Source of the DNA: an uncultured Parabacteroides sp.
Lineage (GTDB): Bacteria; Bacteroidota; Bacteroidia; Bacteroidales; Tannerellaceae
DNA: 64,000 nucleotides
Reading direction: 5' to 3'
Assembly (NCBI GenBank): GCA_934725305.1
Contig: CAKVBA010000008.1
Span: 10,799 to 74,798 of the forward strand
Shown: positions 1-64,000 of the stretch, piece after piece
Position numbering within the stretch: position 1 is the stretch's first letter
Layout: each line of letters starts with the position of its first letter
Made by a program: the position numbers and the translations under genes
Notes under the pieces: model-generated
Seen by the model: the letters and a program-made list of their open reading frames with translations, nothing else
Database searches by the model: none
Told to the model about the DNA's origin: nothing

Positions 1-11
1 TAACATATCAA

Positions 12-178
12 TAAAAAGGCGGTGTGTTCTAATTGCAAACTGATGCGTTGCTTTCGGAATGCGACCTCAGTCACTTACATCAGTAAACTCCTGTCGGTCT
101 CATCCTCAGCGCCCTGCATTTGATCAATTCTGACAAACCCTTAATGGCTGCATCAAAACAACCGTTTTGACAGCCCCA
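12..178. repeat. degenerate dispersed hairpin repeats
   Basis: Non-coding. The left part matches the repeat beginning near 63501 (shared words such as AATTGCAAACTG and GCGTTGCTTTCGGAAT). The right part, 146-175, is a hairpin with arms around CAAAAC and GTTTTG inside GGCTG and CAGCC, the same hairpin type found behind several genes here (4202, 36077, 39687, 50538). No convincing coding frame is present. Confidence 0.6.
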
Positions 179-360
179 TATAAAGCATAACAGCGGATTA
201 CGCAGATAAAACGAATCGGTCATGACTTGACGATTCCCACCTGCGTGATCCGATGTTTTTTTATCCATGAGGGTTCATTGTCCATCGCTGCACAGCACAT
301 ACACTAAGGGCTGTTCATGAAGAGAGTGCACAAACATCTTCCTCGCTTCCCTTTCTATTC

Positions 361-563
361 TTTAACCCCAATTCGACCATTAGATTACAATTCTTGTTGG
401 TACTTGTTTTGAGCAGATTGCAATGGCTACGTTGAAGGCATAGCGGGCTATGTCGAAACGTAGGCGGAAGCAAAATGCCAAAAGAAGTACTGACAAGAGT
501 TGGAAAGAATAAAAATATTCAGCTGTTTTACTTTTTTCGTTCTAATGACCGATTTGGGTTAAA
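361..563 (+). repeat. MITE-like palindromic element, copy 1
   Basis: About 203 bp bounded by imperfect terminal inverted repeats (left starts TTTAACCCCAATTCGACC, right ends CGATTTGGGTTAAA). The centre forms a hairpin with CTACGTT...AACGTAG and CATAGC...GCTATG arms. A second full copy lies inverted at 48437-48642; partial copies lie at about 4053-4131, 18229-18288 and 47993-48062. No coding capacity is seen, so a non-autonomous element is inferred. Confidence 0.7.
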
Positions 564-565
564 TG

Positions 566-598
566 ATTGGGATAGTTCAAAAGATAGCTCTACTTTTG
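566..598 (+). promoter_or_regulatory. promoter for YeiH-type transporter
   Basis: ATTG at 566-569 and TACTTTTG at 591-598 are separated by 21 bp, matching the Bacteroidota -33/-7 pattern. The -7 box sits about 50 bp before the ATG at 650. Confidence 0.5.
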
Positions 599-649
599 CG
601 GTTTGTAAAATCAACAGACAAACATATATTCTAAAAACAGACAAACAAA

Positions 650-1591
650 ATGAACACTATCGAACAATTGGCTATAACGTACAACAAGCCACTTTTCATT
701 ATTTTATTCTTAATTGCTCTCACTCCTTTTATCACACCTGCCGTTGCCCTGTTTATGGGATTGGCATTCGCTCTTTTGGCTGGTCAGCCTTATCCCACAT
801 TCAGCAAAAAAACATCTAAATATCTCCTACAGTTTTCAGTCGTAGGATTGGGTTTCGGCATGAATCTGTTTGACTCTCTGCAGAGTGGAAAAGAGGGAAT
901 GCTATTTACCATTGTCTCGGTATTCACTGTCTTGTTTTCAGGAATCTTCCTCGGCCGTAAACTGATGATAAACCGCAAGACGGCCTACCTGATCTCAGCC
1001 GGTACAGCTATCTGTGGTGGTAGTGCCATTGCCGCCGTTGCACCGGTTGTCAAGGCCAACGACAACGAGATGTCTATGTCGTTGGGTACCATCTTTATTC
1101 TGAATGCCATTGCGCTGTTTATCTTTCCGCCCATCGGCCGTCTGCTAGAGATGACACAAGAGCAGTTTGGCATGTGGGCAGCCATCGCAATCCACGACAC
1201 CAGCTCTGTGGTTGGTGCAGGCGCAGCTTATGGCGAAAAAGCGTTGGAGATTGCCACCATGGTCAAACTGACACGTGCCTTATGGATTGTTCCCGTTACC
1301 ATCGTCACTATGCTTCTATTCAAGCAGAAAGGTGCCAAACTTTCTCTTCCTTGGTTCATCTTTTTCTTTGTATTGGCTATGATCGCCAACACCTTCCTGC
1401 CCATTCCAGTAGAGGCAAGCAGTCTGATTGTCTGGCTGGCCAAAAAGGGACTGACCGTGACTCTGTTTCTAATCGGTGCCGGACTGTCACGTTCCGTAAT
1501 CAAACAGGTCGGAATCCGTCCCATGATACAAGGTGTTATCCTATGGATATTCATCGGTTTGATTAGTTTAGGTGTTATCATGCTCATGTAA
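650..1591 (+). CDS. YeiH/YadS-family (UPF0324) putative sulfate exporter
   Basis: Polytopic inner-membrane protein of 313 residues with about ten hydrophobic segments, matching the conserved family called 'putative sulfate exporter' (PF03601). Family signatures visible are the glycine-rich AGTAICGGSAIAAVAP stretch near residue 120 and the HDTSSVVGAG stretch near residue 182. The substrate is not experimentally settled for most members, so sulfate export is a family label. The gene stands alone, has its own TAnnTTTG promoter, and is followed after 98 bp by a penicillin-binding protein with no clear functional link. Confidence 0.9.
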   Translation: MNTIEQLAITYNKPLFIILFLIALTPFITPAVALFMGLAFALLAGQPYPTFSKKTSKYLLQFSVVGLGFGMNLFDSLQSGKEGMLFTIVSVFTVLFSGIFLGRKLMINRKTAYLISAGTAICGGSAIAAVAPVVKANDNEMSMSLGTIFILNAIALFIFPPIGRLLEMTQEQFGMWAAIAIHDTSSVVGAGAAYGEKALEIATMVKLTRALWIVPVTIVTMLLFKQKGAKLSLPWFIFFFVLAMIANTFLPIPVEASSLIVWLAKKGLTVTLFLIGAGLSRSVIKQVGIRPMIQGVILWIFIGLISLGVIMLM

Positions 1592-1689
1592 CAATTTTTT
1601 ATATTACCTTTGCAGAAACACTAACGGTGTTTCAAAGAGGCTCTTTCTCCAAGAACACTTTGAGACATCGTTTTCAACTAAACAAATCG

Positions 1690-4035
1690 ATGGCATCAAA
1701 GATTACAAAAGGTATCCTCATCTTATTTTGGGTTCTATATGCTGCAGCTATAGGAGCTGCCTTTGCATTATTTGCATCCATTGCCAATGGATCAATCGGC
1801 TATATGCCTCCCGTTGAACAGTTAGAAAATCCCATTGACAAATATGCTTCGCAGATCATTTCGTCTGACGGTAAGACATTGGGAAGTTATGCACATAGCA
1901 AAGACAACCGTATCTATGTCAACTATGAAGATCTGTCGCCCTACCTCGTCAATGCCTTGATTGCAACCGAAGACATCCGCTTTGCCCAACATAGCGGTAT
2001 CGACTTGCCAGGTCTGTTTCGCGCCGTGGTTAAACGAGGCATCCTGATGAAAAAGAGCGGCGGCGGTGGTAGTACGATTACCCAACAGCTGGCCAAACAG
2101 CTCTTCTCACCCAGCGCAGACAACATGATGGAGCGTCTGTTCCAGAAGCCAATTGAATGGGTCATTGCCATTCAGCTGGAACGCTACTACACAAAAGAGG
2201 AGATTATCAATATGTATCTCAACAAGTTTGACTTCCTCTACAATGCTGTAGGTATTCAATCGGCATCACGTGTCTATTTTGGTAAAACTCCCAAGTCTCT
2301 GACGATTGAAGAGGCTGCCACCCTGATTGGTATGTGTAAAAACCCGGCCTACTTCAATCCGGTACGACGAAACGAACGCTCTCGCGGACGTAGAAACACC
2401 GTGATCAGTCAGATGTACAAGGCCGGCTATATCACCGCTGCCGAACGAGACTCCTTGCAGGCTATTCCTCTAACATTGCATTTCTCTAAACTCGACCATA
2501 AAGATGGTTTGGCGCCCTATTTCCGTGAATATCTGCGCATGACCATGACTGCCAAGATGCCTGAACGCAAGAACTATGCTTCATGGCAGAGCCAGAAGTT
2601 CAGCGAAGACTCAACCGAGTGGGTCAATAATCCGCTTTATGGCTGGTGCAACAAAAACAAGCGTGCCGATGGTGATTATTACAATCTCTATACCGATGGA
2701 TTGAAGATCTATACAACCATCGATTCTCGTATGCAAAAGTATGCCGAAGATGCCGTGCGCCAGCATGTGGGACAAGACCTGCAACCGAAATTCTTCCGCG
2801 AGAAAAAGGGTCGTAGCTACGCTCCATTCTCCAAAGATGTAACAGCCGGACAGGTAGATACCATGCTGATGCGTGCCATGCACCAGACTGATCGCTATCG
2901 CGCGATGAAGAAATCAGGCATGAAAGAGGCCGAGATGCGTAAGGAATTCCAAAAACCGATAGAGATGCGTGTATTCAGTTGGGACGGTCCGCTCGACACC
3001 ATCATGTCTCCATGGGATTCAATCCGCTATCACAAGAGCTTCCTGCGCTCAGCATTTATGGCAATGGATCCGCGCAATGGTCAGGTAAAAGCGTATGTAG
3101 GAGGTATAGATTATAACGATTTTCAATATGATATGATAAATGGTGGTCGCCGCCAGGTGGGTTCAACACTGAAACCCTTCCTTTATTCATTGGCAATGAT
3201 CGAAGGTATCAGTCCGTGTGATCAGATGATGCACGTGCAACAGCAGCTGATGGATGAAAACGGCCGATTGTGGATTCCACGTAATGCCAGTGCCAAACGT
3301 ATCGGCGAGATGGTTACCATCAAATGGGGTTTGCAAAACTCCGACAACTGGGTAACGGCCTATCTGATGAGTCAGCTTTCGCCCTACACCTTTGTACGTC
3401 TGCTCCACTCGTTTGGCTTGAAGAACTATATCGATCCGGTGATTTCGGTCTGCCTGGGCACGCCGGATGTATCAGTCGGTGAGATGGTTGGAGCCTACAC
3501 TGTATTTGCCAATAAAGGAATCCGCGTAGAGCCGCTCTATGTAACCCGTATCGAAGACTCATACGGCAACACGATTGCCAACTTTACGCCTCAGATGAGC
3601 GAAGTGCTGACCGAAGAGGCTTCGTATAAAATGTTGCACATGCTAAAGAGTGTAATCGATGAAGGAACAGGTGGACGTGTCCGCTTCCGCTACGGCATCA
3701 AAGCCCCCATGGGAGGAAAAACAGGTACCACACAAAACAACTCCGATGGTTGGTTCATGGGATTCACACCCAGCCTGGTTTCGGGCTGTTGGGTTGGTGG
3801 AGAAGACCGCTCTATTCACTTTGACCGATTGGCCGAGGGACAAGGTGCCAGCATGGCTCTTCCTATTTATGGTCTGTTCATGCAAAAGGTCTATGCCGAC
3901 AAGAGCTTAGGTTATTCTGAATCGGAAGATTTTGATATTCCCGAAGAGTATGCCAATCCATGTGAAGGCGCAAAGGAGAATAAACAACAGACCACTACGC
4001 CGGATACAGGTGGTATTGACAAGATGTTTGAATAA
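1690..4035 (+). CDS. class A penicillin-binding protein (PBP1A type)
   Basis: Bifunctional peptidoglycan synthase of 781 residues anchored by one N-terminal membrane helix (residues 5-27), acting in the periplasm. The glycosyltransferase (GT51) domain has the catalytic Glu94 in ATEDIRF and the GGSTITQQLAKQ motif. The transpeptidase domain has S492-T-L-K, S551-D-N and K677-T-G-T-T. The ATG at 1690 is preferred because it directly precedes the basic residues and membrane helix; the frame is open upstream to a GTG at 1627. A TAccTTTG box lies at 1605-1612. The C-terminus is a short low-complexity Thr/Gln tail. The gene is convergent with rhaD. Confidence 0.95.
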   Translation: MASKITKGILILFWVLYAAAIGAAFALFASIANGSIGYMPPVEQLENPIDKYASQIISSDGKTLGSYAHSKDNRIYVNYEDLSPYLVNALIATEDIRFAQHSGIDLPGLFRAVVKRGILMKKSGGGGSTITQQLAKQLFSPSADNMMERLFQKPIEWVIAIQLERYYTKEEIINMYLNKFDFLYNAVGIQSASRVYFGKTPKSLTIEEAATLIGMCKNPAYFNPVRRNERSRGRRNTVISQMYKAGYITAAERDSLQAIPLTLHFSKLDHKDGLAPYFREYLRMTMTAKMPERKNYASWQSQKFSEDSTEWVNNPLYGWCNKNKRADGDYYNLYTDGLKIYTTIDSRMQKYAEDAVRQHVGQDLQPKFFREKKGRSYAPFSKDVTAGQVDTMLMRAMHQTDRYRAMKKSGMKEAEMRKEFQKPIEMRVFSWDGPLDTIMSPWDSIRYHKSFLRSAFMAMDPRNGQVKAYVGGIDYNDFQYDMINGGRRQVGSTLKPFLYSLAMIEGISPCDQMMHVQQQLMDENGRLWIPRNASAKRIGEMVTIKWGLQNSDNWVTAYLMSQLSPYTFVRLLHSFGLKNYIDPVISVCLGTPDVSVGEMVGAYTVFANKGIRVEPLYVTRIEDSYGNTIANFTPQMSEVLTEEASYKMLHMLKSVIDEGTGGRVRFRYGIKAPMGGKTGTTQNNSDGWFMGFTPSLVSGCWVGGEDRSIHFDRLAEGQGASMALPIYGLFMQKVYADKSLGYSESEDFDIPEEYANPCEGAKENKQQTTTPDTGGIDKMFE

Positions 4036-4052
4036 CTTCTGAGTAACAGTAA

Positions 4053-4131
4053 GATGCCGGAAGAAACGCTGACAAAGTTGAAAAGAATAAGAACCTCCAC
4101 CTTTTCGGTCTAACGACTGATTTGAGGTTTG
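4053..4131 (+). repeat. partial copy of the MITE-like element
   Basis: Right-half relic of the element at 361-563: GAAGAAACGCTGACAA corresponds to its GAAGTACTGACAAG, followed by the AAAGAATAA stretch and a degraded terminal repeat ending GATTTGAGGTTT. Non-coding. Confidence 0.5.
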
Positions 4132-4201
4132 ACATCGGTGAACTCTTAGCGACTTCATCCTCAGACCTTATCTTTTACTAATTGTACACATACCTTATAG
4201 A

Positions 4202-4239
4202 AAGGGGCTGCATCAAACAATATCTTGATGCAGCCCCTT
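4202..4239. terminator. bidirectional terminator between pbp and rhaD
   Basis: Perfect 15-bp stem: AAGGGGCTGCATCAA at 4202-4216 pairs with TTGATGCAGCCCCTT at 4225-4239, with an 8-nt loop. It sits between convergent genes and belongs to a hairpin family repeated in this window. Confidence 0.8.
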
Positions 4240-4276
4240 GAATTGAATAGCTATTCCGTTTTGGCAAATGCCTTTT

Positions 4277-5071
4277 CTATACAATCGGCTTCAGCGCTTC
4301 CATCTGCTCATCGGTCAGACCTTCGGGTTCCTCTCCTGCCATACGGGCACAGAAATAGATTTGAGCCGACTTGCTTAACGTGTCAATGGCATCGAAACAC
4401 TCCACTACATCTTCACCCACAGCCAATACGCCATGCTTCAACCAGCAAATCACTTGATGTTGATCGAGTTGTTGAAGAGTAGCATGAGCCAGCTCTATCG
4501 TTCCCGGTGCTTCATAAGGCACAATGCCAATTCCTTGAGGAACAACCATGCGACACTCCGGTATCATACTCCACAAGGTACGAGTCAGCACCTCAACATC
4601 CTGAAACTTCTTACAATGCGTCATACCAATCAGATCGGTCGGATGAGTATGCAACACCACTCTGTTTTTCCTACCCAATTGGCGCAGATAATCGTGCATC
4701 ATCAAGTGAGACGGCAGTTCCGATGTGGGAGCAATCTGCTCATCCGCTATAATCTCATATCCTTTGCCATCTTTAGTGATTCGCAAGATAGCACCATTGG
4801 CCCACGGATCTTGTGCCACATAACGCATCCGTTTGCCGGTGCCTGTCACATAAAACAGGTCACCAGCCAAAGTCTTCACCGGCTCTTGTAAGGGCTGAAC
4901 CGGTCCCAATGCTAACAGCTCTTTCTCTGTATCACTCATATAATCGGTCAGATTCACAGAGATATTTCCACCATTACGTTCAGCCCAGCCTTTCGTCCAG
5001 AGATAACCAGCCACCTCAGCGATATGGTTTATCTCGGCCATCAATCGTTTATTCGACTTAATCAATTCCAT
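4277..5071 (-). CDS. rhaD: rhamnulose-1-phosphate aldolase
   Basis: Class II (zinc) aldolase of 264 residues that splits L-rhamnulose 1-phosphate into dihydroxyacetone phosphate and L-lactaldehyde. Supporting residues are AERNGGNISVN near the N-terminus (phosphate site), the HTHP motif that supplies zinc ligands, and a third His in WLKHGVLAVGED. The length is close to the E. coli enzyme (about 274). No other rhamnose gene is present. It lies 27 bp behind the alpha-2-macroglobulin gene on the same strand and is probably cotranscribed with it, which is unusual for rhaD. Confidence 0.92.
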   Translation of the reverse strand: MELIKSNKRLMAEINHIAEVAGYLWTKGWAERNGGNISVNLTDYMSDTEKELLALGPVQPLQEPVKTLAGDLFYVTGTGKRMRYVAQDPWANGAILRITKDGKGYEIIADEQIAPTSELPSHLMMHDYLRQLGRKNRVVLHTHPTDLIGMTHCKKFQDVEVLTRTLWSMIPECRMVVPQGIGIVPYEAPGTIELAHATLQQLDQHQVICWLKHGVLAVGEDVVECFDAIDTLSKSAQIYFCARMAGEEPEGLTDEQMEALKPIV

Positions 5072-5098
5072 ATCATCTAAAAATCGTATTTCTCACAT

Positions 5099-8000
5099 TT
5101 ACTCAACTTCGACAAACCGGCTACCCGTATTGGCCCGAACCTGATGACGATACATAGCCTCACAAATTACAGGAGGCAAATAGAACCGTCCGGCATAAAC
5201 GGCACACAGATGAATACGCAATGTCACCTGACGACCGGCCGGCAATTGATCGATGTAGCTATATACCCGATCGTCGCGGATATCCTGATAGCTGACGCCA
5301 TTGTCTTTAGTGGCGACGGCACCTTCCATAAAACGGGTATTCAAAATCTCCCAACCAGCCGGGAACAATTCGGTCAACACCAGATGCGAATAGTTCTCCG
5401 ATGAAGCATTGTACACCGTTACCATGGCAGTCAGATTCGTGCCCTGTCTCAACGAAGAGATATCCAACGGTTGTCCCTTACTATCGAGATAGCTAACGGC
5501 TAAAGACAATCCCTGTGCTGCCGGCTCTATTGATCCTCGTGCCGGTATTCCTTCAGACATAAAGTTGACAAACAATGTAGATTTTCCTTTATTCTTGATC
5601 TCGCCGTTCACTGAGCCGGAAGCATCTTCCAACAAAGAAGAGGTCCATATACTTTTATCCGTCGAAATCGTTTCTCCCTTTCCTTCGCAACGATACTCAA
5701 ACTGCATCGATCCGTCACTCGGATAACGATCTCTAAAAGAAGAAATAGCCACCAACGCAAAAGCCGTAGTCTGTGTGCTCATCCACTCATCAGAAGCCAG
5801 TTCGTCTGAAATCTGATTGGCCAACTGAGCCGCTTCATCACCTCGATTCAACAGACAAAGCGTCAATAGACGCACTGAAAAGTCACGTACTTCACTACCC
5901 AACGTCAAGTCGTCGGCCTCGTCATAAAGATAGACATCGCGAGTCCGCTTCATCAATGAGGTAGCCACGTCTTTACGTCCGGCTATTGCATAGGCCGAAG
6001 CCAACCACCAACGAGTAGCATCCGACAAGGATGCAGACTCCTTCAAACGGTTCATCGCTCCCATCTCCGACTTTCCGGCCAAAGCCAACAGATAGAGACG
6101 ATACGCTTCTGTCTGTTCTTCAGCACGGGCATAATAGCCGGTTTGAGGTTTCCATCCACGAGCTACACGACGCAGATTATCTATAGCATTCCGCTTCATC
6201 GAAGTTGGCACCAAATAGCCCATCTGTTCGGCCTGCAACAAGAAATGAACAGCATAAGCCGTTCCCCAAGCATGTGAAGAAGACATTCCGGGCCAATAAG
6301 CAAATGCTCCGTCTGGAGTCTGGTAAGAGCGCATTCGGTTAATCACCTCCTTTACAGTTGCTTCTGCCCTTGCCTGCTGTTTATCAGAAAGCGAAGTCAA
6401 TCGGTTTAGATAGAGCTGCGGGAAGGCTTTAGACACTATCTGCTCGATACATCCATGTGGATAATCTAACAGATAAGAGAGTCGGGATGTCAGGTTCAAC
6501 GGCTTCAACGTAGAAACCTCCACCGACAGACGATTGGTTCCATCCATGCCCGGAAGAGCAATCTTACCCTTCCACGATTTACCCGGTTCTATCGTCAACG
6601 GTGTCCGTTTCCATTGTGTCTCCTCTATCGAACGAATAGTAATATCAGAAGCATAAACCGACCGATCGCCTTTGCCCACGGCAGTCAATATAACTTGTCC
6701 CACTCCGGTCTGCTCTTTTACCCGAATGCGGAAGCTGGTCTGCTTATCTCCTTTTCGGTCAAAATAGAGCTGTTGCTCGGTAGCACCTATCACTTCCATG
6801 TTTGAAGAGCAGCTGATTGATACAGAAACGCTGCCCACCTGATCTTCTGTGGCAAACACCGTTGCCGGTATTACCATCTCTTCTCCGGCGCCAATCACTC
6901 GAGGCAATGTACCCAACAGCATCACCGGCTTACGTACCATCATCGTATAGTCGGCATGTCCATAGGCTTTACCATCACCGGCAATCACCATCACCTTCAC
7001 GCGTCCTTGATAATTAGGCATCTGATAAGTATGACGCTTACGCTCACCTCGCTTCAGCAGGAATGGACCGTCGAACTGCACAACCGGCTTGAAGCGATTC
7101 ACTATCGCCTTTGGTCCTTTGTTCAAAGCGTCGTCACCACCAATACTGAACAGCTGTTCGATGCGTCCGCCATAAGCGCCCATCACTTGATTATAAAGAT
7201 CCCAAGTATTAACACCCAAAGCCTCGCGTCCGTTGAAAGCCTTCCATGGATCCGGTGTCTGATAACGGGTCAAGTCGAGAAGTCCCTCATCTACAATTGC
7301 TAATGTATAGGCCATTTCACGACCCTGTCTTTCTGAGACAGTAACCGTATAGTCACTCTCGGGCTTCACTTCTGAAGCTGCCTGTATCGTTGGATGGAGA
7401 TGACTCTCCGGCGAAGAGACTTCGACCGGCACTACTCCATAAAGACGGATTGGCAGATCATTTCTCACATGACCGTGTGGCTGCAACAACGCCACATAGA
7501 TATAAGCATTCGGCTGCATATCGGGAGTAACTTTTACCTTCATCGTTGTTTCTATACCATCACACTCCTGTTCGGAGACAGAAAGTAATTTCGATCCACT
7601 CTCTACCGTCACAATGGCTCTTGCCCCTTTGGCTGATGGGAATGTCAACACGATATTCTCGCCCGGACTATATTTTTCCTTATCGGTCTTCAACGTCAAC
7701 ATCGTGGCTTCTTCGCCTCCTTCTCTATTTCTTCGTCCTTCCATTTCCGGCCAATCAAAGTAACAGATTGCTCCAGTGGCATGTTTGCTCTGCTTATCCT
7801 TGACCGAAATATAATAGGTTCCCCATTCCTCTCTGTCAAAAGACAAATTAAAACGAGACTTTCCTGATTCATCCGTATATAAGGTAAGGGTTTTAATAGG
7901 TTTATTATAGGTATCAGACATATAGTTTGCCAACATGCTTCGGTCGGAACTCCACCACCAGTACCAATATCCTTTATAGACCTTCACTTCCAATTCCACA

Positions 8001-10621
8001 TTTGCTTGAGAATAACCCTGTGGATCAACAGAGGCAACCTCAAATGTATGCGACCGATCAGTCGCCAATGGAGCATCACCTTGCTGTGGTGTACGAATAC
8101 CAGCAAAACGAGAATAGGGAGCATACAACAGACGATAACTATCCAAGCTGAAATTGCCCGACTCTTCATAGACGCGAGTGACCAGATTTCCCAATAACAT
8201 ACCAGGAGCCGAGTTGCCCAACTCAAAGGTAGAATGCACGACATCATTACCATTCTCATCAACCGTGCCCGAAATCAACTTACTCTCTTCACTACTGAAC
8301 AGACGTGACGGATCGTCGAAACAGAACTTCTCATATCCCTTGAACTGAGTAGGTGTAGCAATAAAAGTTCCTTTGATGTCATACTTCAAATGGCGAGCCA
8401 CAGCACCTTGCAACCATTCGACATGCAGTTTCCCATTCATGGCTTCGCCACGCATCAATGTGCGGTTTGGCAGATCTAGCTGAATCTTCAAACGGTTGGG
8501 TTTAATCGTCTCAATACGAACTCGCTTAGAGAAAGAGACTCCGCCCACATCCACCTTTACATTCCATACGCCAGTGGGTGCATCTGCCTCAGTAGGAAAA
8601 GCAAAGGAATAGATACCCAACATTCCTTTAGACTGATTCTTACGCAAATAGAGCTGACCCAACGGATTATAAAGTTCCATCACTATCGGATGATTATCCG
8701 GCAGCTGCTGCAACTTGTCGTGCAACATAAAGCTGAGATGCAACGTATCTCCCGGACGCCATACGCCCCGTTCTCCATAGATAAATCCTTTGATTCCCTT
8801 CTGCACCTCTTCGCCTGAAACATCGAACGAGCTAAGTGAAAGAGACGATCCATTATCAACGCGTAGATAAGACCGAAGGTTACCTTTCGAAGCAATCAGA
8901 TAGAAGGGCTTGCCAGAAGTAAAGTTCAACAAGACAGACCCTTTACTGTCGGTCTCGCTTTCGGTCAACAACTGTTGCTGATAATTATAAGCCTTCACTT
9001 TCACTCCACTCTCCGGATCGGTAGTCAACAGATTATGCACCAAAACCGTCATACTATTGTCCGCTCCGGCCTTTGCTATCAAGCCTAAATCAGTTACCAA
9101 CACATTCTTTCCTATAGCCTTATTGAAATAGAAACTAGGTGTACAAGGATTATCAACATCCTTATAATTATAGACAGACCAATCTTGGTCGCTATTTATA
9201 TAATAATAACCTCCATCGTCGAACTGACTGCTCACCTTCTTAAACCGAATCAGATCATCTGCTAAAATCTGCTCTTTAGATCGCTTGATGCTATCTTCAC
9301 ACGGATAGACTGAGAGATCTTTATTAAACGACAATTCGATTCGATAAATGGCTCCTTGTTCCGGCTCAATCATCTTCTTCAGGTCAATACCGAATGTATT
9401 CCAATGAGTCAGATCATGATCTTCTTCATCCAGGAAGATTGTCTGCAAAGCCACCAAACGACCAACACGTGTCAGATCGGATTGGTAATCCAACTGATTA
9501 ACCTGCAAAAACTGCCCGATATTTCGCTCTAACACTTTGATCACACGCACTTCAACACCTCGCAAAAAGACCGACTGGAAAGGAACAACCCACTGTCCGT
9601 CTTGCGGCATAATAGTTCCTCCACTCACGAAACGGACAGCCGGAACCAATTTCTCCAATTCCACCTGCTGCACTACTTCCTCCTGCAATGTCAATCCACT
9701 CTGACTACGCAGATTCTTACTAACATGAACATTCAACACACCCATACGACCGGCATCCGGATAGAGACGTAATTTGTTTCCATCCACCTGAACCGTCTCG
9801 TTTTTATTGTCTGACAGAAAAGCCAAGCCTCTCATATCCTGTGACTCATCCAGTTTCTTGGTAAAAACAACTTCAACATAGCTCTCAGGATCGTGTTGCA
9901 GTCTGACATCATACACCTTGAAATCATTTTGATTAGGAATGGTAATAGACAACAGATCCTCTTCAGGCAAATTCAATTTGTTTTTCCCTACCGACAAATG
10001 AATGATTCGTTCTCTCTCTATCGTAGCCGGAACAGTCAAGGTAACCTCGTGTTTCCTACCATCCGGACTATGTTTCCACTGTTTCTCCACCTTTTCGGAA
10101 CAATTGATCACCGATTCCACCATCTCGGGTTGTTCCCGGTCCGGCGTAAACAACGAACATACGACATCATAATTATTCTCATTCTTCGGATTAATATCCA
10201 TAGATTGCTGATAAGCCTTAAATGTCAACGGAAAGGTTGTAAAAGAGAAGGAAAACGAGCGGTCCTTATCTGTTACCTCAAACCATTTGGAAAGATCGGC
10301 CGTCACCGTATAGGTCTTATTACACTCAAAAGACAGAGCAGGCTTAAATACAACCGTATGGTTATTCTCATAAATAAATGTACCCTTCACCTCCGGCTCT
10401 ATACGAAAAGCCTTTGGCAGCTGGTCGACTTTAGTTAATACCTCTTCAGATATTTCTTGGTTCAGAACAAGATAAATTGGAGTGTACCGCGAAACCTTAC
10501 CTGATGTAAAAGCTTCCACGTACGGATTAAAGGTGTTGTCTGGTTTATTCCCGGTAGAATTACAACCGACCAATAAGCACAACAGACTACAAATACATAG
10601 AAGATAAAAATGCTTAACCAT
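5099..10621 (-). CDS. alpha-2-macroglobulin family lipoprotein with thioester motif
   Basis: Very large secreted protein (1840 residues). The N-terminus is a lipoprotein signal with lipobox LVGC (Cys20). The middle region has the macroglobulin beta-domain repeats (MG2-like stretch around GERGVWRPGDTLHLS). The thioester motif is GCIEQ, with Cys1391, so the reactive bond that traps proteases is predicted to be intact. An alpha/alpha-toroid of TED type follows. Bacterial homologues such as E. coli YfhM are thought to protect the cell envelope from proteases and often sit next to pbpC. Here the nearest synthase is a convergent PBP1A about 1 kb away. A TAtaTTTG box lies at 10651-10658 (minus). Confidence 0.93.
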   Translation of the reverse strand: MVKHFYLLCICSLLCLLVGCNSTGNKPDNTFNPYVEAFTSGKVSRYTPIYLVLNQEISEEVLTKVDQLPKAFRIEPEVKGTFIYENNHTVVFKPALSFECNKTYTVTADLSKWFEVTDKDRSFSFSFTTFPLTFKAYQQSMDINPKNENNYDVVCSLFTPDREQPEMVESVINCSEKVEKQWKHSPDGRKHEVTLTVPATIERERIIHLSVGKNKLNLPEEDLLSITIPNQNDFKVYDVRLQHDPESYVEVVFTKKLDESQDMRGLAFLSDNKNETVQVDGNKLRLYPDAGRMGVLNVHVSKNLRSQSGLTLQEEVVQQVELEKLVPAVRFVSGGTIMPQDGQWVVPFQSVFLRGVEVRVIKVLERNIGQFLQVNQLDYQSDLTRVGRLVALQTIFLDEEDHDLTHWNTFGIDLKKMIEPEQGAIYRIELSFNKDLSVYPCEDSIKRSKEQILADDLIRFKKVSSQFDDGGYYYINSDQDWSVYNYKDVDNPCTPSFYFNKAIGKNVLVTDLGLIAKAGADNSMTVLVHNLLTTDPESGVKVKAYNYQQQLLTESETDSKGSVLLNFTSGKPFYLIASKGNLRSYLRVDNGSSLSLSSFDVSGEEVQKGIKGFIYGERGVWRPGDTLHLSFMLHDKLQQLPDNHPIVMELYNPLGQLYLRKNQSKGMLGIYSFAFPTEADAPTGVWNVKVDVGGVSFSKRVRIETIKPNRLKIQLDLPNRTLMRGEAMNGKLHVEWLQGAVARHLKYDIKGTFIATPTQFKGYEKFCFDDPSRLFSSEESKLISGTVDENGNDVVHSTFELGNSAPGMLLGNLVTRVYEESGNFSLDSYRLLYAPYSRFAGIRTPQQGDAPLATDRSHTFEVASVDPQGYSQANVELEVKVYKGYWYWWWSSDRSMLANYMSDTYNKPIKTLTLYTDESGKSRFNLSFDREEWGTYYISVKDKQSKHATGAICYFDWPEMEGRRNREGGEEATMLTLKTDKEKYSPGENIVLTFPSAKGARAIVTVESGSKLLSVSEQECDGIETTMKVKVTPDMQPNAYIYVALLQPHGHVRNDLPIRLYGVVPVEVSSPESHLHPTIQAASEVKPESDYTVTVSERQGREMAYTLAIVDEGLLDLTRYQTPDPWKAFNGREALGVNTWDLYNQVMGAYGGRIEQLFSIGGDDALNKGPKAIVNRFKPVVQFDGPFLLKRGERKRHTYQMPNYQGRVKVMVIAGDGKAYGHADYTMMVRKPVMLLGTLPRVIGAGEEMVIPATVFATEDQVGSVSVSISCSSNMEVIGATEQQLYFDRKGDKQTSFRIRVKEQTGVGQVILTAVGKGDRSVYASDITIRSIEETQWKRTPLTIEPGKSWKGKIALPGMDGTNRLSVEVSTLKPLNLTSRLSYLLDYPHGCIEQIVSKAFPQLYLNRLTSLSDKQQARAEATVKEVINRMRSYQTPDGAFAYWPGMSSSHAWGTAYAVHFLLQAEQMGYLVPTSMKRNAIDNLRRVARGWKPQTGYYARAEEQTEAYRLYLLALAGKSEMGAMNRLKESASLSDATRWWLASAYAIAGRKDVATSLMKRTRDVYLYDEADDLTLGSEVRDFSVRLLTLCLLNRGDEAAQLANQISDELASDEWMSTQTTAFALVAISSFRDRYPSDGSMQFEYRCEGKGETISTDKSIWTSSLLEDASGSVNGEIKNKGKSTLFVNFMSEGIPARGSIEPAAQGLSLAVSYLDSKGQPLDISSLRQGTNLTAMVTVYNASSENYSHLVLTELFPAGWEILNTRFMEGAVATKDNGVSYQDIRDDRVYSYIDQLPAGRQVTLRIHLCAVYAGRFYLPPVICEAMYRHQVRANTGSRFVEVE

Positions 10622-10650
10622 AGTCTTTTGTTATTAAATGTTCATATCTA

Positions 10651-10702
10651 CAAATATAACGTTTATAAACAAACAAAGGTTGATAAAACATCATTATCTT
10701 TG
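10651..10702. promoter_or_regulatory. divergent promoters for the macroglobulin gene and recQ
   Basis: A minus-strand TAtaTTTG box (CAAATATA on plus, 10651-10658) faces the macroglobulin gene. A plus-strand TAtcTTTG box (10695-10702) lies 35 bp before recQ. The -33 boxes are not clear for either. Confidence 0.5.
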
Positions 10703-10736
10703 TTCCTCTTATAATAAATGATGCATTGTTGAACTG

Positions 10737-12584
10737 ATGAATGAATTGCTTTTACTCTTAAAGAAGTTTTTCGGATATACCTCTTTTCGTCCTTTACAAG
10801 CGGATATTATCCAACGTATTTTACAGAAGAAAGATTCACTGGTATTGATGCCAACAGGTGGCGGAAAGTCTATCTGCTATCAACTACCGGCCGTTTATCT
10901 GCCGGGAACAGCCATTGTGATCTCTCCGCTGATTGCGTTGATGAAAGATCAGGTAGAAGGACTTGTTGCCAACGGCATTCCGGCTGCGGCTATCAACAGC
11001 ATGATGCCCGAAGCCGAACAGCAGCAGGTGAAGCAACTCTGCGCACAAGGTAAAATCAAACTGCTCTATATCTCGCCCGAACGGGTCAAGAGTGAGGCTG
11101 ATTGGTTTTTACCCCGATTGGATATCTCATTGATTGCGATTGATGAAGCACACTGTATCTCTCAATGGGGACACGATTTCCGGCCCGAATATACTCAGTT
11201 GGCCATACTAAAAGAGCGTTTTCCCAAAGTGCCAATCGTGGCCCTAACAGCCACGGCAGACAAGACTACGCGTCAGGACATTCTGGAGCAGCTGAAATTA
11301 GAGCAACCCGAAACCTTTATCTCCTCTTTTGACCGGCCCAACCTATCACTGACCGTGAGGCAAGGATTGAACAAACGGGAAAAGATACGCACCATTGTAC
11401 AGTTTATTCGGGAACATCGTCAGCAGTCGGGCATCATCTATTGTATGAAACGCAATGACACAGAGATGTTGGCCGACGAATTGAGTATGTACAACATCAA
11501 GACAACGGCCTATCATGCAGGACTCACTCCGGCTGCACGCGAACAAGCTCAGGATGATTTCATCAACGACCGCGTGGATGTGGTCTGCGCAACCATTGCC
11601 TTCGGTATGGGCATCGACAAAAGTAATGTGCGCTGGATTATCCATTACAACATGCCGAAAAGCATCGAGAACTATTATCAGGAGATTGGTCGTGCCGGTC
11701 GAGACGGGATGAAGAGCGATACGCTACTCTTTTACTCGATGAACGACCTAAAGGTGCTCTCTATGTTCGTCGAAGAGAGTAATCAGAAAGAGTTGAACAT
11801 GGAGAAACTGCAATGGATGCGTCGGTATTGCGAGGCCAGTATCTGCCGCCGCCGAATCCTGCTGAGCTATTTCGGAGAAGAAAGTCATCACGATTGTGAT
11901 AATTGTGATGTCTGCAAGAATCCACCCGAACGATTTGATGGCAGTATTCTGGTGCAAAAGGCCTTGAGTGCTCTTGCACGCACCGGACAAAACTGCGGCA
12001 TACAGATGCTCATTCATATCTTAAGAGGATCGGTCCGGGCCGAACTGTTAGAGAAAGGATATAACCACTTGAAGACCTATGGAGCAGGACGTGACTTGGG
12101 TTACAAAGAGTGGCAGGCCTATATTTATCAGATGATTCATCTGGGATATATAGAAATAGATTATACCGCCGGTATGACACTGAAGATTACTCCAGCCGGA
12201 AACCGCGTGCTGTTTGGTAAACAAAAAGCCGAACTGTCACGTTATAAAGAGATTGTTTATACTCAAGACACAACCAGCTCAACCAGCAAATCACGATTCA
12301 AAGCTCAACCCATCCGTCCGCTGGCTGATGCCTCCATTGATGAAACGCTCTCGGATGCGCTTCATCAACTGCGCAAACAGATTGCTGAACGCGACCACAT
12401 GCCGGCCTATATCATCTTTTCAGACAATTCATTGGAGGATATGGTCAACCAGAAACCGGTTACTTTGGAACAGTTTAGTGAGATTCATGGTGTAGGACAG
12501 ATTAAGTTGAACAAATATGGACGAGTATTTGTCTCGCTAATCCGATTCGTACTAAAACTGCCCAAACTGGAAGATATCAGCTGA
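10737..12584 (+). CDS. recQ: ATP-dependent DNA helicase RecQ
   Basis: 3'-5' DNA helicase of 615 residues for recombination and fork repair. Visible parts: Walker A TGGGKS (40-45), DEAH box (136-139), helicase C domain ending QEIGRAGRDG, four-cysteine zinc site (CEASIC ... CDNCDVC), winged-helix RQC domain, and a C-terminal HRDC domain (about residues 535-600). This is the full RecQ architecture of usual length. It is transcribed alone and converges on pabC with only 8 bp between stop codons. Confidence 0.96.
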   Translation: MNELLLLLKKFFGYTSFRPLQADIIQRILQKKDSLVLMPTGGGKSICYQLPAVYLPGTAIVISPLIALMKDQVEGLVANGIPAAAINSMMPEAEQQQVKQLCAQGKIKLLYISPERVKSEADWFLPRLDISLIAIDEAHCISQWGHDFRPEYTQLAILKERFPKVPIVALTATADKTTRQDILEQLKLEQPETFISSFDRPNLSLTVRQGLNKREKIRTIVQFIREHRQQSGIIYCMKRNDTEMLADELSMYNIKTTAYHAGLTPAAREQAQDDFINDRVDVVCATIAFGMGIDKSNVRWIIHYNMPKSIENYYQEIGRAGRDGMKSDTLLFYSMNDLKVLSMFVEESNQKELNMEKLQWMRRYCEASICRRRILLSYFGEESHHDCDNCDVCKNPPERFDGSILVQKALSALARTGQNCGIQMLIHILRGSVRAELLEKGYNHLKTYGAGRDLGYKEWQAYIYQMIHLGYIEIDYTAGMTLKITPAGNRVLFGKQKAELSRYKEIVYTQDTTSSTSKSRFKAQPIRPLADASIDETLSDALHQLRKQIAERDHMPAYIIFSDNSLEDMVNQKPVTLEQFSEIHGVGQIKLNKYGRVFVSLIRFVLKLPKLEDIS

Positions 12585-12592
12585 TAGCTTAC

Positions 12593-13183
12593 CTAGCGGC
12601 GGATACAGGAAATGGGCAGATCGATCTCTCCAAATCCAATCAAGGCATTGAAAAGGCGGATACGGGAAAATCCGGATAAATCGGAAACAGAGATGGAAGC
12701 TGCCTCAATGCCTCCTTCATCCAACAAGGCAGCCCGATGTGTGCCGGCCAGCAGCGGTTCTGCCGGAGTCTGCCACTGCTCACCATTCCACAGTGCCACA
12801 TTGCAGATAGAAGTATCGGTCAATAATCCTTGACGCACCACCAATACATCATCGGCCTCAGCCCTGCAAGCAAACAACTCATTCAAGACAGTGCGGTCGG
12901 TTGATTTATAACGGTAATCGGCCTCATCAGAACAGACCAGCTTCAAGGTAGCGACAGGTCGCAGGTGATAAGGAGAATAAGTAACTTCTCGAATCTCCGT
13001 ATCATACACAACCCGACACTTCGTCCGCTCTATATAGGCTTCGGGCGAGATAAAACGAACCAGATCCAACGGTTCTGACGCACCCAAACACAGCCTGCGC
13101 GTACGATTCATACGTTCATTATGATAGGCCAGACGCATTATCCGGCCCTGCTCTATACATATAGTCTCAATAAATGGGCACAT
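12593..13183 (-). CDS. pabC: aminodeoxychorismate lyase (class IV aminotransferase fold)
   Basis: PLP enzyme of 196 residues that releases pyruvate from 4-amino-4-deoxychorismate to give p-aminobenzoate for folate. It is shorter than E. coli PabC (269), as is common in Bacteroidota. Supporting features are the overall class IV fold pattern, LLTDTSICNVALWNGEQW near residue 125 and LLAGTHRAALLDEG near residue 145. The start overlaps the end of pabB by 17 bp, implying translational coupling. A short branched-chain aminotransferase homologue is the main alternative, but the PabB neighbour favours PabC. Confidence 0.85.
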   Translation of the reverse strand: MCPFIETICIEQGRIMRLAYHNERMNRTRRLCLGASEPLDLVRFISPEAYIERTKCRVVYDTEIREVTYSPYHLRPVATLKLVCSDEADYRYKSTDRTVLNELFACRAEADDVLVVRQGLLTDTSICNVALWNGEQWQTPAEPLLAGTHRAALLDEGGIEAASISVSDLSGFSRIRLFNALIGFGEIDLPISCIRR

Positions 13184-14153
13184 ACACCTTCTGCTTCATC
13201 TCGTTATACTCACTGTGGCAATCACTGCGAGAGGTGATTCCACCTCCACTTTTAAAGACCAACCGTCCATCCTGTTGCTCTATGAAACGAATCATCACCG
13301 CACTATTGACATTCTTACCATCGAAGCAACCCATCACGCCGGTATAGAAGCCTCGATCATAACCTTCAGCCTCCTCAATGATTTCAACCGTCTTACGCTT
13401 GGGTGCGCCGGTGATAGAGCCTGCCGGCAACAGTAGGAAAAATATATCGCCCAGCCGACTGGTCCAATCTCCCGGCAAATGGCCGGCTACTTCGCTGCTC
13501 ACCTGCAGCAATCCTCCACAGTTGGTCTGCAGCTCATCGATATAACGATAACGAGGCACGCCCACCTGATTTGCCACCATACTCAGGTCGTTGCGGATCA
13601 GATCTACAATCGTGGCATGCTCGGCCGTTTCCTTCGGATCGTCAAGTATCACCTGGCGGGCATTGGGTGTATCAGAATCAATTGTTCCCTTCATCGGGAA
13701 AGAACAGATACGTCCCTGCTCAATACGAACAAATATCTCGGGCGAGAAGACGATAAAGTGATCTTTCAGCCACAGTTTATATTTAGCCCGTGAGCCATGA
13801 AACACCTCCTCCAGCGACAAATTAGTGCGCACTTTGGTGGGACAAGTCAGATTTACCAAATACGAATTACCGGCATAAATGGCCTGTTGCACCACCTGAA
13901 ACGACCGGGTATAATCGGCCTCTGACACCGGATCGATTTCCCATACCACCGAAGCAGTACGGTTTGGAAAAGAGATGCCATCGGTGTTGCGCCATCCCTC
14001 CAAATCGTAGAGCATTTCCGAGGAATCAATATCCTCCGGCCGCTCTACCAGACATTTTTCCTGCTTATAATCTATAACAAACAGAAAGGGTTGCCCCTCT
14101 TTCCCCCATTGGTTCATTCGGGCAACCGCTTCTGCTTTCGTACAATATTTCAT
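13167..14153 (-). CDS. pabB: aminodeoxychorismate synthase component I
   Basis: Chorismate-binding enzyme of 328 residues that aminates chorismate to 4-amino-4-deoxychorismate. The C-terminal chorismate-binding half has MKGTIDSDTPNAR, LIRNDLSMVANQVG, LLPAGSITGAPKRKTVEII and the terminal SGGGITSRSDCHSEYNEM motif. It is shorter than E. coli PabB because the N-terminal tryptophan-binding-like half is reduced. No glutamine amidotransferase (PabA) is in the window. It sits 22 bp behind aguB and overlaps pabC. Confidence 0.9.
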   Translation of the reverse strand: MKYCTKAEAVARMNQWGKEGQPFLFVIDYKQEKCLVERPEDIDSSEMLYDLEGWRNTDGISFPNRTASVVWEIDPVSEADYTRSFQVVQQAIYAGNSYLVNLTCPTKVRTNLSLEEVFHGSRAKYKLWLKDHFIVFSPEIFVRIEQGRICSFPMKGTIDSDTPNARQVILDDPKETAEHATIVDLIRNDLSMVANQVGVPRYRYIDELQTNCGGLLQVSSEVAGHLPGDWTSRLGDIFFLLLPAGSITGAPKRKTVEIIEEAEGYDRGFYTGVMGCFDGKNVNSAVMIRFIEQQDGRLVFKSGGGITSRSDCHSEYNEMKQKVYVPIY

Positions 14154-14175
14154 ATCCGTATGGAACTATTATTCC

Positions 14176-15051
14176 TCAATCCAGGAAACGTTTTGTCAAG
14201 CCCTCAAAGGCATCGATACGACGGTCACGGAAAAAGGGCCACCAACGTCGCACATTCTCACAACGAGACTTATCGACCTCAACCACACAAATCTCTTCTC
14301 TATCATTGGGCAACTCTGCCAACAATTCGCCCTGCGGACCTGCCACGAAACTGTTACCCCAGAAAGAGATACCATTTGTCTGACCCGAAGGATCCTCTTC
14401 GTGTCCCACACGGTTAACGGTAACAACCGGAAGGCCATTGGCCACAGCATGTCCGCGCTGTACTACAACCCAAGCTCCTAACTGACGAGATTTCTCTGCC
14501 ACGGTATCGGTGCTTTCCCAACCGATTGCCGTTGGGTAGATCAAGATGTCCGCACCACGCATAGCCATCAAACGGGCAGCTTCGGGATACCACTGATCCC
14601 AACAAACCAAAACGCCCAGACGACCCACAGAGGTATTAATCGGTTCAAAGCCTAAATCACCCGGAGTGAAATAGAACTTTTCATAATAAGCAGGATCATC
14701 CGGTATATGCATCTTGCGATACTTTCCGGCAATCGTTCCATCCTTTTCCAAAACGACAGCAGTGTTATGATACAGACCGGCTGCACGTTTTTCAAAGAGC
14801 GACAACACAATCACAACGCCCAGTTCTTTGGCCAAAGCCCCAAAGCTCTCTGTTGACGGACCGGGAATCGGTTCAGCCTGATCAAACACAGAGGTGTCTT
14901 CAGTCTGACAGAAATAGAGTCCATTATGCAACTCCTGTAATACAATCAGTTCTGCGCCCTTATCAGCAGCAAAACGTATATTTTTCTGCAGTTTTTCAAT
15001 ATTGGCAGCTCTGTCTGCCGTATTGCTCTGCTGTATAATACCAACCTTCAT
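14176..15051 (-). CDS. aguB: N-carbamoylputrescine amidase
   Basis: Nitrilase-superfamily enzyme of 291 residues that hydrolyses N-carbamoylputrescine to putrescine, CO2 and ammonia, the last step of the agmatine route to polyamines. The catalytic Cys150 lies in LVCWDQWYPEAARL; the Glu is in LIVLQELHNGLYFC and the Lys in GKYRKMHIPDD. The ATG at 15051 is chosen because MKVGIIQQSN is the canonical family N-terminus; the frame is open upstream to 15111, overlapping aguA. It follows agmatine deiminase by 17 bp, which fixes the substrate among nitrilases. Confidence 0.94.
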   Translation of the reverse strand: MKVGIIQQSNTADRAANIEKLQKNIRFAADKGAELIVLQELHNGLYFCQTEDTSVFDQAEPIPGPSTESFGALAKELGVVIVLSLFEKRAAGLYHNTAVVLEKDGTIAGKYRKMHIPDDPAYYEKFYFTPGDLGFEPINTSVGRLGVLVCWDQWYPEAARLMAMRGADILIYPTAIGWESTDTVAEKSRQLGAWVVVQRGHAVANGLPVVTVNRVGHEEDPSGQTNGISFWGNSFVAGPQGELLAELPNDREEICVVEVDKSRCENVRRWWPFFRDRRIDAFEGLTKRFLD

Positions 15052-15068
15052 ACCTTTCTCTTCTATTC

Positions 15069-16100
15069 TTAACAGTTTATAAAACCTTCGGGATACTGCA
15101 TGGTCACACAATGCAAAGATCCATGTTGCTTGATCAACGGAAGACAGTTGATGCCCACAACTTCTCTGTCGGGAAACACCTCTTGCAAGAGTTTACGCGC
15201 CACTTCGTCCTTCGGAGAATTATAGAAAGGCAGCAACACGGCTCCATTCATAATCAAGAAGTTTGCATAAGTAGCCGGCAGACGCTCGCCTTCCCACTCT
15301 ACTTTATCGGCCATTGGCAATGCAACCAAACGGTATGGCTCACCATTAGCACGAGTAAAGGCACGGATCTCTTCTTCCATGGCATGCAGCTCTTCGTAAT
15401 GTTCATCCGTTTCATCCGTACACTGCACATAGGCAATGGTATCAGGTGTACAGAAACGGGCCAGTGTATCCACATGGCTGTCGGTATCATCTCCGGCCAA
15501 ATAACCGTTCTCTATCCATAACACACGAGACAAGCCAAAAACCTCTTTCAGATAATTCTCTATCTCTTCGCGATGCAAATATTCATTGCGATTGACCGAA
15601 AGCAGACACTGTGCTGTTGTCATCAATGTGCCTTCTCCATCCGACTCGATACTACCGCCTTCCAATACAAACGGCTGCATGTTGGCAATCTGAATGTCTT
15701 CAGCAAAGATATCGGAGCGATACAACTGACGAGTAATCAGATTGTCCATATCTGCCGCAAACTTCATGCCCCAACCATTAAACACAAAATCATAGACCGT
15801 CGGTCCGAACGAATCCAATACCGATATGCCGCCATGGTCACGAGCCCACGTGTCATTGGTTTCCATCTCACAGAAGATGATACGACTATAATCGATATCA
15901 CCCAACTGACTACGCACCTCTGCCTCATCAGGACAAACAATCAATAAATTCTCATGCTTCACTACCTCATGGGCTATCGCAACGAAACAGGGAATCACCT
16001 CATCCAAAATGGGTGCCCAGTCGGTCTGCTCATGAGGCCATGTCAATTGAATGGCACTCTGTGGGTGCCATTCAGCCGGCCATATTGTTTGATTTTCCAT
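15069..16100 (-). CDS. aguA: agmatine deiminase
   Basis: Enzyme of 343 residues that converts agmatine to N-carbamoylputrescine and ammonia (guanidine-modifying, peptidylarginine-deiminase fold). Visible motifs: NDTWARDHGG (about 82-91), FVLEGGSIESDGEGTL, AGDDTDSHVDTLARF with its catalytic His, and HGSLHC ending in nucleophile Cys331. It is followed directly by aguB, giving a complete arginine-decarboxylase-dependent route once agmatine is present; no arginine decarboxylase is in the window. Confidence 0.95.
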   Translation of the reverse strand: MENQTIWPAEWHPQSAIQLTWPHEQTDWAPILDEVIPCFVAIAHEVVKHENLLIVCPDEAEVRSQLGDIDYSRIIFCEMETNDTWARDHGGISVLDSFGPTVYDFVFNGWGMKFAADMDNLITRQLYRSDIFAEDIQIANMQPFVLEGGSIESDGEGTLMTTAQCLLSVNRNEYLHREEIENYLKEVFGLSRVLWIENGYLAGDDTDSHVDTLARFCTPDTIAYVQCTDETDEHYEELHAMEEEIRAFTRANGEPYRLVALPMADKVEWEGERLPATYANFLIMNGAVLLPFYNSPKDEVARKLLQEVFPDREVVGINCLPLIKQHGSLHCVTMQYPEGFINC

Positions 16101-16137
16101 CTAACTATCTTTTTCTTTATTTTGGGCGTAAAATTAA

Positions 16138-18177
16138 CTATTTCCGCACAGCTAGACAATACTCACCACATTTTACCTTATCAACCGTGATATTCTCGCG
16201 ATTCGTCTTTTCATCAACAACCAAAGAGGCAACTTCAATCCAATCGGCTGATTGATCGGGACGATAGAGCAGATAAATCTTACCCGAAGCAGCCGACAAC
16301 AGCTGTGCATCCTTCATGCGTTTATTGATTTGGAAGGTTGCTTTCACTGAAGCCCGAGAGGGAAGCAAACCTGCTACACGCCAATAATGCGTATCCGACA
16401 AGCTCCAAGCCGAAGAGGCATTGGGCTGATCGGGTGCCACACTGTAATATTCGGTATGCAGCACGAAGGGCTTCTTCATCTTGTTGCAAGTCAACTCTAT
16501 CGGGCACAAGCGTGAGGGATAATTGCCCACACTGTCTATCTGAAAATCGTCGTACAAACTACCCTTGCAAAGCTCCTGATCGACATCGATGATGCTATAA
16601 ACCGGTTTAAAAGCCAATGTCACCTGACAAGTGGAATGAGCCCCGGACACAGATAAATAATGTTTCTCACATTCGCCCTTAGCACCAAAGAAAGAGACAG
16701 GCAAACGGAAATTCTGAGCATACTGAGGTGCATGGCATAGCTTTTGTTCTACATACACTGTCCCTTGATATCGCTTGTCCTTCTTCTGCACCACTACCGA
16801 ATCAATCTCAAAAGCGACAAAGCCGGGTTGATAGACATGTAATTGGAAGAAATCCTTCAGATCAACACCCGTGTGACGGGTCAGATAGTTCTCAAAGTCT
16901 TTCGTTGTCGCATGGCGGAAGGTATATTCTTTCAGATAATCGCGCATCGCCGGAAAGAATCGGTCATCTCCCAGATACATACGTAATGCACGAATCACCC
17001 ATGCTCCTTTCTGATAGACGGTTGTACCATACGTATTCGTCTCGGGCATACCCGCCAATGCCAAATATCCTTCAGACATCGGAGCACTCAACAAGGCCGC
17101 ACGCTGAAATGACTGACGGTAACGTTTCTCCTCCTTGTCCGAGAAAAGCTCTTTCAATACAATCTCCGGACAATAGGTTGTTGTTCCTTCGTTCAACCAC
17201 ATATCTCCGGCCGTTGCACAAGTTACACGATTACCAAACCAAGCATGTATCAGCTCATGAATAGCCAACTCTCGATAGCCCATAGTGGGACGAGGATTAC
17301 GTGGCATCGAGATATTAGCCACATGTTCCATGGCTCCACCCGGACTGTTCACAGAAACATAACCGACACGGTCGAACTGGTATTCTCCAAAATGGCTTTC
17401 CATGACCGACAACACATCCGGAATGATAGAATAGCACTCTTTGGCCGACTCCACCTCATTGGGCAACACATAAATATCGATCGGCAACATTCGTTTAGAC
17501 TGCTGATGTTCAAATTGAATCTTCCGGTAATCGCCCACAGCAACACTTACCAAATAGTCTGGAATGGGTTGGTTCATCACCCAATGCCAAATGGTTGAAT
17601 TATTCTCTGCCGGCAATGTCTCTTTCAGCAGGCCGGAACCAATCGCCTTTTTGTCGTTCGTTACCTTAAAGTAGAGATCAAAGGTGGTGCGAGAACGGAA
17701 ATCATCGGTGGCCGGGAACCAACCTCGTCCAAAGCTATGAGGAATGGCATCCAACGACACGCCCATGTTGTGAGCAATCTGCAATTTGTCATAAAAGGCA
17801 AATCCGCCGAAGTAGGACGAAATGGGTTTCCCATGATAGGCAATCGACAATGTTGCCTTCTCGCCTTTACGCAAAGCAGACTCCAAAGGAATGCGCAACA
17901 GAGTGTCATTATACTGATACTGATCGGTCCGGACACCATTCACCAAGACGCTGTCTATCTGCATCCGCAGCAACAGCAATGGGGCAAAATCCAGATGTTC
18001 CCTCTTACTCTCGATGGAAATGTTGGCTGAACCACGTAACACGCCTCCCTTAAAATCTCGCATATCGAAATGCAATTCGTTATGAGCCACATGCAATGTG
18101 TCATAAATAGAAAAGGAGGTCTGAGCCTGTAGAAACAAGCTCGGCAACAGACATAAAAAGAATAGAAGTTTTTTCAT
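16138..18177 (-). CDS. M1-family metallopeptidase (aminopeptidase N type)
   Basis: Secreted zinc aminopeptidase of 679 residues with a Sec signal peptide (MKKLLFFLCLLPSLFLQAQT). The zinc motif is H307-E-L-I-H311 with third ligand Glu330 in LNEGTTTY; the exopeptidase-type GAMEH motif precedes it near residue 283. The C-terminal half is beta-rich and lacks a recognisable ERAP1-like domain. It is first in a minus-strand run (37 bp ahead of aguA), so it may be cotranscribed with the polyamine genes, with no obvious functional reason. Confidence 0.92.
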   Translation of the reverse strand: MKKLLFFLCLLPSLFLQAQTSFSIYDTLHVAHNELHFDMRDFKGGVLRGSANISIESKREHLDFAPLLLLRMQIDSVLVNGVRTDQYQYNDTLLRIPLESALRKGEKATLSIAYHGKPISSYFGGFAFYDKLQIAHNMGVSLDAIPHSFGRGWFPATDDFRSRTTFDLYFKVTNDKKAIGSGLLKETLPAENNSTIWHWVMNQPIPDYLVSVAVGDYRKIQFEHQQSKRMLPIDIYVLPNEVESAKECYSIIPDVLSVMESHFGEYQFDRVGYVSVNSPGGAMEHVANISMPRNPRPTMGYRELAIHELIHAWFGNRVTCATAGDMWLNEGTTTYCPEIVLKELFSDKEEKRYRQSFQRAALLSAPMSEGYLALAGMPETNTYGTTVYQKGAWVIRALRMYLGDDRFFPAMRDYLKEYTFRHATTKDFENYLTRHTGVDLKDFFQLHVYQPGFVAFEIDSVVVQKKDKRYQGTVYVEQKLCHAPQYAQNFRLPVSFFGAKGECEKHYLSVSGAHSTCQVTLAFKPVYSIIDVDQELCKGSLYDDFQIDSVGNYPSRLCPIELTCNKMKKPFVLHTEYYSVAPDQPNASSAWSLSDTHYWRVAGLLPSRASVKATFQINKRMKDAQLLSAASGKIYLLYRPDQSADWIEVASLVVDEKTNRENITVDKVKCGEYCLAVRK

Positions 18178-18228
18178 ACCACAACTGTATTCGATTAACG
18201 TTCCAAATATATATAAAAAACAGCATTA

Positions 18229-18288
18229 AACCCAAATCGGTCGTTAGAACGGAAAAGTAAAACGGCTGACCTATTTTTATTCTTCCCT
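18229..18288 (-). repeat. partial copy of the MITE-like element
   Basis: Starts AACCCAAATCGGTCGTTAGAA and continues with the internal AAAAGTAAAACGGCTGA stretch of the element seen in full at 361-563 and 48437-48642. The remainder is missing. The next ~180 bp up to 18470 shows no gene. Confidence 0.5.
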
Positions 18289-18469
18289 ATCCGCTATCTT
18301 TTTGCACAAAAAAAATCTGGGTTTATGATAAATCTAAAAAAAGGTGCAGCATAGAGTCATTGACAAATGGTCAAAAACGGTGCGGTTGCACTTCCTTTTG
18401 GAAATCCGTAGGTATTTACCAAACAGCTATTCATGCAAACACCATAGGCAATGGTTTTCCGTCAAAAGG

Positions 18470-18811
18470 TTATTGTAATTTTAGCAGGGTCAAAATTCGT
18501 TAGAAGCGGATAACAAATCCGCCGGAAGTGATAGATGAATCCGCCGGAATTGGCAGGTAAATACGGTTCGCCCCAAGCCTACTTTTAGAATGATTACAGC
18601 CTGTTTATCAAGGGGCTATAGACTTCCTGAGATTACTCTATAGACTTTCCGAAAAAAGGGTATAGACTTTTTTGAAAATGGGTAGGCACTCCGTTCGGAT
18701 TGGGTAGGCACTCCGCTGGAAAGGAATAGGCACCCAATTTCCGAAAATAGCCTACTCCGTTTTGACAAGGTTAATGGATTCTCGGATTCTCATAGGCTTA
18801 TTGTGTTTTTT
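18470..18811 (+). repeat. 342-bp dispersed element, copy 1
   Basis: Begins TTATTGTAATTTT and ends TTATTGTGTTTTT, the same direct-repeat boundary as the copies at 30286-30627 and 48076-48419. Inside are paired CCGCCGG blocks (18520-18560) and then degenerate units of about 22 nt built on GGGTAGGCACTCCGTT. No open reading frame of note. The stretch from here to 18871 is otherwise empty. Confidence 0.75.
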
Positions 18812-18871
18812 ACAGTTTCTATCCGTGAGCTTTCAAGGCGGTTGTCATGGGACTGTTGTTACTTTAATTAA

Positions 18872-18909
18872 CGCAACTATATACTTTATTGTACCAACGG
18901 TTTTGTATA
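18872..18909 (+). repeat. left inverted repeat of the island
   Basis: CGCAACTATATACTTTATTG followed by TACCAACGGTTTTGTATA. Positions 18876-18909 are a perfect inverted match to 23593-23626. The site has inverted arms itself (AACTATA ... TATAGTT, 18875-18912), a layout like a tyrosine-recombinase core site. Confidence 0.85.
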
Positions 18910-19180
18910 GTTACTGGTTTATTAAGTCATAAAAATGCATATCTAACAGATTGCTTTAATTATGTGTGCACCTTTCATACAAAAATAGATTATTCGTTTT
19001 CACAAACAACCTATTTCATCAGAAAGAAGATGCAATCTTTTAAGAAAATTGCATATCTTTACAATCCAAATAACGGAACAACCAAAAACGAAGAATTTTC
19101 TTTTTCTATATCATACAGCCCTAAGTGAAAGGTGCGAACTCATTAGCTTCGGCTCGATACATAGTAGATAGACTCTTCGG

Positions 19181-19202
19181 ACATTAGATATAAATCTAAT
19201 GT
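19181..19202. terminator. hairpin between the island edge and the 109-residue gene
   Basis: ACATTAGAT (19181-19189) pairs perfectly with ATCTAATGT (19194-19202), 4-nt loop, followed by TTTT on the plus strand. It may end minus-strand transcription from the adjacent gene. The 280 bp between the left inverted repeat and this hairpin hold nothing I can support. Confidence 0.45.
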
Positions 19203-19245
19203 TTTGAATTGTTCCGTTTGTTTTTGTTTATTCAATAATACTTAA

Positions 19246-19575
19246 CTATTGTCTTTCAGTTTTCCTCCAAAACAAGAACTCCCTTCCTCCTTTCTCCAAC
19301 TCAAACCTCACGAGAAACTCATTCACTGTATCCGTTTCGTAGACAGTAACAATCCCTGACACCAATTCTATTTCTTTAATCAGTTTGCAATCCCTTTCAA
19401 GATACGACATGACTTCGCCCCATATCTCATTGTCATAGTCCGCAGTATAGGAAATCTCGTTATTGCCATAATATTCTTTGAGAATGTCACGGAGTTCTGA
19501 ATTTCCTATCTTGTCGAAAGTACACGAGGATATAGGGTGAAGTTCTACAGATTCAGTAAGTATGTAACGCTTCAT
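19246..19575 (-). CDS. hypothetical protein, 109 residues
   Basis: Not recognised. It is a small acidic, soluble-looking protein starting MKRYILTESVEL, with no signal peptide or membrane segment and an alternating hydrophobic pattern in its last third (VTVYETDTVNEFLVRFEL) suggesting beta strands. It lies divergent from the transposase inside the island, with a hairpin just beyond its 3' end. Codon use looks compatible with a real gene, but the assignment rests only on an intact frame and its placement. Confidence 0.55.
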   Translation of the reverse strand: MKRYILTESVELHPISSCTFDKIGNSELRDILKEYYGNNEISYTADYDNEIWGEVMSYLERDCKLIKEIELVSGIVTVYETDTVNEFLVRFELEKGGREFLFWRKTERQ

Positions 19576-19679
19576 ATTTTATCAGTTAGGATTGATAGAA
19601 TATGTATTGCAGAATTTAAATCCACCCTCTAATGATTTTTAACATTTGAAATGCAAATTCCGCACAGTTGCGAGTATAA

Positions 19680-19734
19680 TTCACTATACCGATTAATAAT
19701 CGGTTAGTGAATACACAAGCCAACGAGTTGGCTT
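19680..19734. promoter_or_regulatory. paired palindromes upstream of the transposase
   Basis: TTCACTA...CCGATTA pairs with TAATCGG...TAGTGAA (19680-19711). A second perfect palindrome, AAGCCAACGAGTTGGCTT, follows at 19717-19734, ending 34 bp before the transposase ATG. These could limit read-through into the transposase or bind the transposase; the function is inferred only. Confidence 0.4.
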
Positions 19735-19768
19735 TAATTGCTCAAAACAAATAAATCGAGAATTAACT

Positions 19769-20701
19769 ATGGCAACATTCCATTCATTACTTCAGATGAT
19801 GGATACGCTGCATACCGAAGAGGATTGCAGGGTATATCTGGAGAATATGCGTTGGAATGGAAAACCGATTTGTCCGCATTGCGGTTCTATCTCTGAACAT
19901 CACTACAAACTTACTAAAAATGGGGAATTCAAAGGACTATACAAATGCAAGGACTGCCGTTGCAGGTTCACCGTAAGGCAAGGAACGATGTTTGAGAGTT
20001 CAAACTTGCCGCTCAAAAAGTGGTTCTATGCGATTTATCTGTTCCTCTCGCACAAGAAAGGCATAAGCAGTTGCCAGTTGGCGAAAGACATTCAGGTGAC
20101 GCAGAAAACCGCATGGTTCATGCTGCATCGTATTCGTCACAATGTGAGGGATGATGACGCACATTTTGACGATATGACACAAATGGATGAAACCTATATG
20201 GGTGGCAAAACGCGCCATCATGGAAAAGGAACACAAGGACGTTCCTTGAAGGATAAGACACCGATATTCGGCATGGTCTCTAACGGTCTTGTATATGCAC
20301 AAGTAGTTCCGAATGTTCAAAGAAAAACGTTGTTTTCTATCATTGAAGAAAAAGTACGTAAAGGTTCAACCGTCATAACGGACGACCTGAATGTCTATGA
20401 CACTTTGTATGAGAACTATGAACATAAAACCATTCAACACGGCAGGCACATTTATGCCGCAGACGGCTATCATACGAACTCGATAGAGGGATTTTGGAGT
20501 CATATCAAACGAGGCATAAAAGGTATTTATCATCTTGCAAGTCCGAAGCACTTGCAGAAGTATTGCAAAGAATTCGTTTTCCGTTACAATACAAGGAAGC
20601 AAACTGATACAGATCGTTTCAACGATTTCTTGGGAAGTTTTACGGAACGTCTGTATTACGGCGAACTTCTGATGAAACCTGAATGGAGGATTATCGGATA
20701 A
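19769..20701 (+). CDS. IS1595-family (ISXO2-like) transposase
   Basis: DDE/N-type transposase of 310 residues. An N-terminal zinc ribbon has C35-x2-C38 and C60-x2-C63 (ICPHCGS, KCKDCRC). The ISXO2-like catalytic domain has Asp140 in QMDETYMGGK, Asp205/206 in ITDDLNVY, and Asn237/Glu240 in HTNSIEGFWSHIKRGI. The frame is intact and of normal length, so it may be active. I could not find the element's own short terminal repeats next to the gene; the only clear inverted repeats are the distant ones at 18872 and 23593, so the transposase may serve the whole island. Confidence 0.95.
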   Translation: MATFHSLLQMMDTLHTEEDCRVYLENMRWNGKPICPHCGSISEHHYKLTKNGEFKGLYKCKDCRCRFTVRQGTMFESSNLPLKKWFYAIYLFLSHKKGISSCQLAKDIQVTQKTAWFMLHRIRHNVRDDDAHFDDMTQMDETYMGGKTRHHGKGTQGRSLKDKTPIFGMVSNGLVYAQVVPNVQRKTLFSIIEEKVRKGSTVITDDLNVYDTLYENYEHKTIQHGRHIYAADGYHTNSIEGFWSHIKRGIKGIYHLASPKHLQKYCKEFVFRYNTRKQTDTDRFNDFLGSFTERLYYGELLMKPEWRIIG

Positions 20702-20717
20702 TCTAAATTCAAACAAG

Positions 20718-20753
20718 AAAGTCCAATCATGCTTACGTGTGGTTGGACTTTTT
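20718..20753 (+). terminator. terminator of the transposase gene
   Basis: AAAGTCCAA (20718-20726) pairs with TTGGACTTT (20743-20751), followed by a short T run. It ends just before a separate promoter for the downstream operon. Confidence 0.8.
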
Positions 20754-20861
20754 ATGCTTATAACTTAATATATGTAGGTCATTGTTCCTAAATTTGTTTG
20801 GCAGTCTGCGTTATTGTCTCGGATTTCTTTGTCCAATTCGCTCTTTTTCTTTAGTTTTGCA

Positions 20862-20869
20862 ACCGAACC
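20862..20869 (+). promoter_or_regulatory. promoter (-7 box) of the island operon
   Basis: TAgtTTTG matches the Bacteroidota -7 box and is followed by GC. The -33 region is weak (TTCG at 20837-20840). Transcription from here would give a leader of roughly 200-290 nt containing the rod-shaped RNA before the nuclease gene. Confidence 0.45.
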
Positions 20870-20946
20870 AAAGTAAAAAGGAGGTTAGAAACAGACATAA
20901 GAAATTAGAAGACATATTGCAAGCGACTTGTAGACAAGTTATTTGG

Positions 20947-21074
20947 CTTAGCTGAATCTGGTAAATTTACGTGAAGTTCCAAGTAATAAGTCGAAAGGTA
21001 GGTTTGTACCCTGCAAAGGGCACAGACTGCTTTTCCTTATTTGAACTTCAAGGTTTTACCAGAACCCAGCTAAG
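20947..21074 (+). ncRNA. rod-shaped structured leader RNA
   Basis: Nested complementary arms fold into a long rod: CTTAGCTG (20947-20954) with CAGCTAAG (21067-21074); TCTGGTAAA (20957-20965) with TTTACCAGA (21055-21063); TGAAGTTC (20972-20979) with GAACTTCA (21043-21050); AATAAG (20985-20990) with CTTATT (21036-21041). The apex holds smaller hairpins (GGTA...TACC, CCC...GGG). It lies between a promoter and the nuclease gene. It fits no RNA family I can name; no reverse transcriptase is nearby, so it is not an obvious retron. Confidence 0.45.
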
Positions 21075-21164
21075 AGAATGAGCGAAAAGACAAGGCTGTG
21101 TCCTTTTTCTTTTGCTCCGTTTGCAGGAACAACAATATGGTATAAACCTTATAAGCTCAAAGAT

Positions 21165-22028
21165 ATGGATTACAAGTTGGAATATATGGAACGTCTGTTT
21201 GCCAAGATTGGCAAGAAAAAGACGGAATCCTATGTCATAAGCCGGATATGGCATCAGTTGGATGATGACCGTGTGAAGTTTGTCGTCCAGCAATACATCA
21301 GAAGAACGCAAGACAAGTATGCGCTTGCGGACTTGTACCTACCTCAACTCAATATCTTCATTGAAATCAACGAGCCTTTCCATAAAAACAATGTGGAGGT
21401 TGATAAAATCCGCAATGAGGAAATTCTAAGCGTCACACGCTCCAAGCCCATCGTCATAGACTGTGACAATGACATTCAAGAAATCCACCGTCAGGTTACA
21501 GATGTCGTAAAACTCATCAAGCAACGTATTTCAGCACTCAGCGACAAATTCAAACCGTGGGATGATGCAAGCACGCTCACCGTTAAATACCACCGAAACA
21601 AAGGTTATCTAAAAGTAGAGGACAACGAGTGTTTGCGTACCACGGAAGAAGTTGCGGAAGTGTTCAGCACGAAAGCCAAACACCGTGGATTCCTGCGTGC
21701 TTCGGGTGCTGCCATCCCCAATAAAAAGCATGAAATAGTTTGGTGGCCGAACACGGAACACCGCCTTTGGCACAACAAACTCTCGGAGGATGGAATGTTT
21801 ATCTACGAATACCCGAAAGCGGAGGACAAACGTGCAGCACATCTGAAACAATGGCTTTCCGCTCCCGAAGAAACACGAATTACATTCCTGCGGTACAAAG
21901 ATGATTTAGGCTTTTGTTTCTACCGCTTCGTAGGAGTGTTCCGTCTCAATAGGGAGAAATCTATTCAAGAAAACAAATGTGTTTGGGAGCGTGTCTCGGA
22001 TACTTATCAACTTCATATCTTACCATGA
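21165..22028 (+). CDS. PvuRts1I/AbaSI-like modification-dependent restriction endonuclease
   Basis: Predicted type IV-style nuclease of 287 residues that would cut DNA containing 5-hydroxymethyl- or glucosyl-hydroxymethyl-cytosine, as known for PvuRts1I and AbaSI. The N-terminal Vsr-like nuclease domain has VQQYI followed by D56-LYLPQLNIFIE67 and NEPFH73, the same order as the AbaSI catalytic segment. The C-terminal SRA-like half has WWPNTEHRLWHNKLSEDG and the YRFVGVFRLNR strand followed by CVWERVSDTYQL. The start at 21165 gives the family's usual length (about 290); the frame is open to 21078. The gene overlaps the next by ATGA. The assignment is from remembered family motifs, not a search. 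Confidence 0.75.
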   Translation: MDYKLEYMERLFAKIGKKKTESYVISRIWHQLDDDRVKFVVQQYIRRTQDKYALADLYLPQLNIFIEINEPFHKNNVEVDKIRNEEILSVTRSKPIVIDCDNDIQEIHRQVTDVVKLIKQRISALSDKFKPWDDASTLTVKYHRNKGYLKVEDNECLRTTEEVAEVFSTKAKHRGFLRASGAAIPNKKHEIVWWPNTEHRLWHNKLSEDGMFIYEYPKAEDKRAAHLKQWLSAPEETRITFLRYKDDLGFCFYRFVGVFRLNREKSIQENKCVWERVSDTYQLHILP

Positions 22029-22267
22029 GTAAAGAATACTATAAGAGACGAATCATAGACCTTCGAGCTTCGATTGCTAAGGAACGAGAAGCCAAGAAAA
22101 AGGATAATGCCTATTATGCGAACTTGATAAAAAAGGCTTCCACTCCATCAAGTAAGGCTAACTACCGTAAATCAAAGGTTGATAGAGCTGCCTCTCATGA
22201 CAGGCGCATAGAAAGCCTTAAACGGGATATTGAGAATGCAAAAGCCTCTCTGAAAAGGAGTAAATAA
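22025..22267 (+). CDS. hypothetical small basic helical protein, 80 residues
   Basis: Not recognised. Lys/Arg-rich with heptad-like spacing across nearly the whole length (KEYYKRRIIDLRASIAKERE ... RRIESLKRDIENAKASLKRS), so probably a coiled coil, perhaps binding nucleic acid or a partner. Its ATG overlaps the nuclease stop codon (ATGA), indicating translational coupling and an operon. The next gene starts 21 bp later. Confidence 0.7.
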   Translation: MSKEYYKRRIIDLRASIAKEREAKKKDNAYYANLIKKASTPSSKANYRKSKVDRAASHDRRIESLKRDIENAKASLKRSK

Positions 22268-22288
22268 ACAATTAAAAATAGAAGAAAA

Positions 22289-23149
22289 ATGGGAATCATA
22301 AACAATTTAATCAACTCATTAAAAGACAATTTTACTATGGCTGAATTTAGCATTAATGGCCGCATGACGGTCAAGAGTCTGAGAAAACAATTCAAGGACG
22401 CATTCGGTGCAAGTTTACGTGTGTACAAAGGAGCTAAATTTGCTCCGGAGGATGCAACTCTTGCATCTATCCGCAGCGGAGAAAATGTAAAGGGTGGAGA
22501 ACTTGTATGTAAGGGAAATCTGCAAGTCGGTAATTTTGAAGCCAAGATGAAAGAGATGTTTGGAATAACTGTGAAGGTGGCAAATCCTGACAACACAAAG
22601 TTGGCAAGCAGCAGTATGACTATTGCAGCGGCAGGACGTGAAGCTGTGGCAACCGATGATTGGAGCAATGAACAGCTGCAATGCTACTTTTGGGACACAT
22701 TGCAGGATTTGCTTATAACCAAAGGATATGATATCGAAAAGAAAGACTTTGTGCAAGACGTTGAAGATTACTATAAAAGTAACCGATATAAACGTTATGG
22801 CGTGACATTCAATATCTACCGAACTAAGAAAAAGAAGGATGTCACATTCACAATCTATGCTTTAGAAAAATATGTTTACGGTATAAGATATAGTGGCGAT
22901 GTAGCCAAAGACAAAGAACTGGAGGCTGCGATAGATGGGGTAGATCCATTGATTAGTCTAAACGAAAATTGGGCAGGTTTTGGTGGTCCATCTCCTCGCT
23001 ATGAAGTAAACTTCAAGAAAATGGACACGGAAGGAATTGGCAAATTGAAAAATCCTACCGCCCGTGCCGCGTTCATGAATGGTGTTGCCAATGAAATAGA
23101 CGCAGTGATAAAGAAATTAGTGGAAGCATTCAAAAATAAAGGACTGTAA
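22289..23149 (+). CDS. hypothetical protein with tandem N-terminal repeat, 286 residues
   Basis: Function unknown. The N-terminal 115 residues look like an internal duplication: NGRMTVKSLRKQFKDAFG and KGNLQVGNFEAKMKEMFG align, each followed by a short strand (SLRVYKG, TVKVANP). The C-terminal half (about 125-286) has an aromatic helix (QLQCYFWDTLQDLL) and alternating strands (VTFNIYRTKKKKDVTFTIYA). No membrane segment or catalytic motif that I recognise. An internal ATG at 22337 (MAEFSING) is an alternative start. It is third in the nuclease operon; a defence-related or accessory role is inferred only from context. Confidence 0.75.
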   Translation: MGIINNLINSLKDNFTMAEFSINGRMTVKSLRKQFKDAFGASLRVYKGAKFAPEDATLASIRSGENVKGGELVCKGNLQVGNFEAKMKEMFGITVKVANPDNTKLASSSMTIAAAGREAVATDDWSNEQLQCYFWDTLQDLLITKGYDIEKKDFVQDVEDYYKSNRYKRYGVTFNIYRTKKKKDVTFTIYALEKYVYGIRYSGDVAKDKELEAAIDGVDPLISLNENWAGFGGPSPRYEVNFKKMDTEGIGKLKNPTARAAFMNGVANEIDAVIKKLVEAFKNKGL

Positions 23150-23157
23150 TGTAGCCT

Positions 23158-23289
23158 ATGGGACTTGGTAAATGGGGATGCTTGGGCATAATCCTATACA
23201 TGTGCAGGAACATTATTTCTAATATTCTTTATATCCTCTTTTGGGGACTGGTGGCATTCATCTGTTACGCAATAGTATATTGGTTATGA
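23158..23289 (+). CDS. 43-residue single-pass membrane peptide
   Basis: Short gene reading MGLGKWGCLGIILYMC and continuing through an almost unbroken hydrophobic stretch (NILYILFWGLVAFICYAIVY) to the stop at 23287-23289. It starts 8 bp after the 286-residue gene and its stop overlaps the next start as ATGA. Such overlap on both sides supports a real operon member. Small membrane peptides in defence operons can act as toxins or membrane sensors, but nothing here proves that role. Confidence 0.5.
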   Translation: MGLGKWGCLGIILYMCRNIISNILYILFWGLVAFICYAIVYWL

Positions 23290-23447
23290 AGATACGCGGA
23301 TTAAGTTTCTCTTGGAAAAGAGCGGTTGGCATAACGGCTGCCAAACAAAAGATTAGCCGAAAGACGGGAATACCTACAACCAAACAGGGTTTGGAAAGGA
23401 AAGTAGGCAAGATGGTTCTTGATGCCATCTTTGGCAAAAAAAGATAA
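23286..23447 (+). CDS. hypothetical basic protein, 53 residues
   Basis: Not recognised. Very basic (MKIRGLSFSWKRAVGITAAK, then ISRKTGIPTTKQGLERKVGK), ending GKKR. It overlaps the membrane-peptide stop by ATGA, so both are probably made together. It is the last gene of the island operon, followed 13 bp later by a strong terminator. The frame is open upstream to 23241, but that longer start would run through the membrane-peptide gene. Confidence 0.6.
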   Translation: MKIRGLSFSWKRAVGITAAKQKISRKTGIPTTKQGLERKVGKMVLDAIFGKKR

Positions 23448-23460
23448 TTGTCAAAACTTC

Positions 23461-23500
23461 ATAAGAACAGCGGAAAGGAAAACTTTTCCGCTGTTCTTAT
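23461..23500 (+). terminator. terminator of the island operon
   Basis: ATAAGAACAGCGGAAA (23461-23476) pairs with TTTTCCGCTGTTCTTAT (23484-23500) around a short loop, followed by TTTC. Very stable; it closes the operon that begins near 20862. Confidence 0.85.
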
Positions 23501-23592
23501 TTCTGTGTAATTACTGGACCATCAACTGTAGATACAGTAGAAAATAAAGCAACTGTATATCTATGTTTCTTATGTTTAGAGCAAACCCTAAT

Positions 23593-23630
23593 TATACAAA
23601 ACCGTTGGTACAATAAAGTATATAGTCGCG
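23593..23630 (-). repeat. right inverted repeat of the island
   Basis: Inverted match to 18872-18909 (one mismatch over 38 bp, 34 bp perfect at 23593-23626). The adjoining 90 bp inside, back to the terminator, hold no gene. Confidence 0.85.
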
Positions 23631-23829
23631 AAAAATAAAATGCAATAGACAAAAGATATCAGTAAAAGATGATACCTTTGTTTATAAGTAAGATTATACA
23701 AACAAAACCTGTTGGCAGAATTTAGTAAAATGCTGGGACGAAGAGGATGAGATCGACAGGTGTTTACAGGTGTAAATAACAAAGGTCGAATCCTGATAGC
23801 AGTAGTTTGCAATTATAACACACCGCCTT

Positions 23830-24140
23830 CGTTGGGCAAGACGGGTAAGGCTGTTTTTGGAAAAGCTCGGCACCTTTTTGGAAAAAGGGCGCACCCTTTT
23901 TGGAAAAAGGACGGCATCTTTTTTTTAACGGCATTTGAGTGGTATTTAAATAGCGTTTAAACACGGTTTAAATAGCCTTCAAAAAGAAGGGTAAGAACTC
24001 TTGAAAAAATGGATAGGCACTCCGTTTGAATCGGGAAGACATAGGCATCCATTTTGAAAGGAATAACTACTCCGTTTGGAAAGAATAGTTAGTCCGTTTT
24101 TTTGACCTTATTATTGCCATTCTGCCAACGGGTAAACAAA
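23830..24140 (+). repeat. divergent copy of the 342-bp element
   Basis: Degenerate units (CACCTTTTTGGAAAAAGGGC, TAGGCACTCCGTTTGAATCG, TACTCCGTTTGGAAAG) resemble the 342-bp family, but the ends differ: this copy finishes CTTATTATTGCCATTCTGCC, as does the short copy at 43770-43885. It reaches to within 15 bp of the following glycosyltransferase start. No gene lies in 23631-24150. Confidence 0.6.
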
Positions 24141-24150
24141 AGATTCCGAC

Positions 24151-25605
24151 ATGAAACACATCGATTGCTTCCTTCTATATGAAGATTTTGCAGCTACAGA
24201 AAGACTGGTTAGTCTGCTGAGTCAACATCCTCTCATCAATCAGATCTATCTGATTACCCACCAAGAGCAGCCGCGTCCTATTGCCTCTGCCCGGTTATTA
24301 AAAGCAGAACAGTTATGGAACAGTGCGCTGATACAACAGATTGCTCAATTAACTTCGGCATCGTATGCCTTGATACAGACCCGAAAAGGAACGCCCGAGT
24401 TGGGCCAGTTTGCTTTAGAGCGTTTTATACGCATCGCTGATGACACACAGGCCGGATTGATCTATGCTGACTATCAGATTGCCCAAGAGGGAAAGACCGA
24501 GCCTCATCCCGTGATCGATTACCAGTTCGGTAGTTTACGCGATGACTTTGACTTTGGTCCGCTTCTGCTTTTCCGCAAGGAAGCATTACACATGGCTGCC
24601 CGCTCTACAACGGCAGACTATCAGTTTGCGGCTCTCTATGAGACCCGACTGGCTGTTTCCCAACAATATCCAATCATACATATCAATGAATATCTATACA
24701 CCATCATAGAGCACGACACACGTAAGTCGGGCGAAAAGATCTTTGACTATGTAGATCCTAAAAACCGTCAGGTGCAGATCGAGATGGAGATAGTCTGCAC
24801 AGAGCACTTAAAGCAGATTGGTGGTTATCTACCTCCGCATTTCCTGCCGATCGATCTCAAAGCGGGCGAATTTGAGCAGGAGGCATCAGTGATTATTCCG
24901 GTGCGCAACCGTGTACAGACCATCGATGATGCTATCCAATCGGTCTTGAAGCAAGAGACAACCTTTCCTTTCAACCTGATTATCATAGATAACCACTCGA
25001 CCGACGGCACCAGCGAACGAATCCGATCATACACTCACAACCCGAAAGTAATTCATGTGATACCGGAACGGAATGACTTAGGAATTGGAGGCTGCTGGAA
25101 TACCGGCGTACAGCATAAAGCCTGCGGACGCTTTGCCATTCAGTTGGATAGTGACGATGTCTATAGCGACGAACATACCGTGCAGAAAATTGTAACTGCC
25201 TTTTATGAACAGCAATGTGCCATGATGGTGGGAACCTATATGATGACCAATTTCGAGATGGAGATGATCGCTCCCGGCATCATTGACCACAAAGAATGGA
25301 CACCCGAGAATGGACGCAACAATGCTCTACGAATCAATGGCTTAGGTGCACCCAGAGCCTTCTTCACGCCTCTACTCCGCCAGCTGCCATTGCCCAATAC
25401 CAGCTATGGCGAAGATTATGCAGCCGGACTTCGCATCAGCCGCGATTATCAGATAGGACGCATCTATGATGTCCTTTATCTGTGCCGACGCTGGAAAGAC
25501 AATTCCGATGCAGCTCTCGACATCTGGAAGATGAATCAATATAACAGCTATAAAGATAAACTGAGAACGTGGGAACTGCAGGCCCGTATTCAAATGAAGA
25601 AATAA
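24151..25605 (+). CDS. family 2 glycosyltransferase, two-domain
   Basis: Cytosolic protein of 484 residues. The C-terminal part (about 248-460) is a GT-A, GT2-type domain: ASVIIPVRNRVQTIDDAIQS, LIIIDNHSTDGTSERI, GIGGCWNTGV and the metal-binding FAIQLDSDDVYSDE. The N-terminal 240 residues also look GT-A-like (CFLLYEDFAATERLVSLLSQ; AGLIYADYQI) but lack a clear DxD, so may be a degenerate second domain. Stop and start overlap (TAATG) with the DUF4922 gene, indicating coupled translation. The sugar acceptor is unknown. Confidence 0.88.
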   Translation: MKHIDCFLLYEDFAATERLVSLLSQHPLINQIYLITHQEQPRPIASARLLKAEQLWNSALIQQIAQLTSASYALIQTRKGTPELGQFALERFIRIADDTQAGLIYADYQIAQEGKTEPHPVIDYQFGSLRDDFDFGPLLLFRKEALHMAARSTTADYQFAALYETRLAVSQQYPIIHINEYLYTIIEHDTRKSGEKIFDYVDPKNRQVQIEMEIVCTEHLKQIGGYLPPHFLPIDLKAGEFEQEASVIIPVRNRVQTIDDAIQSVLKQETTFPFNLIIIDNHSTDGTSERIRSYTHNPKVIHVIPERNDLGIGGCWNTGVQHKACGRFAIQLDSDDVYSDEHTVQKIVTAFYEQQCAMMVGTYMMTNFEMEMIAPGIIDHKEWTPENGRNNALRINGLGAPRAFFTPLLRQLPLPNTSYGEDYAAGLRISRDYQIGRIYDVLYLCRRWKDNSDAALDIWKMNQYNSYKDKLRTWELQARIQMKK

Positions 25606-26576
25606 TGGAGACAACAAATAGTATCAACTCATTACAGGCAACCGAACTGTTGCACAAGCAACTCTCTTGCTGGTCATTGGCGACACAAAACTATCAGGCG
25701 CTGGCCCATTGTGAGGTTCGCACCTTTCAGATGGAAGAGGGTTGCACCATCAAAGTGCAGTTCAATCCGGCCCGCATCATCTCATCCAATGCCAAGGTTG
25801 ACAACAGGTCTTTGGCCACACGCCGGTGTTTTCTCTGTCCCGACCATCTGCCATCGGAACAGCTTCGGATCAATTGGAAAGATCGCTACCTGCTTCTGAC
25901 CAATCCCTTTCCTATTTTCCGTGAACATTTCACATTACCCTCATGCCAGCACGAGCCGCAGTCTATCGCTTCAAAGATAAACGACCTGTTGGAGCTGACA
26001 CAACAGCTAAAGCAGTTCACCCTCTTTTATAATGGTCCCAAATGTGGTGCCTCGGCTCCCGATCATGCCCACTTTCAGGCAGCGACGCGCCATGTTATGC
26101 CTCTCGACAATGAGTCTGACCAAATCCACCAACATCGTACATCTATTATAGAGATGTCTGATGGTACTTTGCAGAGCTTCACCCACTATTTGCGAAATGG
26201 ATTTATCATCAAGGCCCGCACCCGGAAGACAGCCTCAGAGCTATTCAGACAAATCTATGATGCACTGGAGATTCATCCCGATGAATATGAACCACGGATG
26301 AACCTGTTTTCCTCTTATTCCGACGAAGAGGGATGGACACTGCAAATCATCCCGCGCCGTCAACATCGCCCTTGGCAATATGCGGCTACAGGAGAAGAAC
26401 AACTCATCAGTAGTCCGGGAGCTGCCGATGTGGGCGGACTCTTCATCACCGCTCGCCCGGAAGATTTCCAGAAGATCAATGCGGCATTGCTACGGGATAT
26501 TTTCCAGCAAGTATGCCTGCGTGATGAGGAAATAGATGCGATTGCAGAACGAATTCGCCACAAGAAACATCCATAA
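25605..26576 (+). CDS. DUF4922 protein, nucleotidyltransferase/phosphorylase-like (HIT superfamily)
   Basis: Protein of 323 residues resembling the galactose-1-phosphate uridylyltransferase, Ap4A phosphorylase and GDP-galactose phosphorylase branch. The HxHxQ signature is present in GASAPDHAHFQA, where the first or second His would be the nucleotidylated nucleophile, and CFLCPDHLP near residue 88 gives a possible zinc pair. TAATG overlap with the preceding glycosyltransferase argues that it makes or recycles the nucleotide sugar used there. The substrate is not known. Confidence 0.82.
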   Translation: METTNSINSLQATELLHKQLSCWSLATQNYQALAHCEVRTFQMEEGCTIKVQFNPARIISSNAKVDNRSLATRRCFLCPDHLPSEQLRINWKDRYLLLTNPFPIFREHFTLPSCQHEPQSIASKINDLLELTQQLKQFTLFYNGPKCGASAPDHAHFQAATRHVMPLDNESDQIHQHRTSIIEMSDGTLQSFTHYLRNGFIIKARTRKTASELFRQIYDALEIHPDEYEPRMNLFSSYSDEEGWTLQIIPRRQHRPWQYAATGEEQLISSPGAADVGGLFITARPEDFQKINAALLRDIFQQVCLRDEEIDAIAERIRHKKHP

Positions 26577-26623
26577 TCTTGAAATAAATCCAAGAATGAG
26601 TAAATAGTATGGCCAATGTTCCT

Positions 26624-26631
26624 TATATTTG
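26624..26631 (+). promoter_or_regulatory. promoter (-7 box) for lpxK
   Basis: TATATTTG followed by C, 55 bp before the lpxK ATG; the -33 box is poor. It lies in the 110-bp gap after the DUF4922 gene, so lpxK-thiL is probably a separate unit. Confidence 0.45.
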
Positions 26632-26686
26632 CTTGCAATATGAGTAACTTGCAATAGTTCGTTCAACATTTGTAGTAGATATAGAC

Positions 26687-27802
26687 ATGCCGACAGTTCC
26701 GTTGATTCACATAAATCATAATCTTTTACCTCTCTCTTTTCTCTATGGATTGGGAGTCCGGTTCAGGAACCAACTCTTTGATTGGGGTTTGCTGAAGGGT
26801 AAAAAATATCCAATTCCCATCATCTCTATCGGCAACTTAGCAGTGGGCGGAACCGGCAAGACGCCTCATACAGAATACCTGATCCGGCTACTGAGCCGCC
26901 ACTATCGGTTGGCCGTATTGAGCCGTGGATACAAGCGTAAAAGCTCGGGCTTTCTATTAGCAACCTCTCACTCAACCAGCCGGGACATCGGAGATGAACC
27001 GTTCCAGATGAAACAGAAATTTCCCTCAATCCTGGTGGCTGTGGATGCCGATCGCCAACGAGGCATTGAGACGCTGCTGAATCTGCCTCAACAGGAACGC
27101 CCCGAAGTGATTTTACTGGATGATGCCTTTCAGCATCGCTATGTCATTCCCAGTCTCTCTATTCTGCTGACCGACTATCACTGTCCCTATTACAGTGACA
27201 AGTTGCTGCCGGCCGGCCGGTTACGCGAACCCATCGAAGGAGCTCTGAGGGCAGACATCGTTGTCGTCACTAAATGTGTCGATGGAATGACTCCGCTGGA
27301 TTTTCGCATCATCGAAGAGAATCTGCACTTAATGGCCAATCAAGAGCTCTTCTTTTCACACGTGAGCTACGAGAATCTGAAGGCACTCTATCCTCAAGAG
27401 GCGCCCAACAGAAACTTGAATAGATTATCGGCCAAAGCAAGTATTCTATTAGTGTCGGGCATTGCCTCGCCTGCTCCTCTTATTCAGCAGATAAAGAGCT
27501 ATGGCAATCGGGTAGAAACGCTTTGCTTCCCCGACCATCACGATTTCAGCCAGCAAGATTTCCGAAAGATACAAGAGACTTTCGACCGGATAAAGAGTAG
27601 TGATAAATTCATCGTGGCAACGGAAAAGGATGCTGCCCGCTTATGGAATCATCCGCTCCTGCCCAAAGCATGGAGAAAAGTGCTGTATTATCTGCCTATC
27701 AACATACAGTTCTTTCTCGACAAACAACAACATTTCGATAACTTGATAATAAAACATATACAATCCTATGAGCAACAAAACAGAAATAGCAACCTTAGGT
27801 GA
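26687..27802 (+). CDS. lpxK: tetraacyldisaccharide 4'-kinase
   Basis: Inner-membrane-associated kinase of 371 residues that phosphorylates the 4' position of the lipid A disaccharide. The hydrophobic N-terminal segment PLSFLYGLGVRFRNQLFDWG anchors the enzyme. The P-loop is VGGTGKT (about 53-59), and the family stretch VILLDDAFQHRYV carries the second catalytic Asp region. The length is slightly above E. coli LpxK (328). The last 35 bp overlap the start of thiL. Confidence 0.95.
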   Translation: MPTVPLIHINHNLLPLSFLYGLGVRFRNQLFDWGLLKGKKYPIPIISIGNLAVGGTGKTPHTEYLIRLLSRHYRLAVLSRGYKRKSSGFLLATSHSTSRDIGDEPFQMKQKFPSILVAVDADRQRGIETLLNLPQQERPEVILLDDAFQHRYVIPSLSILLTDYHCPYYSDKLLPAGRLREPIEGALRADIVVVTKCVDGMTPLDFRIIEENLHLMANQELFFSHVSYENLKALYPQEAPNRNLNRLSAKASILLVSGIASPAPLIQQIKSYGNRVETLCFPDHHDFSQQDFRKIQETFDRIKSSDKFIVATEKDAARLWNHPLLPKAWRKVLYYLPINIQFFLDKQQHFDNLIIKHIQSYEQQNRNSNLR

Positions 27803-28799
27803 ATTTGGTTTGATTCGCCACTTAACTGAACGCATCGGATTAAAAAATGAAAGCAGTATCAAAGGCGTTGGCGACGATGCCGCGATTCTCGATTATAAAA
27901 ACAAACAGATTCTTGTTACAACAGACTTGTTACTCGAAGGTATCCACTTCGATCTTACTTATGTTCCTCTGAAGCACTTGGGTTACAAATCGGCTATTGT
28001 CAACTTTTCAGATATCTATGCCATGAACGGAGCTCCCAAGCAGATCACAGTCTCTTTGGGAATCTCAAAACGTTTCTCGGTAGAAGATTTGGAAGAGTTC
28101 TACAGCGGATTACAGTTGGCCTGTGACATTTATGGAGTGGACATCGTTGGTGGTGACACATCGGCCTCTATGACGGGCCTTTGCATCAGTATCACCTGTA
28201 TCGGCGAAGGCGAAAAGGGCAAAATTGTTTGCCGCAATGGTGCCAAAGAGACCGACTTGATCTGTGTATCCGGAGATTTAGGCGCGGCATATATGGGTCT
28301 GCAACTATTGGAACGTGAAAAGAGCGTATTTAAAGGAGAAAAAGACTTTACTCCCGACTTCTCCGGCAAAGAATATTTGCTGGAACGCCAGTTGAAGCCT
28401 GAAGCTCGTAAAGACATCATCGAGATGTTAGGCAAAGCCGGCATTGTTCCCACCGCAATGATGGATGTATCAGACGGTCTTTCTTCAGAATTGCTTCATA
28501 TCTCCAAAGAAAGTCAGGTTGGCTGCCGCGTTTATGAAGATCGAATACCCATCGATTATCAGACAGCAACTATGGCCGAGCAATTCAACATGAACCTGGT
28601 CACAGCGGCTCTAAATGGTGGCGAAGACTATGAACTGCTATTCACCGTTCCCCTGACAGACCACGACAAAGTCTCTGAGATGAAAGGCATTAGAGTAATC
28701 GGCCACATCACTAAACTTGAGTTGGGCAACTACCTTGTAGGCCGCGATGGTGGCGAAGTTGAGTTAAGGGCTCAAGGCTGGAATTCTCTAAAAGAATAG
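27768..28799 (+). CDS. thiL: thiamine-monophosphate kinase
   Basis: ATP-dependent kinase of 343 residues making thiamine pyrophosphate from thiamine phosphate (AIR synthase/PurM fold). Visible motifs: GVGDDAAIL (about 36-44), LVTTDLLLEGIHFDLTYVP, YGVDIVGGDTS, MMDVSDGLSSELLHI and NGGEDYELLFTVP. It overlaps the end of lpxK, so the two are translationally linked, and is followed by tRNA-Phe. Confidence 0.95.
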   Translation: MSNKTEIATLGEFGLIRHLTERIGLKNESSIKGVGDDAAILDYKNKQILVTTDLLLEGIHFDLTYVPLKHLGYKSAIVNFSDIYAMNGAPKQITVSLGISKRFSVEDLEEFYSGLQLACDIYGVDIVGGDTSASMTGLCISITCIGEGEKGKIVCRNGAKETDLICVSGDLGAAYMGLQLLEREKSVFKGEKDFTPDFSGKEYLLERQLKPEARKDIIEMLGKAGIVPTAMMDVSDGLSSELLHISKESQVGCRVYEDRIPIDYQTATMAEQFNMNLVTAALNGGEDYELLFTVPLTDHDKVSEMKGIRVIGHITKLELGNYLVGRDGGEVELRAQGWNSLKE

Positions 28800-28849
28800 T
28801 TTTTTTCTAAAAAACTTCCCAAAGATATTGCAGGTTTAAAAAAAGTCCG

Positions 28850-28857
28850 TATATTTG
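28850..28857 (+). promoter_or_regulatory. promoter of tRNA-Phe
   Basis: TATATTTG with ATTG at 28827-28830 19 bp upstream, ending 19 bp before the tRNA. Confidence 0.6.
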
Positions 28858-28876
28858 CACCCGTAAACAAAACGAT

Positions 28877-28949
28877 GGTGCCATAGCTCAGTTGGTAGAG
28901 CAAAGGACTGAAAATCCTTGTGTCCCCGGTTCGATTCCTGGTGGCACCA
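28877..28949 (+). tRNA. tRNA-Phe (GAA)
   Basis: Complete 73-nt cloverleaf. The acceptor stem GGTGCCA pairs with TGGCACC, the D-arm starts GCTCAGTTGG, the anticodon loop CTGAAAA gives GAA, and the T-arm is CCCCGGTTCGATTCCTGG. Discriminator A; CCA is not encoded. Confidence 0.97.
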
Positions 28950-28956
28950 CGAATAG

Positions 28957-28995
28957 AAAATCCTAAGTACTGATAATAAAGTATTTAGGATTTTT
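28957..28995 (+). terminator. terminator after tRNA-Phe
   Basis: AAATCCTAA (28958-28966) pairs with TTAGGATTT (28985-28993), with added ACT/AGT pairing, then a T run. The next 200 bp hold only a remnant of the hairpin-repeat family around 29160 (CAGCCTCAAAAGGTGCGTCA). Confidence 0.8.
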
Positions 28996-29198
28996 CCTTT
29001 TATACACATACGGAACAATGATGGAGTTTTGGCAGACCTTCGCTAAGTACTACAGACATTCCAATTCCACAGAATGGAGTTTTATCATATAACACCTTTG
29101 AAAGGAAGATTTTCCTAAACACACATCAACACTCTATGCTGTCCCAAATTAACTATTAGATACAGCCTCAAAAGGTGCGTCATCACCCATCGCCATAT

Positions 29199-30170
29199 TT
29201 ACAACGTCGCTATCTCTTCTGCGGAAAGTCCTGTTACTTGTGAGATAATATCCGGCGCCACGTGAAGGGCTTTCATCTTTCGGACATTCTCCAGATTCAT
29301 CAATCTTTCGCCTTCTATTAGCCCTTCAGCTCGACCTTCCTCTAATCCTTCGGCTCGACCTTTGGCTAAACCGGCCATCATGCCCTCACGATGGGCTGTA
29401 TCTACCACATCATTCTGAATCATGATATTACCCAAATGACGCTCATAAGCCATGCGGTCTGCCTTCGACATCGAATAGAGTTTCAGCTTCTCTCGTGCTT
29501 CACTCAATCCGGGGGCTTTCGTATGAGGATCAATCTTGCCATCCTTCAGATAACGGACCCACTCTTCCAACGGTGTAACGGCCACTTTGTTGAACTCGTT
29601 CACGCGAATTAGGATATATTCCGGAAAGATCTCGGCCGGATAACGACTGATCAGTGCGCCTTCTTGTTTGGCATTCAGCAACAGACGGTCGTGAGTATGC
29701 ACGCCCACAAACTGGTTACAGCCATGATAGAGATAGTCATTGCCCTGACCCAAATCAAAATAGAGAATGCTGATGGAATAGACCTTCTTTACCTTATAAT
29801 AGGTGTCGCCCAAAGAGATGTGTTCGGTAATGGCTTTGGCCACTCCATACAGAATGCGTTCCAGAAAATGGGCTTCTCGTGTGTTTTGGATCTCGATGAT
29901 AATAATCTCGCCCTTGCTGTTCAACGCTTTGATATCGACACGATTATACTTATCGTCCATCGTCTGCTGATTTCCTTCGCTTTCCAATATCTCGGAAACG
30001 GTGATCTTCTCACCCAAGAACACCGTAAGAAAACCCTCCAGCACATCGAAGTTCGCCTTCTGACGCAACAGCCGCTTAATGGCCCAGTCAAATCGGATAT
30101 ATCTATCTTCCAGATCTTCCATATAATCCACGTTTTTTGTTTCTTTCTTCTTTTCCGCTTTTTCCTTCAT
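29199..30170 (-). CDS. Rpn-family recombination-promoting nuclease (PD-(D/E)XK)
   Basis: Protein of 323 residues of the Rpn/'PD-(D/E)XK transposase' type, known from E. coli RpnA as a nuclease that raises RecA-independent recombination and degrades DNA. The core is YNRVDIKALNSKGEIIIIEIQNT, giving Asp...Glu-x-Gln. The C-terminus carries the usual Gly/Glu/Arg repeats (GLAKGRAEGLEEGRAEGL). The first ~16 residues are Lys/Glu-rich, and an internal Met (MEDLEDRYIRFDW) may be the true start. It is isolated between repeats, consistent with a mobile or stress-related gene. Confidence 0.88.
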   Translation of the reverse strand: MKEKAEKKKETKNVDYMEDLEDRYIRFDWAIKRLLRQKANFDVLEGFLTVFLGEKITVSEILESEGNQQTMDDKYNRVDIKALNSKGEIIIIEIQNTREAHFLERILYGVAKAITEHISLGDTYYKVKKVYSISILYFDLGQGNDYLYHGCNQFVGVHTHDRLLLNAKQEGALISRYPAEIFPEYILIRVNEFNKVAVTPLEEWVRYLKDGKIDPHTKAPGLSEAREKLKLYSMSKADRMAYERHLGNIMIQNDVVDTAHREGMMAGLAKGRAEGLEEGRAEGLIEGERLMNLENVRKMKALHVAPDIISQVTGLSAEEIATL

Positions 30171-30285
30171 AGCTTTCGTGTTAATTGGTTAATATGTACA
30201 AAGATAGTATTTCAAAGACAATTCCCCTCGTAAAAAGAGGAGAATCGTGTTTTTTTACCCACGACACTATTCCCCAATACAAAGG

Positions 30286-30627
30286 TTATTGTATTTTATT
30301 AAAGTCCATTTTTGCTAAAAACGAGAGACAAAACCATCAGGAATGCTGACGATTCCGGCGGAATTGACGGACAAGTCCGCTTCGGCATAAACACCCTTTA
30401 AAAACAGGATTTTAGCTCTCTTTCAAGGGTCTATAGAGTTTTTGAAAAAAGGGTATAGACTTTTCAGAAAAAGTCTAGGGACTTTTTTGAAAATGGGTAG
30501 GCACTCCGTTTGGATTGGGTTCCTACTCCGTCTGAATTGAGTAGGCTCCCAATTTCCGAAAATAAACTACTCCATTTTGACAGGATAAGCAGCCTCTTGT
30601 CCGCGTGTTTACTTATTGTATTTTTGT
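30286..30627 (+). repeat. 342-bp dispersed element, copy 2
   Basis: Begins TTATTGTATTTTATT and ends TTATTGTATTTTTGT. Internally it has CCGGCGG blocks (about 30350-30385) and then about six units of roughly 22 nt (AGGGTATAGACTTTTCAGAA, GGGTAGGCACTCCGTTTGGA, GGGTTCCTACTCCGTCTGAA). It matches the inverted copy at 48076-48419 nearly end to end. The 30628-30738 stretch after it has a fragment like the 33991 hairpin and no gene. Confidence 0.78.
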
Positions 30628-30738
30628 TGTCAATAAATACATTTATCCAAGACGTTGCTATAGACCAAAAGGAAAATTAGCACGCCATAATTGCAAACTA
30701 CGGCTTTGCGTTTTACTAATCCTACCATACACCTAAAA

Positions 30739-30777
30739 AGAGCCTGTGCCAAAACCAACCGGTTCGACACAGGCTCT
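30739..30777 (-). terminator. terminator of the M13 peptidase gene
   Basis: AGAGCCTGTG (30739-30748) pairs with CACAGGCTCT (30768-30777); on the minus strand it follows the peptidase stop by about 30 bp. Confidence 0.7.
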
Positions 30778-30808
30778 ATAAAATATATCAGGATTCTAAC
30801 CTATACAA

Positions 30809-32863
30809 TTACCAGATCACAACGCGATCTTCGGGTGCCATAAACATAGCATCACCCTCTTTAATTCCAAATGCAGCATAGAAGCTTTCGACGTTACGGA
30901 CAGCACCGTTCACACGCCATTTACCCAATGAGTGTGGGTCCATCTTGGTAAGACGCAAGATCTCTTCGGGACGAATGTTCTGTGCCCACAAAGTTGCATA
31001 ACCCATGTAGAAACGCTGTTCGTTGGTGAAGCCATCGATCGGAGCCGGAACCTCTTTGCCCTTCAAACTGTTCTGATAAGCTTGGTGAGAGATTAACAAA
31101 CCGCCCTGGTCAGCAATGTTTTCACCCAAAGTGAAACGTCCGTTTGCATGAACTGAATCCACCACAACAATAGCATCATACTGAGCCACCAGACGGTCGG
31201 CACGTTTTGTGAAGCTGGCAGCGTCTTCCGCTGTCCACCAGTCAATCATGTTACCATCTTTGTCGTAGTTGCGACCCTGATCGTCGAAACCGTGAGTCAT
31301 CTCATGACCAATTACTACACCGATAGCACCGTAATTGACTGCATCATCGGCGTTGGCATTAAAGAACGGCGGTTGCAGGATAGCAGCCGGGAAACAGATT
31401 TCATTTGTTGTCGGATTGTAATAGGCATTAACGGTCTGCGGATTCATATACCAACGAGTACGGTCAACCGGTTTGCCTGCATCAGACAATGAATATTCCA
31501 TGTCAAAGATCATAGAACGACGTACATTGCTCCAATATGAATCATTCTTGATTTCCAATGCGCTGTAATCACGCCATTTATCAGGATAACCCACTTTTAC
31601 TGTGAAAGATGCCAGTTTCTCCAAAGCTTTCTGCTTGGTTTCCTGACCCATCCATTCCAGGTTTTCAATGCGTTCGCCCAATGCTTGCTGCAGATTGGAA
31701 ACCATTGTCAACATCTTTTCCTTAGAAGATGCGGGGAAATATTTAGCAACATACAACTCACCGACTGCTTCGCCCAAAGAACCATTGACGGTCTCCAACG
31801 AACGCTTCCAACGAGGCTGCTGTTCCAAACGGCCTGACATGGCCTTTCCGTAGAATTCAAATGAGGCATTTGAGAATTCGTCGCTCAAATAAGGAGCAGC
31901 TGTACTCAACAGGTTAAATGCCAAATAGCTCTTCTGTTCGTCAACAGTTGTAGAAGCCAGCAGCTTGTCCAATCCCTGATAGAAGGCAAACTGCTTAGCA
32001 TCCAATTCCTTGATGTCTGCCAGACCCATCTCTTCGAAATAGGCATTCCAATCCAAAGCAGAGTTTGAAGCCTTGAACTTTTCCAACGACATCTTGTTAT
32101 AGTTTTTCTGAGCATCACGCAGCTCTTCACGGCTCAACGAGATCTTGGCAATGCCCTCTTCGATCTTCATCACCGCAGCAACGGCTGCTTCGGTCTGCTC
32201 TGGTGTTGCACCTGCCATTGTAAACAATTTGCTCACGTAGGCCTTATATTCTTCGCGCATCTTCTTGCTGCCTTCGTCTTGCAACAGATAGTAGTCGCGG
32301 TCGTGCATACCCAATCCCGACTGATAAAGCTGAACAATGTTCATGTTGCTGTTTTTCTCATCTGCACCCACAATCAATGCAAAGAAAGGACTCATGCCCT
32401 CTTTCTGCAAAATAGCAACACGACGAGACACATCCACTTTGGTTGTCACCTGATTGATTGCTTCCAGCTCTTCCTTGATAGGAGTTGCTCCATCTGCATT
32501 CAATTTATCGCTGTCGAGACCCATAGCATACAGATCACCAATCTTCTTCGCTACACTTCCTTCAGCCTGAGGATTCTGGCTCAACTCTTCGATCAACACC
32601 TTCAACAACTCTTGATTGTTTTCACGCAACTGATCGAATGTGCCATAACGAGAGAACTCGGGTTTCAGTGGATTATTTGCCATCCATCCACCACAAGCGT
32701 ACTGATAGAAATCAGCACCGGGAGTCACTGTTGTATCCAAATTGGCAAGATCGATAGCTGCTACCGGAGCAGACTTGTCACTCTGTTTCTGCTGAGGAGC
32801 ATTACAGCTTGCCAAAAAGGCCATACCGGCCACCAGCAAAGGGAACATTTTACTCTTTTTCAT
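30809..32863 (-). CDS. M13-family metallopeptidase (PepO/neprilysin type) lipoprotein
   Basis: Zinc endopeptidase of 684 residues. The N-terminus is a lipoprotein signal (MKKSKMFPLLVAGMAFLASC), so it is predicted to be lipid-anchored. The zinc motif is H520-E-M-T-H524 in VIGHEMTHGFDDQG, the third-ligand segment is GENIADQGGL, and NAYYNPTTNEICFPAAILQPP is the family's substrate-binding stretch. The start is chosen at 32863 because the signal peptide begins there; the frame runs open to 32977, which would destroy the signal. A TAccTTTG box (minus) lies at 32896-32903. Confidence 0.94.
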   Translation of the reverse strand: MKKSKMFPLLVAGMAFLASCNAPQQKQSDKSAPVAAIDLANLDTTVTPGADFYQYACGGWMANNPLKPEFSRYGTFDQLRENNQELLKVLIEELSQNPQAEGSVAKKIGDLYAMGLDSDKLNADGATPIKEELEAINQVTTKVDVSRRVAILQKEGMSPFFALIVGADEKNSNMNIVQLYQSGLGMHDRDYYLLQDEGSKKMREEYKAYVSKLFTMAGATPEQTEAAVAAVMKIEEGIAKISLSREELRDAQKNYNKMSLEKFKASNSALDWNAYFEEMGLADIKELDAKQFAFYQGLDKLLASTTVDEQKSYLAFNLLSTAAPYLSDEFSNASFEFYGKAMSGRLEQQPRWKRSLETVNGSLGEAVGELYVAKYFPASSKEKMLTMVSNLQQALGERIENLEWMGQETKQKALEKLASFTVKVGYPDKWRDYSALEIKNDSYWSNVRRSMIFDMEYSLSDAGKPVDRTRWYMNPQTVNAYYNPTTNEICFPAAILQPPFFNANADDAVNYGAIGVVIGHEMTHGFDDQGRNYDKDGNMIDWWTAEDAASFTKRADRLVAQYDAIVVVDSVHANGRFTLGENIADQGGLLISHQAYQNSLKGKEVPAPIDGFTNEQRFYMGYATLWAQNIRPEEILRLTKMDPHSLGKWRVNGAVRNVESFYAAFGIKEGDAMFMAPEDRVVIW

Positions 32864-32895
32864 TCTGTCTTTATTTTTAAACATACTATAAGAAA

Positions 32896-33013
32896 CAAAG
32901 GTAATATTTTTAACCGAACAAATGGAATCTGCCCTAAAATTATTAGTTGACCTACACAATAGAAACTGTATCCACATTCATTGCCAAAACTTCCGGAATA
33001 TTCTTTATCTTTG
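32896..33013. promoter_or_regulatory. divergent promoters for the M13 peptidase and nucleotidyltransferase genes
   Basis: The minus-strand TAccTTTG appears as CAAAGGTA at 32896-32903. The plus-strand TAtcTTTG lies at 33006-33013, 64 bp before the nucleotidyltransferase ATG, with ATTG at 32979-32982 upstream. Confidence 0.5.
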
Positions 33014-33076
33014 CAAGACAATTATAAAACATGCACTTGTGGCATATTTAAACTAAGAACACTCAAATTAAATAGT

Positions 33077-33979
33077 ATGAAACCTACTTTATTTGTATTG
33101 GCTGCTGGAATGGGTAGCCGTTATGGTGGATTGAAACAGCTGGACGGTCTGGGTCCCAATGGTGAAACAATCATGGATTATTCTATTTTTGATGCTATTC
33201 GTGGTGGATTTGGTAAGCTGGTATTCGTTATCCGTAAATCATTTGAAGAGGATTTCCGCAAGAAAATCATTTCAAAATACGAGAATCACATTCCTGTTGA
33301 ATTGGTATTCCAGGATTTGAACGACCTGCCCGAAGGCTTTACTTGCCCTGAAGGACGTGAAAAACCATGGGGAACAAACCATGCTGTATTGATGGGTAAG
33401 AAGGTTATCAATGAACCGTTTGCTGTTATCAATGCCGACGATTTCTATGGCAGAGACAGTTTTGCCGTTTTGGGCAAACAGTTGGCCGCAATGGAAGGTA
33501 AGAAAAACGACTACTGCATGGTGGGTTATCGCGTGGGTAACACATTGAGCGAAAGTGGTTCTGTTGCACGTGGCGTATGCGAGACAAACGCTGAAGGCTA
33601 TCTGACAGGCGTTGTAGAACGCACAGCTATCGAACGTATCGATGGCGAAATCCAGTTTATGGACGAAAATGGCCAGAAGGTTGTTTTGGAAGAAAACACT
33701 CCGGTTTCTATGAATATGTGGGGCTTCACTCCCGACTATTTTGAACACTCTGAGGCTTCTTTCATCGCATTCTTGAAGGAAAACATCAGCAAGCCGAAGA
33801 GCGAATTCTTCATCCCGCTGACTGTAAACGAACTGATTACAAGCCACACTGCTACTGTAAAGGTTCTCGACACTACTTCTAAATGGTTTGGTGTGACTTA
33901 TGCTGCCGACCGCCAGAGCGTGGTTGATAAGATCCAGGCTTTGGTTGATGCTGGTGAGTATCCTGCAAAGTTGTTCTAA
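33077..33979 (+). CDS. sugar nucleotidyltransferase (NTP_transferase family)
   Basis: Cytosolic enzyme of 300 residues with a nucleotide-sugar pyrophosphorylase fold: the N-terminal LAAGMGSRYGGLKQ is the NTP-binding loop, VINADDFYGRDSF has the metal-binding Asp pair, and MNMWGFTPDYFE is the sugar-site segment. It would join a sugar phosphate to an NTP; which sugar is not clear from sequence. ATG 33077 is preferred because the conserved loop starts at residue 7; an open frame reaches back to 32981 but includes the promoter. Confidence 0.85.
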   Translation: MKPTLFVLAAGMGSRYGGLKQLDGLGPNGETIMDYSIFDAIRGGFGKLVFVIRKSFEEDFRKKIISKYENHIPVELVFQDLNDLPEGFTCPEGREKPWGTNHAVLMGKKVINEPFAVINADDFYGRDSFAVLGKQLAAMEGKKNDYCMVGYRVGNTLSESGSVARGVCETNAEGYLTGVVERTAIERIDGEIQFMDENGQKVVLEENTPVSMNMWGFTPDYFEHSEASFIAFLKENISKPKSEFFIPLTVNELITSHTATVKVLDTTSKWFGVTYAADRQSVVDKIQALVDAGEYPAKLF

Positions 33980-33990
33980 CTAAATAAACC

Positions 33991-34043
33991 GGTGCGCCAT
34001 AATTGTAAACGGCCGCGTTGCTTTTTACTAATTATGACGCACC
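33991..34043. terminator. bidirectional long hairpin, repeat family A
   Basis: GGTGCGCCATAATT (33991-34004) pairs with AATTATGACGCACC (34030-34043). It lies between convergent genes. Related copies occur around 12, 30678 and 63501, so it is also a dispersed repeat. Confidence 0.7.
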
Positions 34044-34083
34044 TTTCAAGGTTTCATTAAGAACAGTTATTTTTAACCCTGCC

Positions 34084-34905
34084 TTATTCTATTTCTATCC
34101 GTTCCAAATCCTCCGGAACATAAACAATGCCCTCATAGATAGAACGTGCCTCTTCGGTGTAACGACTCTTTCGCGTGGCGATGGTCTTGTCTTCGGTATG
34201 ATAGAGTACCAGATTCTTCACGCCTAAAGATTGAGCCAGGCGACCGGCATCCAACACGGTGCTGTGATGTTTCTCATAGGGAGAGAAGCGGTCACGGTCG
34301 GCATAGAGACAGAAGGCTTCAGACAACAACCAGTCGCACGGCACAACATAGGACTGACAACAGTCATTATAAGGTTCGTCGCCCAGACAAACCATCACCT
34401 GACCATTGGGCAGCTCGGCACGGAATCCATATTGTCTCATCTTGGTCGAATGAATATCAAAGAAGGTAAACTTAATTCCTATCGCTTCGGCCTGTGTGCC
34501 ATCTTCAACCGACACAAACACCATCTGCTTATCAATCCACTGATTTAACTTCTTCGTCAGCATCAGACGGCAAAACATGCGGATCATCTCTTCCAGCTCG
34601 GCATGACAATAGATGGTGAATGGTCCTTCATACTGTCCTTTGTCCATCATAGAAGCCACTTTGCGTACAACCCAAATCACGCCCAAAAGATGGTCGGTGT
34701 GACCATGCGTCACAAACATCTGCCGGATAGCAGCAAACGGAATCTTTGCCTTTTCAAGTTGCGACAATATGCCATTGCCGCCACCCGCATCAACCAGAAA
34801 ATAGTCCTCGCCATTGCGAAGGGCAAAACAGGTATTATAACACTTTGTCACCATGGCATTCCCGGTGCCTAACATTATCAATTCTAAATTGTTGCTATTA
34901 CACAT
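34084..34905 (-). CDS. metallo-beta-lactamase-fold hydrolase, RNase Z-like
   Basis: Protein of 273 residues with the fold's zinc signature THGHTDH near residue 70, an N-terminal LIMLGTGNAM strand, and later ligands in CLGDEPYNDCC and LVLYHTEDK. It resembles ribonuclease Z-type members but lacks an obvious long flexible arm, so tRNA 3' processing is possible rather than shown. Several Met codons lie at 34905-34929; I chose the last one before the conserved core. The gene stands alone, convergent with the nucleotidyltransferase. Confidence 0.82.
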   Translation of the reverse strand: MCNSNNLELIMLGTGNAMVTKCYNTCFALRNGEDYFLVDAGGGNGILSQLEKAKIPFAAIRQMFVTHGHTDHLLGVIWVVRKVASMMDKGQYEGPFTIYCHAELEEMIRMFCRLMLTKKLNQWIDKQMVFVSVEDGTQAEAIGIKFTFFDIHSTKMRQYGFRAELPNGQVMVCLGDEPYNDCCQSYVVPCDWLLSEAFCLYADRDRFSPYEKHHSTVLDAGRLAQSLGVKNLVLYHTEDKTIATRKSRYTEEARSIYEGIVYVPEDLERIEIE

Positions 34906-35124
34906 AAACATCGTCATTAAGATTAACACTTTCTGCGTTACGACGGCGAAAATAAAGGTATTATTCCGAATTTCCTACAACCAAACGAAGCTTAATTCAT
35001 TTTTAGTCCTTACTTTTGAGAAGTCATAGAGGCTGCGTTGAAAGGGTTGTTTGGATGCAGTTTCTTCACGGTGCATCGGAACGAGTAAAAACGCGCCGTC
35101 TTCTCTATAACAAACTTAACGAAT

Positions 35125-36063
35125 ATGACAAAGATAGCGAAACAACTGACCGACCTAATCGGTAACACTCCGCTGATGGAATTCAGCAGATTTAATGCGA
35201 GTAAAAAGATTGAAGCTTCCTTGATAGGAAAACTGGAGTATTTCAACCCGGCAAGCAGCGTTAAAGACCGCGTGGCGATGGCAATGATTGAAGATGCAGA
35301 ACAAAAAGGATTGTTGAAACCCGGAGCCACCATCATTGAACCGACCAGTGGCAACACGGGCGTGGGACTTGCCTTGGTATCGACCGTCAAAGGTTATCAT
35401 CTGATTTTGACCATGCCCGAAACCATGAGTCTGGAACGCCGTAGCCTGCTGAAGGCGTTAGGTGCCGAACTGGTTCTGACCGAAGGAAGCAGAGGAATGG
35501 AAGGTGCTATTGCAAAGGCCGAAGAACTGCACGACAATACTCCGGGCTCAATCATCTTACAGCAATTTGAAAACCAGGCCAATCCGGCCATTCATGTACG
35601 CACCACGGCAGAAGAGATTTGGAGAGACACCGATGGAAAGGTGGATATCTTCGTTGCCGGTGTGGGCACAGGCGGAACCATCAGTGGTGTAGGTGAAGGA
35701 TTGAAGCGTCATAATCCTCATATCCGCATCATTGCCGTTGAGCCAAGCGACTCGGCCGTCTTGTCGGGAGGCAAAGCGGGCCCGCATAAGCTGCAAGGTA
35801 TCGGTGCCGGATTTATACCCAAGACCTATCATCCCGAATTTATCGACGCCGTGATTCCGGTCGGCAACGATGATGCTATACACACCAGCCGAGAACTGGC
35901 TCAGACCGAAGGTCTATTGGTTGGCATCTCTTCGGGCGCTGCTGTTTTTGCCGCCCTGCAATTGGCCCGACAGCCGGAAAACAGAGGAAAGATGATTGTG
36001 GTGCTTCTGCCCGATACTGGCGAACGCTATCTTTCTACTGAGCTATATGCGTTTGAAGAATAG
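35125..36063 (+). CDS. cysK: cysteine synthase A (O-acetylserine sulfhydrylase)
   Basis: PLP enzyme of 312 residues forming cysteine from O-acetylserine and sulfide. The cofactor lysine is Lys47 in [11 protein letters not shown], the substrate loop is [10 protein letters not shown], and the phosphate-binding glycines are [10 protein letters not shown]. Length and motifs match CysK rather than cystathionine beta-synthase (no C-terminal domain). The 195 bp upstream contain a MITE relic near 35030 (GAGGCTGCGTTGAAAGG) and no gene. Confidence 0.95.
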
Positions 36064-36076
36064 ACGGTTTATCATA

Positions 36077-36118
36077 AAAGGGGCTGCATCAAAACATCCA
36101 TTCTGACACAGCCCCTCT
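36077..36118. terminator. bidirectional terminator between cysK and rho
   Basis: AAAGGGGCTG pairs with CAGCCCCTCTTT (36109-36120) around a loop containing CATCAAAACATCC, the same hairpin family as at 4202. It serves both convergent genes. Confidence 0.75.
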
Positions 36119-36145
36119 TTTAGGTAATATATAGCGACTTAGCTA

Positions 36146-38131
36146 TTAGCCATTCATTGAAGCCAGAAACTCCATATTGTCTATGGTCTGCTCCATCTGT
36201 TTCTTCACAAACTCCATCGCTTCGATTGAATTCATATCCGACAGATACTTACGAAGAATCCACATACGGTTCAATGTGCTGTCATCCTGCAACAGGTCGT
36301 CGCGACGAGTGCTCGAAGCAGTAATATCAACAGCCGGATAGATACGCTTGTTAGACAACTTACGGTCGAGTTGCAACTCCATGTTACCCGTACCTTTAAA
36401 CTCTTCGAAGATCACATCATCCATCTTAGAGCCTGTTTCTGTCAAGGCAGTTGCCAATATTGTCAAGCTACCGCCATTCTCGATATTACGGGCAGCACCA
36501 AAGAAGCGTTTAGGTTTCTGCAACGCATTGGCATCCACACCACCGGAAAGCACCTTACCAGAAGCAGGCTGAACGGTATTGTAAGCACGAGCCAGACGAG
36601 TGATAGAGTCGAGCAAGATTACGACATCATGGCCACACTCAACCATTCGCTTCGCCTTGTTCAGCACAATCTCGGCAATCTTCACGTGACGTTCTGCCGG
36701 TTCGTCAAAGGTAGAGGCAATCACCTCGGCATCAACACTACGTGCCATATCTGTTACCTCTTCAGGACGTTCGTCGATCAGCAGAATAATCATATATACT
36801 TCCGGATGGTTTGCAGCAATCGCATTGGCAATATCCTTCAACAACACAGTCTTACCGGTCTTAGGAGGAGCCACAATCAAACCACGCTGACCTTTACCGA
36901 TCGGTGAGAACAGATCGACCACGCGAACGGCAATATTGTCATACACCTTGGGCGAACGACGAGCTGTCAACATGAACTTCTCATCCGGAAACAAAGGTGT
37001 CAGATGATCAAAAGGAACGCGGTCGCGCACCTCTTCCGGTGTACGTCCGTTAATCTTATCAACCTTAACTAATGGGAAGTATTTTTCTCCTTCTTTCGGA
37101 GGACGGATTGCTCCTTCTACCACATCACCGGTCTTCAAGCCAAACAACTTAATCTGAGACTGAGAGACATAGATATCATCCGGAGAAGTCAAATAGTTAT
37201 AATCAGAAGAACGCAAGAAACCATAGCCATCAGACATCATTTCAAGCACACCTGTACCAATCAGGATGCCATCAAACTCATATTGTTTTTCAGGCTGCGG
37301 CTGATTGTTATTGCTGTTGTTGTTTCGTTGATTATTGTTATTGTTATTTTGGCGGTTATTCTGACGTTGCTGGTTAGTATTCTGCTGAGGAGCCTGCTCA
37401 TTTTGAGCTTTATTGTTGTTTTCAGATTTAGAAGATGAAGCAAACGGAAAAATCTGATCGAGCACTGAATTGGCATCCGGATGTCTAAAGACAATTCTTT
37501 TATGTTCTTCCTCGACAGCCGGCTCTTCCGGTACAACAGATTCTTCTGACATCGCAGGCACCTCTATAGGTTCTTCCAGTTTCATATCATCGCTTCCTAC
37601 TTCAATGTCTGCAATAACCGGAGGCAACAACGGTTTGTCTATCTCTTTCAGATCGACATCCTGATCCATCATATCAGCAGAGTTTGTCATATCGGGCTGA
37701 TCAACAACCATCTCTCGCGCCTTTGTTTTTTCTTTTACCACTGAGGCTTCTACATTCTTTTCCTTTTTATCTGCACGAGTTCTTTTCTTGCGCTCTGCCG
37801 GTTCTTTCTTTACAGGAGCCATTGTTGGAGCATCAACAGCCTCAACAGGAGCAGCCTCCGACTCATTCTCAGCAGCTTTAGCTTCCGCAGCCTTTGCCGC
37901 TTTCGAAGGACGACCTCTTTTCTTTCCTTGCTGATTAGTCTTCTGGGCCTCTTTTCCCTTCTGCTTCTCTGCCTGAATACCTGCATAAGAAATGGCCTGT
38001 TCGTCTAAGATCCGATAAACCAACTCCTCTTTCTTCAGACTATCGGCTTTCTTTATGCCCAATTCTTCCGCAATATTCTGCAAATCAGGAAGTTCTTTTT
38101 CGTTTAATTCTATTATATTATATTTTTGCAT
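36146..38131 (-). CDS. rho: transcription termination factor Rho with large disordered insertion
   Basis: Hexameric RNA-dependent ATPase of 661 residues that ends transcripts. The N-terminal Rho_N helical domain ([20 protein letters not shown], to about residue 50) is followed by about 230 residues of Lys/Glu/Ala-rich and then Asn/Gln-rich sequence, absent from the 419-residue E. coli protein. The RNA-binding cold-shock domain ([20 protein letters not shown]) and ATPase core ([35 protein letters not shown]) follow. In Bacteroides such an insertion has been linked to phase separation. The ATG at 38131 is the conserved start; the frame is open to 38164. Confidence 0.96.
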
Positions 38132-38327
38132 ATTGAGAAGTGAATAATAAAACACGATCTGCATTGCTATACAAGAGCATGCATAACACGATCATACTAA
38201 TTTATTATCTTTATAATTAATGTATTGTTTAATTCTTGTAATACCAGAATGTTCAGCTAATATGAACTATTAGTAACACGTCTGAGGAGATATCTTTGCA
38301 AATGTAATAAGATTTTTACATATCTAC

Positions 38328-39656
38328 TTATATTTGCTGAGAAAATTTCAACATCAATATATTTTGGGAATCTGAGGTAATGCAGAAGCGATTATCGGAC
38401 CGCTGACCGACAATCCATACTATATCATCACCGCTACACAGAATCCAAGTTTGCTCTTTCTGAAACCGATTCAACTTCTGATCTGTAAAATAATCACTGA
38501 CCTTTTTGCGTCCCTTCATTCCAAATGGAATAAACCAATCGCCCTCTTTCCATCTTCGCAAGATCAAAGGAAACGAAACTTTATCGGCATCCAAATAGGC
38601 GATTGAACGATCTTTCTCAAACTGGAACTGTTTAGTTAAAACAGTTTTGTGCCAAGAAAGTTCAATGGGATAATGACAAACTCCTTCCTCTTCTTCCAGC
38701 TGAAAACAATCGGGCATTTCCTCTTGCTGACGGGCGGCCAACATCAGATATTCCCGATCTTTCACCAAGCGGTATTCTTTGGCATAAAAGATCTTACCGG
38801 ATTCTCCCGTAAGAGAATGAAACAGATCGTCTGACACCAAACGGGTAAAACCAAATGGCTTTAAAAGTTCATATAAGATGGCTTCGGGAGATGGAAACTT
38901 CATCAATGCGGCAATGGAGAGACAACAATCCGACACCATCACCTCTTGACGGGCTTTCTCTATTGTAGCCTGATAAATAGCCTCTGCGGCTGACAGATGT
39001 TCTGCTGAGCGGGCTATGGACTGACGCACCGAGGGATTGATCTCTTCGAGCAGAGGCAACACACGCAAACGGATAAAATTACGTGTATAAACATCTGACA
39101 GATTGGTGCTATCTGTTACATTAGCATATTGATGGGCAGATAGCCAGGCGGTAATATCCTGACGGCTGACGGGCAATAAAGGACGCACCACATAACCATT
39201 CTTCGGACGAATGCCAACCATGCCTCGTATGCCAGTGCCTCGAACCAGATTCATCAGTAAAGTCTCAACACTGTCATCGCGATGATGAGCCACGGCAATG
39301 GCTTGTGCCTTCAATTGCTGACGCATCTGCTCAAACCAACCGTAACGAAGCTCACGGGCTGCCATCTCAATCGAGAGATGATGATCTGCCGCATACTTCT
39401 CCGTGTCAAAATCAATCTTATAAAAAGGGATCCGAAGAGTCTGGGTGGCAAACTCTTCTGCAAAACGTTCATCGCGATGCGACTCTTCGCCTCTCAAATG
39501 AAAATTACAATGCAGAGCGATGCAATCATATCCCAAACGAACCAATATGGCCAACAAGGCAACAGAATCGGCTCCTCCACTCAACCCGACCACAACCGGA
39601 CGACCTTCACACAACAATTGATGTCTATGAATATATGTACGAATCTGGTTTATCAT
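38328..39656 (-). CDS. tilS: tRNA(Ile)-lysidine synthase
   Basis: Enzyme of 442 residues that converts cytidine 34 of the tRNA-Ile CAU anticodon to lysidine, needed to read AUA. The PP-loop SGGADS (26-31) binds ATP. AHHRDDSVETLLMNLVRGTG is the second signature and RNFIRLRVLPLL the third. The C-terminal substrate-binding domain is present (KVSDYFTDQKLNRFQKEQTW). Normal length. It sits between rho and the zinc-ribbon gene on the same strand, with hairpins separating it from the latter. The 196 bp before rho hold only AT-rich promoter sequence. Confidence 0.95.
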   Translation of the reverse strand: MINQIRTYIHRHQLLCEGRPVVVGLSGGADSVALLAILVRLGYDCIALHCNFHLRGEESHRDERFAEEFATQTLRIPFYKIDFDTEKYAADHHLSIEMAARELRYGWFEQMRQQLKAQAIAVAHHRDDSVETLLMNLVRGTGIRGMVGIRPKNGYVVRPLLPVSRQDITAWLSAHQYANVTDSTNLSDVYTRNFIRLRVLPLLEEINPSVRQSIARSAEHLSAAEAIYQATIEKARQEVMVSDCCLSIAALMKFPSPEAILYELLKPFGFTRLVSDDLFHSLTGESGKIFYAKEYRLVKDREYLMLAARQQEEMPDCFQLEEEEGVCHYPIELSWHKTVLTKQFQFEKDRSIAYLDADKVSFPLILRRWKEGDWFIPFGMKGRKKVSDYFTDQKLNRFQKEQTWILCSGDDIVWIVGQRSDNRFCITSDSQNILMLKFSQQI

Positions 39657-39686
39657 CTTCTATTTATCGCTCCATTAAGAAACAAG

Positions 39687-39769
39687 AGGCTGTGTCAAAA
39701 TAGTCGTTTTGATACAGCCTCCTAAAGTGTGTCAGAATAAGTTAGATACACCGCCCTAAAACTGGGCGG
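39687..39769 (-). terminator. two hairpins behind the zinc-ribbon gene
   Basis: AGGCTGTGTCAAAA (39687-39700) pairs with TTTTGATACAGCCT (39707-39720). A second hairpin, CCGCCC ... GGGCGG, lies at 39751-39769. On the minus strand they follow the aspS-nif3-zinc-ribbon operon. Confidence 0.7.
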
Positions 39770-39817
39770 ACATACTGTCCTTACTCAAGGCCTTCCACAG
39801 ACCTTTGGAATATCTTC

Positions 39818-40582
39818 TTAATCTTCTACTCCTGCAAGTTCAGGGTCAATCATGATGCGACCACAATACTCACAGACAAGAATCTTCTTACGCAACTTGA
39901 TGTCCAACTGCTTCTGAGGCGGAATCTTGTTGAAACAACCACCACAAGCACCGCGCTGTACATAAACGACAGCCAAACCATTGCGTGCACCCTTGCGGAT
40001 ACGCTTGAATGCTGCTAACAGACGAGGTTCAATAATACCTTCGAGCTTCTTAGCCTTCTCGCGCAATCTTTCTTCGTCCTGCTTTGTTTCTGCAATAATC
40101 TGATCCAGCTCTTCCTTCTTCTGAACCAAGTCGGCACGGCGACCTTCCAGTCTTTCAGACAACTGAGCGATCTCTTCTTTCTTGGAAGAAATAGAAGCAT
40201 TGTATTCTCTGATCTTCTTTTCAGAAAACTCGATTTCCAAACCTTGGAATTCTATCTCTTTTGACAAATTATCAAACTCACGGTTGTTACGAACATTATC
40301 CAACTGTGATTTATATCGGTCAATCAAGGCTGTAGATTCAGCGATTTTACTCTTCTGTTCTACCACAGAAGCCTCAAAGTCTTTGATATCAGACTGATAA
40401 TTCTGAAGACGTGTTTCCAGTCCTACAATCTCATCTTCCAAATCCTGAACTTCCAAAGGAAGCTCACCACGAAGTGTTTTGATTTTATCAATTTCAGTCA
40501 TCATCGTCTGAAGTTGATACAATGTAGAAAGCTTTTCCTCCACTGTATATTCCTTTTCAGCTGATTGTTTATCTGTAGCCAT
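39818..40582 (-). CDS. C4-type zinc-ribbon coiled-coil protein (CT398-like)
   Basis: Protein of 254 residues: residues 10-185 form a long coiled coil (LPLEVQDLEDEIVGLETRLQ; KKEEIAQLSERLEGRRADLV), followed by a zinc ribbon CGGCFNKIPPQ ... CEYCGRIMIDP. The family (zf-RING_7, chlamydial CT398) is conserved but of uncertain function; it has been linked to secretion and sigma-54 in Chlamydia. It starts 3 bp after the Nif3-like gene, a pairing common in Bacteroidota as far as I recall. Confidence 0.88.
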   Translation of the reverse strand: MATDKQSAEKEYTVEEKLSTLYQLQTMMTEIDKIKTLRGELPLEVQDLEDEIVGLETRLQNYQSDIKDFEASVVEQKSKIAESTALIDRYKSQLDNVRNNREFDNLSKEIEFQGLEIEFSEKKIREYNASISSKKEEIAQLSERLEGRRADLVQKKEELDQIIAETKQDEERLREKAKKLEGIIEPRLLAAFKRIRKGARNGLAVVYVQRGACGGCFNKIPPQKQLDIKLRKKILVCEYCGRIMIDPELAGVED

Positions 40583-40585
40583 TCT

Positions 40586-41683
40586 TTATAAATATTTTAC
40601 TGGGTTTGAATTAACATTCGAAAAATGTACGGCAAAGGTAGGGAATTTTTTCGATATTATGTTATAAAAGATCTCTTTTGTACAGACTTCAGACTCATAA
40701 TGTCCAATCACTGCCAACAGAATACGGTCTTCTACATCATAAAAGTCGTTGTATTTTGCTTCGCCTGTAATGAAAACATCTGCACCGTATGAAATGGCAT
40801 CCTTTATCAGAAAAGCACCGCTGCCTCCACACAGAGCCACCTCGCGAATGGGGTTGCCGGTGAATACTGAATGCTTGATACACTTCACATGAAACAGCTC
40901 TTTAATGCGTTGCAAGAAGCTCAACTCGTCCTCCTCTTCGGGCAACTCACCTACAACGCCCGACCCTGCTTGTTCCCATACATTATCTAAAGGATAAAAA
41001 TCATAAGCCGGCTCTTCATAAGGATGCACCGACAGCAATGCTCGCAACACGGCCGCTTTCCGATATGAAGGCAATATCGTCTCGATACGTACCTCCTTTT
41101 CGGTATGCACGGCACCAATCTCGCCACAGAAGGGATGACAACCCTCTTTAGCTCGGAACGTGCCTTCTCCCTTCAGGTTGTAACTGCATGAGTCATAGTT
41201 GCCGATATGTCCGGCACCGGCATTGAACAAAGTGTTGCGCATCAAGTCGGCATAACCATCCGGAACAAAGGTAACCAGCTTCAGCAGAGCTCCTTTTTGA
41301 GGAGCCAAAACTCGTATATTCTGCAGACCGATCAGCTCGGCCAAACGATAATTGACTCCTCCTACTGCATTGTCAAGGTTGGTATGAGCAGCATAGACCA
41401 CCAAATCGAACTTGCATGCCTTCATCAGGCAACGCTCGATATAGGTTGCTCCGGTCAGCGACTTGAAGGCACGGAAAGCCAATGGATGGTGGGATACTAT
41501 CAGATTGCTTCCGGTCTCCAATGCTTCATCAATCACCTCTTCTGTCACATCCAGACACAGCAGTACTCCGGTTACTTCCTGGTTTACATCACCCACCTGC
41601 ACTCCGGCATTGTCAAATCCCTCTTGCAAAGGAAGTGGCGCATATTGCTCTATCTCTTTCAGAACATCCTTGATCCGTGCCAT
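40586..41683 (-). CDS. Nif3-like dinuclear metal-centre protein
   Basis: Protein of 365 residues of the Nif3/DUF34 (GTP cyclohydrolase I type 2-like) family, hexameric with a two-metal site. Metal-ligand motifs are LIVSHHPLAF (about 61-70), YAAHTNLDNAVGG and, at the C-terminus, VIGHYESE. The middle insert (about 130-235, starting LVTFVPDGYADLMR) is the PII-like domain found in longer members. The biochemical role is unsettled. Operon: aspS, this gene, zinc ribbon. Confidence 0.92.
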   Translation of the reverse strand: MARIKDVLKEIEQYAPLPLQEGFDNAGVQVGDVNQEVTGVLLCLDVTEEVIDEALETGSNLIVSHHPLAFRAFKSLTGATYIERCLMKACKFDLVVYAAHTNLDNAVGGVNYRLAELIGLQNIRVLAPQKGALLKLVTFVPDGYADLMRNTLFNAGAGHIGNYDSCSYNLKGEGTFRAKEGCHPFCGEIGAVHTEKEVRIETILPSYRKAAVLRALLSVHPYEEPAYDFYPLDNVWEQAGSGVVGELPEEEDELSFLQRIKELFHVKCIKHSVFTGNPIREVALCGGSGAFLIKDAISYGADVFITGEAKYNDFYDVEDRILLAVIGHYESEVCTKEIFYNIISKKFPTFAVHFSNVNSNPVKYL

Positions 41684-41714
41684 ACGAAAACCCTTTTATA
41701 CGAAACCTTATCTA

Positions 41715-43472
41715 TTATTTCTTTTCTTCTACCTTCAGGCACAATTCTTCCAACTGAGAGTCGTCCAAGATGCCAGGAGCATCCAACATAACGTCGCGGC
41801 CCGAATTGTTCTTCGGGAATGCGATACAGTCACGGATAGAATCCAGTCCGGCGAACAATGATACCCAACGGTCCAAACCATAAGCCAAACCACCGTGAGG
41901 AGGTGCACCATACTTAAAGGCATTCATCAAGAAGCCAAAACGCTCTTGTGCCTTTTCTTCGGTGAAGCCCAACAGCTTGAACATCTTATCCTGCAACTGG
42001 CTGTCGTGGATACGGATAGAACCACCACCCACTTCAACACCATTGATAACCATATCATACGCATTGGCACGCACAGCTCCCGGATCGCTATCCAACAGAG
42101 GAATATCTTCCGGCTTTGGCGAAGTAAACGGATGGTGCATAGCATAGAAACGCTGATCTTCTTCGCTCCACTCAAACAATGGGAAGTCAACAACCCACAA
42201 GCAAGCGAACTGGTTCTTATCGCGCAAGCCCAACTGGCTGGCCATCTCCAAGCGCAATTCGCACAACTGCTTACGTGTCTTCATGGCATCGTCGCCCGAC
42301 AAGATCAGGATCAGATCGCCCGGCTTAGCGCCGAATGCCTCTTTCATCTGCTGCAACACTTCCTGTGAATAGAACTTATCGACGCTCGATTTTACATGAC
42401 CATCGGCCTCAACACGGGCATAAACCATACCCTTTGCACCAATCTGCGGACGTTTCACAAACTCTGTCAAGGCATCCAGCTGCTTACGTGTGTAGCTTGC
42501 TGCTCCCTCGGCACAGATACCGCCAACATAGGCTGCATTATCAAATACAGAGAAACCGTGACCCTTCATAATGTCCATCAGCTCAACGAATGTCATGCCA
42601 AAACGCAAATCGGGCTTATCACTACCATAATATTTCATGGCATCGTGCCAAGTCATGCGCGGGAACGCATCCTTAATCTCAATGCCTCTAATCTTCTTGA
42701 ACAGATGTTTGGCCATACCTTCAAACAGCGTGATTACATCTTCCTGCTCAACGAAACTCATCTCACAGTCGATCTGTGTAAACTCCGGCTGACGGTCTGC
42801 ACGCAAGTCTTCATCGCGGAAACACTTAACAATTTGGAAATAGCGGTCAAATCCTGACACCATCAACAGCTGTTTCAATGTCTGCGGAGACTGGGGCAAA
42901 GCATAGAACTGACCCGGATTCATACGTGAAGGCACAACAAAGTCACGTGCTCCTTCCGGTGTTGAATTAACCAAAATTGGTGTTTCAACTTCCAAGAAGC
43001 CCTGTTCATCCAAATAACGGCGCACTTCAAAGGCCATACGATGACGAAGTTCCAGGTTCGCACGTACACAGTTACGGCGCAAATCCAGATAACGATACTT
43101 CATACGAAGGTCATCACCTCCATCGGTGTCGTCTTCAATAGTGAACGGAGGAGTAACGGCAGTATTCAATACATTCAGCTCCGAAACGATCAGCTCAATC
43201 TCTCCCGTAGGCAGATTCATATTCTTGCTCGAACGCTCACTTACCTTACCTGTCACCTGAATGACATATTCGCGGCCCAACTTGTTTGCCTTGTCGCACA
43301 ATTCGGCATTCACCTCCTGATTAAAAACCAACTGAGTGATACCGTAACGGTCACGAATATCCACAAACGTCATACCACCCATCTTACGAACTTTCTGCAC
43401 CCAACCGGCCAATGTTACCACCAAGCCTTCGTCTGCCAAGCGCAAATTACCACATGTTCTTGTTCTATACAT
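41715..43472 (-). CDS. aspS: aspartyl-tRNA synthetase
   Basis: Class II synthetase of 585 residues. The N-terminal OB domain binds the anticodon ([20 protein letters not shown]). Class II motif 2 is [18 protein letters not shown] and motif 3 is [15 protein letters not shown]; the bacterial GAD insertion lies between (about 300-400). The length matches bacterial AspRS (590 in E. coli). A TAacTTTG box on the minus strand (43545-43552) lies about 75 bp upstream. Heads the aspS-nif3-zinc-ribbon operon. Confidence 0.97.
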
Positions 43473-43769
43473 CTTATATGATTTATCGTTTATTCAACTT
43501 ATCCTAATATATGTTTTATCTATTTGTGTAGAATATCTGCGAGCGCAAAGTTAACACTATAATCTATACGATACACCTCTTTATTCACAAATATTTCTGA
43601 AAAGGCTCATTCCGTGTATCCTCTACGACTTTAGGCTCTCTCTTCTCGACAGACGCGATCTTTGCTACTGCTTCGCCGCCATTCTGCCCTCCCATTCCTA
43701 TTATTTATAGCAGAAACCAAACAAATCATACATTATATATCTTACCAAATTATTACCTTTACTCGTCGG

Positions 43770-43885
43770 CGAAATTAGCGTTGTCTCTCCGGCTGGACAA
43801 TTCCGCTCGGAAAGGATAGCTTCTCCGCTCGGAAAAGATAGCGACTCCGTTTTCTGAACTTATTATTGCTATTCCGCCAACAGGT
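43770..43885 (+). repeat. short divergent copy of the 342-bp element
   Basis: Contains TCCGCTCGGAAAGGATAGCT units and ends CTTATTATTGCTATTCCGCC, the same ending as the copy at 23830-24140. It abuts the promoter of the GH97 gene. The rest of 43473-43769 holds the aspS promoter and no gene. Confidence 0.55.
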
Positions 43886-43893
43886 TATCTTTG
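43886..43893 (+). promoter_or_regulatory. promoter (-7 box) of the GH97 gene
   Basis: TATCTTTG, 33 bp before the ATG at 43927 and directly at the edge of the repeat. Confidence 0.5.
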
Positions 43894-43926
43894 TTATAAA
43901 CTTGTAACATCTAATTTATATAGGCC

Positions 43927-45921
43927 ATGTATGTAAAATTATTATTCATTCTTCTCTTTTTGGGTGGAAGCTTATTGTCATCAGCCCAAAACAGCTATAT
44001 CCTGCAATCGCCCGACCAGCAGTTAGAAGCAGAAGTATTCATCAACGAATCGATCTCATTCTCTATCCGCTATCAGGGAAAAACGCTATTGGCTCCCTCG
44101 CAAGTGGCTCTCACGCTGGGCGATGGCACGGTGCTGGGCGAACAGCCCAAGATCTTGAAGGTATTCAAATCGTCAGTCGATAAAGAGATCGTCTCGCCTT
44201 TCTATAAGAAGAGCTCTGTCAAGGATGTCTATAACGAGATGCGCATTTGCTTCAAGGAGAACTTCAATCTGATATTCCGTCTCTACAACGAAGGTCTGGC
44301 CTATCGCTTTGTGACGCAGAAAAAGGGCGAGCTGATTATCAAAGAAGAGACGGCAAACTATTGCTTTACCGCCGACCACAAGACTTTTGCGCCCTATGTC
44401 AATAGTCAGAAGGCGACCTTCGAAGAGCAGTTTTCCAACTCGTTTGAGCAACGCTATGTCAATGATCCGATTACTCAGCTCAACAGCAAACGGCTGACGT
44501 TTCTTCCTTTCCTCGTGGAGCTGGATGGCGGACTGAAGATGTGTATCACCGAAGCCGATCTGGAAGATTATCCCGGCATGTTCCTCAACAACGACACAGA
44601 GAAGCCGATGCTGAAGGCCGTTCATGCCACCTATCCGAAGGCGAAAAAGCAGGGCGGACACAACCGCTTGCAGATGCTGGTCGTGGAGAGAGAAAACTAC
44701 ATTGCCAAAACAGAGGGAACTCGCTCTTTCCCCTGGCGTGTGTTCGTGATCTCTAAAGAAGACCGAGAGCTGGCCGATTGTGATATGGTTTACCGGCTGG
44801 CTTCTCCATCGCGCCTCTCGGATCTCTCTTGGATCAAACCGGGCAAGGTGGCTTGGGACTGGTGGAACAACTGGAATCTCTATGGTGTCGATTTTAAAGC
44901 GGGCATCAACAATGATACCTATAAATATTATATCGACTTTGCCTCGACCCACGGCATCGAGTATGTGATTCTCGACGAAGGCTGGGCTGTCAATCTGGAG
45001 GCAGACCTGATGAAGGTGGTTCCCGAAATAGACCTGCAGGAGTTGGTGGATTATGGCAAATCCAAACATGTGGACATCATCTTGTGGGCAGGCTATTATG
45101 CCTTCGACCGCGACATGAAGCATGTGGTGGAGCATTTTGCCCAAATGGGCGTGAAGGGATTCAAGATAGACTTTATGGATCGCGACGATCAGGAGATGAT
45201 CAACTTCCTCTACCGAGCAGCTCAATGTTGTGCCGACCACAAGATGCTGGTCGATTTCCACGGAGTGTGCAAACCGACCGGACTGCAGCGAACCTATCCG
45301 AATGTGTTAAACTATGAAGGTGTACATGGATTGGAACAGGTCAAATGGAGCCCTGAATCAAACGACATGGTCACCTACGATGTCTCTATTCCTTTCATCC
45401 GCATGGTGGCCGGTCCGATGGATTATACGCAAGGAGCCATGCACAACGCCAGCAAGGGGAATTATGCCAGCATCTATTCCGAACCGATGAGTCTGGGCAC
45501 TCGTTGTCGCCAACTGGCCACCTATATTATATTTGAATCTCCTTTCAACATGCTTTGCGACAGTCCTTCTAACTATGAACGCGAAGAGGAATGTACTCGG
45601 TTTATTGCCATGGTGCCCACCGTTTGGGACGAGACGAAGGCGTTGGACGGCAAAGTGAGCGAACATATCTTGATGGCTCGTCGCAAAGGAAACGATTGGT
45701 ATGTAGGCGCTCTCACCGGATGGACTCCGCGCGACATCACGATCGATCTCTCTTTTCTGGGCGAAGGCGATTTTGTTATGGAGCTTTATAAAGATGGTAT
45801 CAATGCCGACCGCGTCGGACGGGATTATAAAAAAGAGATTATTCCCGTGCCCACGGATAGAAAAATCAATGTCCATTTAGCTCCCGGAGGTGGCTGCGCG
45901 GCCCGCATCACAAAGAAATAA
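43927..45921 (+). CDS. glycoside hydrolase family 97
   Basis: Secreted alpha-glycosidase of 664 residues with a signal peptide (MYVKLLFILLFLGGSLLSSA). The N-terminal beta-sandwich is followed by the catalytic barrel (WDWWNNWNLYGVDFKAGIN; YVILDEGWAV) and a C-terminal beta domain. GFKIDFMDRDDQ has an Asp at the strand end, which in this family is described as the nucleophile of the retaining (alpha-galactosidase-like) subgroup; SusB-type inverting members differ there. It is a single gene without SusC/SusD partners, so it is not an obvious polysaccharide-utilisation locus. Confidence 0.92.
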   Translation: MYVKLLFILLFLGGSLLSSAQNSYILQSPDQQLEAEVFINESISFSIRYQGKTLLAPSQVALTLGDGTVLGEQPKILKVFKSSVDKEIVSPFYKKSSVKDVYNEMRICFKENFNLIFRLYNEGLAYRFVTQKKGELIIKEETANYCFTADHKTFAPYVNSQKATFEEQFSNSFEQRYVNDPITQLNSKRLTFLPFLVELDGGLKMCITEADLEDYPGMFLNNDTEKPMLKAVHATYPKAKKQGGHNRLQMLVVERENYIAKTEGTRSFPWRVFVISKEDRELADCDMVYRLASPSRLSDLSWIKPGKVAWDWWNNWNLYGVDFKAGINNDTYKYYIDFASTHGIEYVILDEGWAVNLEADLMKVVPEIDLQELVDYGKSKHVDIILWAGYYAFDRDMKHVVEHFAQMGVKGFKIDFMDRDDQEMINFLYRAAQCCADHKMLVDFHGVCKPTGLQRTYPNVLNYEGVHGLEQVKWSPESNDMVTYDVSIPFIRMVAGPMDYTQGAMHNASKGNYASIYSEPMSLGTRCRQLATYIIFESPFNMLCDSPSNYEREEECTRFIAMVPTVWDETKALDGKVSEHILMARRKGNDWYVGALTGWTPRDITIDLSFLGEGDFVMELYKDGINADRVGRDYKKEIIPVPTDRKINVHLAPGGGCAARITKK

Positions 45922-45937
45922 GCCTATTTTTCCTGTT

Positions 45938-46009
45938 GTTTGCCTCTTTTTGCGACAGCTGAACGAATTTTTTCCAATTCGACACGCTTGAAAGCAATCA
46001 GAGGCAAAC
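45938..46009 (+). repeat. inverted repeat after the GH97 gene
   Basis: GTTTGCCTCT (45938-45947) is complementary to AGAGGCAAAC (46000-46009). The loop is over 50 nt and no T run follows, so termination is uncertain. Confidence 0.4.
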
Positions 46010-46105
46010 TACTATTAAACAACTATATACATCAAATATACCATCTCTATGGCTCAACTCCGAAAGAAGAAAATCAAACTTTTTCAAAAAAAAGAGCAAA
46101 TAATA

Positions 46106-46136
46106 TTTGGTGATTCAAAAATAAAGCCTACCTTTG
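46106..46136 (+). promoter_or_regulatory. promoter of tRNA-Pro
   Basis: TTTG at 46106-46109, 19-bp spacer, TACCTTTG at 46129-46136: an exact match to the Bacteroidota vegetative promoter, about 42 bp before the tRNA. Confidence 0.8.
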
Positions 46137-46178
46137 CATCGCAATCGAGAGATAAACAATCATTCAGAGTTGCAAATT

Positions 46179-46253
46179 CGGGGTGTAGCGCAGTCCGGTT
46201 AGCGCACCTGCTTTGGGAGCAGGGGGTCCCAAGTTCGAATCTTGGTACCCCGA
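46179..46253 (+). tRNA. tRNA-Pro (TGG)
   Basis: 75-nt cloverleaf. The acceptor CGGGGTG pairs with TACCCCG (one G-T), the anticodon loop TTTGGGA gives TGG, and the T-arm is CCCAAGTTCGAATCTTGG. CCA is not encoded. Confidence 0.97.
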
Positions 46254-46296
46254 CATTAGGCTAAAGATTGATTAATGATCAATAAAAAGAATTTTT

Positions 46297-46330
46297 CGGG
46301 TTAGTACATTAATGTATTAACCCGTTTTTT
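46297..46330 (+). terminator. terminator after tRNA-Pro
   Basis: CGGGTTA (46297-46303) with inner TACATTAATGTA pairs with TTAACCCG (46317-46324), followed by seven T. Confidence 0.9.
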
Positions 46331-46384
46331 TATTCCCTCACTTCCACATTCGGGTCAATCGTGATACGGGCTGTCTGTTTTATT

Positions 46385-46717
46385 TTAAATCCGTTTTTCC
46401 GCCTCTGCCGCTTCTTTATCTTCCCTGTCCCATTTGTCGAAAAGATCTTCGAGCTCCTTATATCGATCATCTGTCATAGAGTGACGAAGACGAATTCTCC
46501 GCCGACGGATTTCTCGTTCTTGCTCCTTCCGATTTTCCGCCTCCTTCGCCTCTTTTTCTTCCTTGTCCCATTTGTCGTGAAGATCGTCAAGTTCATCCAG
46601 CTGTTTATCTGTCAGGCGACGGCGACTTCTATGGCTGTCTTTGTAGTAGCCCATAGATACAAAGAGAATCAAAAGGCCTCCGCCCAAAAAATATAATATA
46701 ACAAAAAGATCTTCCAT
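46385..46717 (-). CDS. membrane-anchored coiled-coil protein with internal duplication
   Basis: Hypothetical protein of 110 residues. The first 22 residues are a membrane helix (LFVILYFLGGGLLILFVSMG). The rest is a highly charged helix made of two copies of one unit: LTDKQLDELDDLHDKWDKEE (about 35-54) and MTDDRYKELEDLFDKWDRED (about 81-100), joined by an Arg-rich linker. Such a layout suggests a tethered oligomer, but no family or function is known to me. Alone between tRNA-Pro and a lipoprotein gene. Confidence 0.7.
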   Translation of the reverse strand: MEDLFVILYFLGGGLLILFVSMGYYKDSHRSRRRLTDKQLDELDDLHDKWDKEEKEAKEAENRKEQEREIRRRRIRLRHSMTDDRYKELEDLFDKWDREDKEAAEAEKRI

Positions 46718-46774
46718 AACACCGCAAATATATAGAACATAAGTTGAAATACCTATTTGATCTACATATTCTTC

Positions 46775-47779
46775 TTATTTTATCAATCCATCCAAATCCA
46801 AGTATGCAAACTGGATTTCATCATTTAGATTCATATAAAGACGGTTAATCCTGCTGTCATATCTCATACTGCTTATTTTATATCCTACGTCAAGTGTCTT
46901 AATGTATTCACCATCCAATCCAAAAATTAACAAACAGGTAGGATAATAAGCATCAGTATTATTGTCGCCACCTGAGTATGAAACAATCAGATGATTGTTA
47001 TTGTCAAAAAAACCATCATCATAATAATGGTTATGGGATGAACTTCCCCATTCCGGCCCGTAAACATTGCATCTCAGCATCCCGTTGAAATCGCTGATGG
47101 TCAGCAAATCATAATTGCTATATAATTCAGCTATCAATCCGTATTGTTGTGACGAAGCATAGGTCGTACGTTTTTTCTTTATATCCGGATGATTATAAGA
47201 AATAGAAATCATCTTCCCTATTTGCATGTTCCAACGGGAGACAGATGGTATATAATCATTAACACCTTTTGGAAGTATTGTACGAGCAATGCACAAAGTA
47301 TCATTGATATATTCATACTCGGATGGGAAATTTGTCTTATCCATATTCAGTTTTACACTTGGAATATAATCCGGATTAGCCAAGACACTGTCCATATCAT
47401 AACTAAATATCTTATTCTTACCATGATCGCTCACATAAAATTCACCTCGTTTCTCGTCTATTGCAACAGCTCCCAACACAGTAATCTCAGTCGGTCCCTG
47501 TCCCAATGGCGCAGTACTCGCCAAATGTCGGAAACTGTTTTTATCAAATACATGAATCTGCTTATCATATCCTCTATGGTCGGCAATCAGTAGATAATTA
47601 TCCATGATATATATACGGGCACTATTACCAATCATAATAGAATCTGTTTCAAACTCTTTAATACAATCATGAACATTTTCTACATTATTACGGTCAGTCT
47701 GATATTTTTCCGTCGATGAATTTCTTGTACAACTGGAAATTAAAAATCCTAATACTATTATTAGAAATATTTTTTTCAT
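46775..47779 (-). CDS. 6-bladed beta-propeller lipoprotein (BF3164-like)
   Basis: Protein of 334 residues with a lipoprotein signal (MKKIFLIIVLGFLISSC) and a repeating pattern of strands typical of a propeller, e.g. NSFRHLASTAPLGQGPTEI and GAVAIDEKRGEFYVSDHGKN. This BF3164-like family is abundant in Bacteroides; its role is unknown, often assumed to be ligand or surface-protein binding. Exported by the lipoprotein pathway. No partner gene nearby. Confidence 0.85.
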   Translation of the reverse strand: MKKIFLIIVLGFLISSCTRNSSTEKYQTDRNNVENVHDCIKEFETDSIMIGNSARIYIMDNYLLIADHRGYDKQIHVFDKNSFRHLASTAPLGQGPTEITVLGAVAIDEKRGEFYVSDHGKNKIFSYDMDSVLANPDYIPSVKLNMDKTNFPSEYEYINDTLCIARTILPKGVNDYIPSVSRWNMQIGKMISISYNHPDIKKKRTTYASSQQYGLIAELYSNYDLLTISDFNGMLRCNVYGPEWGSSSHNHYYDDGFFDNNNHLIVSYSGGDNNTDAYYPTCLLIFGLDGEYIKTLDVGYKISSMRYDSRINRLYMNLNDEIQFAYLDLDGLIK

Positions 47780-47992
47780 AATACCATTCTTGTTTTATTT
47801 ATACATATAGGATGCAAAAAATCATCGCGTCTGAAGATGTATCTCAGTTCGCTTCATCCCTTGTCTGGAAGATAATATCTTTCTTATTCAATCGCAGAAA
47901 GTTAACTTAATTTCTAACATCTTTGCAGTTTACAACCATGTTGTACAACACGATATAGCATAGTTCTCCTAAAAAAATCATGAGATCCTTGA

Positions 47993-48062
47993 TTCGGTCA
48001 TTAGATTACGATTCTTGTTAGTACTTGCTTTGAACAGATTGCAATGAGGCTGCGTTGAAGGC
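47993..48062 (+). repeat. partial copy of the MITE-like element
   Basis: Left half only: GGTCATTAGATTACGATTCT through GATTGCAATGAGGCTGCGTT, matching 372-440. The 210 bp before it (47780-47992) show no gene. Confidence 0.55.
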
Positions 48063-48075
48063 TTATTTATCAGCT

Positions 48076-48419
48076 ATAAAAATACAATAAGCCAACAGGC
48101 AGACAAGAGACTACTAATCCTATCAAAATGGAGTAAGCTATTTCCGGAAATTGGGTAACTACTCCTTTCCGACGGAGTAGGCACCCAATCCAAACGGAGT
48201 GCCTACCCAATTTCAAAAAAGTCCCTACCCATTTTTGAAAAAGCCTATACCCTTTTTCCAAAGACTCTATAGACTATTGAAAGATAGGCTATAACCCCTT
48301 TTTTTCAGGGTGTTTGGGCCGAGACAGATTCGTCTGCCAAGTCCGGCGAAGTTGCCCGTCGTTTCTGCCGGATCCGTTACCGCTTTCAGTAAATAATAAC
48401 CTGAATAAAAATACAATAA
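48076..48419 (-). repeat. 342-bp dispersed element, copy 3 (inverted)
   Basis: Read on the minus strand it starts TTATTGTATTTTT at 48419 and ends with TTATTGTATTTTT starting at 48090, a start-to-start distance of 329 bp (328 and 327 in the other two full copies). Internal units such as GGGTAGGCACTCCGTTTGGA match the copy at 30286-30627 closely. Confidence 0.78.
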
Positions 48420-48436
48420 CTATCTCTCAGCGCATA

Positions 48437-48642
48437 TTTAACCCAAATCCGGTCATTAGAACGAAAAAAGTAAAAACAGCTGAATGTTTTTATTCTTTCC
48501 AACTCTTGTCAGCACTTCTTTCGGCATCTTGCTTCCGCCTGCGTTTCGACATAGCCCGCTATATCTTCAACGTAGAGCCATTGCAATCTGCTCAAAATAA
48601 GTACTAACAAGAATCGTAATCTAATGACCGAATTGGGTTTAA
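48437..48642 (-). repeat. MITE-like palindromic element, copy 2 (inverted)
   Basis: Ends TTTAACCCAAATCCGGTCAT (48437 on) and TGACCGAATTGGGTTTAA (to 48642) are inverted repeats, and the central hairpin is conserved relative to the copy at 361-563. It directly follows the 342-bp element. No gene is present in 47780-48825. Confidence 0.7.
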
Positions 48643-48736
48643 TTCTGACAATCATTGAAAAAGACACGTCCAGACACAATTCCATCTTGACACAACTCCG
48701 GAAAATCATCTGATTCTGCAAAAATAAGGGCAAAAA

Positions 48737-48805
48737 AAATCCTCTTCGCTTTGAAAAGCAGCCGCCCAAGTTGGGGACTGACATTTTCTAAAGCAAAGAG
48801 GATTT
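48737..48805 (-). terminator. terminator of the inositol-3-phosphate synthase gene
   Basis: AAATCCTCTTCGCTTT (48737-48752) pairs with AAAGCAAAGAGGATTT (48790-48805). An inner CCCAAGTTGGG hairpin sits in the loop. On the minus strand it is followed by a T-rich run. Confidence 0.75.
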
Positions 48806-48825
48806 CTCTTTATATCAGGCTTCGA

Positions 48826-50154
48826 TTAGTCGATTTCCTCATCAGCCTCATAACCACCCATCTCACGAATAGCGTTCTTCAGGATAGTGTACTGCTGATA
48901 CAAGTGGTTGACAGCCTCTTCTCCCTTAGTATAGTCGTGCATAGGAGCCTTAAGGAAGAAGCTCAAGAAACGCTGGATACCGAAACGACCGGCACGAGCA
49001 GCAAGGTCGCTCAGCAATGTAAGGTCGAGCAACAGAGGAGCAGCAAGGATAGAGTCGCGGCAAAGGAAGTTGATCTTGATCTGCATCGGATAACCCATCC
49101 AGCCGAAGATGTCGATATTATCCCAACCCTCTTTATTGTCGTTGCGAGGCGGATAGTAGTTGATACGTACTTTGTGATAGTACTGATTATCTTCGTCATT
49201 GCCATGGCCATACAAATCAGGCTGATCTTCCGGTTTCAAGATTGTTTCAAGAGTAGAAAGCTTACTTACCTCCTTTGTGTGGAAGTTAGCCGGTTCGTCA
49301 AGAACAAGACCGTCACGGTTACCAAGGATGTTAGTAGAGAACCAACCATTCAAGCCAAGGCAACGAGTGCCGATGATCGGAGCGAAACCACTCTTCACAA
49401 GAGTCTGGCCAGTCTTGAAGTCCTTACCAGCGATAGGCATCTTTGTCTTTTCAGCAAGTTCCCACATAGCAGGAATATCTACTGTTGTGTTAGGAGCACC
49501 CATGATGAAAGGAGCACCTTCAGTCAAAGCAGCGTAAGCATAACACATAGACGGAGCGATATGCTGACGGTCGTCGGCCTTCATTGCAGCCTCAAGAGCA
49601 GCCAATGTGCCGTGGATATTCATGTCCACCGGAACATAAATCTCGGTAGAAGCAGCCCAAATAACAACGATACGAGCACAACCGTTCTTTTCTTTGAAGT
49701 CGCGGATATCCTGACGCAGAGCCTCAACCATTTCCCAACGAGTCTTGCAGTCCTTCACGTTATCGCCATCCAGACGTTTTGCGTAGTTCTTGTCGAAAGC
49801 AGCCTTCATAGGTACAATCTGTTCCAACTCCTCGCGTACGGGGTTGATGTCTTTCTCTTTCAACACTTCGGCATACATCGCTGCCTGATAAGCGTTCTGA
49901 GGATAAACATCCCACGTGCCAAACACAATGTCGTTGAGGTCGGCAATAGGAACGATGTCCTTATAATGTAAATATTTCTTGTCCGCGCCCTTGCCCACAC
50001 GAATCTTATCGTATTGAGTCATTGAACCTACCGGTTTAGCAAGTCCCTTACGAGTCATGAAAACACCGGTCATGAAGGTAGTAGCAACAGCGCCGCAACC
50101 TACGACCATAATGCCCAGCTTTCCGTCTGCTGGCTTAACGTTAGTCTGTTTCAT
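48826..50154 (-). CDS. ino1: myo-inositol-1-phosphate synthase (inositol-3-phosphate synthase)
   Basis: NAD-dependent enzyme of 442 residues converting glucose 6-phosphate to inositol 3-phosphate. The N-terminal Rossmann loop is VVGCGAVATTF; the conserved catalytic stretch is AGKDFKTGQTLVKSGFAPII, followed by RCLGLNGWFSTNILGNRDG. In Bacteroides this enzyme feeds inositol phospholipids and sphingolipids, where it is usually clustered with lipid-synthesis genes; none is seen here. About 170 bp of AT-rich sequence precede it. Confidence 0.94.
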   Translation of the reverse strand: MKQTNVKPADGKLGIMVVGCGAVATTFMTGVFMTRKGLAKPVGSMTQYDKIRVGKGADKKYLHYKDIVPIADLNDIVFGTWDVYPQNAYQAAMYAEVLKEKDINPVREELEQIVPMKAAFDKNYAKRLDGDNVKDCKTRWEMVEALRQDIRDFKEKNGCARIVVIWAASTEIYVPVDMNIHGTLAALEAAMKADDRQHIAPSMCYAYAALTEGAPFIMGAPNTTVDIPAMWELAEKTKMPIAGKDFKTGQTLVKSGFAPIIGTRCLGLNGWFSTNILGNRDGLVLDEPANFHTKEVSKLSTLETILKPEDQPDLYGHGNDEDNQYYHKVRINYYPPRNDNKEGWDNIDIFGWMGYPMQIKINFLCRDSILAAPLLLDLTLLSDLAARAGRFGIQRFLSFFLKAPMHDYTKGEEAVNHLYQQYTILKNAIREMGGYEADEEID

Positions 50155-50537
50155 TTTGTTCTTAAGTTTATTATTTTTAGTTTATTAAATAAACATATAT
50201 TTGATGAAATATAAATGATTATAACACGCCATGACGAGCGAAAGAAAATGCTTTCTTAAGAGGTTTATTCTCAACAGATTGCAAAATCCTTCACCGTTAT
50301 CACAATGGGCAAAGTTACTAAATTTTTTTGTTTTGGAATGACTTCTTAGAAGTATTTGACACTCAAAAGAGAAAAAGAACAATAAAAGCATAATTATTAC
50401 CAATCTTTTGCTCTGGTCTGGCTTTTAGACGGGTAATAGCGGGATTTCTCCCCGGCAAACGGCATAAGTTTCCATGTGGACGGAATTTGAGGCGACTCCG
50501 ATCTCTCGATTTCAATTTTTACGACCCATATATTTAA

Positions 50538-50573
50538 GGGGCTGCACCGAAACAATCGTTCCGATACAGCCCC
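50538..50573. terminator. hairpin of the GGGGCTG family
   Basis: GGGGCTG (50538-50544) pairs with CAGCCCC (50567-50573), with ACCGAA...TTCCGAT inner pairing. It stands in a 716-bp gap (50155-50870) that otherwise holds no gene, only the repeated CTATTCTCGCGAAC words and a promoter. Confidence 0.55.
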
Positions 50574-50601
50574 ACTGTTTGTCTAAGCATAGTAGTTATG
50601 A

Positions 50602-50671
50602 CTATTCTCGCGAACAGTTGAAAAATGAAAAAACAGTATACTATGATGTATATAAACCTATTCTCGCGAAC
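50602..50671 (+). promoter_or_regulatory. two direct copies of a 14-bp word containing TCGCGA
   Basis: CTATTCTCGCGAAC occurs at 50602-50615 and again at 50658-50671, start-to-start 56 bp, in the gap before the DUF4494 gene. Each contains the palindrome TCGCGA. Paired exact words of this kind suggest protein binding sites; no regulator is identified. Confidence 0.35.
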
Positions 50672-50820
50672 CGACTGTTAAAACCCTTAAAACAAATTAC
50701 TAATCAAAAAAAATCTAATCCCATGAAAAACACACTATATCTTTATAACAGCACCGAAAGAAAAAAGGTTCATAAAAAAGGAAAATAATGAGTGAAGTTG
50801 TATTATTCACCAATAGATTT

Positions 50821-50828
50821 TATATTTG
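50821..50828 (+). promoter_or_regulatory. promoter (-7 box) of the DUF4494 operon
   Basis: TATATTTG, 42 bp before the ATG at 50871. Confidence 0.5.
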
Positions 50829-50870
50829 TGCTTCAATATAGAACAAAATATCGATATAAATAATTTAGAT

Positions 50871-51374
50871 ATGCATAATTGGTTTGAGTGTAAGGTTTCT
50901 TACGAGAAGATGCTTGAGAATGGAATGCAAAAGAAAGTAACGGAACCTTATTTAGTTGACGCATTGTCATTTACAGAGGCTGAAGCTCGAATTATCGAAG
51001 AGATTCGCCCGTTCATCACAGGCGAATTTACCGTTACAGACATAAAACGCGCACGCATCTCTGAACTGTTCTTCAACGAAAACGGAGATCGTTTCTACAA
51101 AATTAAAGTTTACTTCATCACTTTGGACGAAAAAAGTGGTGCAGAAAAGAAAACAGCCGCACAAATGCTGGCACAGGCTTCTACATTGAAAGAGGCTATC
51201 GCCGTATTGGAAGATGGCATGAAAGGAACATTGGCCGATTATACAATTGCCTCCGTCACCGAAACATTGCTGATGGATGTGTTCCCCTTTGATGCAGATA
51301 ATGTGCCTTCAGCTCCTAAAAGCGGAGAAGAATTAATTGCAGAACAGAAAAAAACAGCAGAACAACAGAAATAG
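50871..51374 (+). CDS. DUF4494 protein
   Basis: Conserved Bacteroidota protein of 167 residues of unknown function. It starts MHNWFECKVSYEKMLENG, the usual N-terminus of the family, so the ATG at 50871 is chosen over an open frame from 50826. It is predicted soluble and mixed alpha/beta (SFTEAEARIIEEIRPFITGE; RFYKIKVYFITLDE) with an Ala/Lys/Gln-rich tail. First gene of an operon; YggS starts 2 bp after its stop. Confidence 0.85.
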   Translation: MHNWFECKVSYEKMLENGMQKKVTEPYLVDALSFTEAEARIIEEIRPFITGEFTVTDIKRARISELFFNENGDRFYKIKVYFITLDEKSGAEKKTAAQMLAQASTLKEAIAVLEDGMKGTLADYTIASVTETLLMDVFPFDADNVPSAPKSGEELIAEQKKTAEQQK

Positions 51375-51376
51375 AA

Positions 51377-52045
51377 ATGAATATCACTCAGAATTTAGTA
51401 CAACTGAAAGCGTCGCTGCCCCAAGGCGTGACGCTGGTTGCCGTCTCGAAGTTTCATCCTGTGCCGGCCCTACAAGAGGCTTATGATGCAGGACAACGTG
51501 TGTTTGGTGAAAGCAGGGCACAGGAGCTGGTTGCCAAACAGAAAGTACTTCCTGAAGATATACAATGGCATTTCATCGGGCCTTTACAGAGTAACAAGGT
51601 GAAAGAGATTGCCCCTTTCATCACCATGATCCACAGCATCGATTCCCTGAAGTTGCTGCAAGAGGTGAATAAGCAGGCAGCCAAGCACAACCGCGTTATT
51701 CGTGTACTACTGGAAATACATGTGGCTAAAGAAGAGAGCAAACATGGTTTTACTCCCGAAGAGTGTAAAGAACTACTGCAGCAGATATCACCGGAGATGC
51801 TGCCCAATGTCTGCATCTGCGGACTCATGGGCATGGCCACTCTCACAGATGACACCGCTTTGATCCGTTCGGAATTCCAACAGATAAAAGCACTCTTTGA
51901 CGAATTGAAAAGCTCCTGTTTCAAAGACCGGACCGAGTTTGCGGAACTTTCCATGGGAATGAGCCACGACTATCCGATCGCCATTGAAGAGGGAAGCACT
52001 ATGATTCGTGTGGGAACCTTTATATTCGGGGAAAGAGAATATTGA
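51377..52045 (+). CDS. YggS-family PLP-homeostasis protein
   Basis: Cytosolic single-domain alanine-racemase-fold protein of 222 residues (PLPBP/YggS) that binds pyridoxal phosphate and buffers its level. The PLP lysine is in LVAVSKFHP (about residue 26). FGESRAQELVAKQ, WHFIGPLQSNK and MGMSHDYPIAIEEGSTMIRV are family signatures, the last forming the phosphate site. Two bp behind DUF4494 and 30 bp ahead of the dehydrogenase-like gene. Confidence 0.95.
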   Translation: MNITQNLVQLKASLPQGVTLVAVSKFHPVPALQEAYDAGQRVFGESRAQELVAKQKVLPEDIQWHFIGPLQSNKVKEIAPFITMIHSIDSLKLLQEVNKQAAKHNRVIRVLLEIHVAKEESKHGFTPEECKELLQQISPEMLPNVCICGLMGMATLTDDTALIRSEFQQIKALFDELKSSCFKDRTEFAELSMGMSHDYPIAIEEGSTMIRVGTFIFGEREY

Positions 52046-52075
52046 TAAGCAAACGTAAATAAACAAATAAGAGAC

Positions 52076-53053
52076 ATGATTGATTTAAAAACACAATATG
52101 CAGGACTGACTCTGCGTAATCCAATCATCGTTGGAAGTTCAGGATTGACCAACAATCCGGAACATAACAAAGAGTATGAAAAGGCCGGTGCCGGCGCCAT
52201 CGTGCTCAAATCTCTTTTCGAAGAACAGATTGAAATGCAATGCGGTTCACTGATGCATGAATCTGACTATCCGGAAGCAACCGACTATATACGGGAATAT
52301 GTAAAATCTAACCAGGTCAACGACTATCTGGAACTGATCAAGAAGAGCAAAGAGCTGTGTACCATTCCTATCATTGCCAGCATCAACTGCTACAAGTCTG
52401 ATACATGGATCGACTTTGCACGCCAGATCGAACTGGCTGGTGCCGATGCGTTGGAGCTGAATGTCTTCTTCATAGAAACAGACCTCGACAGCACATCAAC
52501 TGATGTGTACCAATTATATAGCCGGATTCTCCGCCGTGTAAAAGAGACTGTCTCTATCCCGGTCATCATCAAGCTGAGCAAATATTTCAACAACATCCCG
52601 GCCATGGTTCAGCATCTAAAGGCCAATGGTGCGGATGCGGTCGTATTATTCAACCGTTTCTATCAGCCTGACATCGACATCAACAATATGCAAATCGTTT
52701 CGGGCAACCTGTTCAGCAACCATTCCGACTTGAGCGATTCAATCCGCTGGACGGCCATCGTGTCTGGCAAGGTTCCGGGCATTGACATTGCCTGCTCAAC
52801 CGGCGTACAGGATTGGGAAGATGTAATCAAATGTCTGCTGGCCGGCGCAAATGGTGTGCAGATCTGTAGAGCCATCTACACTCATGGTGCAGAAGTAATC
52901 ACCCAGATATTGACTTGCATCGAAGAATGGATGCATCATACACACTATCAGTCGGTGTCACAGTTCAAAGGCAAACTGAACTGCTCAAACATTCCCGACC
53001 CAAGCATGTATGAACGTTCGCAGTTTATGAAATATTTCTCAAACAGAGACTAA
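52076..53053 (+). CDS. dihydroorotate-dehydrogenase-like flavoprotein
   Basis: TIM-barrel FMN protein of 325 residues of the DHOD family. Supporting parts: MIDLKTQYAGLTLRNPIIVG at the N-terminus, PVIIKLSKYFNNIPAMVQHL and NGADAVVLFNRFYQPDI, and ACSTGVQDWEDVIKCLLAGA with GVQICRAIYTHG at the FMN phosphate site. Members annotated 'dihydroorotate dehydrogenase-like' in Bacteroidota are separate from the main PyrD, so the substrate is uncertain. Third in the DUF4494-yggS operon; a terminator follows. Confidence 0.85.
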   Translation: MIDLKTQYAGLTLRNPIIVGSSGLTNNPEHNKEYEKAGAGAIVLKSLFEEQIEMQCGSLMHESDYPEATDYIREYVKSNQVNDYLELIKKSKELCTIPIIASINCYKSDTWIDFARQIELAGADALELNVFFIETDLDSTSTDVYQLYSRILRRVKETVSIPVIIKLSKYFNNIPAMVQHLKANGADAVVLFNRFYQPDIDINNMQIVSGNLFSNHSDLSDSIRWTAIVSGKVPGIDIACSTGVQDWEDVIKCLLAGANGVQICRAIYTHGAEVITQILTCIEEWMHHTHYQSVSQFKGKLNCSNIPDPSMYERSQFMKYFSNRD

Positions 53054-53136
53054 TTGCCCGTATGTCGGGCGGTGCGGCGAAACTTGCAAGCAGCACGCCC
53101 CGAAGAGGCAAAAGTCTATAAAACCCATAAATAAAG

Positions 53137-53193
53137 CGCTCAGCAAGTGACGATAGTCTGTTTCACAGAACTTTTCCCCTTGCTGGGCGTTTT
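53137..53193 (+). terminator. terminator after the dehydrogenase-like gene
   Basis: CGCTCAGCAAG (53137-53147) pairs with CTTGCTGGGCG (53179-53189), then TTTT. The loop carries TCTGTTTCACAGAACTTTT, nearly identical to the loop at 56297-56352. Confidence 0.85.
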
Positions 53194-53274
53194 GTTTAAC
53201 ACCGTCTTTTTATCTTCCACTTTATTTCCACCTTTATTTCCCACTTTCATAAAAAATGTTTTCATGAATAATAT

Positions 53275-53299
53275 TTTCCACTGGAAACTTTTTAGTTTC
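53275..53299 (+). promoter_or_regulatory. candidate MarR operator upstream of marR
   Basis: TTTCCACTGGAAA (53275-53287) is a 13-bp palindrome, overlapped by a second one, GAAAC...GTTTC (53284-53299). A near-identical word, TTTCCATTAGAAA, precedes the reductase gene at 53735-53747. Recurrence ahead of both genes suggests autoregulation. Confidence 0.5.
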
Positions 53300-53347
53300 A
53301 AAAATAATATTCACTTTTGCAGCAGAAACAAACAAAAGGGTTAAGAC

Positions 53348-53713
53348 ATGGAATCAATATGTGCATTAAAAGATATCTATAAAGCGTTGTATCAATTTGA
53401 GAAGGAATTCTCGGAGTGCTATAACATAACCATCAACGAAGCCATGCTGCTCTGCTGCATGAAAGATGGAAAGGAGAAAACAGCAGGTGCACTTTGTGAG
53501 TACATAGGCCTTTCAAACTCAAGAGTTTCCAAGGTGATCACCGCCGTGGAGAAAAAAGGATACATCAGCCGCTGTATCAGTCCGGAAGATAAACGGCAGA
53601 TGCTATTCAGCCTTACTGTTGCAGGAAAAGAGAAAATCCAAAGCATGCAACAGGCTCAGATTGAGTTTGAACAGCTCTATTCCACATTGAGATCGTGCAT
53701 ACAAAAGGGATAA
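53348..53713 (+). CDS. MarR-family regulator, cysteine-rich
   Basis: Winged-helix DNA-binding protein of 121 residues. The recognition region is TAGALCEYIGLSNSRVSKVITAVEKKGYISR and the wing is CISPEDKRQMLFSLTVAGKE. It carries seven cysteines (positions 5, 24, 36, 37, 50, 76, 117), including an adjacent pair CC at 36-37, which is many for MarR. Given the sulfur-handling gene 64 bp downstream, it may sense persulfide or oxidants, as some thiol-based MarR proteins do; this is inference. Palindromes before both genes are plausible operators. Confidence 0.85.
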   Translation: MESICALKDIYKALYQFEKEFSECYNITINEAMLLCCMKDGKEKTAGALCEYIGLSNSRVSKVITAVEKKGYISRCISPEDKRQMLFSLTVAGKEKIQSMQQAQIEFEQLYSTLRSCIQKG

Positions 53714-53734
53714 TTCCCTTTTTTACCCGAATAG

Positions 53735-53747
53735 TTTCCATTAGAAA
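53735..53747 (+). promoter_or_regulatory. candidate MarR operator upstream of the reductase gene
   Basis: TTTCCATTAGAAA, differing at two positions from the palindrome at 53275-53287, 30 bp before the reductase ATG. Confidence 0.45.
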
Positions 53748-53777
53748 ATATTAATAATAAAAATAAACATATCTATT

Positions 53778-56240
53778 ATGAAGTACTTAGTTATTGGCGG
53801 TGTTGCCGGTGGAGCTACTGCAGCAGCACGTTTACGCAGAATGGACGAACAAGCCAACATTATCTTGGTGGAACGTGGTAAATATGTCTCATACGCCAAC
53901 TGTGGCCTGCCCTACTATATCGGCGATGTCATTGCAGAGCGCGACAAACTATTCGTGCAAACGGCACAAGGCTTCACAAACCGCTTCAACATCGACATCC
54001 GCACCGAGCAAGAGGTGACAACCATCCATCCGGATAAAAAGCAGGTCGAGATAAAGAAGCTGTCCGATGGCACACTCTACACCGAATCATTCGATAAACT
54101 GGTGCTCTCACCGGGAGCCGAACCCATGCGTCCACCCATTCCTGGCATCCAGAACAGCCGCATCATGACTCTTCGCAATGTGCCCGACACAGATGCCATC
54201 AAGAACTATATCAGCCAATGGAATCCGAAGCGCGCTGCTATCATTGGCGGTGGATTCATCGGATTGGAGATGGCAGAAAATCTGCACGAACTGGGACTAC
54301 ATGTCTCTGTGGTGGAAATGGCCGATCAGGTGATGGCTCCACTGGATTACTCCATGGCGGCTATCGTGCACCAGTACTTGACCGGCAAAGGCATCGAGCT
54401 GATTCTGAAGGATGGTGTTTCAACGTTTGAAGAGAAAGAAAATGGCCTGACTGTCCATCTGAGCAGTGGTAAAGAGCTTGACACTGACATCGTGATCCTA
54501 AGTATCGGAGTCCGTCCGGAAAGCAAACTGGCCAAAGAAGCCGGACTGGAACTAAACTCCCGCGGAGGCATCGTTGTCAATGAATACATGCAGACATCCG
54601 ACCCGAATATCTATGCATTGGGTGATGCCGTAGAGATTAAAAACCGGGTCACCGGCCAACCGGCTATGATTCCGCTGGCAGGTCCGGCCAACAAACAGGG
54701 TCGCATCGTGGCAGACAATATCGTCTTCGGAAACAAATCTATATATAAAGGTACGCAAGGAACCTCCATTGCACAGGTGTTCGACCTGACAGTTGCAGCC
54801 GCCGGTGCCAATGCCAAGCTGCTGAAGCGAGAAGGAATTCCCTACATATCTTCCTACACACACGGTACATCTCATGCCGGCTATTATCCGGGAGCTGTTC
54901 CTCTGACCATCAAAATCATCTTCAGTCCCGACAACGGACGACTGTTAGGAGCTCAGGTTGTAGGCTTCGGTGGCGTTGACAAACGTATCGAGATGCTGGC
55001 TCAGGTCATTCAGCAGGGCGGCACTGTTTATGACCTGGCAGAACTGGAACATGCCTATGCGCCACCCTACTCTTCGGCCAAAGATCCGGTGAATATGGCA
55101 GGATTTGTAGCAGAAAACATCCTGACCGGCAAAGTAAAGACTATCAACTGGCGCGAATTGGCCAATCTGCCGGAAGAGACAATCCGCATCGACGTACGCA
55201 CTGCCGATGAGTATAAGTTAGGATCAATCCCCGGATTCATCAACATCGCTGTCGATGACTTGAGAAACCAGCTGGACAAACTCCCGAAAGACCGCGACAT
55301 AGTGGTGACTTGTGCGGTGGGACTGCGTGGTTATCTGGCTTATCGCATCTTGGTTCAGAACGGATTCACAAAGGTTCGCAACCTATCGGGCGGCTACAAC
55401 ACCTGGAAGGCAGCCACGGCTCCGGTCGTTAATCAAACGGAGGAATCATCGGTGCCCACTTGCGGACAGGCAACAGCTCAGCAGCAGACAGCAACTCCGA
55501 CAAAGAGAATCAAGGTTGATGCTTGCGGCTTGATGTGTCCGGGACCAATCATGCAGCTAAAGAGAAACTATGACGGACTGCCCGAAGGCGCACAACTGCA
55601 GATCTCTGCAACCGATCAAGCATTTGGGAAAGATGTCACCTCATGGTGCAAGATAGCCGGAGCCGAACTCGTCTCCGTAGAGAATCAGAAAGGGATTGTG
55701 ACAGCAACTATCAATAAGCCCGAGAAAAAGGAAGAGCCGAAGCAAGGGATTCCGACAGCCTCAAACAGCCATGACAACAAGACGCTAATTGTGTTCAGCG
55801 ATGATTTGGACAAGGCATTAGCCTCATTTGTCATTGCCAACGGTGCAGCCTCAACAGGAAAGAAGGTAACCATGTTTTTCACCTTCTGGGGATTGAACGT
55901 GATCAAGAAACAGAAGAAGCCGGCTGTCGCCAAAGACCTTTTTGGCAAGATGTTCGGATGGATGCTTCCCTCACACAGCGGAAAGCTGAGCCTGTCTAAG
56001 ATGAATATGGGCGGTGCGGGCAGCCGGATGATGCGCCTTATCATGAAGAAAAAACGCATCGACAGTCTGGAAAGTCTGATTCAACAAGCCATCGACAACG
56101 GCGTAGAGATGATTGCCTGCACCATGAGTATGGATGTGATGGGCGTGAAGAAGGAAGAGCTGATCGACTCGGTGACCTTAGGCGGTGTGGCTTCCTATCT
56201 CGAAAAGGCCGAAGAATCAAATGTAAACCTATTCATCTAA
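53778..56240 (+). CDS. four-domain sulfur-trafficking reductase: CoA-disulfide reductase, rhodanese, TusA, DsrE
   Basis: Cytosolic fusion protein of 820 residues. Residues 1-450: FAD/NAD(P)H reductase of the CoA-disulfide/persulfide type, with GGVAGG near the start and redox Cys42 in SYANCGLPYY. About 460-550: rhodanese with Cys512 in CAVGLRGY. About 575-645: TusA/SirA domain with Cys583 and Cys587 in ACGLMCPGP. About 665-820: DsrE-like domain with Cys781 in ACTMSMDVMG. The chain of cysteines suggests relay of persulfide sulfur to the reductase. It sits behind a Cys-rich MarR gene and is followed by a terminator at 56297. Confidence 0.93.
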   Translation: MKYLVIGGVAGGATAAARLRRMDEQANIILVERGKYVSYANCGLPYYIGDVIAERDKLFVQTAQGFTNRFNIDIRTEQEVTTIHPDKKQVEIKKLSDGTLYTESFDKLVLSPGAEPMRPPIPGIQNSRIMTLRNVPDTDAIKNYISQWNPKRAAIIGGGFIGLEMAENLHELGLHVSVVEMADQVMAPLDYSMAAIVHQYLTGKGIELILKDGVSTFEEKENGLTVHLSSGKELDTDIVILSIGVRPESKLAKEAGLELNSRGGIVVNEYMQTSDPNIYALGDAVEIKNRVTGQPAMIPLAGPANKQGRIVADNIVFGNKSIYKGTQGTSIAQVFDLTVAAAGANAKLLKREGIPYISSYTHGTSHAGYYPGAVPLTIKIIFSPDNGRLLGAQVVGFGGVDKRIEMLAQVIQQGGTVYDLAELEHAYAPPYSSAKDPVNMAGFVAENILTGKVKTINWRELANLPEETIRIDVRTADEYKLGSIPGFINIAVDDLRNQLDKLPKDRDIVVTCAVGLRGYLAYRILVQNGFTKVRNLSGGYNTWKAATAPVVNQTEESSVPTCGQATAQQQTATPTKRIKVDACGLMCPGPIMQLKRNYDGLPEGAQLQISATDQAFGKDVTSWCKIAGAELVSVENQKGIVTATINKPEKKEEPKQGIPTASNSHDNKTLIVFSDDLDKALASFVIANGAASTGKKVTMFFTFWGLNVIKKQKKPAVAKDLFGKMFGWMLPSHSGKLSLSKMNMGGAGSRMMRLIMKKKRIDSLESLIQQAIDNGVEMIACTMSMDVMGVKKEELIDSVTLGGVASYLEKAEESNVNLFI

Positions 56241-56296
56241 GAGGAAACATGAACAACAGCGGACTGAAGGCCCAATGGATTCCTTAGACAACAATC

Positions 56297-56352
56297 GCCT
56301 TGTAAGTGGCAATATCTGTTTCACAGTACTTTTTCACTTACAGGGCGTTTTG
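56297..56352 (+). terminator. terminator of the reductase gene
   Basis: CGCCTTGTAAGTG (56297-56309) pairs with CACTTACAGGGCG (56336-56348) with one offset, then TTTT. The rest of the 283-bp gap before pheS shows only AT-rich promoter sequence (ACCTTTGC near 56490). Confidence 0.85.
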
Positions 56353-56523
56353 CTTATGCCTAGCAAAACACCTCATTAAGGCACATCAAAACCCATAAAA
56401 TCACCCTTTAAACCCGTCTGCCGACAACAAGAATACCGCATTCCGCAAAAAAAGCATCCCGAATAAATTGCAGTATCAAAAGAAAAAAGTACCTTTGCAA
56501 ACCGAATAGTAAAAGGAATAGCA

Positions 56524-57543
56524 ATGATCGATAAGATTAAGGCTCTGCTCCAGGAAGTAGAGAACATGAAAGCGTCTAACGCTGAAGAATTGGAAGCTTT
56601 GCGTATCAAGTACCTCAGCAAAAAAGGAGAAATCTCTCTGTTAATGAATGACTTCCGCAATGTTGCGGCAGATCAGAAGCGCGAAGTAGGCAAGTTCCTT
56701 AACGAACTGAAAGAGACAACACAAAATAAAATCAACGAACTGAAAGAAAGCTTTGGCAACGAACAGGTTGTTTGCGATGATATCGACCTGACGCGTACTG
56801 CCTATCCGATTGAGTTAGGCACTCGCCATCCGCTGTCGCTGGTGCGCAAAGAGATTTGTGACATCTTTGGTCGTCTGGGATTCAGCATTGCCGAAGGTCC
56901 GGAAATCGAAGATGACTGGCATGTTTTCTCTTCGCTGAACTTTGCAGAAGACCATCCTGCCCGCGATATGCAGGACACTTTCTTCATCCAGCATAAACCG
57001 GACGTACTGCTTCGTACACACACTTCATCCGTGCAGTCTCGTGTGATGGAAAACCAGCAGCCGCCTATCCGCATTATCTGTCCGGGCCGTGTTTACCGCA
57101 ATGAGGCAATCTCTTATCGTGCACACTGTTTCTTCCATCAGGTTGAAGCGTTGTATGTCGATAAGAATGTTTCTTTTGCCGACTTGAAGCAGGCTCTTTT
57201 GTTCTTCGCCAAAGAAATGTTTAGTGCAGACACAAAAATACGTTTGCGTCCTTCCTATTTCCCGTTCACCGAACCTTCTGCCGAGATGGATATCTCTTGT
57301 AATATCTGTGGTGGCAAAGGCTGTCCGTTCTGTAAAGGAACAGGATGGGTTGAAATCTTGGGATGTGGCATGGTCGATCCGAATGTTTTGGAAAACTGTG
57401 GCATCGACAGTAAAGTTTATTCAGGATATGCCTTAGGAATGGGTATCGAACGTATCACGAATTTAAAATACCAAGTAAAAGACTTACGCATGTTCTCAGA
57501 AAACGACATCCGTTTCTTGAGACAGTTTGAGTCGGCCAATTAA
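56524..57543 (+). CDS. pheS: phenylalanyl-tRNA synthetase alpha subunit
   Basis: Class II synthetase subunit of 339 residues. The N-terminal coiled coil (residues 1-90) binds tRNA. Class II motif 2 region: RVYRNEAISYRAHCFFHQVE; motif 3: GYALGMGIERITNLKY. It has the Cys-rich insertion CNICGGKGCPFCKGTGW before WVEILGCGMVDPNVL, seen in many non-proteobacterial PheS proteins. The beta subunit is not in the window, so pheS and pheT are separated here. Confidence 0.97.
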   Translation: MIDKIKALLQEVENMKASNAEELEALRIKYLSKKGEISLLMNDFRNVAADQKREVGKFLNELKETTQNKINELKESFGNEQVVCDDIDLTRTAYPIELGTRHPLSLVRKEICDIFGRLGFSIAEGPEIEDDWHVFSSLNFAEDHPARDMQDTFFIQHKPDVLLRTHTSSVQSRVMENQQPPIRIICPGRVYRNEAISYRAHCFFHQVEALYVDKNVSFADLKQALLFFAKEMFSADTKIRLRPSYFPFTEPSAEMDISCNICGGKGCPFCKGTGWVEILGCGMVDPNVLENCGIDSKVYSGYALGMGIERITNLKYQVKDLRMFSENDIRFLRQFESAN

Positions 57544-57572
57544 GTTGAAGACCTAAATCATGATTACCTAAA

Positions 57573-57600
57573 CCCCGGACCTTTTAACCCAGGTCCGGGG
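57573..57600 (+). terminator. hairpin after pheS
   Basis: CCCCGGACCT (57573-57582) pairs with AGGTCCGGGG (57591-57600). Very stable but with no T run, so it may pause or stabilise the mRNA rather than end it. Confidence 0.6.
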
Positions 57601-57625
57601 GAAACACACACAACAGAGTAGTTTT

Positions 57626-58009
57626 ATGATAAAGGTTCTTCTCTTAATAATAGGAGGAGCCATTGGATCCGGTTGCCGATATGGTCTGACGACCTTGGTC
57701 CGGAAGACAATGCTCTACTCCTTCCCTTTCGGGATTCTTTCCGTCAATGTGGCAGGATCATTCTTCATCGGTCTCTGCTGGAGTCTTGCAGAGCTTTTCC
57801 ACTGTTCAGCCTATACACGGGCTTTTCTTTTCACCGGATTCTTCGGCGGATTCACTACTTTTTCCTCTTTTGCATTAGACACAGCTGTACTCATCAAAAA
57901 TGGTGAATACAAAATAGCCCTGCTCAATATTGTTGTCAGCAACTTATTAGGACTAATTGCCGTCTTTTTGGGCATGATGCTGGGCAAAAACCTGGGCAAC
58001 CTTCGATAA
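57626..58009 (+). CDS. crcB: fluoride exporter CrcB/Fluc
   Basis: Small four-helix membrane protein of 127 residues that forms a dual-topology dimeric fluoride channel. Signatures: GGAIGSGCRYGLT, FPFGILSVNVAGSFFIGL and TGFFGGFTTFSSFALDT, the last containing the Phe-box and TxxT region. A single gene, so a homodimer is expected. No fluoride riboswitch is visible in the 82 bp upstream. Confidence 0.95.
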   Translation: MIKVLLLIIGGAIGSGCRYGLTTLVRKTMLYSFPFGILSVNVAGSFFIGLCWSLAELFHCSAYTRAFLFTGFFGGFTTFSSFALDTAVLIKNGEYKIALLNIVVSNLLGLIAVFLGMMLGKNLGNLR

Positions 58010-58062
58010 ACTGTATTTTTTTATTATATTCGCTATGTTTATCAATCCTCCATTTATAAACC

Positions 58063-58725
58063 ATGCGAAAAGAAGAGAGATACAAAGGTATATTGAACTG
58101 GTTTCAAGAGAATGTTCCGGTTGCCGAAACAGAATTGCACTACGCCAATCCCTATCAATTGCTGGTGGCAGTGATTCTTTCAGCTCAATGTACTGATAAA
58201 CGGGTCAACGAAGTCACGCCGGCTCTGTTCGAGGCTTTTCCCACACCGGAAGTGATGGCGGCCTCATCGGCCGAAGTGATTTATGACTATATCAAAAGTG
58301 TTTCCTATCCCAACAACAAGGCTAAACATCTGGAAGGCATGGCCAAAATGCTGACCGACGTGTTTGGCGGCGTTGTTCCCTCTGATATTGACGAACTGCA
58401 AAAATTGCCCGGCGTAGGGCGAAAGACGGCCAATGTGATTGCCTCTGTGGTCTATAACAAACCGACCATGGCTGTAGATACGCATGTGTTCCGTGTTTCA
58501 AATCGCATCGGACTGACAATCAATAGCAAGACTCCACTGGAAACGGAAAAGGAGTTGGTCAAACATATTCCTAAAAGGCTTATTCCCATTGCGCATCACT
58601 GGCTGATCCTGCACGGACGCTATACCTGTCTGGCTCGTAAGCCCAAATGTGAGCAGTGCGGACTCAAACCTTGGTGTAACTATTTCCTCACCCAATCATC
58701 ATGCGATTCTATCAGCGGGAAATAA
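58063..58725 (+). CDS. nth: endonuclease III
   Basis: Base-excision glycosylase/AP lyase of 220 residues for oxidised pyrimidines. The helix-hairpin-helix is LPGVGRKTANVIAS with catalytic Lys, the catalytic Asp is in MAVDTHVFRVSNR, and the [4Fe-4S] cluster ligands are C-x6-C-x2-C-x5-C in CLARKPKCEQCGLKPWC. It lies 53 bp after crcB and overlaps the next gene by 25 bp. Confidence 0.96.
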   Translation: MRKEERYKGILNWFQENVPVAETELHYANPYQLLVAVILSAQCTDKRVNEVTPALFEAFPTPEVMAASSAEVIYDYIKSVSYPNNKAKHLEGMAKMLTDVFGGVVPSDIDELQKLPGVGRKTANVIASVVYNKPTMAVDTHVFRVSNRIGLTINSKTPLETEKELVKHIPKRLIPIAHHWLILHGRYTCLARKPKCEQCGLKPWCNYFLTQSSCDSISGK

Positions 58726-59600
58726 TCATCAGTCTGCTGGCTCTTATTGTCACCTCAACAGCCATCGGATACTTTCTGAAAGGTGTGGCCACGGAAAAAA
58801 AGGTCATGCAAAGTGATCTGTATGTGCTGGTGGACAGTGCACCAACCGGACTGCTGGTGGTGAACAAACCGGCCACATTCAACCGCATGATTCTCTCGCA
58901 AGAAGAGGCCAGACAGATCTTTGCCCGGTTTATCCCGGAGATCTATCTCGACATCATCCGCCAGATTCCCGCTTTGTCGTCTGTACTCTTCGCGTTTCAC
59001 GATAAAGAGATCGTGATGTATGTCCGAGCAGACGAACAGATGATCAGGCGGCTCGACAACAATCTGCTTAAACGACGCTTCCCTATCTATACGCCTTATA
59101 CACAAGAGAAAGAGGGCGTTCGATTTACGTTCTACCCCGATACGGCCAACCGCTTCTTCGGCTGCTATCTGCACCAGCATATATGGGTGGCCAGCTACAG
59201 CAAGCGTCTGTTGGAACAGGCGGCCAAGCGACAACTGCACAACAGCCCACCTACGGACCGTTCACTGACCAGACTGCTACAGTCGCTGGATCATCAGGCT
59301 CCGCTCAACCTGCTTTGTCCCAGTCAGTCGCTCAACCTATATGTGGCTGTCAATGACTCAACCAACTGGCGCATCCAAGGCGAATGGCTGGCAGCCGACG
59401 TCTATAGCGATCAAGGTAAACTCTGCTGCATCGGCAACTTGACCTATCACTTCAAAGCCGACTCGCTTTATGCTCCGCTGGCCGACTCGCTAAATCGTCG
59501 GTTGCAACAAATCTTTCCAGGCTTGCAGATACAAACGCATGCCGATATCGACCAGGAACAGGTCTATATCACCTCGTGCGGACTGCTGACTGACAACTAA
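58701..59600 (+). CDS. hypothetical membrane-anchored protein, 299 residues
   Basis: Not recognised. One N-terminal membrane helix (IIISLLALIVTSTAIGYFL) and an otherwise extracytoplasmic mixed alpha/beta body (SDLYVLVDSAPTGLLVVNK; QIPALSSVLFAFHDKEIVMY), with no catalytic motif seen. The general look is of the DUF3352-like, surface-anchored proteins of Bacteroidota, but I cannot confirm that. The start overlaps nth by 25 bp, so it is probably cotranslated with it. Convergent with the PhnP-like gene with no gap. Confidence 0.75.
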   Translation: MRFYQREIIISLLALIVTSTAIGYFLKGVATEKKVMQSDLYVLVDSAPTGLLVVNKPATFNRMILSQEEARQIFARFIPEIYLDIIRQIPALSSVLFAFHDKEIVMYVRADEQMIRRLDNNLLKRRFPIYTPYTQEKEGVRFTFYPDTANRFFGCYLHQHIWVASYSKRLLEQAAKRQLHNSPPTDRSLTRLLQSLDHQAPLNLLCPSQSLNLYVAVNDSTNWRIQGEWLAADVYSDQGKLCCIGNLTYHFKADSLYAPLADSLNRRLQQIFPGLQIQTHADIDQEQVYITSCGLLTDN

Positions 59601-60359
59601 TCAGCATTCGACCGTCAGCCCATCATAGGCATAATGAACATGCGAAGGCAACAACGGATCAATCTCGGCATGCAGACCGATACGATGACTCATGTGAATC
59701 AGATAGGCCTCTTTCGGAGCAATGCGGTGGATCAGCTTCAATGCTTCGGGCAAGCTCTCGTGTGATAAATGTTCTTCGGCTCGCAACGCATCCACTACCA
59801 ACAGATCCAATCCGCCCAATTTGGCATATTCCTCTTCGGGCAGCCACTTCAGGTCGGTCAAGTAGGCCATATGGCCGATACGGAAACCCAAAATAGGCAG
59901 ACGGGCATGCATCACTCGAATGGGAATCACCTCCACACCGGCAGCCGCAAAAGGCTCCATCGACACGGTATGCAGCTCCAGATTGGGCACACCGGGATAT
60001 TTGTGTTCACGGAAGACATAGGGCAGACGTGTGCGGATAGCGTCAGCCACATTGGCCTCCATATACAGATCCATATCTTTGCCGCCTCGACAGAAGGGAC
60101 GCAGATCATCCAAACCGCCCACATGGTCGTAATGCTCATGCGTCAGCAACACGGCATCCAAATGAGAGATTTTATTGGTTATCATTTGCCAACGAAAGTC
60201 GGGGCCACAGTCTATCAGCAGACTTTTTCCCTCGGTCTCAACCAGTGCCGATGCTCTCATGCGCCAATCACGCGGATCGGCACTGGTACACACCTTGCAC
60301 GTGCACCCAATCTCGGGATTACCAGTGGATGTGCCGGTGCCTAAAAATGTAACTTTCAT
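59601..60359 (-). CDS. metallo-beta-lactamase-fold hydrolase, PhnP-like
   Basis: Protein of 252 residues with LTHEHYDHVGGLDDLRPF (zinc motif at 74-79) and CTCKVC near the N-terminus (Cys19, 21, 24), the extra zinc site that marks PhnP-type phosphodiesterases. Further ligands are in IRVMHARLP and LIHMSHRIG. PhnP cleaves cyclic ribose phosphates in phosphonate use, but no phosphonate genes are here, so another phosphodiester is likely. Four bp behind murB and probably in one operon. Confidence 0.88.
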   Translation of the reverse strand: MKVTFLGTGTSTGNPEIGCTCKVCTSADPRDWRMRASALVETEGKSLLIDCGPDFRWQMITNKISHLDAVLLTHEHYDHVGGLDDLRPFCRGGKDMDLYMEANVADAIRTRLPYVFREHKYPGVPNLELHTVSMEPFAAAGVEVIPIRVMHARLPILGFRIGHMAYLTDLKWLPEEEYAKLGGLDLLVVDALRAEEHLSHESLPEALKLIHRIAPKEAYLIHMSHRIGLHAEIDPLLPSHVHYAYDGLTVEC

Positions 60360-60363
60360 GTGC

Positions 60364-61380
60364 TTATCCTACATATTTAACTTCGGGCGTCAGCTCGATA
60401 CCAAAACGGTCTTTAACGGCGGCACGGATACTCTCAGCCACCAATGCCACGGCATCACCGGTTGCTCCTCCCAGATTCACCAACACAAGTGCCTGCTTTT
60501 CATATACGCCCACAGCTCCGTGAGCCTTTCCCTTGAAACCACACTGCTCTATCAACCAGCCGGCCGGCACTTTTATCTTTCCTTCGGCTACCGGATAAGA
60601 GGGAACCGTCGGATAAGCAGCCTTGATTCTTTCAAACACCTCTGTATCCACCACCGGATTCATAAAGAAACTACCGGCATTGCCCAGCTCTTCGGGATCG
60701 GGCAGTTTCTGACGGCGAATATCCATCACAGCCTCGCGGATTGTTGCCAATGAAATCTCCTTTCCGGCCAACACCTCTTGCAGATTGCCATAATCCAGAT
60801 GGTAAGAATGATGTGGCTGTTTGGTAAGACGTATCTGTATATATGTGACAATATGTGGATCGTTATGTTCGTCCTTAAAATAACTATAACGGTAGCCATA
60901 TTTACACGCTTCCTGGGTGAAGAGTTTCTTCTCGAACGACAACCGGTTGTAAGCCTCAACGGTCTCAATCACATCCTTGATCTCGACCCCATAAGCTCCT
61001 ATATTCTGAATAGCAGCAGCACCCGCTTCGCCCGGAATCGACGAAAGATTCTCGATACCACCATAGTTATGGTCAACGGCATAAGCCACCACATCGTCCC
61101 ACTTCTCGGCAGCACCGATGCGCAACCACACGGCTTCGTCGGTCTCTTTCACCACCTCGATACCTTTAATCTGTGAATGAACAATGATGCCATTGAAATC
61201 GTTCAAAAACAAAAGATTACTACCGCTACCGATATGCAGCGAGATGCATTCCTGAAAATATTCATCCCGCAAGATACGGTTCAGATCCTCTTCGTTATCA
61301 TATTCCATAAACCAACGGGTCTTCACCGGAAGATGAAATGTATTGTGTTTCTCCAACGAGTAATTCTGCTCTATTCTCAT
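60364..61380 (-). CDS. murB: UDP-N-acetylenolpyruvoylglucosamine reductase
   Basis: FAD enzyme of 338 residues completing UDP-N-acetylmuramate for peptidoglycan. Motifs: YSLEKHNTFHLPVKTRW at the start, IGSGSNLLFLND (FAD site), SSIPGEAGAAAIQNIGAYG, and GNAGSFFMNPVV with the catalytic Ser; the C-terminal domain matches the E. coli type I enzyme. ATG 61380 is the conserved start; the frame runs open to 61614 over the promoter (TTTG-N20-TACTTTTG on minus, 61406-61437). Confidence 0.96.
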   Translation of the reverse strand: MRIEQNYSLEKHNTFHLPVKTRWFMEYDNEEDLNRILRDEYFQECISLHIGSGSNLLFLNDFNGIIVHSQIKGIEVVKETDEAVWLRIGAAEKWDDVVAYAVDHNYGGIENLSSIPGEAGAAAIQNIGAYGVEIKDVIETVEAYNRLSFEKKLFTQEACKYGYRYSYFKDEHNDPHIVTYIQIRLTKQPHHSYHLDYGNLQEVLAGKEISLATIREAVMDIRRQKLPDPEELGNAGSFFMNPVVDTEVFERIKAAYPTVPSYPVAEGKIKVPAGWLIEQCGFKGKAHGAVGVYEKQALVLVNLGGATGDAVALVAESIRAAVKDRFGIELTPEVKYVG

Positions 61381-61405
61381 ATAACTCTTTTTTTGTTTCG
61401 CAAAA

Positions 61406-61437
61406 CAAAAGTAATTATAAATAATATGGCAAACAAA
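61406..61437 (-). promoter_or_regulatory. promoter of murB
   Basis: On the minus strand TTTG (CAAA on plus, 61434-61437), 20-bp spacer, TACTTTTG (CAAAAGTA on plus, 61406-61413): a good match to the consensus, 25 bp before the ATG. Confidence 0.65.
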
Positions 61438-61460
61438 TGATGATATTCCACATTTTTTTT

Positions 61461-61481
61461 TAAATTTGTGACAAAAGGAGG
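61461..61481 (+). promoter_or_regulatory. promoter and strong ribosome site of the 61489 gene
   Basis: TAAATTTG (61461-61468) is the -7 box. A full AGGAGG (61476-61481) lies 7 bp before the ATG at 61489, rare among the genes here, and decides that start. The untranslated leader would be only about 15 nt. Confidence 0.55.
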
Positions 61482-61488
61482 CGCGGTT

Positions 61489-62355
61489 ATGGACAGATAT
61501 GATTCCGGCATAACAGATGAAATCCGAAAAATGGTCATCGAAAGGCTGACAACCTTCAACCAAGGAAAGATTCCGAACCAAGGTCGGTATTACATTATGC
61601 TGCCAAATCCGCAAACGGCTTATTATACATTATGGTTCTACAATCCCGAGGCAATTTATCACTCCTTCGTTTGCCTGTCAAACTTGGAGCTTACCATCAT
61701 CGGGTCGCTGAATAAAGCCATGCGTATGACTGCCAACTCTTTTCTTCCGTTAGGTGTCGTCAGGGAAATAGACTCTGCCATCAATAATGGTGACGATATC
61801 CTTACTTTTGGCAAGTACCGAGGGTTTCACCTACAGGAAGTTTATACCATTGATCCACGATATGTGCTCTGGATCGCCAACAAATATGAACCACGAGTAA
61901 AAAGTGAGTTTAGGTTTAAAGAATTGGCTTGTAATTATAGTAAGGCTTATCAAGATCTGCAAACACAAAAAAGAGACAAACCTTCGGGTTGCCGTTTCGT
62001 CGGGAATGTGGGCGATAAGCTGGAGAATATTCATCTAACAATAACGAAAGTCAAAATTGAAGACAATGCGTATCGAACAAAAGTGGTAAATGGAACGTGT
62101 CTTTTCTTTGTAGATCAATTGATAACTGCCATCGACAAAGCGGACAACCGATTCCTATTCTCAATCAAAGCAAAAGACCGAAGTCTGACGTCAGGAATGT
62201 TGCCGCCCAGTGCTCATGCCTATCAAAAGGGAGAAGCCGTCGTCATAACGTCTGCCAAGATTCTGAAACACCTTGTTCTGCACAACACGAAATACACCAA
62301 ATTGGGATACATCAAATCTATCTATATAATTTCACGCGACCAACGCTCTAACTAG
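61489..62355 (+). CDS. hypothetical protein with ExoX-like C-terminal motif
   Basis: Not assigned. Protein of 288 residues. LTFGKYRGFHLQEVYTIDPR, followed by YVLWIANKY (about 106-134), resembles the short 'FGKYRG...PxYLxWL' module found at the end of exodeoxyribonuclease X and in DUF3820-type proteins. The second half is beta-rich (IHLTITKVKIEDNAYRTKVV). No membrane segment. Divergent from murB, with its own promoter and an unusually good ribosome site. Confidence 0.7.
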   Translation: MDRYDSGITDEIRKMVIERLTTFNQGKIPNQGRYYIMLPNPQTAYYTLWFYNPEAIYHSFVCLSNLELTIIGSLNKAMRMTANSFLPLGVVREIDSAINNGDDILTFGKYRGFHLQEVYTIDPRYVLWIANKYEPRVKSEFRFKELACNYSKAYQDLQTQKRDKPSGCRFVGNVGDKLENIHLTITKVKIEDNAYRTKVVNGTCLFFVDQLITAIDKADNRFLFSIKAKDRSLTSGMLPPSAHAYQKGEAVVITSAKILKHLVLHNTKYTKLGYIKSIYIISRDQRSN

Positions 62356-62394
62356 TTATAAACGAATTGTCTAACATTTAAAATGTAAACATTT

Positions 62395-62679
62395 ATGAAC
62401 AAAACTGAATTAATTGATGCCTTGGCAGCAAAAACAGGATTCTCAAAAGACGAATCAAAACAATTCTTAGAATCGTACATCGAAATTATGACCAAGTGTT
62501 TAGCGCAAAAAGAGGATGTTGTACTTGTCGGTTTTGGCACTATGAGCGTTTGGGAACAGACCCAACGACTGGCAAGAAACCCCAAGACAGGAGTTCCGGT
62601 AATGATTCAGCCTCGCACGTCAATCAAATTCAAACCGGGCAAATTCCTTTTGGAAGCATTGAATGAAAATAGAAAATAA
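62395..62679 (+). CDS. HU-family DNA-binding protein
   Basis: Nucleoid protein of 94 residues, dimeric, that bends DNA. It begins MNKTELIDALAAKTGFSKDE with the helical dimer body; VVLVGFGTMSVWEQTQRLAR is the core and ARNPKTGVPVMIQ is the DNA-binding arm with the conserved Pro. Standard HU length. Followed by a large hairpin at 62698-62759. Confidence 0.93.
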   Translation: MNKTELIDALAAKTGFSKDESKQFLESYIEIMTKCLAQKEDVVLVGFGTMSVWEQTQRLARNPKTGVPVMIQPRTSIKFKPGKFLLEALNENRK

Positions 62680-62697
62680 CGACAATAATGAGTGAGT

Positions 62698-62759
62698 GAG
62701 AGAGATGGCGATGTGTCGTTTGCGAGCTTTTTTTGACACACTCATCTCCATCTCCTCTC
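62698..62759 (+). terminator. terminator after the HU gene
   Basis: GAGAGAGATGGCGATGTGTC (62698-62717) is largely complementary to GACACACTCATCTCCATCTC (62735 on), with a loop that contains seven T. Stable with one small internal asymmetry. Confidence 0.65.
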
Positions 62760-62791
62760 TTATAGATATTGCCTCTTTCCCGAAATATAAC

Positions 62792-62799
62792 TACTTTTG
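62792..62799 (+). promoter_or_regulatory. promoter of upp
   Basis: TACTTTTG with ATTG at 62768-62771, 20 bp upstream; the ATG follows 29 bp later. Confidence 0.55.
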
Positions 62800-62828
62800 G
62801 GCATTCAATAAAAGAGCATTATCAATCT

Positions 62829-63485
62829 ATGAAAATCATTCATTTAGGAGATGGCAATTCCATTCTCAACCAGTACGTTGCAGAGCTTCGCGATGTAAAC
62901 GTGCAGACCGATAGCATGCGTTTTCGCCGTAACATTGAGCGCATTGGCGAAATCATGGCCTACGAAATCAGCAAACAGTTTGTCTATAGCTGCAAAAAGG
63001 TGCAGTCGCCTTTGGGCATTGCGCCCATGAACCTGCCCGACAATCGGGTTGTTATCAGCACGATTCTGCGTGCCGGCCTTCCTTTCCATCAGGGCTTCCT
63101 CAATTATCTTGACAAAGCAGAAAACGCCTTTGTATCGGCCTACCGCAAATATAAAGACCGTCTGAATTTTGATATTCATATCGAATATATAGCCTCTCCG
63201 TCTTTGGAAAACAAGACATTGATTATTACAGATCCCATGTTGGCAACAGGCAGTTCTATGGAATTGGCCTACAAAGCTTTGCTGACAAAAGGCATGCCGA
63301 GCGAAATTCATATTGCCTCTATCATTGCCAGCAAACCGGCATTGAACTATCTACAAGACAAGTTGCCCGAAAATGCAACGCTGTGGATTGCGGCTCTCGA
63401 TGATAGCCTAAACGATCACTCTTATATTGTTCCCGGACTGGGTGATGCCGGTGATTTGGCTTTCGGCGAGAAAGAGGATGAATAA
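62829..63485 (+). CDS. upp: uracil phosphoribosyltransferase
   Basis: Pyrimidine-salvage enzyme of 218 residues making UMP from uracil and PRPP. The PRPP motif is LIITDPMLATGSS, and the C-terminal uracil-site loop is IVPGLGDAGDLAFGE. The ATG at 62829 (MKIIHLGDGNSILNQYVAEL) is the conserved start and lies behind a good promoter; the longer frame from 62769 would include it. Single gene. Confidence 0.94.
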   Translation: MKIIHLGDGNSILNQYVAELRDVNVQTDSMRFRRNIERIGEIMAYEISKQFVYSCKKVQSPLGIAPMNLPDNRVVISTILRAGLPFHQGFLNYLDKAENAFVSAYRKYKDRLNFDIHIEYIASPSLENKTLIITDPMLATGSSMELAYKALLTKGMPSEIHIASIIASKPALNYLQDKLPENATLWIAALDDSLNDHSYIVPGLGDAGDLAFGEKEDE

Positions 63486-63500
63486 CTATCATATAGACGG

Positions 63501-63640
63501 TGTGTCATAATTGCAAACTGCTGCGTTGCTTTCGGAATTCAACCTCAGTCATTTAACCAGTCTCAGCACCCCAGCATTTTACTAATTCTGACGCACCTTT
63601 TGAGGTTGCATCCAAATAGTTATTTTGAATTCAGCCTCAA
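63501..63640. repeat. dispersed hairpin repeat, families A and D
   Basis: Contains GGTGTGTCATAATTGCAAAC and, further on, CTAATTCTGACGCACC, the arms of the hairpin seen at 33991, and shares the GCGTTGCTTTCGGAAT core with 12-75. It may end upp transcription. Confidence 0.6.
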
Positions 63641-63649
63641 TATTATTTC

Positions 63650-63967
63650 CTATTCTAAACTTTCGTATTTGGCTATACGTTCATCAATAATTCTTTTAGG
63701 CAATCTTTTATTTATTAGGCAAAGTTGCTTTAATTTTATAGCCATGTCTTTTTTACTGATGAGGTTAAATTCGACAAGCATGTCTGTCAGATAAAGGACT
63801 CCAGATACAATTACTCCATCAGCAGTAGCGCTACTGCGAAGTTTACCGTCTCCTGTTATTAGGCGATAATCATTCTTTTTTGCATAATACCAAACTGAAC
63901 AATCAGCAACAGAAACATTGTTATTTCGTAAGCCTCCGGTGAACCACGTATTTCGCAATAGAAACAA
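63650..63967 (-). pseudogene. PIN-domain (toxin-like) gene fragment, 5' end missing
   Basis: The reading frame encodes about 105 residues of the C-terminal part of a PIN-type RNase: VADCSVWYYAKKNDYRLITGDGKLR has the conserved Asp (ADCS) and the TGD motif, followed by SGVLYLTDMLVE. The frame has no ATG and begins after an in-frame TAA at 63968-63970, with no PIN-like sequence in the other frames of the last 33 bases. The N-terminal half with the first catalytic Asp is therefore lost or displaced. It could be a decayed toxin of a VapBC-like pair; no antitoxin is visible. Confidence 0.55.
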
Positions 63968-64000
63968 TTAGTCCCGGTTCGGTACGATTCGTTCAGATTC

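Follow-up and report, generated by a model that had tools for sequence, protein, structure and literature searches.

The 4.76-kb block at positions 18872-23630 of a 64,000-nt stretch of the uncultured Parabacteroides sp. contig CAKVBA010000008.1 (the window, to which all coordinates refer) is probably an IS1595-family transposon. It carries a predicted PvuRts1I/AbaSI-type nuclease operon behind a predicted attenuator leader, and the companion proteins of the operon would act as an accessory complex. Between the inverted ends lie the IS1595-family transposase, the structured leader RNA and an operon of five genes (Table 1). The left end (18872-18909) repeats the right end (23593-23630) in inverted orientation at 37/38 positions, 34 of them in a single perfect run, and the pair bounds the transposase, a trait of the IS1595 family. 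The gene order of the operon is nuclease, p80, p286, p43 and p53, with ATGA overlaps between nuclease and p80 and between p43 and p53. An initial annotation had described the inverted-repeat ends, the transposase, the structured RNA and the five-gene layout; the length and identity of the repeats were reproduced, the ORFs are as described and the RNA folds better than shuffled sequences. For the strong terminator of the same annotation there is a perfect 16-bp hairpin 3' of the operon, although its T-run is weak.

Table 1. Features of the 4.76-kb block (window coordinates)
Feature	Position	Strand	Evidence and remarks
Left terminal inverted repeat, 38 bp	18872..18909	+	37/38 identity with right end; end sequence recurs in other elements
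109-aa ORF, no known family	19246..19575	-	ORF list, family searches, locus comparison
IS1595-family transposase, 310 aa, zinc ribbon and DDE-type domain	19769..20701	+	PF12762 8e-38, PF12760 1e-13, NF033547 1e-58
Structured leader RNA region	20911..21128	+	Model core 20938-21090; folding, covariance model, covariation
Apical hairpin P4	20994..21034	+	3' strand 21015-21034 can alternatively pair with distal tail
Distal tail strand and U-run, alternative partner of P4 3' strand, terminator-like	21084..21108	+	Duplex -19.4 kcal/mol
PvuRts1I/AbaSI-type modification-dependent endonuclease (predicted), 287 aa	21165..22028	+	PF21598 3e-41, PF18491 1e-45, PADLOC mREase_II 1e-104
p80, small charged protein; by eye a likely coiled coil	22025..22267	+	ATGA overlap with nuclease; 16/17 relatives; 15/393 genomes
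p286, N-terminal module and C-terminal domain	22289..23149	+	C-terminal match to PADLOC candidate PDC-S26; fold comparison
p43, small hydrophobic, probable membrane protein	23158..23289	+	Sequence; found in 5/17 relatives
p53, small basic protein	23286..23447	+	ATGA overlap with p43; 17/17 relatives
Operon terminator hairpin, 16-bp perfect stem	23461..23500	+	Hairpin search; T-run weak
Right terminal inverted repeat, 38 bp	23593..23630	-	Inverted copy of left end; end sequence recurs in other elements

The 109-aa minus-strand ORF was absent from the earlier account of the block. It has no match among the other elements.

The nuclease and its companion genes

The nuclease shows similarity to AbaSI (6e-37) and PvuRts1I (3e-30), and both an N-terminal PvuRts1I-like nuclease domain and a C-terminal SRA-like domain were found. 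In the PvuRts1I account (PMC4027163), the catalytic residues are E20, D57, E68, E71 and K17 and the pocket residues W205, P207, W215, N217 and E228. By alignment by eye, all of these have counterparts in the window nuclease (E21, D56, E67, E70 and K18; pocket W193, P195, W202, N204 and E215), and they are invariant across an alignment of 15 close sequences, window included. The family assignment made previously is supported by the domains, the database matches and these residues. The enzyme likely cuts incoming phage DNA with hydroxymethyl- or glucosyl-hydroxymethylcytosine. Judging from its family and residues, the SRA-like domain would flip the modified cytosine and the PD-(D/E)XK domain would cut close by. 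Since the predicted nuclease would recognize modified cytosine, host DNA should be spared without a partner methylase. An anti-phage role of the operon is predicted from the nuclease family. The nuclease was detected in 3 of 393 Bacteroidales genomes, and 49 plasmid records contain a relative, in all cases with less than 60% identity.

Using p286 as bait, we found 28 loci, of which the 17 with a full-length p286 are counted here as relatives. The nuclease and p53 are present in all 17, p80 in 16, and p43 was detected in five; the idea that the genes travel together is supported for nuclease, p80, p286 and p53. Twelve loci (L006-L017) share 81-94% p80 identity with the window and only 47-51% nuclease identity, while in L001-L004 the values are 80-90% for p80 and 77-89% for the nuclease. 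Because the L006-L017 nucleases are so diverged next to a well-conserved p80, the nuclease seems to have been swapped.

No family scores above cut-off for p80. The N-terminal module of p286 (residues ~17-117) may have a weakly ubiquitin-like beta-grasp fold (model pLDDT 88, weak fold matches), and the stand-alone modules aligned have AAGK/AAGR-like tails. The initial annotation regarded the companion genes as new components. This view is contradicted by the co-occurrence of p80, p53 and the p286 N-terminal module at L018, L019, L020 and in further chromosomal clusters. One such cluster, tested with Pfam, contains OmpA, TerB, ion-channel and pyroglutamyl-peptidase domains, and at L018 a nuclease sits within a chromosomal cluster.

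It is quite possible, though we would not call it probable, that p80, p286, p43 and p53 make up a module of their own for stress or the envelope, unconnected with restriction, which the nuclease joined as a chance passenger. The domains in the Pfam-tested cluster and the apparent nuclease exchange fit such a module, as does the finding of p80 in 15 of the 393 genomes, 14 of them also with the p286 N-module, versus three with the nuclease; yet the nuclease lies beside p286 and p53 in 17/17 loci, in two nuclease lineages, and the L018 cluster includes a nuclease as well. The reading we favor is that p286, p80, p43 and p53 probably come from a chromosomal gene cluster and assemble into an accessory complex, which may tether or restrain the nuclease. 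This is the weakest step of the proposed mechanism.

The leader RNA

The RNA region folds with -86.8 kcal/mol compared to a shuffled mean of -63.8 (z -4.9; 0/100 shuffles as good). A covariance model was built from the cassette leaders and searched against the 393 Bacteroidales genomes. Matches were found in 65 genomes at E 0.001 and in 64 at E 0.0001, with up to six copies per genome; in a phylum-wide sample, 3 of 148 genomes had matches at E 0.0001. In the alignment, which is fitted to the model, 92.8% of the cells are paired versus 69.3% in shuffled and 39-44% in slid controls, and 45 of 46 pairs have changes on both sides. An ORF on the same strand starts within 450 nt past the RNA in 57/59 cases (median gap 82 nt), compared with 694 of 1240 random positions. 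The genes 3' of the RNA are very diverse with no obvious common function. At L002 the operon is present and no RNA was detected. As judged by the covariance-model matches, the leader RNA is not cassette-specific and is a member of a widespread Bacteroidales leader family.

The leader RNA likely works as a transcription switch or attenuator; its structure is supported by covariation and the switching we infer. In the long-hairpin fold, the P4 5' strand would hold the P4 3' strand and transcription would continue. The distal strand closely resembles the P4 5' strand and has a U-run behind it; if the long hairpin is perturbed, this distal strand would capture the P4 3' strand and halt transcription. 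By itself the tail duplex appears much less stable than the long-hairpin fold, so switching would need a trigger.

The tail duplex in the window is equaled by 2 of 200 shuffles and by 2 of 61 foreign tails. Of 67 tail duplexes, 57 outperform 190 or more of their 200 shuffles, and the own tail is better than the median foreign tail for P4 pairing in 60 of 62 cases. Outside the common P4 type, the own tail does not rank in the best tenth in 14 of 36 cases. Ten tail duplexes are below the 190/200 level. For L080, L101, L104 and L105 the alignment columns gave two letters only, and a tail with a T-run is seen by eye in each; the duplexes of L063, L064, L089, L114 and two tails in L078 are weaker than this level. 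Two attenuator traits are visible in the sequences, a leader position (57/59) and mutually exclusive pairing that involves a terminator strand followed by a U-run (57/67).

We consider it unlikely that the RNA acts as a free-standing small RNA, or reflects a palindrome that matters at the DNA level (e.g., a recombination site), and lies before accessory genes by chance. A near-symmetric hairpin, for which the covariance model reaches 29 bits even when the window RNA is read on the other strand, would suit such an element, and so would the many unrelated genes behind it, the multiple copies per genome and the location of 3 of the first 20 fetched copies less than 400 nt from the high end of a contig. 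However, the RNA is on the same strand as the following ORF start and a short distance before it in nearly all cases, and the distal tail co-varies with one P4 strand and is followed by a U-run, which makes sense only for an RNA read in that direction.

An extension of the attenuator reading is possible, but we hold it to be doubtful. The leader could be the founding representative, carried by a cassette, of a novel class of strand-exchange attenuators that spans the Bacteroidales and gates dozens of unrelated accessory operons on one shared signal. A restriction transposon would have captured it, so that the nuclease and an accessory complex based on an ISG15-like tandem ubiquitin-fold module would switch on only in response to this cue, for which infection or envelope stress are candidates.

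Mobility of the element

IS1595-family elements generate an 8-bp target duplication and some members carry passenger genes. With up to 13 mismatches allowed, the 40-bp end sequence flanks the same operon at six other loci, and the block ends therefore exceed chance. With the window this gives seven two-ended elements (6/17 relatives and the window), whose flanks have no nucleotide similarity to one another. Perfect 8-bp duplications were found for two of the seven (L012 and L016). The L016 element lies between RseC- and YraN-like genes, and these genes are 148-155 bp apart in three congeners. The window copy has no intact target-site duplication (TTAATTAA and AAAAATAA agree at 5/8 positions). 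L008 has the shared ends on both sides and no transposase match. Eight of the 17 relatives show no such ends; at L007 and L014 the contig breaks off on the left side. The operon is thus not tied to the transposon, and the cassette persists outside it too.

We conclude that the block is built like an IS1595-family transposon, and the mobility proposed earlier is supported for the element family and inferred for the window copy. The transposase would act on the 38-bp ends and produce 8-bp duplications. A fixed chromosomal islet with repeats irrelevant to mobility is already disfavoured and very improbable, since the missing intact duplication in the window and the relatives without ends are outweighed by the same ends in unrelated flanks, the two 8-bp duplications, the adjacent flanking genes in the L016 congeners and an IS1595 transposase inside the block.

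Significance and comparison with known systems

The block suggests a small self-contained transposon as a route by which a predicted modification-dependent restriction enzyme spreads among Bacteroidales. Its covarying leader RNA, found in about one sixth of the sampled Bacteroidales genomes, is apparently missing from Rfam, and the alternative strand predicts an early transcription stop at a defined U-run. If the trigger of the leader RNA were found, it could point to a signal shared by many Bacteroidales accessory operons.

The window nuclease shares with PvuRts1I and AbaSI (PDB 4oky, 4oq2 and 4par) both domains and the catalytic and pocket residues given in PMC4027163. It differs from them in being encoded with conserved companions and on a transposon. 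Compared to ISG15, other ubiquitin-like proteins and the Bacteroides fragilis ubiquitin 8hm1, the p286 module gives weak scores, and the aligned stand-alone modules are without the C-terminal di-glycine. The leader RNA resembles attenuators and orphan riboswitch candidates in its position, conserved structure and alternative pairing that ends in a U-run. In the stretches searched, no Rfam 15 family reaches its gathering cut-off on the RNA itself and permissive searches gave no credible match. The nearest catalogued neighbor, DUF805 RNA (RF03081), lies just downstream of the RNA in L048 and L050 and does not overlap it.

The block resembles IS1595 insertion sequences and transposons in the zinc ribbon and DDE transposase, the terminal inverted repeats and, in two relatives, the 8-bp duplication. 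It is distinguished by its cargo, a modification-dependent restriction operon that is conserved and preceded by a structured leader, and by the L008 derivative without a transposase match. It is smaller than Tn7-like transposons and differs from them in its IS1595 machinery and in having one conserved cargo type. Like the defence-carrying Tn7-like transposons of PMC8649781, it would be a transposon that moves a presumed defence operon.

Transposon Family

The window element is bounded by inverted ends that are identical at 37 of 38 positions, 34 of them in a single perfect run. Inside lie a minus-strand ORF of 109 aa, an IS1595-family transposase, a stretch whose RNA folds far better than its shuffles (the leader RNA), and an operon with products of 287 (the nuclease), 80, 286, 43 and 53 aa (p80 to p53), in that order. 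ATGA overlaps link genes 1 and 2 and genes 4 and 5, and a perfect 16-bp hairpin is found 3' of the operon. The description in the initial annotation, in which the 109-aa ORF does not figure, is accurate. The DNA from the left end to this ORF contains an imperfect inverted repeat (AACGGAACAACCAAAAAC/GTTTTGAATTGTTCCGTT, 18 nt, 83%), and related 22-nt units (GGGTAGGCACTCCG-like) occur in the intergenic DNA on either side of the element.

In a scan of GTDB genomes with a p286 alignment, we found 28 loci, 17 with full-length p286 (L001-L017) and 11 with its N-terminal part only. With up to 13 mismatches allowed, the 40-bp consensus of the ends flanks the operon on both sides in the window and in six other loci (L006, L008, L010, L012, L016 and L017); L001, L009 and L015 have it on a single side. 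The predicted tie between repeat and operon holds in those six, but no end was found in 8 of the 17 loci (L002-L005, L007, L011, L013 and L014), some of whose contigs end short. Perfect 8-bp duplications border the elements in L012 and L016; in the window 5 of 8 positions match. Across the seven two-ended elements, flanks of different elements share no nucleotide similarity; the sole match is between the two flanks of the window element, for which the nearest flank homologue among 198 genomes is 64% identical. The L016 element sits between RseC-like and YraN-like genes (named by eye). These genes lie 148-155 bp apart without the element in three of eight congeneric genomes (L016's own among the eight); the stretches read from the remaining genomes contain at most one of the pair. 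For the element family, the proposed mobility is supported by the common ends around the same operon, the dissimilar flanks, the duplications and this occupied or empty site.

L008 carries the operon and both ends in 3430 bp, the transposase match being absent, and is a non-autonomous form. L129, a third and more distant subtype, has 31-nt ends that are related (90%), fragments of a transposase and a weak match to the RNA; its nuclease is 37% identical, and its 456-aa gene weakly resembles a model of type IV restriction. The window 109-aa protein has no match in L010, L012, L016 or L017, despite a minus-strand ORF at the equivalent place. One additional gene in L006, close to the right end, gives a GIY-YIG match that is weak and falls short of the Pfam cut-off.

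Coordinates of features in the window and in related loci
Feature	Coordinates	Strand	Remark
Left end	18872-18909		window
Right end	23593-23630		window
Imperfect inverted repeat	19072-19218		window
22-nt units	18647-18741; 23978-24078		window flanks
Leader RNA region	20911-21128		window
P4 (apical hairpin)	20994-21034		leader RNA
P4 3' strand	21015-21034		leader RNA
Distal strand	21084-21107		pairs with P4 3' strand
Element without transposase match	L008:6854-10283
Distant element	L129:4445-9946
ORF, left end to transposase	L010:5746-6321	-	position as in window
ORF, left end to transposase	L012:5579-6127	-	position as in window
ORF, left end to transposase	L016:5471-6022	-	position as in window
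ORF, left end to transposase	L017:1062-1562	-	position as in window
Extra gene	L006:10268-10627
DUF805 RNA	L048:1689-1754; L048:2653-2721
DUF805 RNA	L050:704-773

Operon Members and Nuclease

Full-length p286 is accompanied by the nuclease (17 of 17 full-length loci, the L001 copy cut by the contig), p53 (17/17) and p80 (16/17). The fourth gene, p43, was detected in just 5/17. Leader RNA similarity was detected in 15 of these loci and transposase sequence in seven, with partial sequence in L006 and L014. In L006-L017, p80 is 81-94% identical to its window counterpart and the nuclease 47-51%, versus 80-90% and 77-89% in L001-L004, a contrast which suggests that the nuclease may have been exchanged within an otherwise stable operon. 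Chromosomal clusters (L122-L128, L131-L133) carry p80 with ubiquitin-like modules, some also with p53, TerB, an OmpA-domain protein and an ion channel; two OmpA-region proteins from them match ZorB weakly.

The PvuRts1I/AbaSI assignment is supported: the nuclease contains both PvuRts1I-family domains, PADLOC assigns it as a modification-directed enzyme, and its solved structural relatives are AbaSI and PvuRts1I. Residues described for PvuRts1I include Glu20, Asp57, Glu68, Glu71 and Lys17, and its described pocket includes Trp205, Pro207, Trp215, Asn217 and Glu228 (PMC4027163). Read by eye from the alignment with the solved relatives, the window equivalents are Glu21, Asp56, Glu67, Glu70 and Lys18, and Trp193, Pro195, Trp202, Asn204 and Glu215. 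All ten are invariant across 15 aligned close sequences, among them the window's own. Based on these domains and residues, the enzyme is predicted to cut 5hmC or 5ghmC DNA. It is rare (3/393 Bacteroidales genomes, E 1e-10).

Leader RNA

Alignment of 14 cassette leaders gave a consensus structure with eight pairs in which both partners vary. With a covariance model built from the core, hits at E 0.001 came from 65 of the 393 Bacteroidales genomes (64 at 0.0001), and a phylum-wide sample of 148 genomes gave just three at 0.0001, one being a cassette genome. Read on the opposite strand, the window RNA still scores 29 bits, so weak hits need caution. We read 62 matches of at least 43 bits each. 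In their model-made alignment, which is fitted to the structure and biased towards it, 92.8% of cells pair (69.3% shuffled, 39-44% slid), both partners vary in 45 of 46 pairs, and covariation scores 0.501 versus 0.148. A same-strand ORF starts within 450 nt downstream in 57 of 59 RNAs with enough sequence (median 82 nt; random positions 694/1240). By eye, the genes downstream are varied (secreted proteins, lipoproteins, BspA-like repeats), and further ones include a C5-methyltransferase-like gene, a dynamin-like GTPase and a Ter-type operon. Rfam 15 gave no match on the leader RNA itself in the stretches searched, and no description of the family was found there or in the literature searched. 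In two genomes, DUF805 RNA (RF03081) follows the leader RNA at a distance of approximately 50 nt, which suggests that the two can be stacked in one leader.

A distal strand 3' of the long hairpin resembles the P4 5' strand, and a U-run comes after it. In the window, this strand forms a duplex with the P4 3' strand worth -19.4 kcal/mol. In 57 of 67 RNAs, the tail duplex was better than 190 or more of its 200 dinucleotide shuffles. Four of the ten failures had a strand of just two letters from the alignment columns, with the tail present by eye. The 10 nt where the duplex ends include TTT in 65/67, among them L101 and L104, which have no real duplex in the shuffle test. For 60 of 62 RNAs, the median foreign tail pairs less well than the RNA's own; outside the common P4 type, GCGTGG(G/A), the own tail ranks in the best tenth for 22 of 36. 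The intact long hairpin looks like the more stable fold, and switching would therefore require a trigger.

To judge from sequence, the distal strand and P4 look like a terminator/antiterminator pair. The elements form a real transposon family of a known kind, with cargo presumed to act in restriction, and the leader RNA family attached to it offers a testable mechanism.
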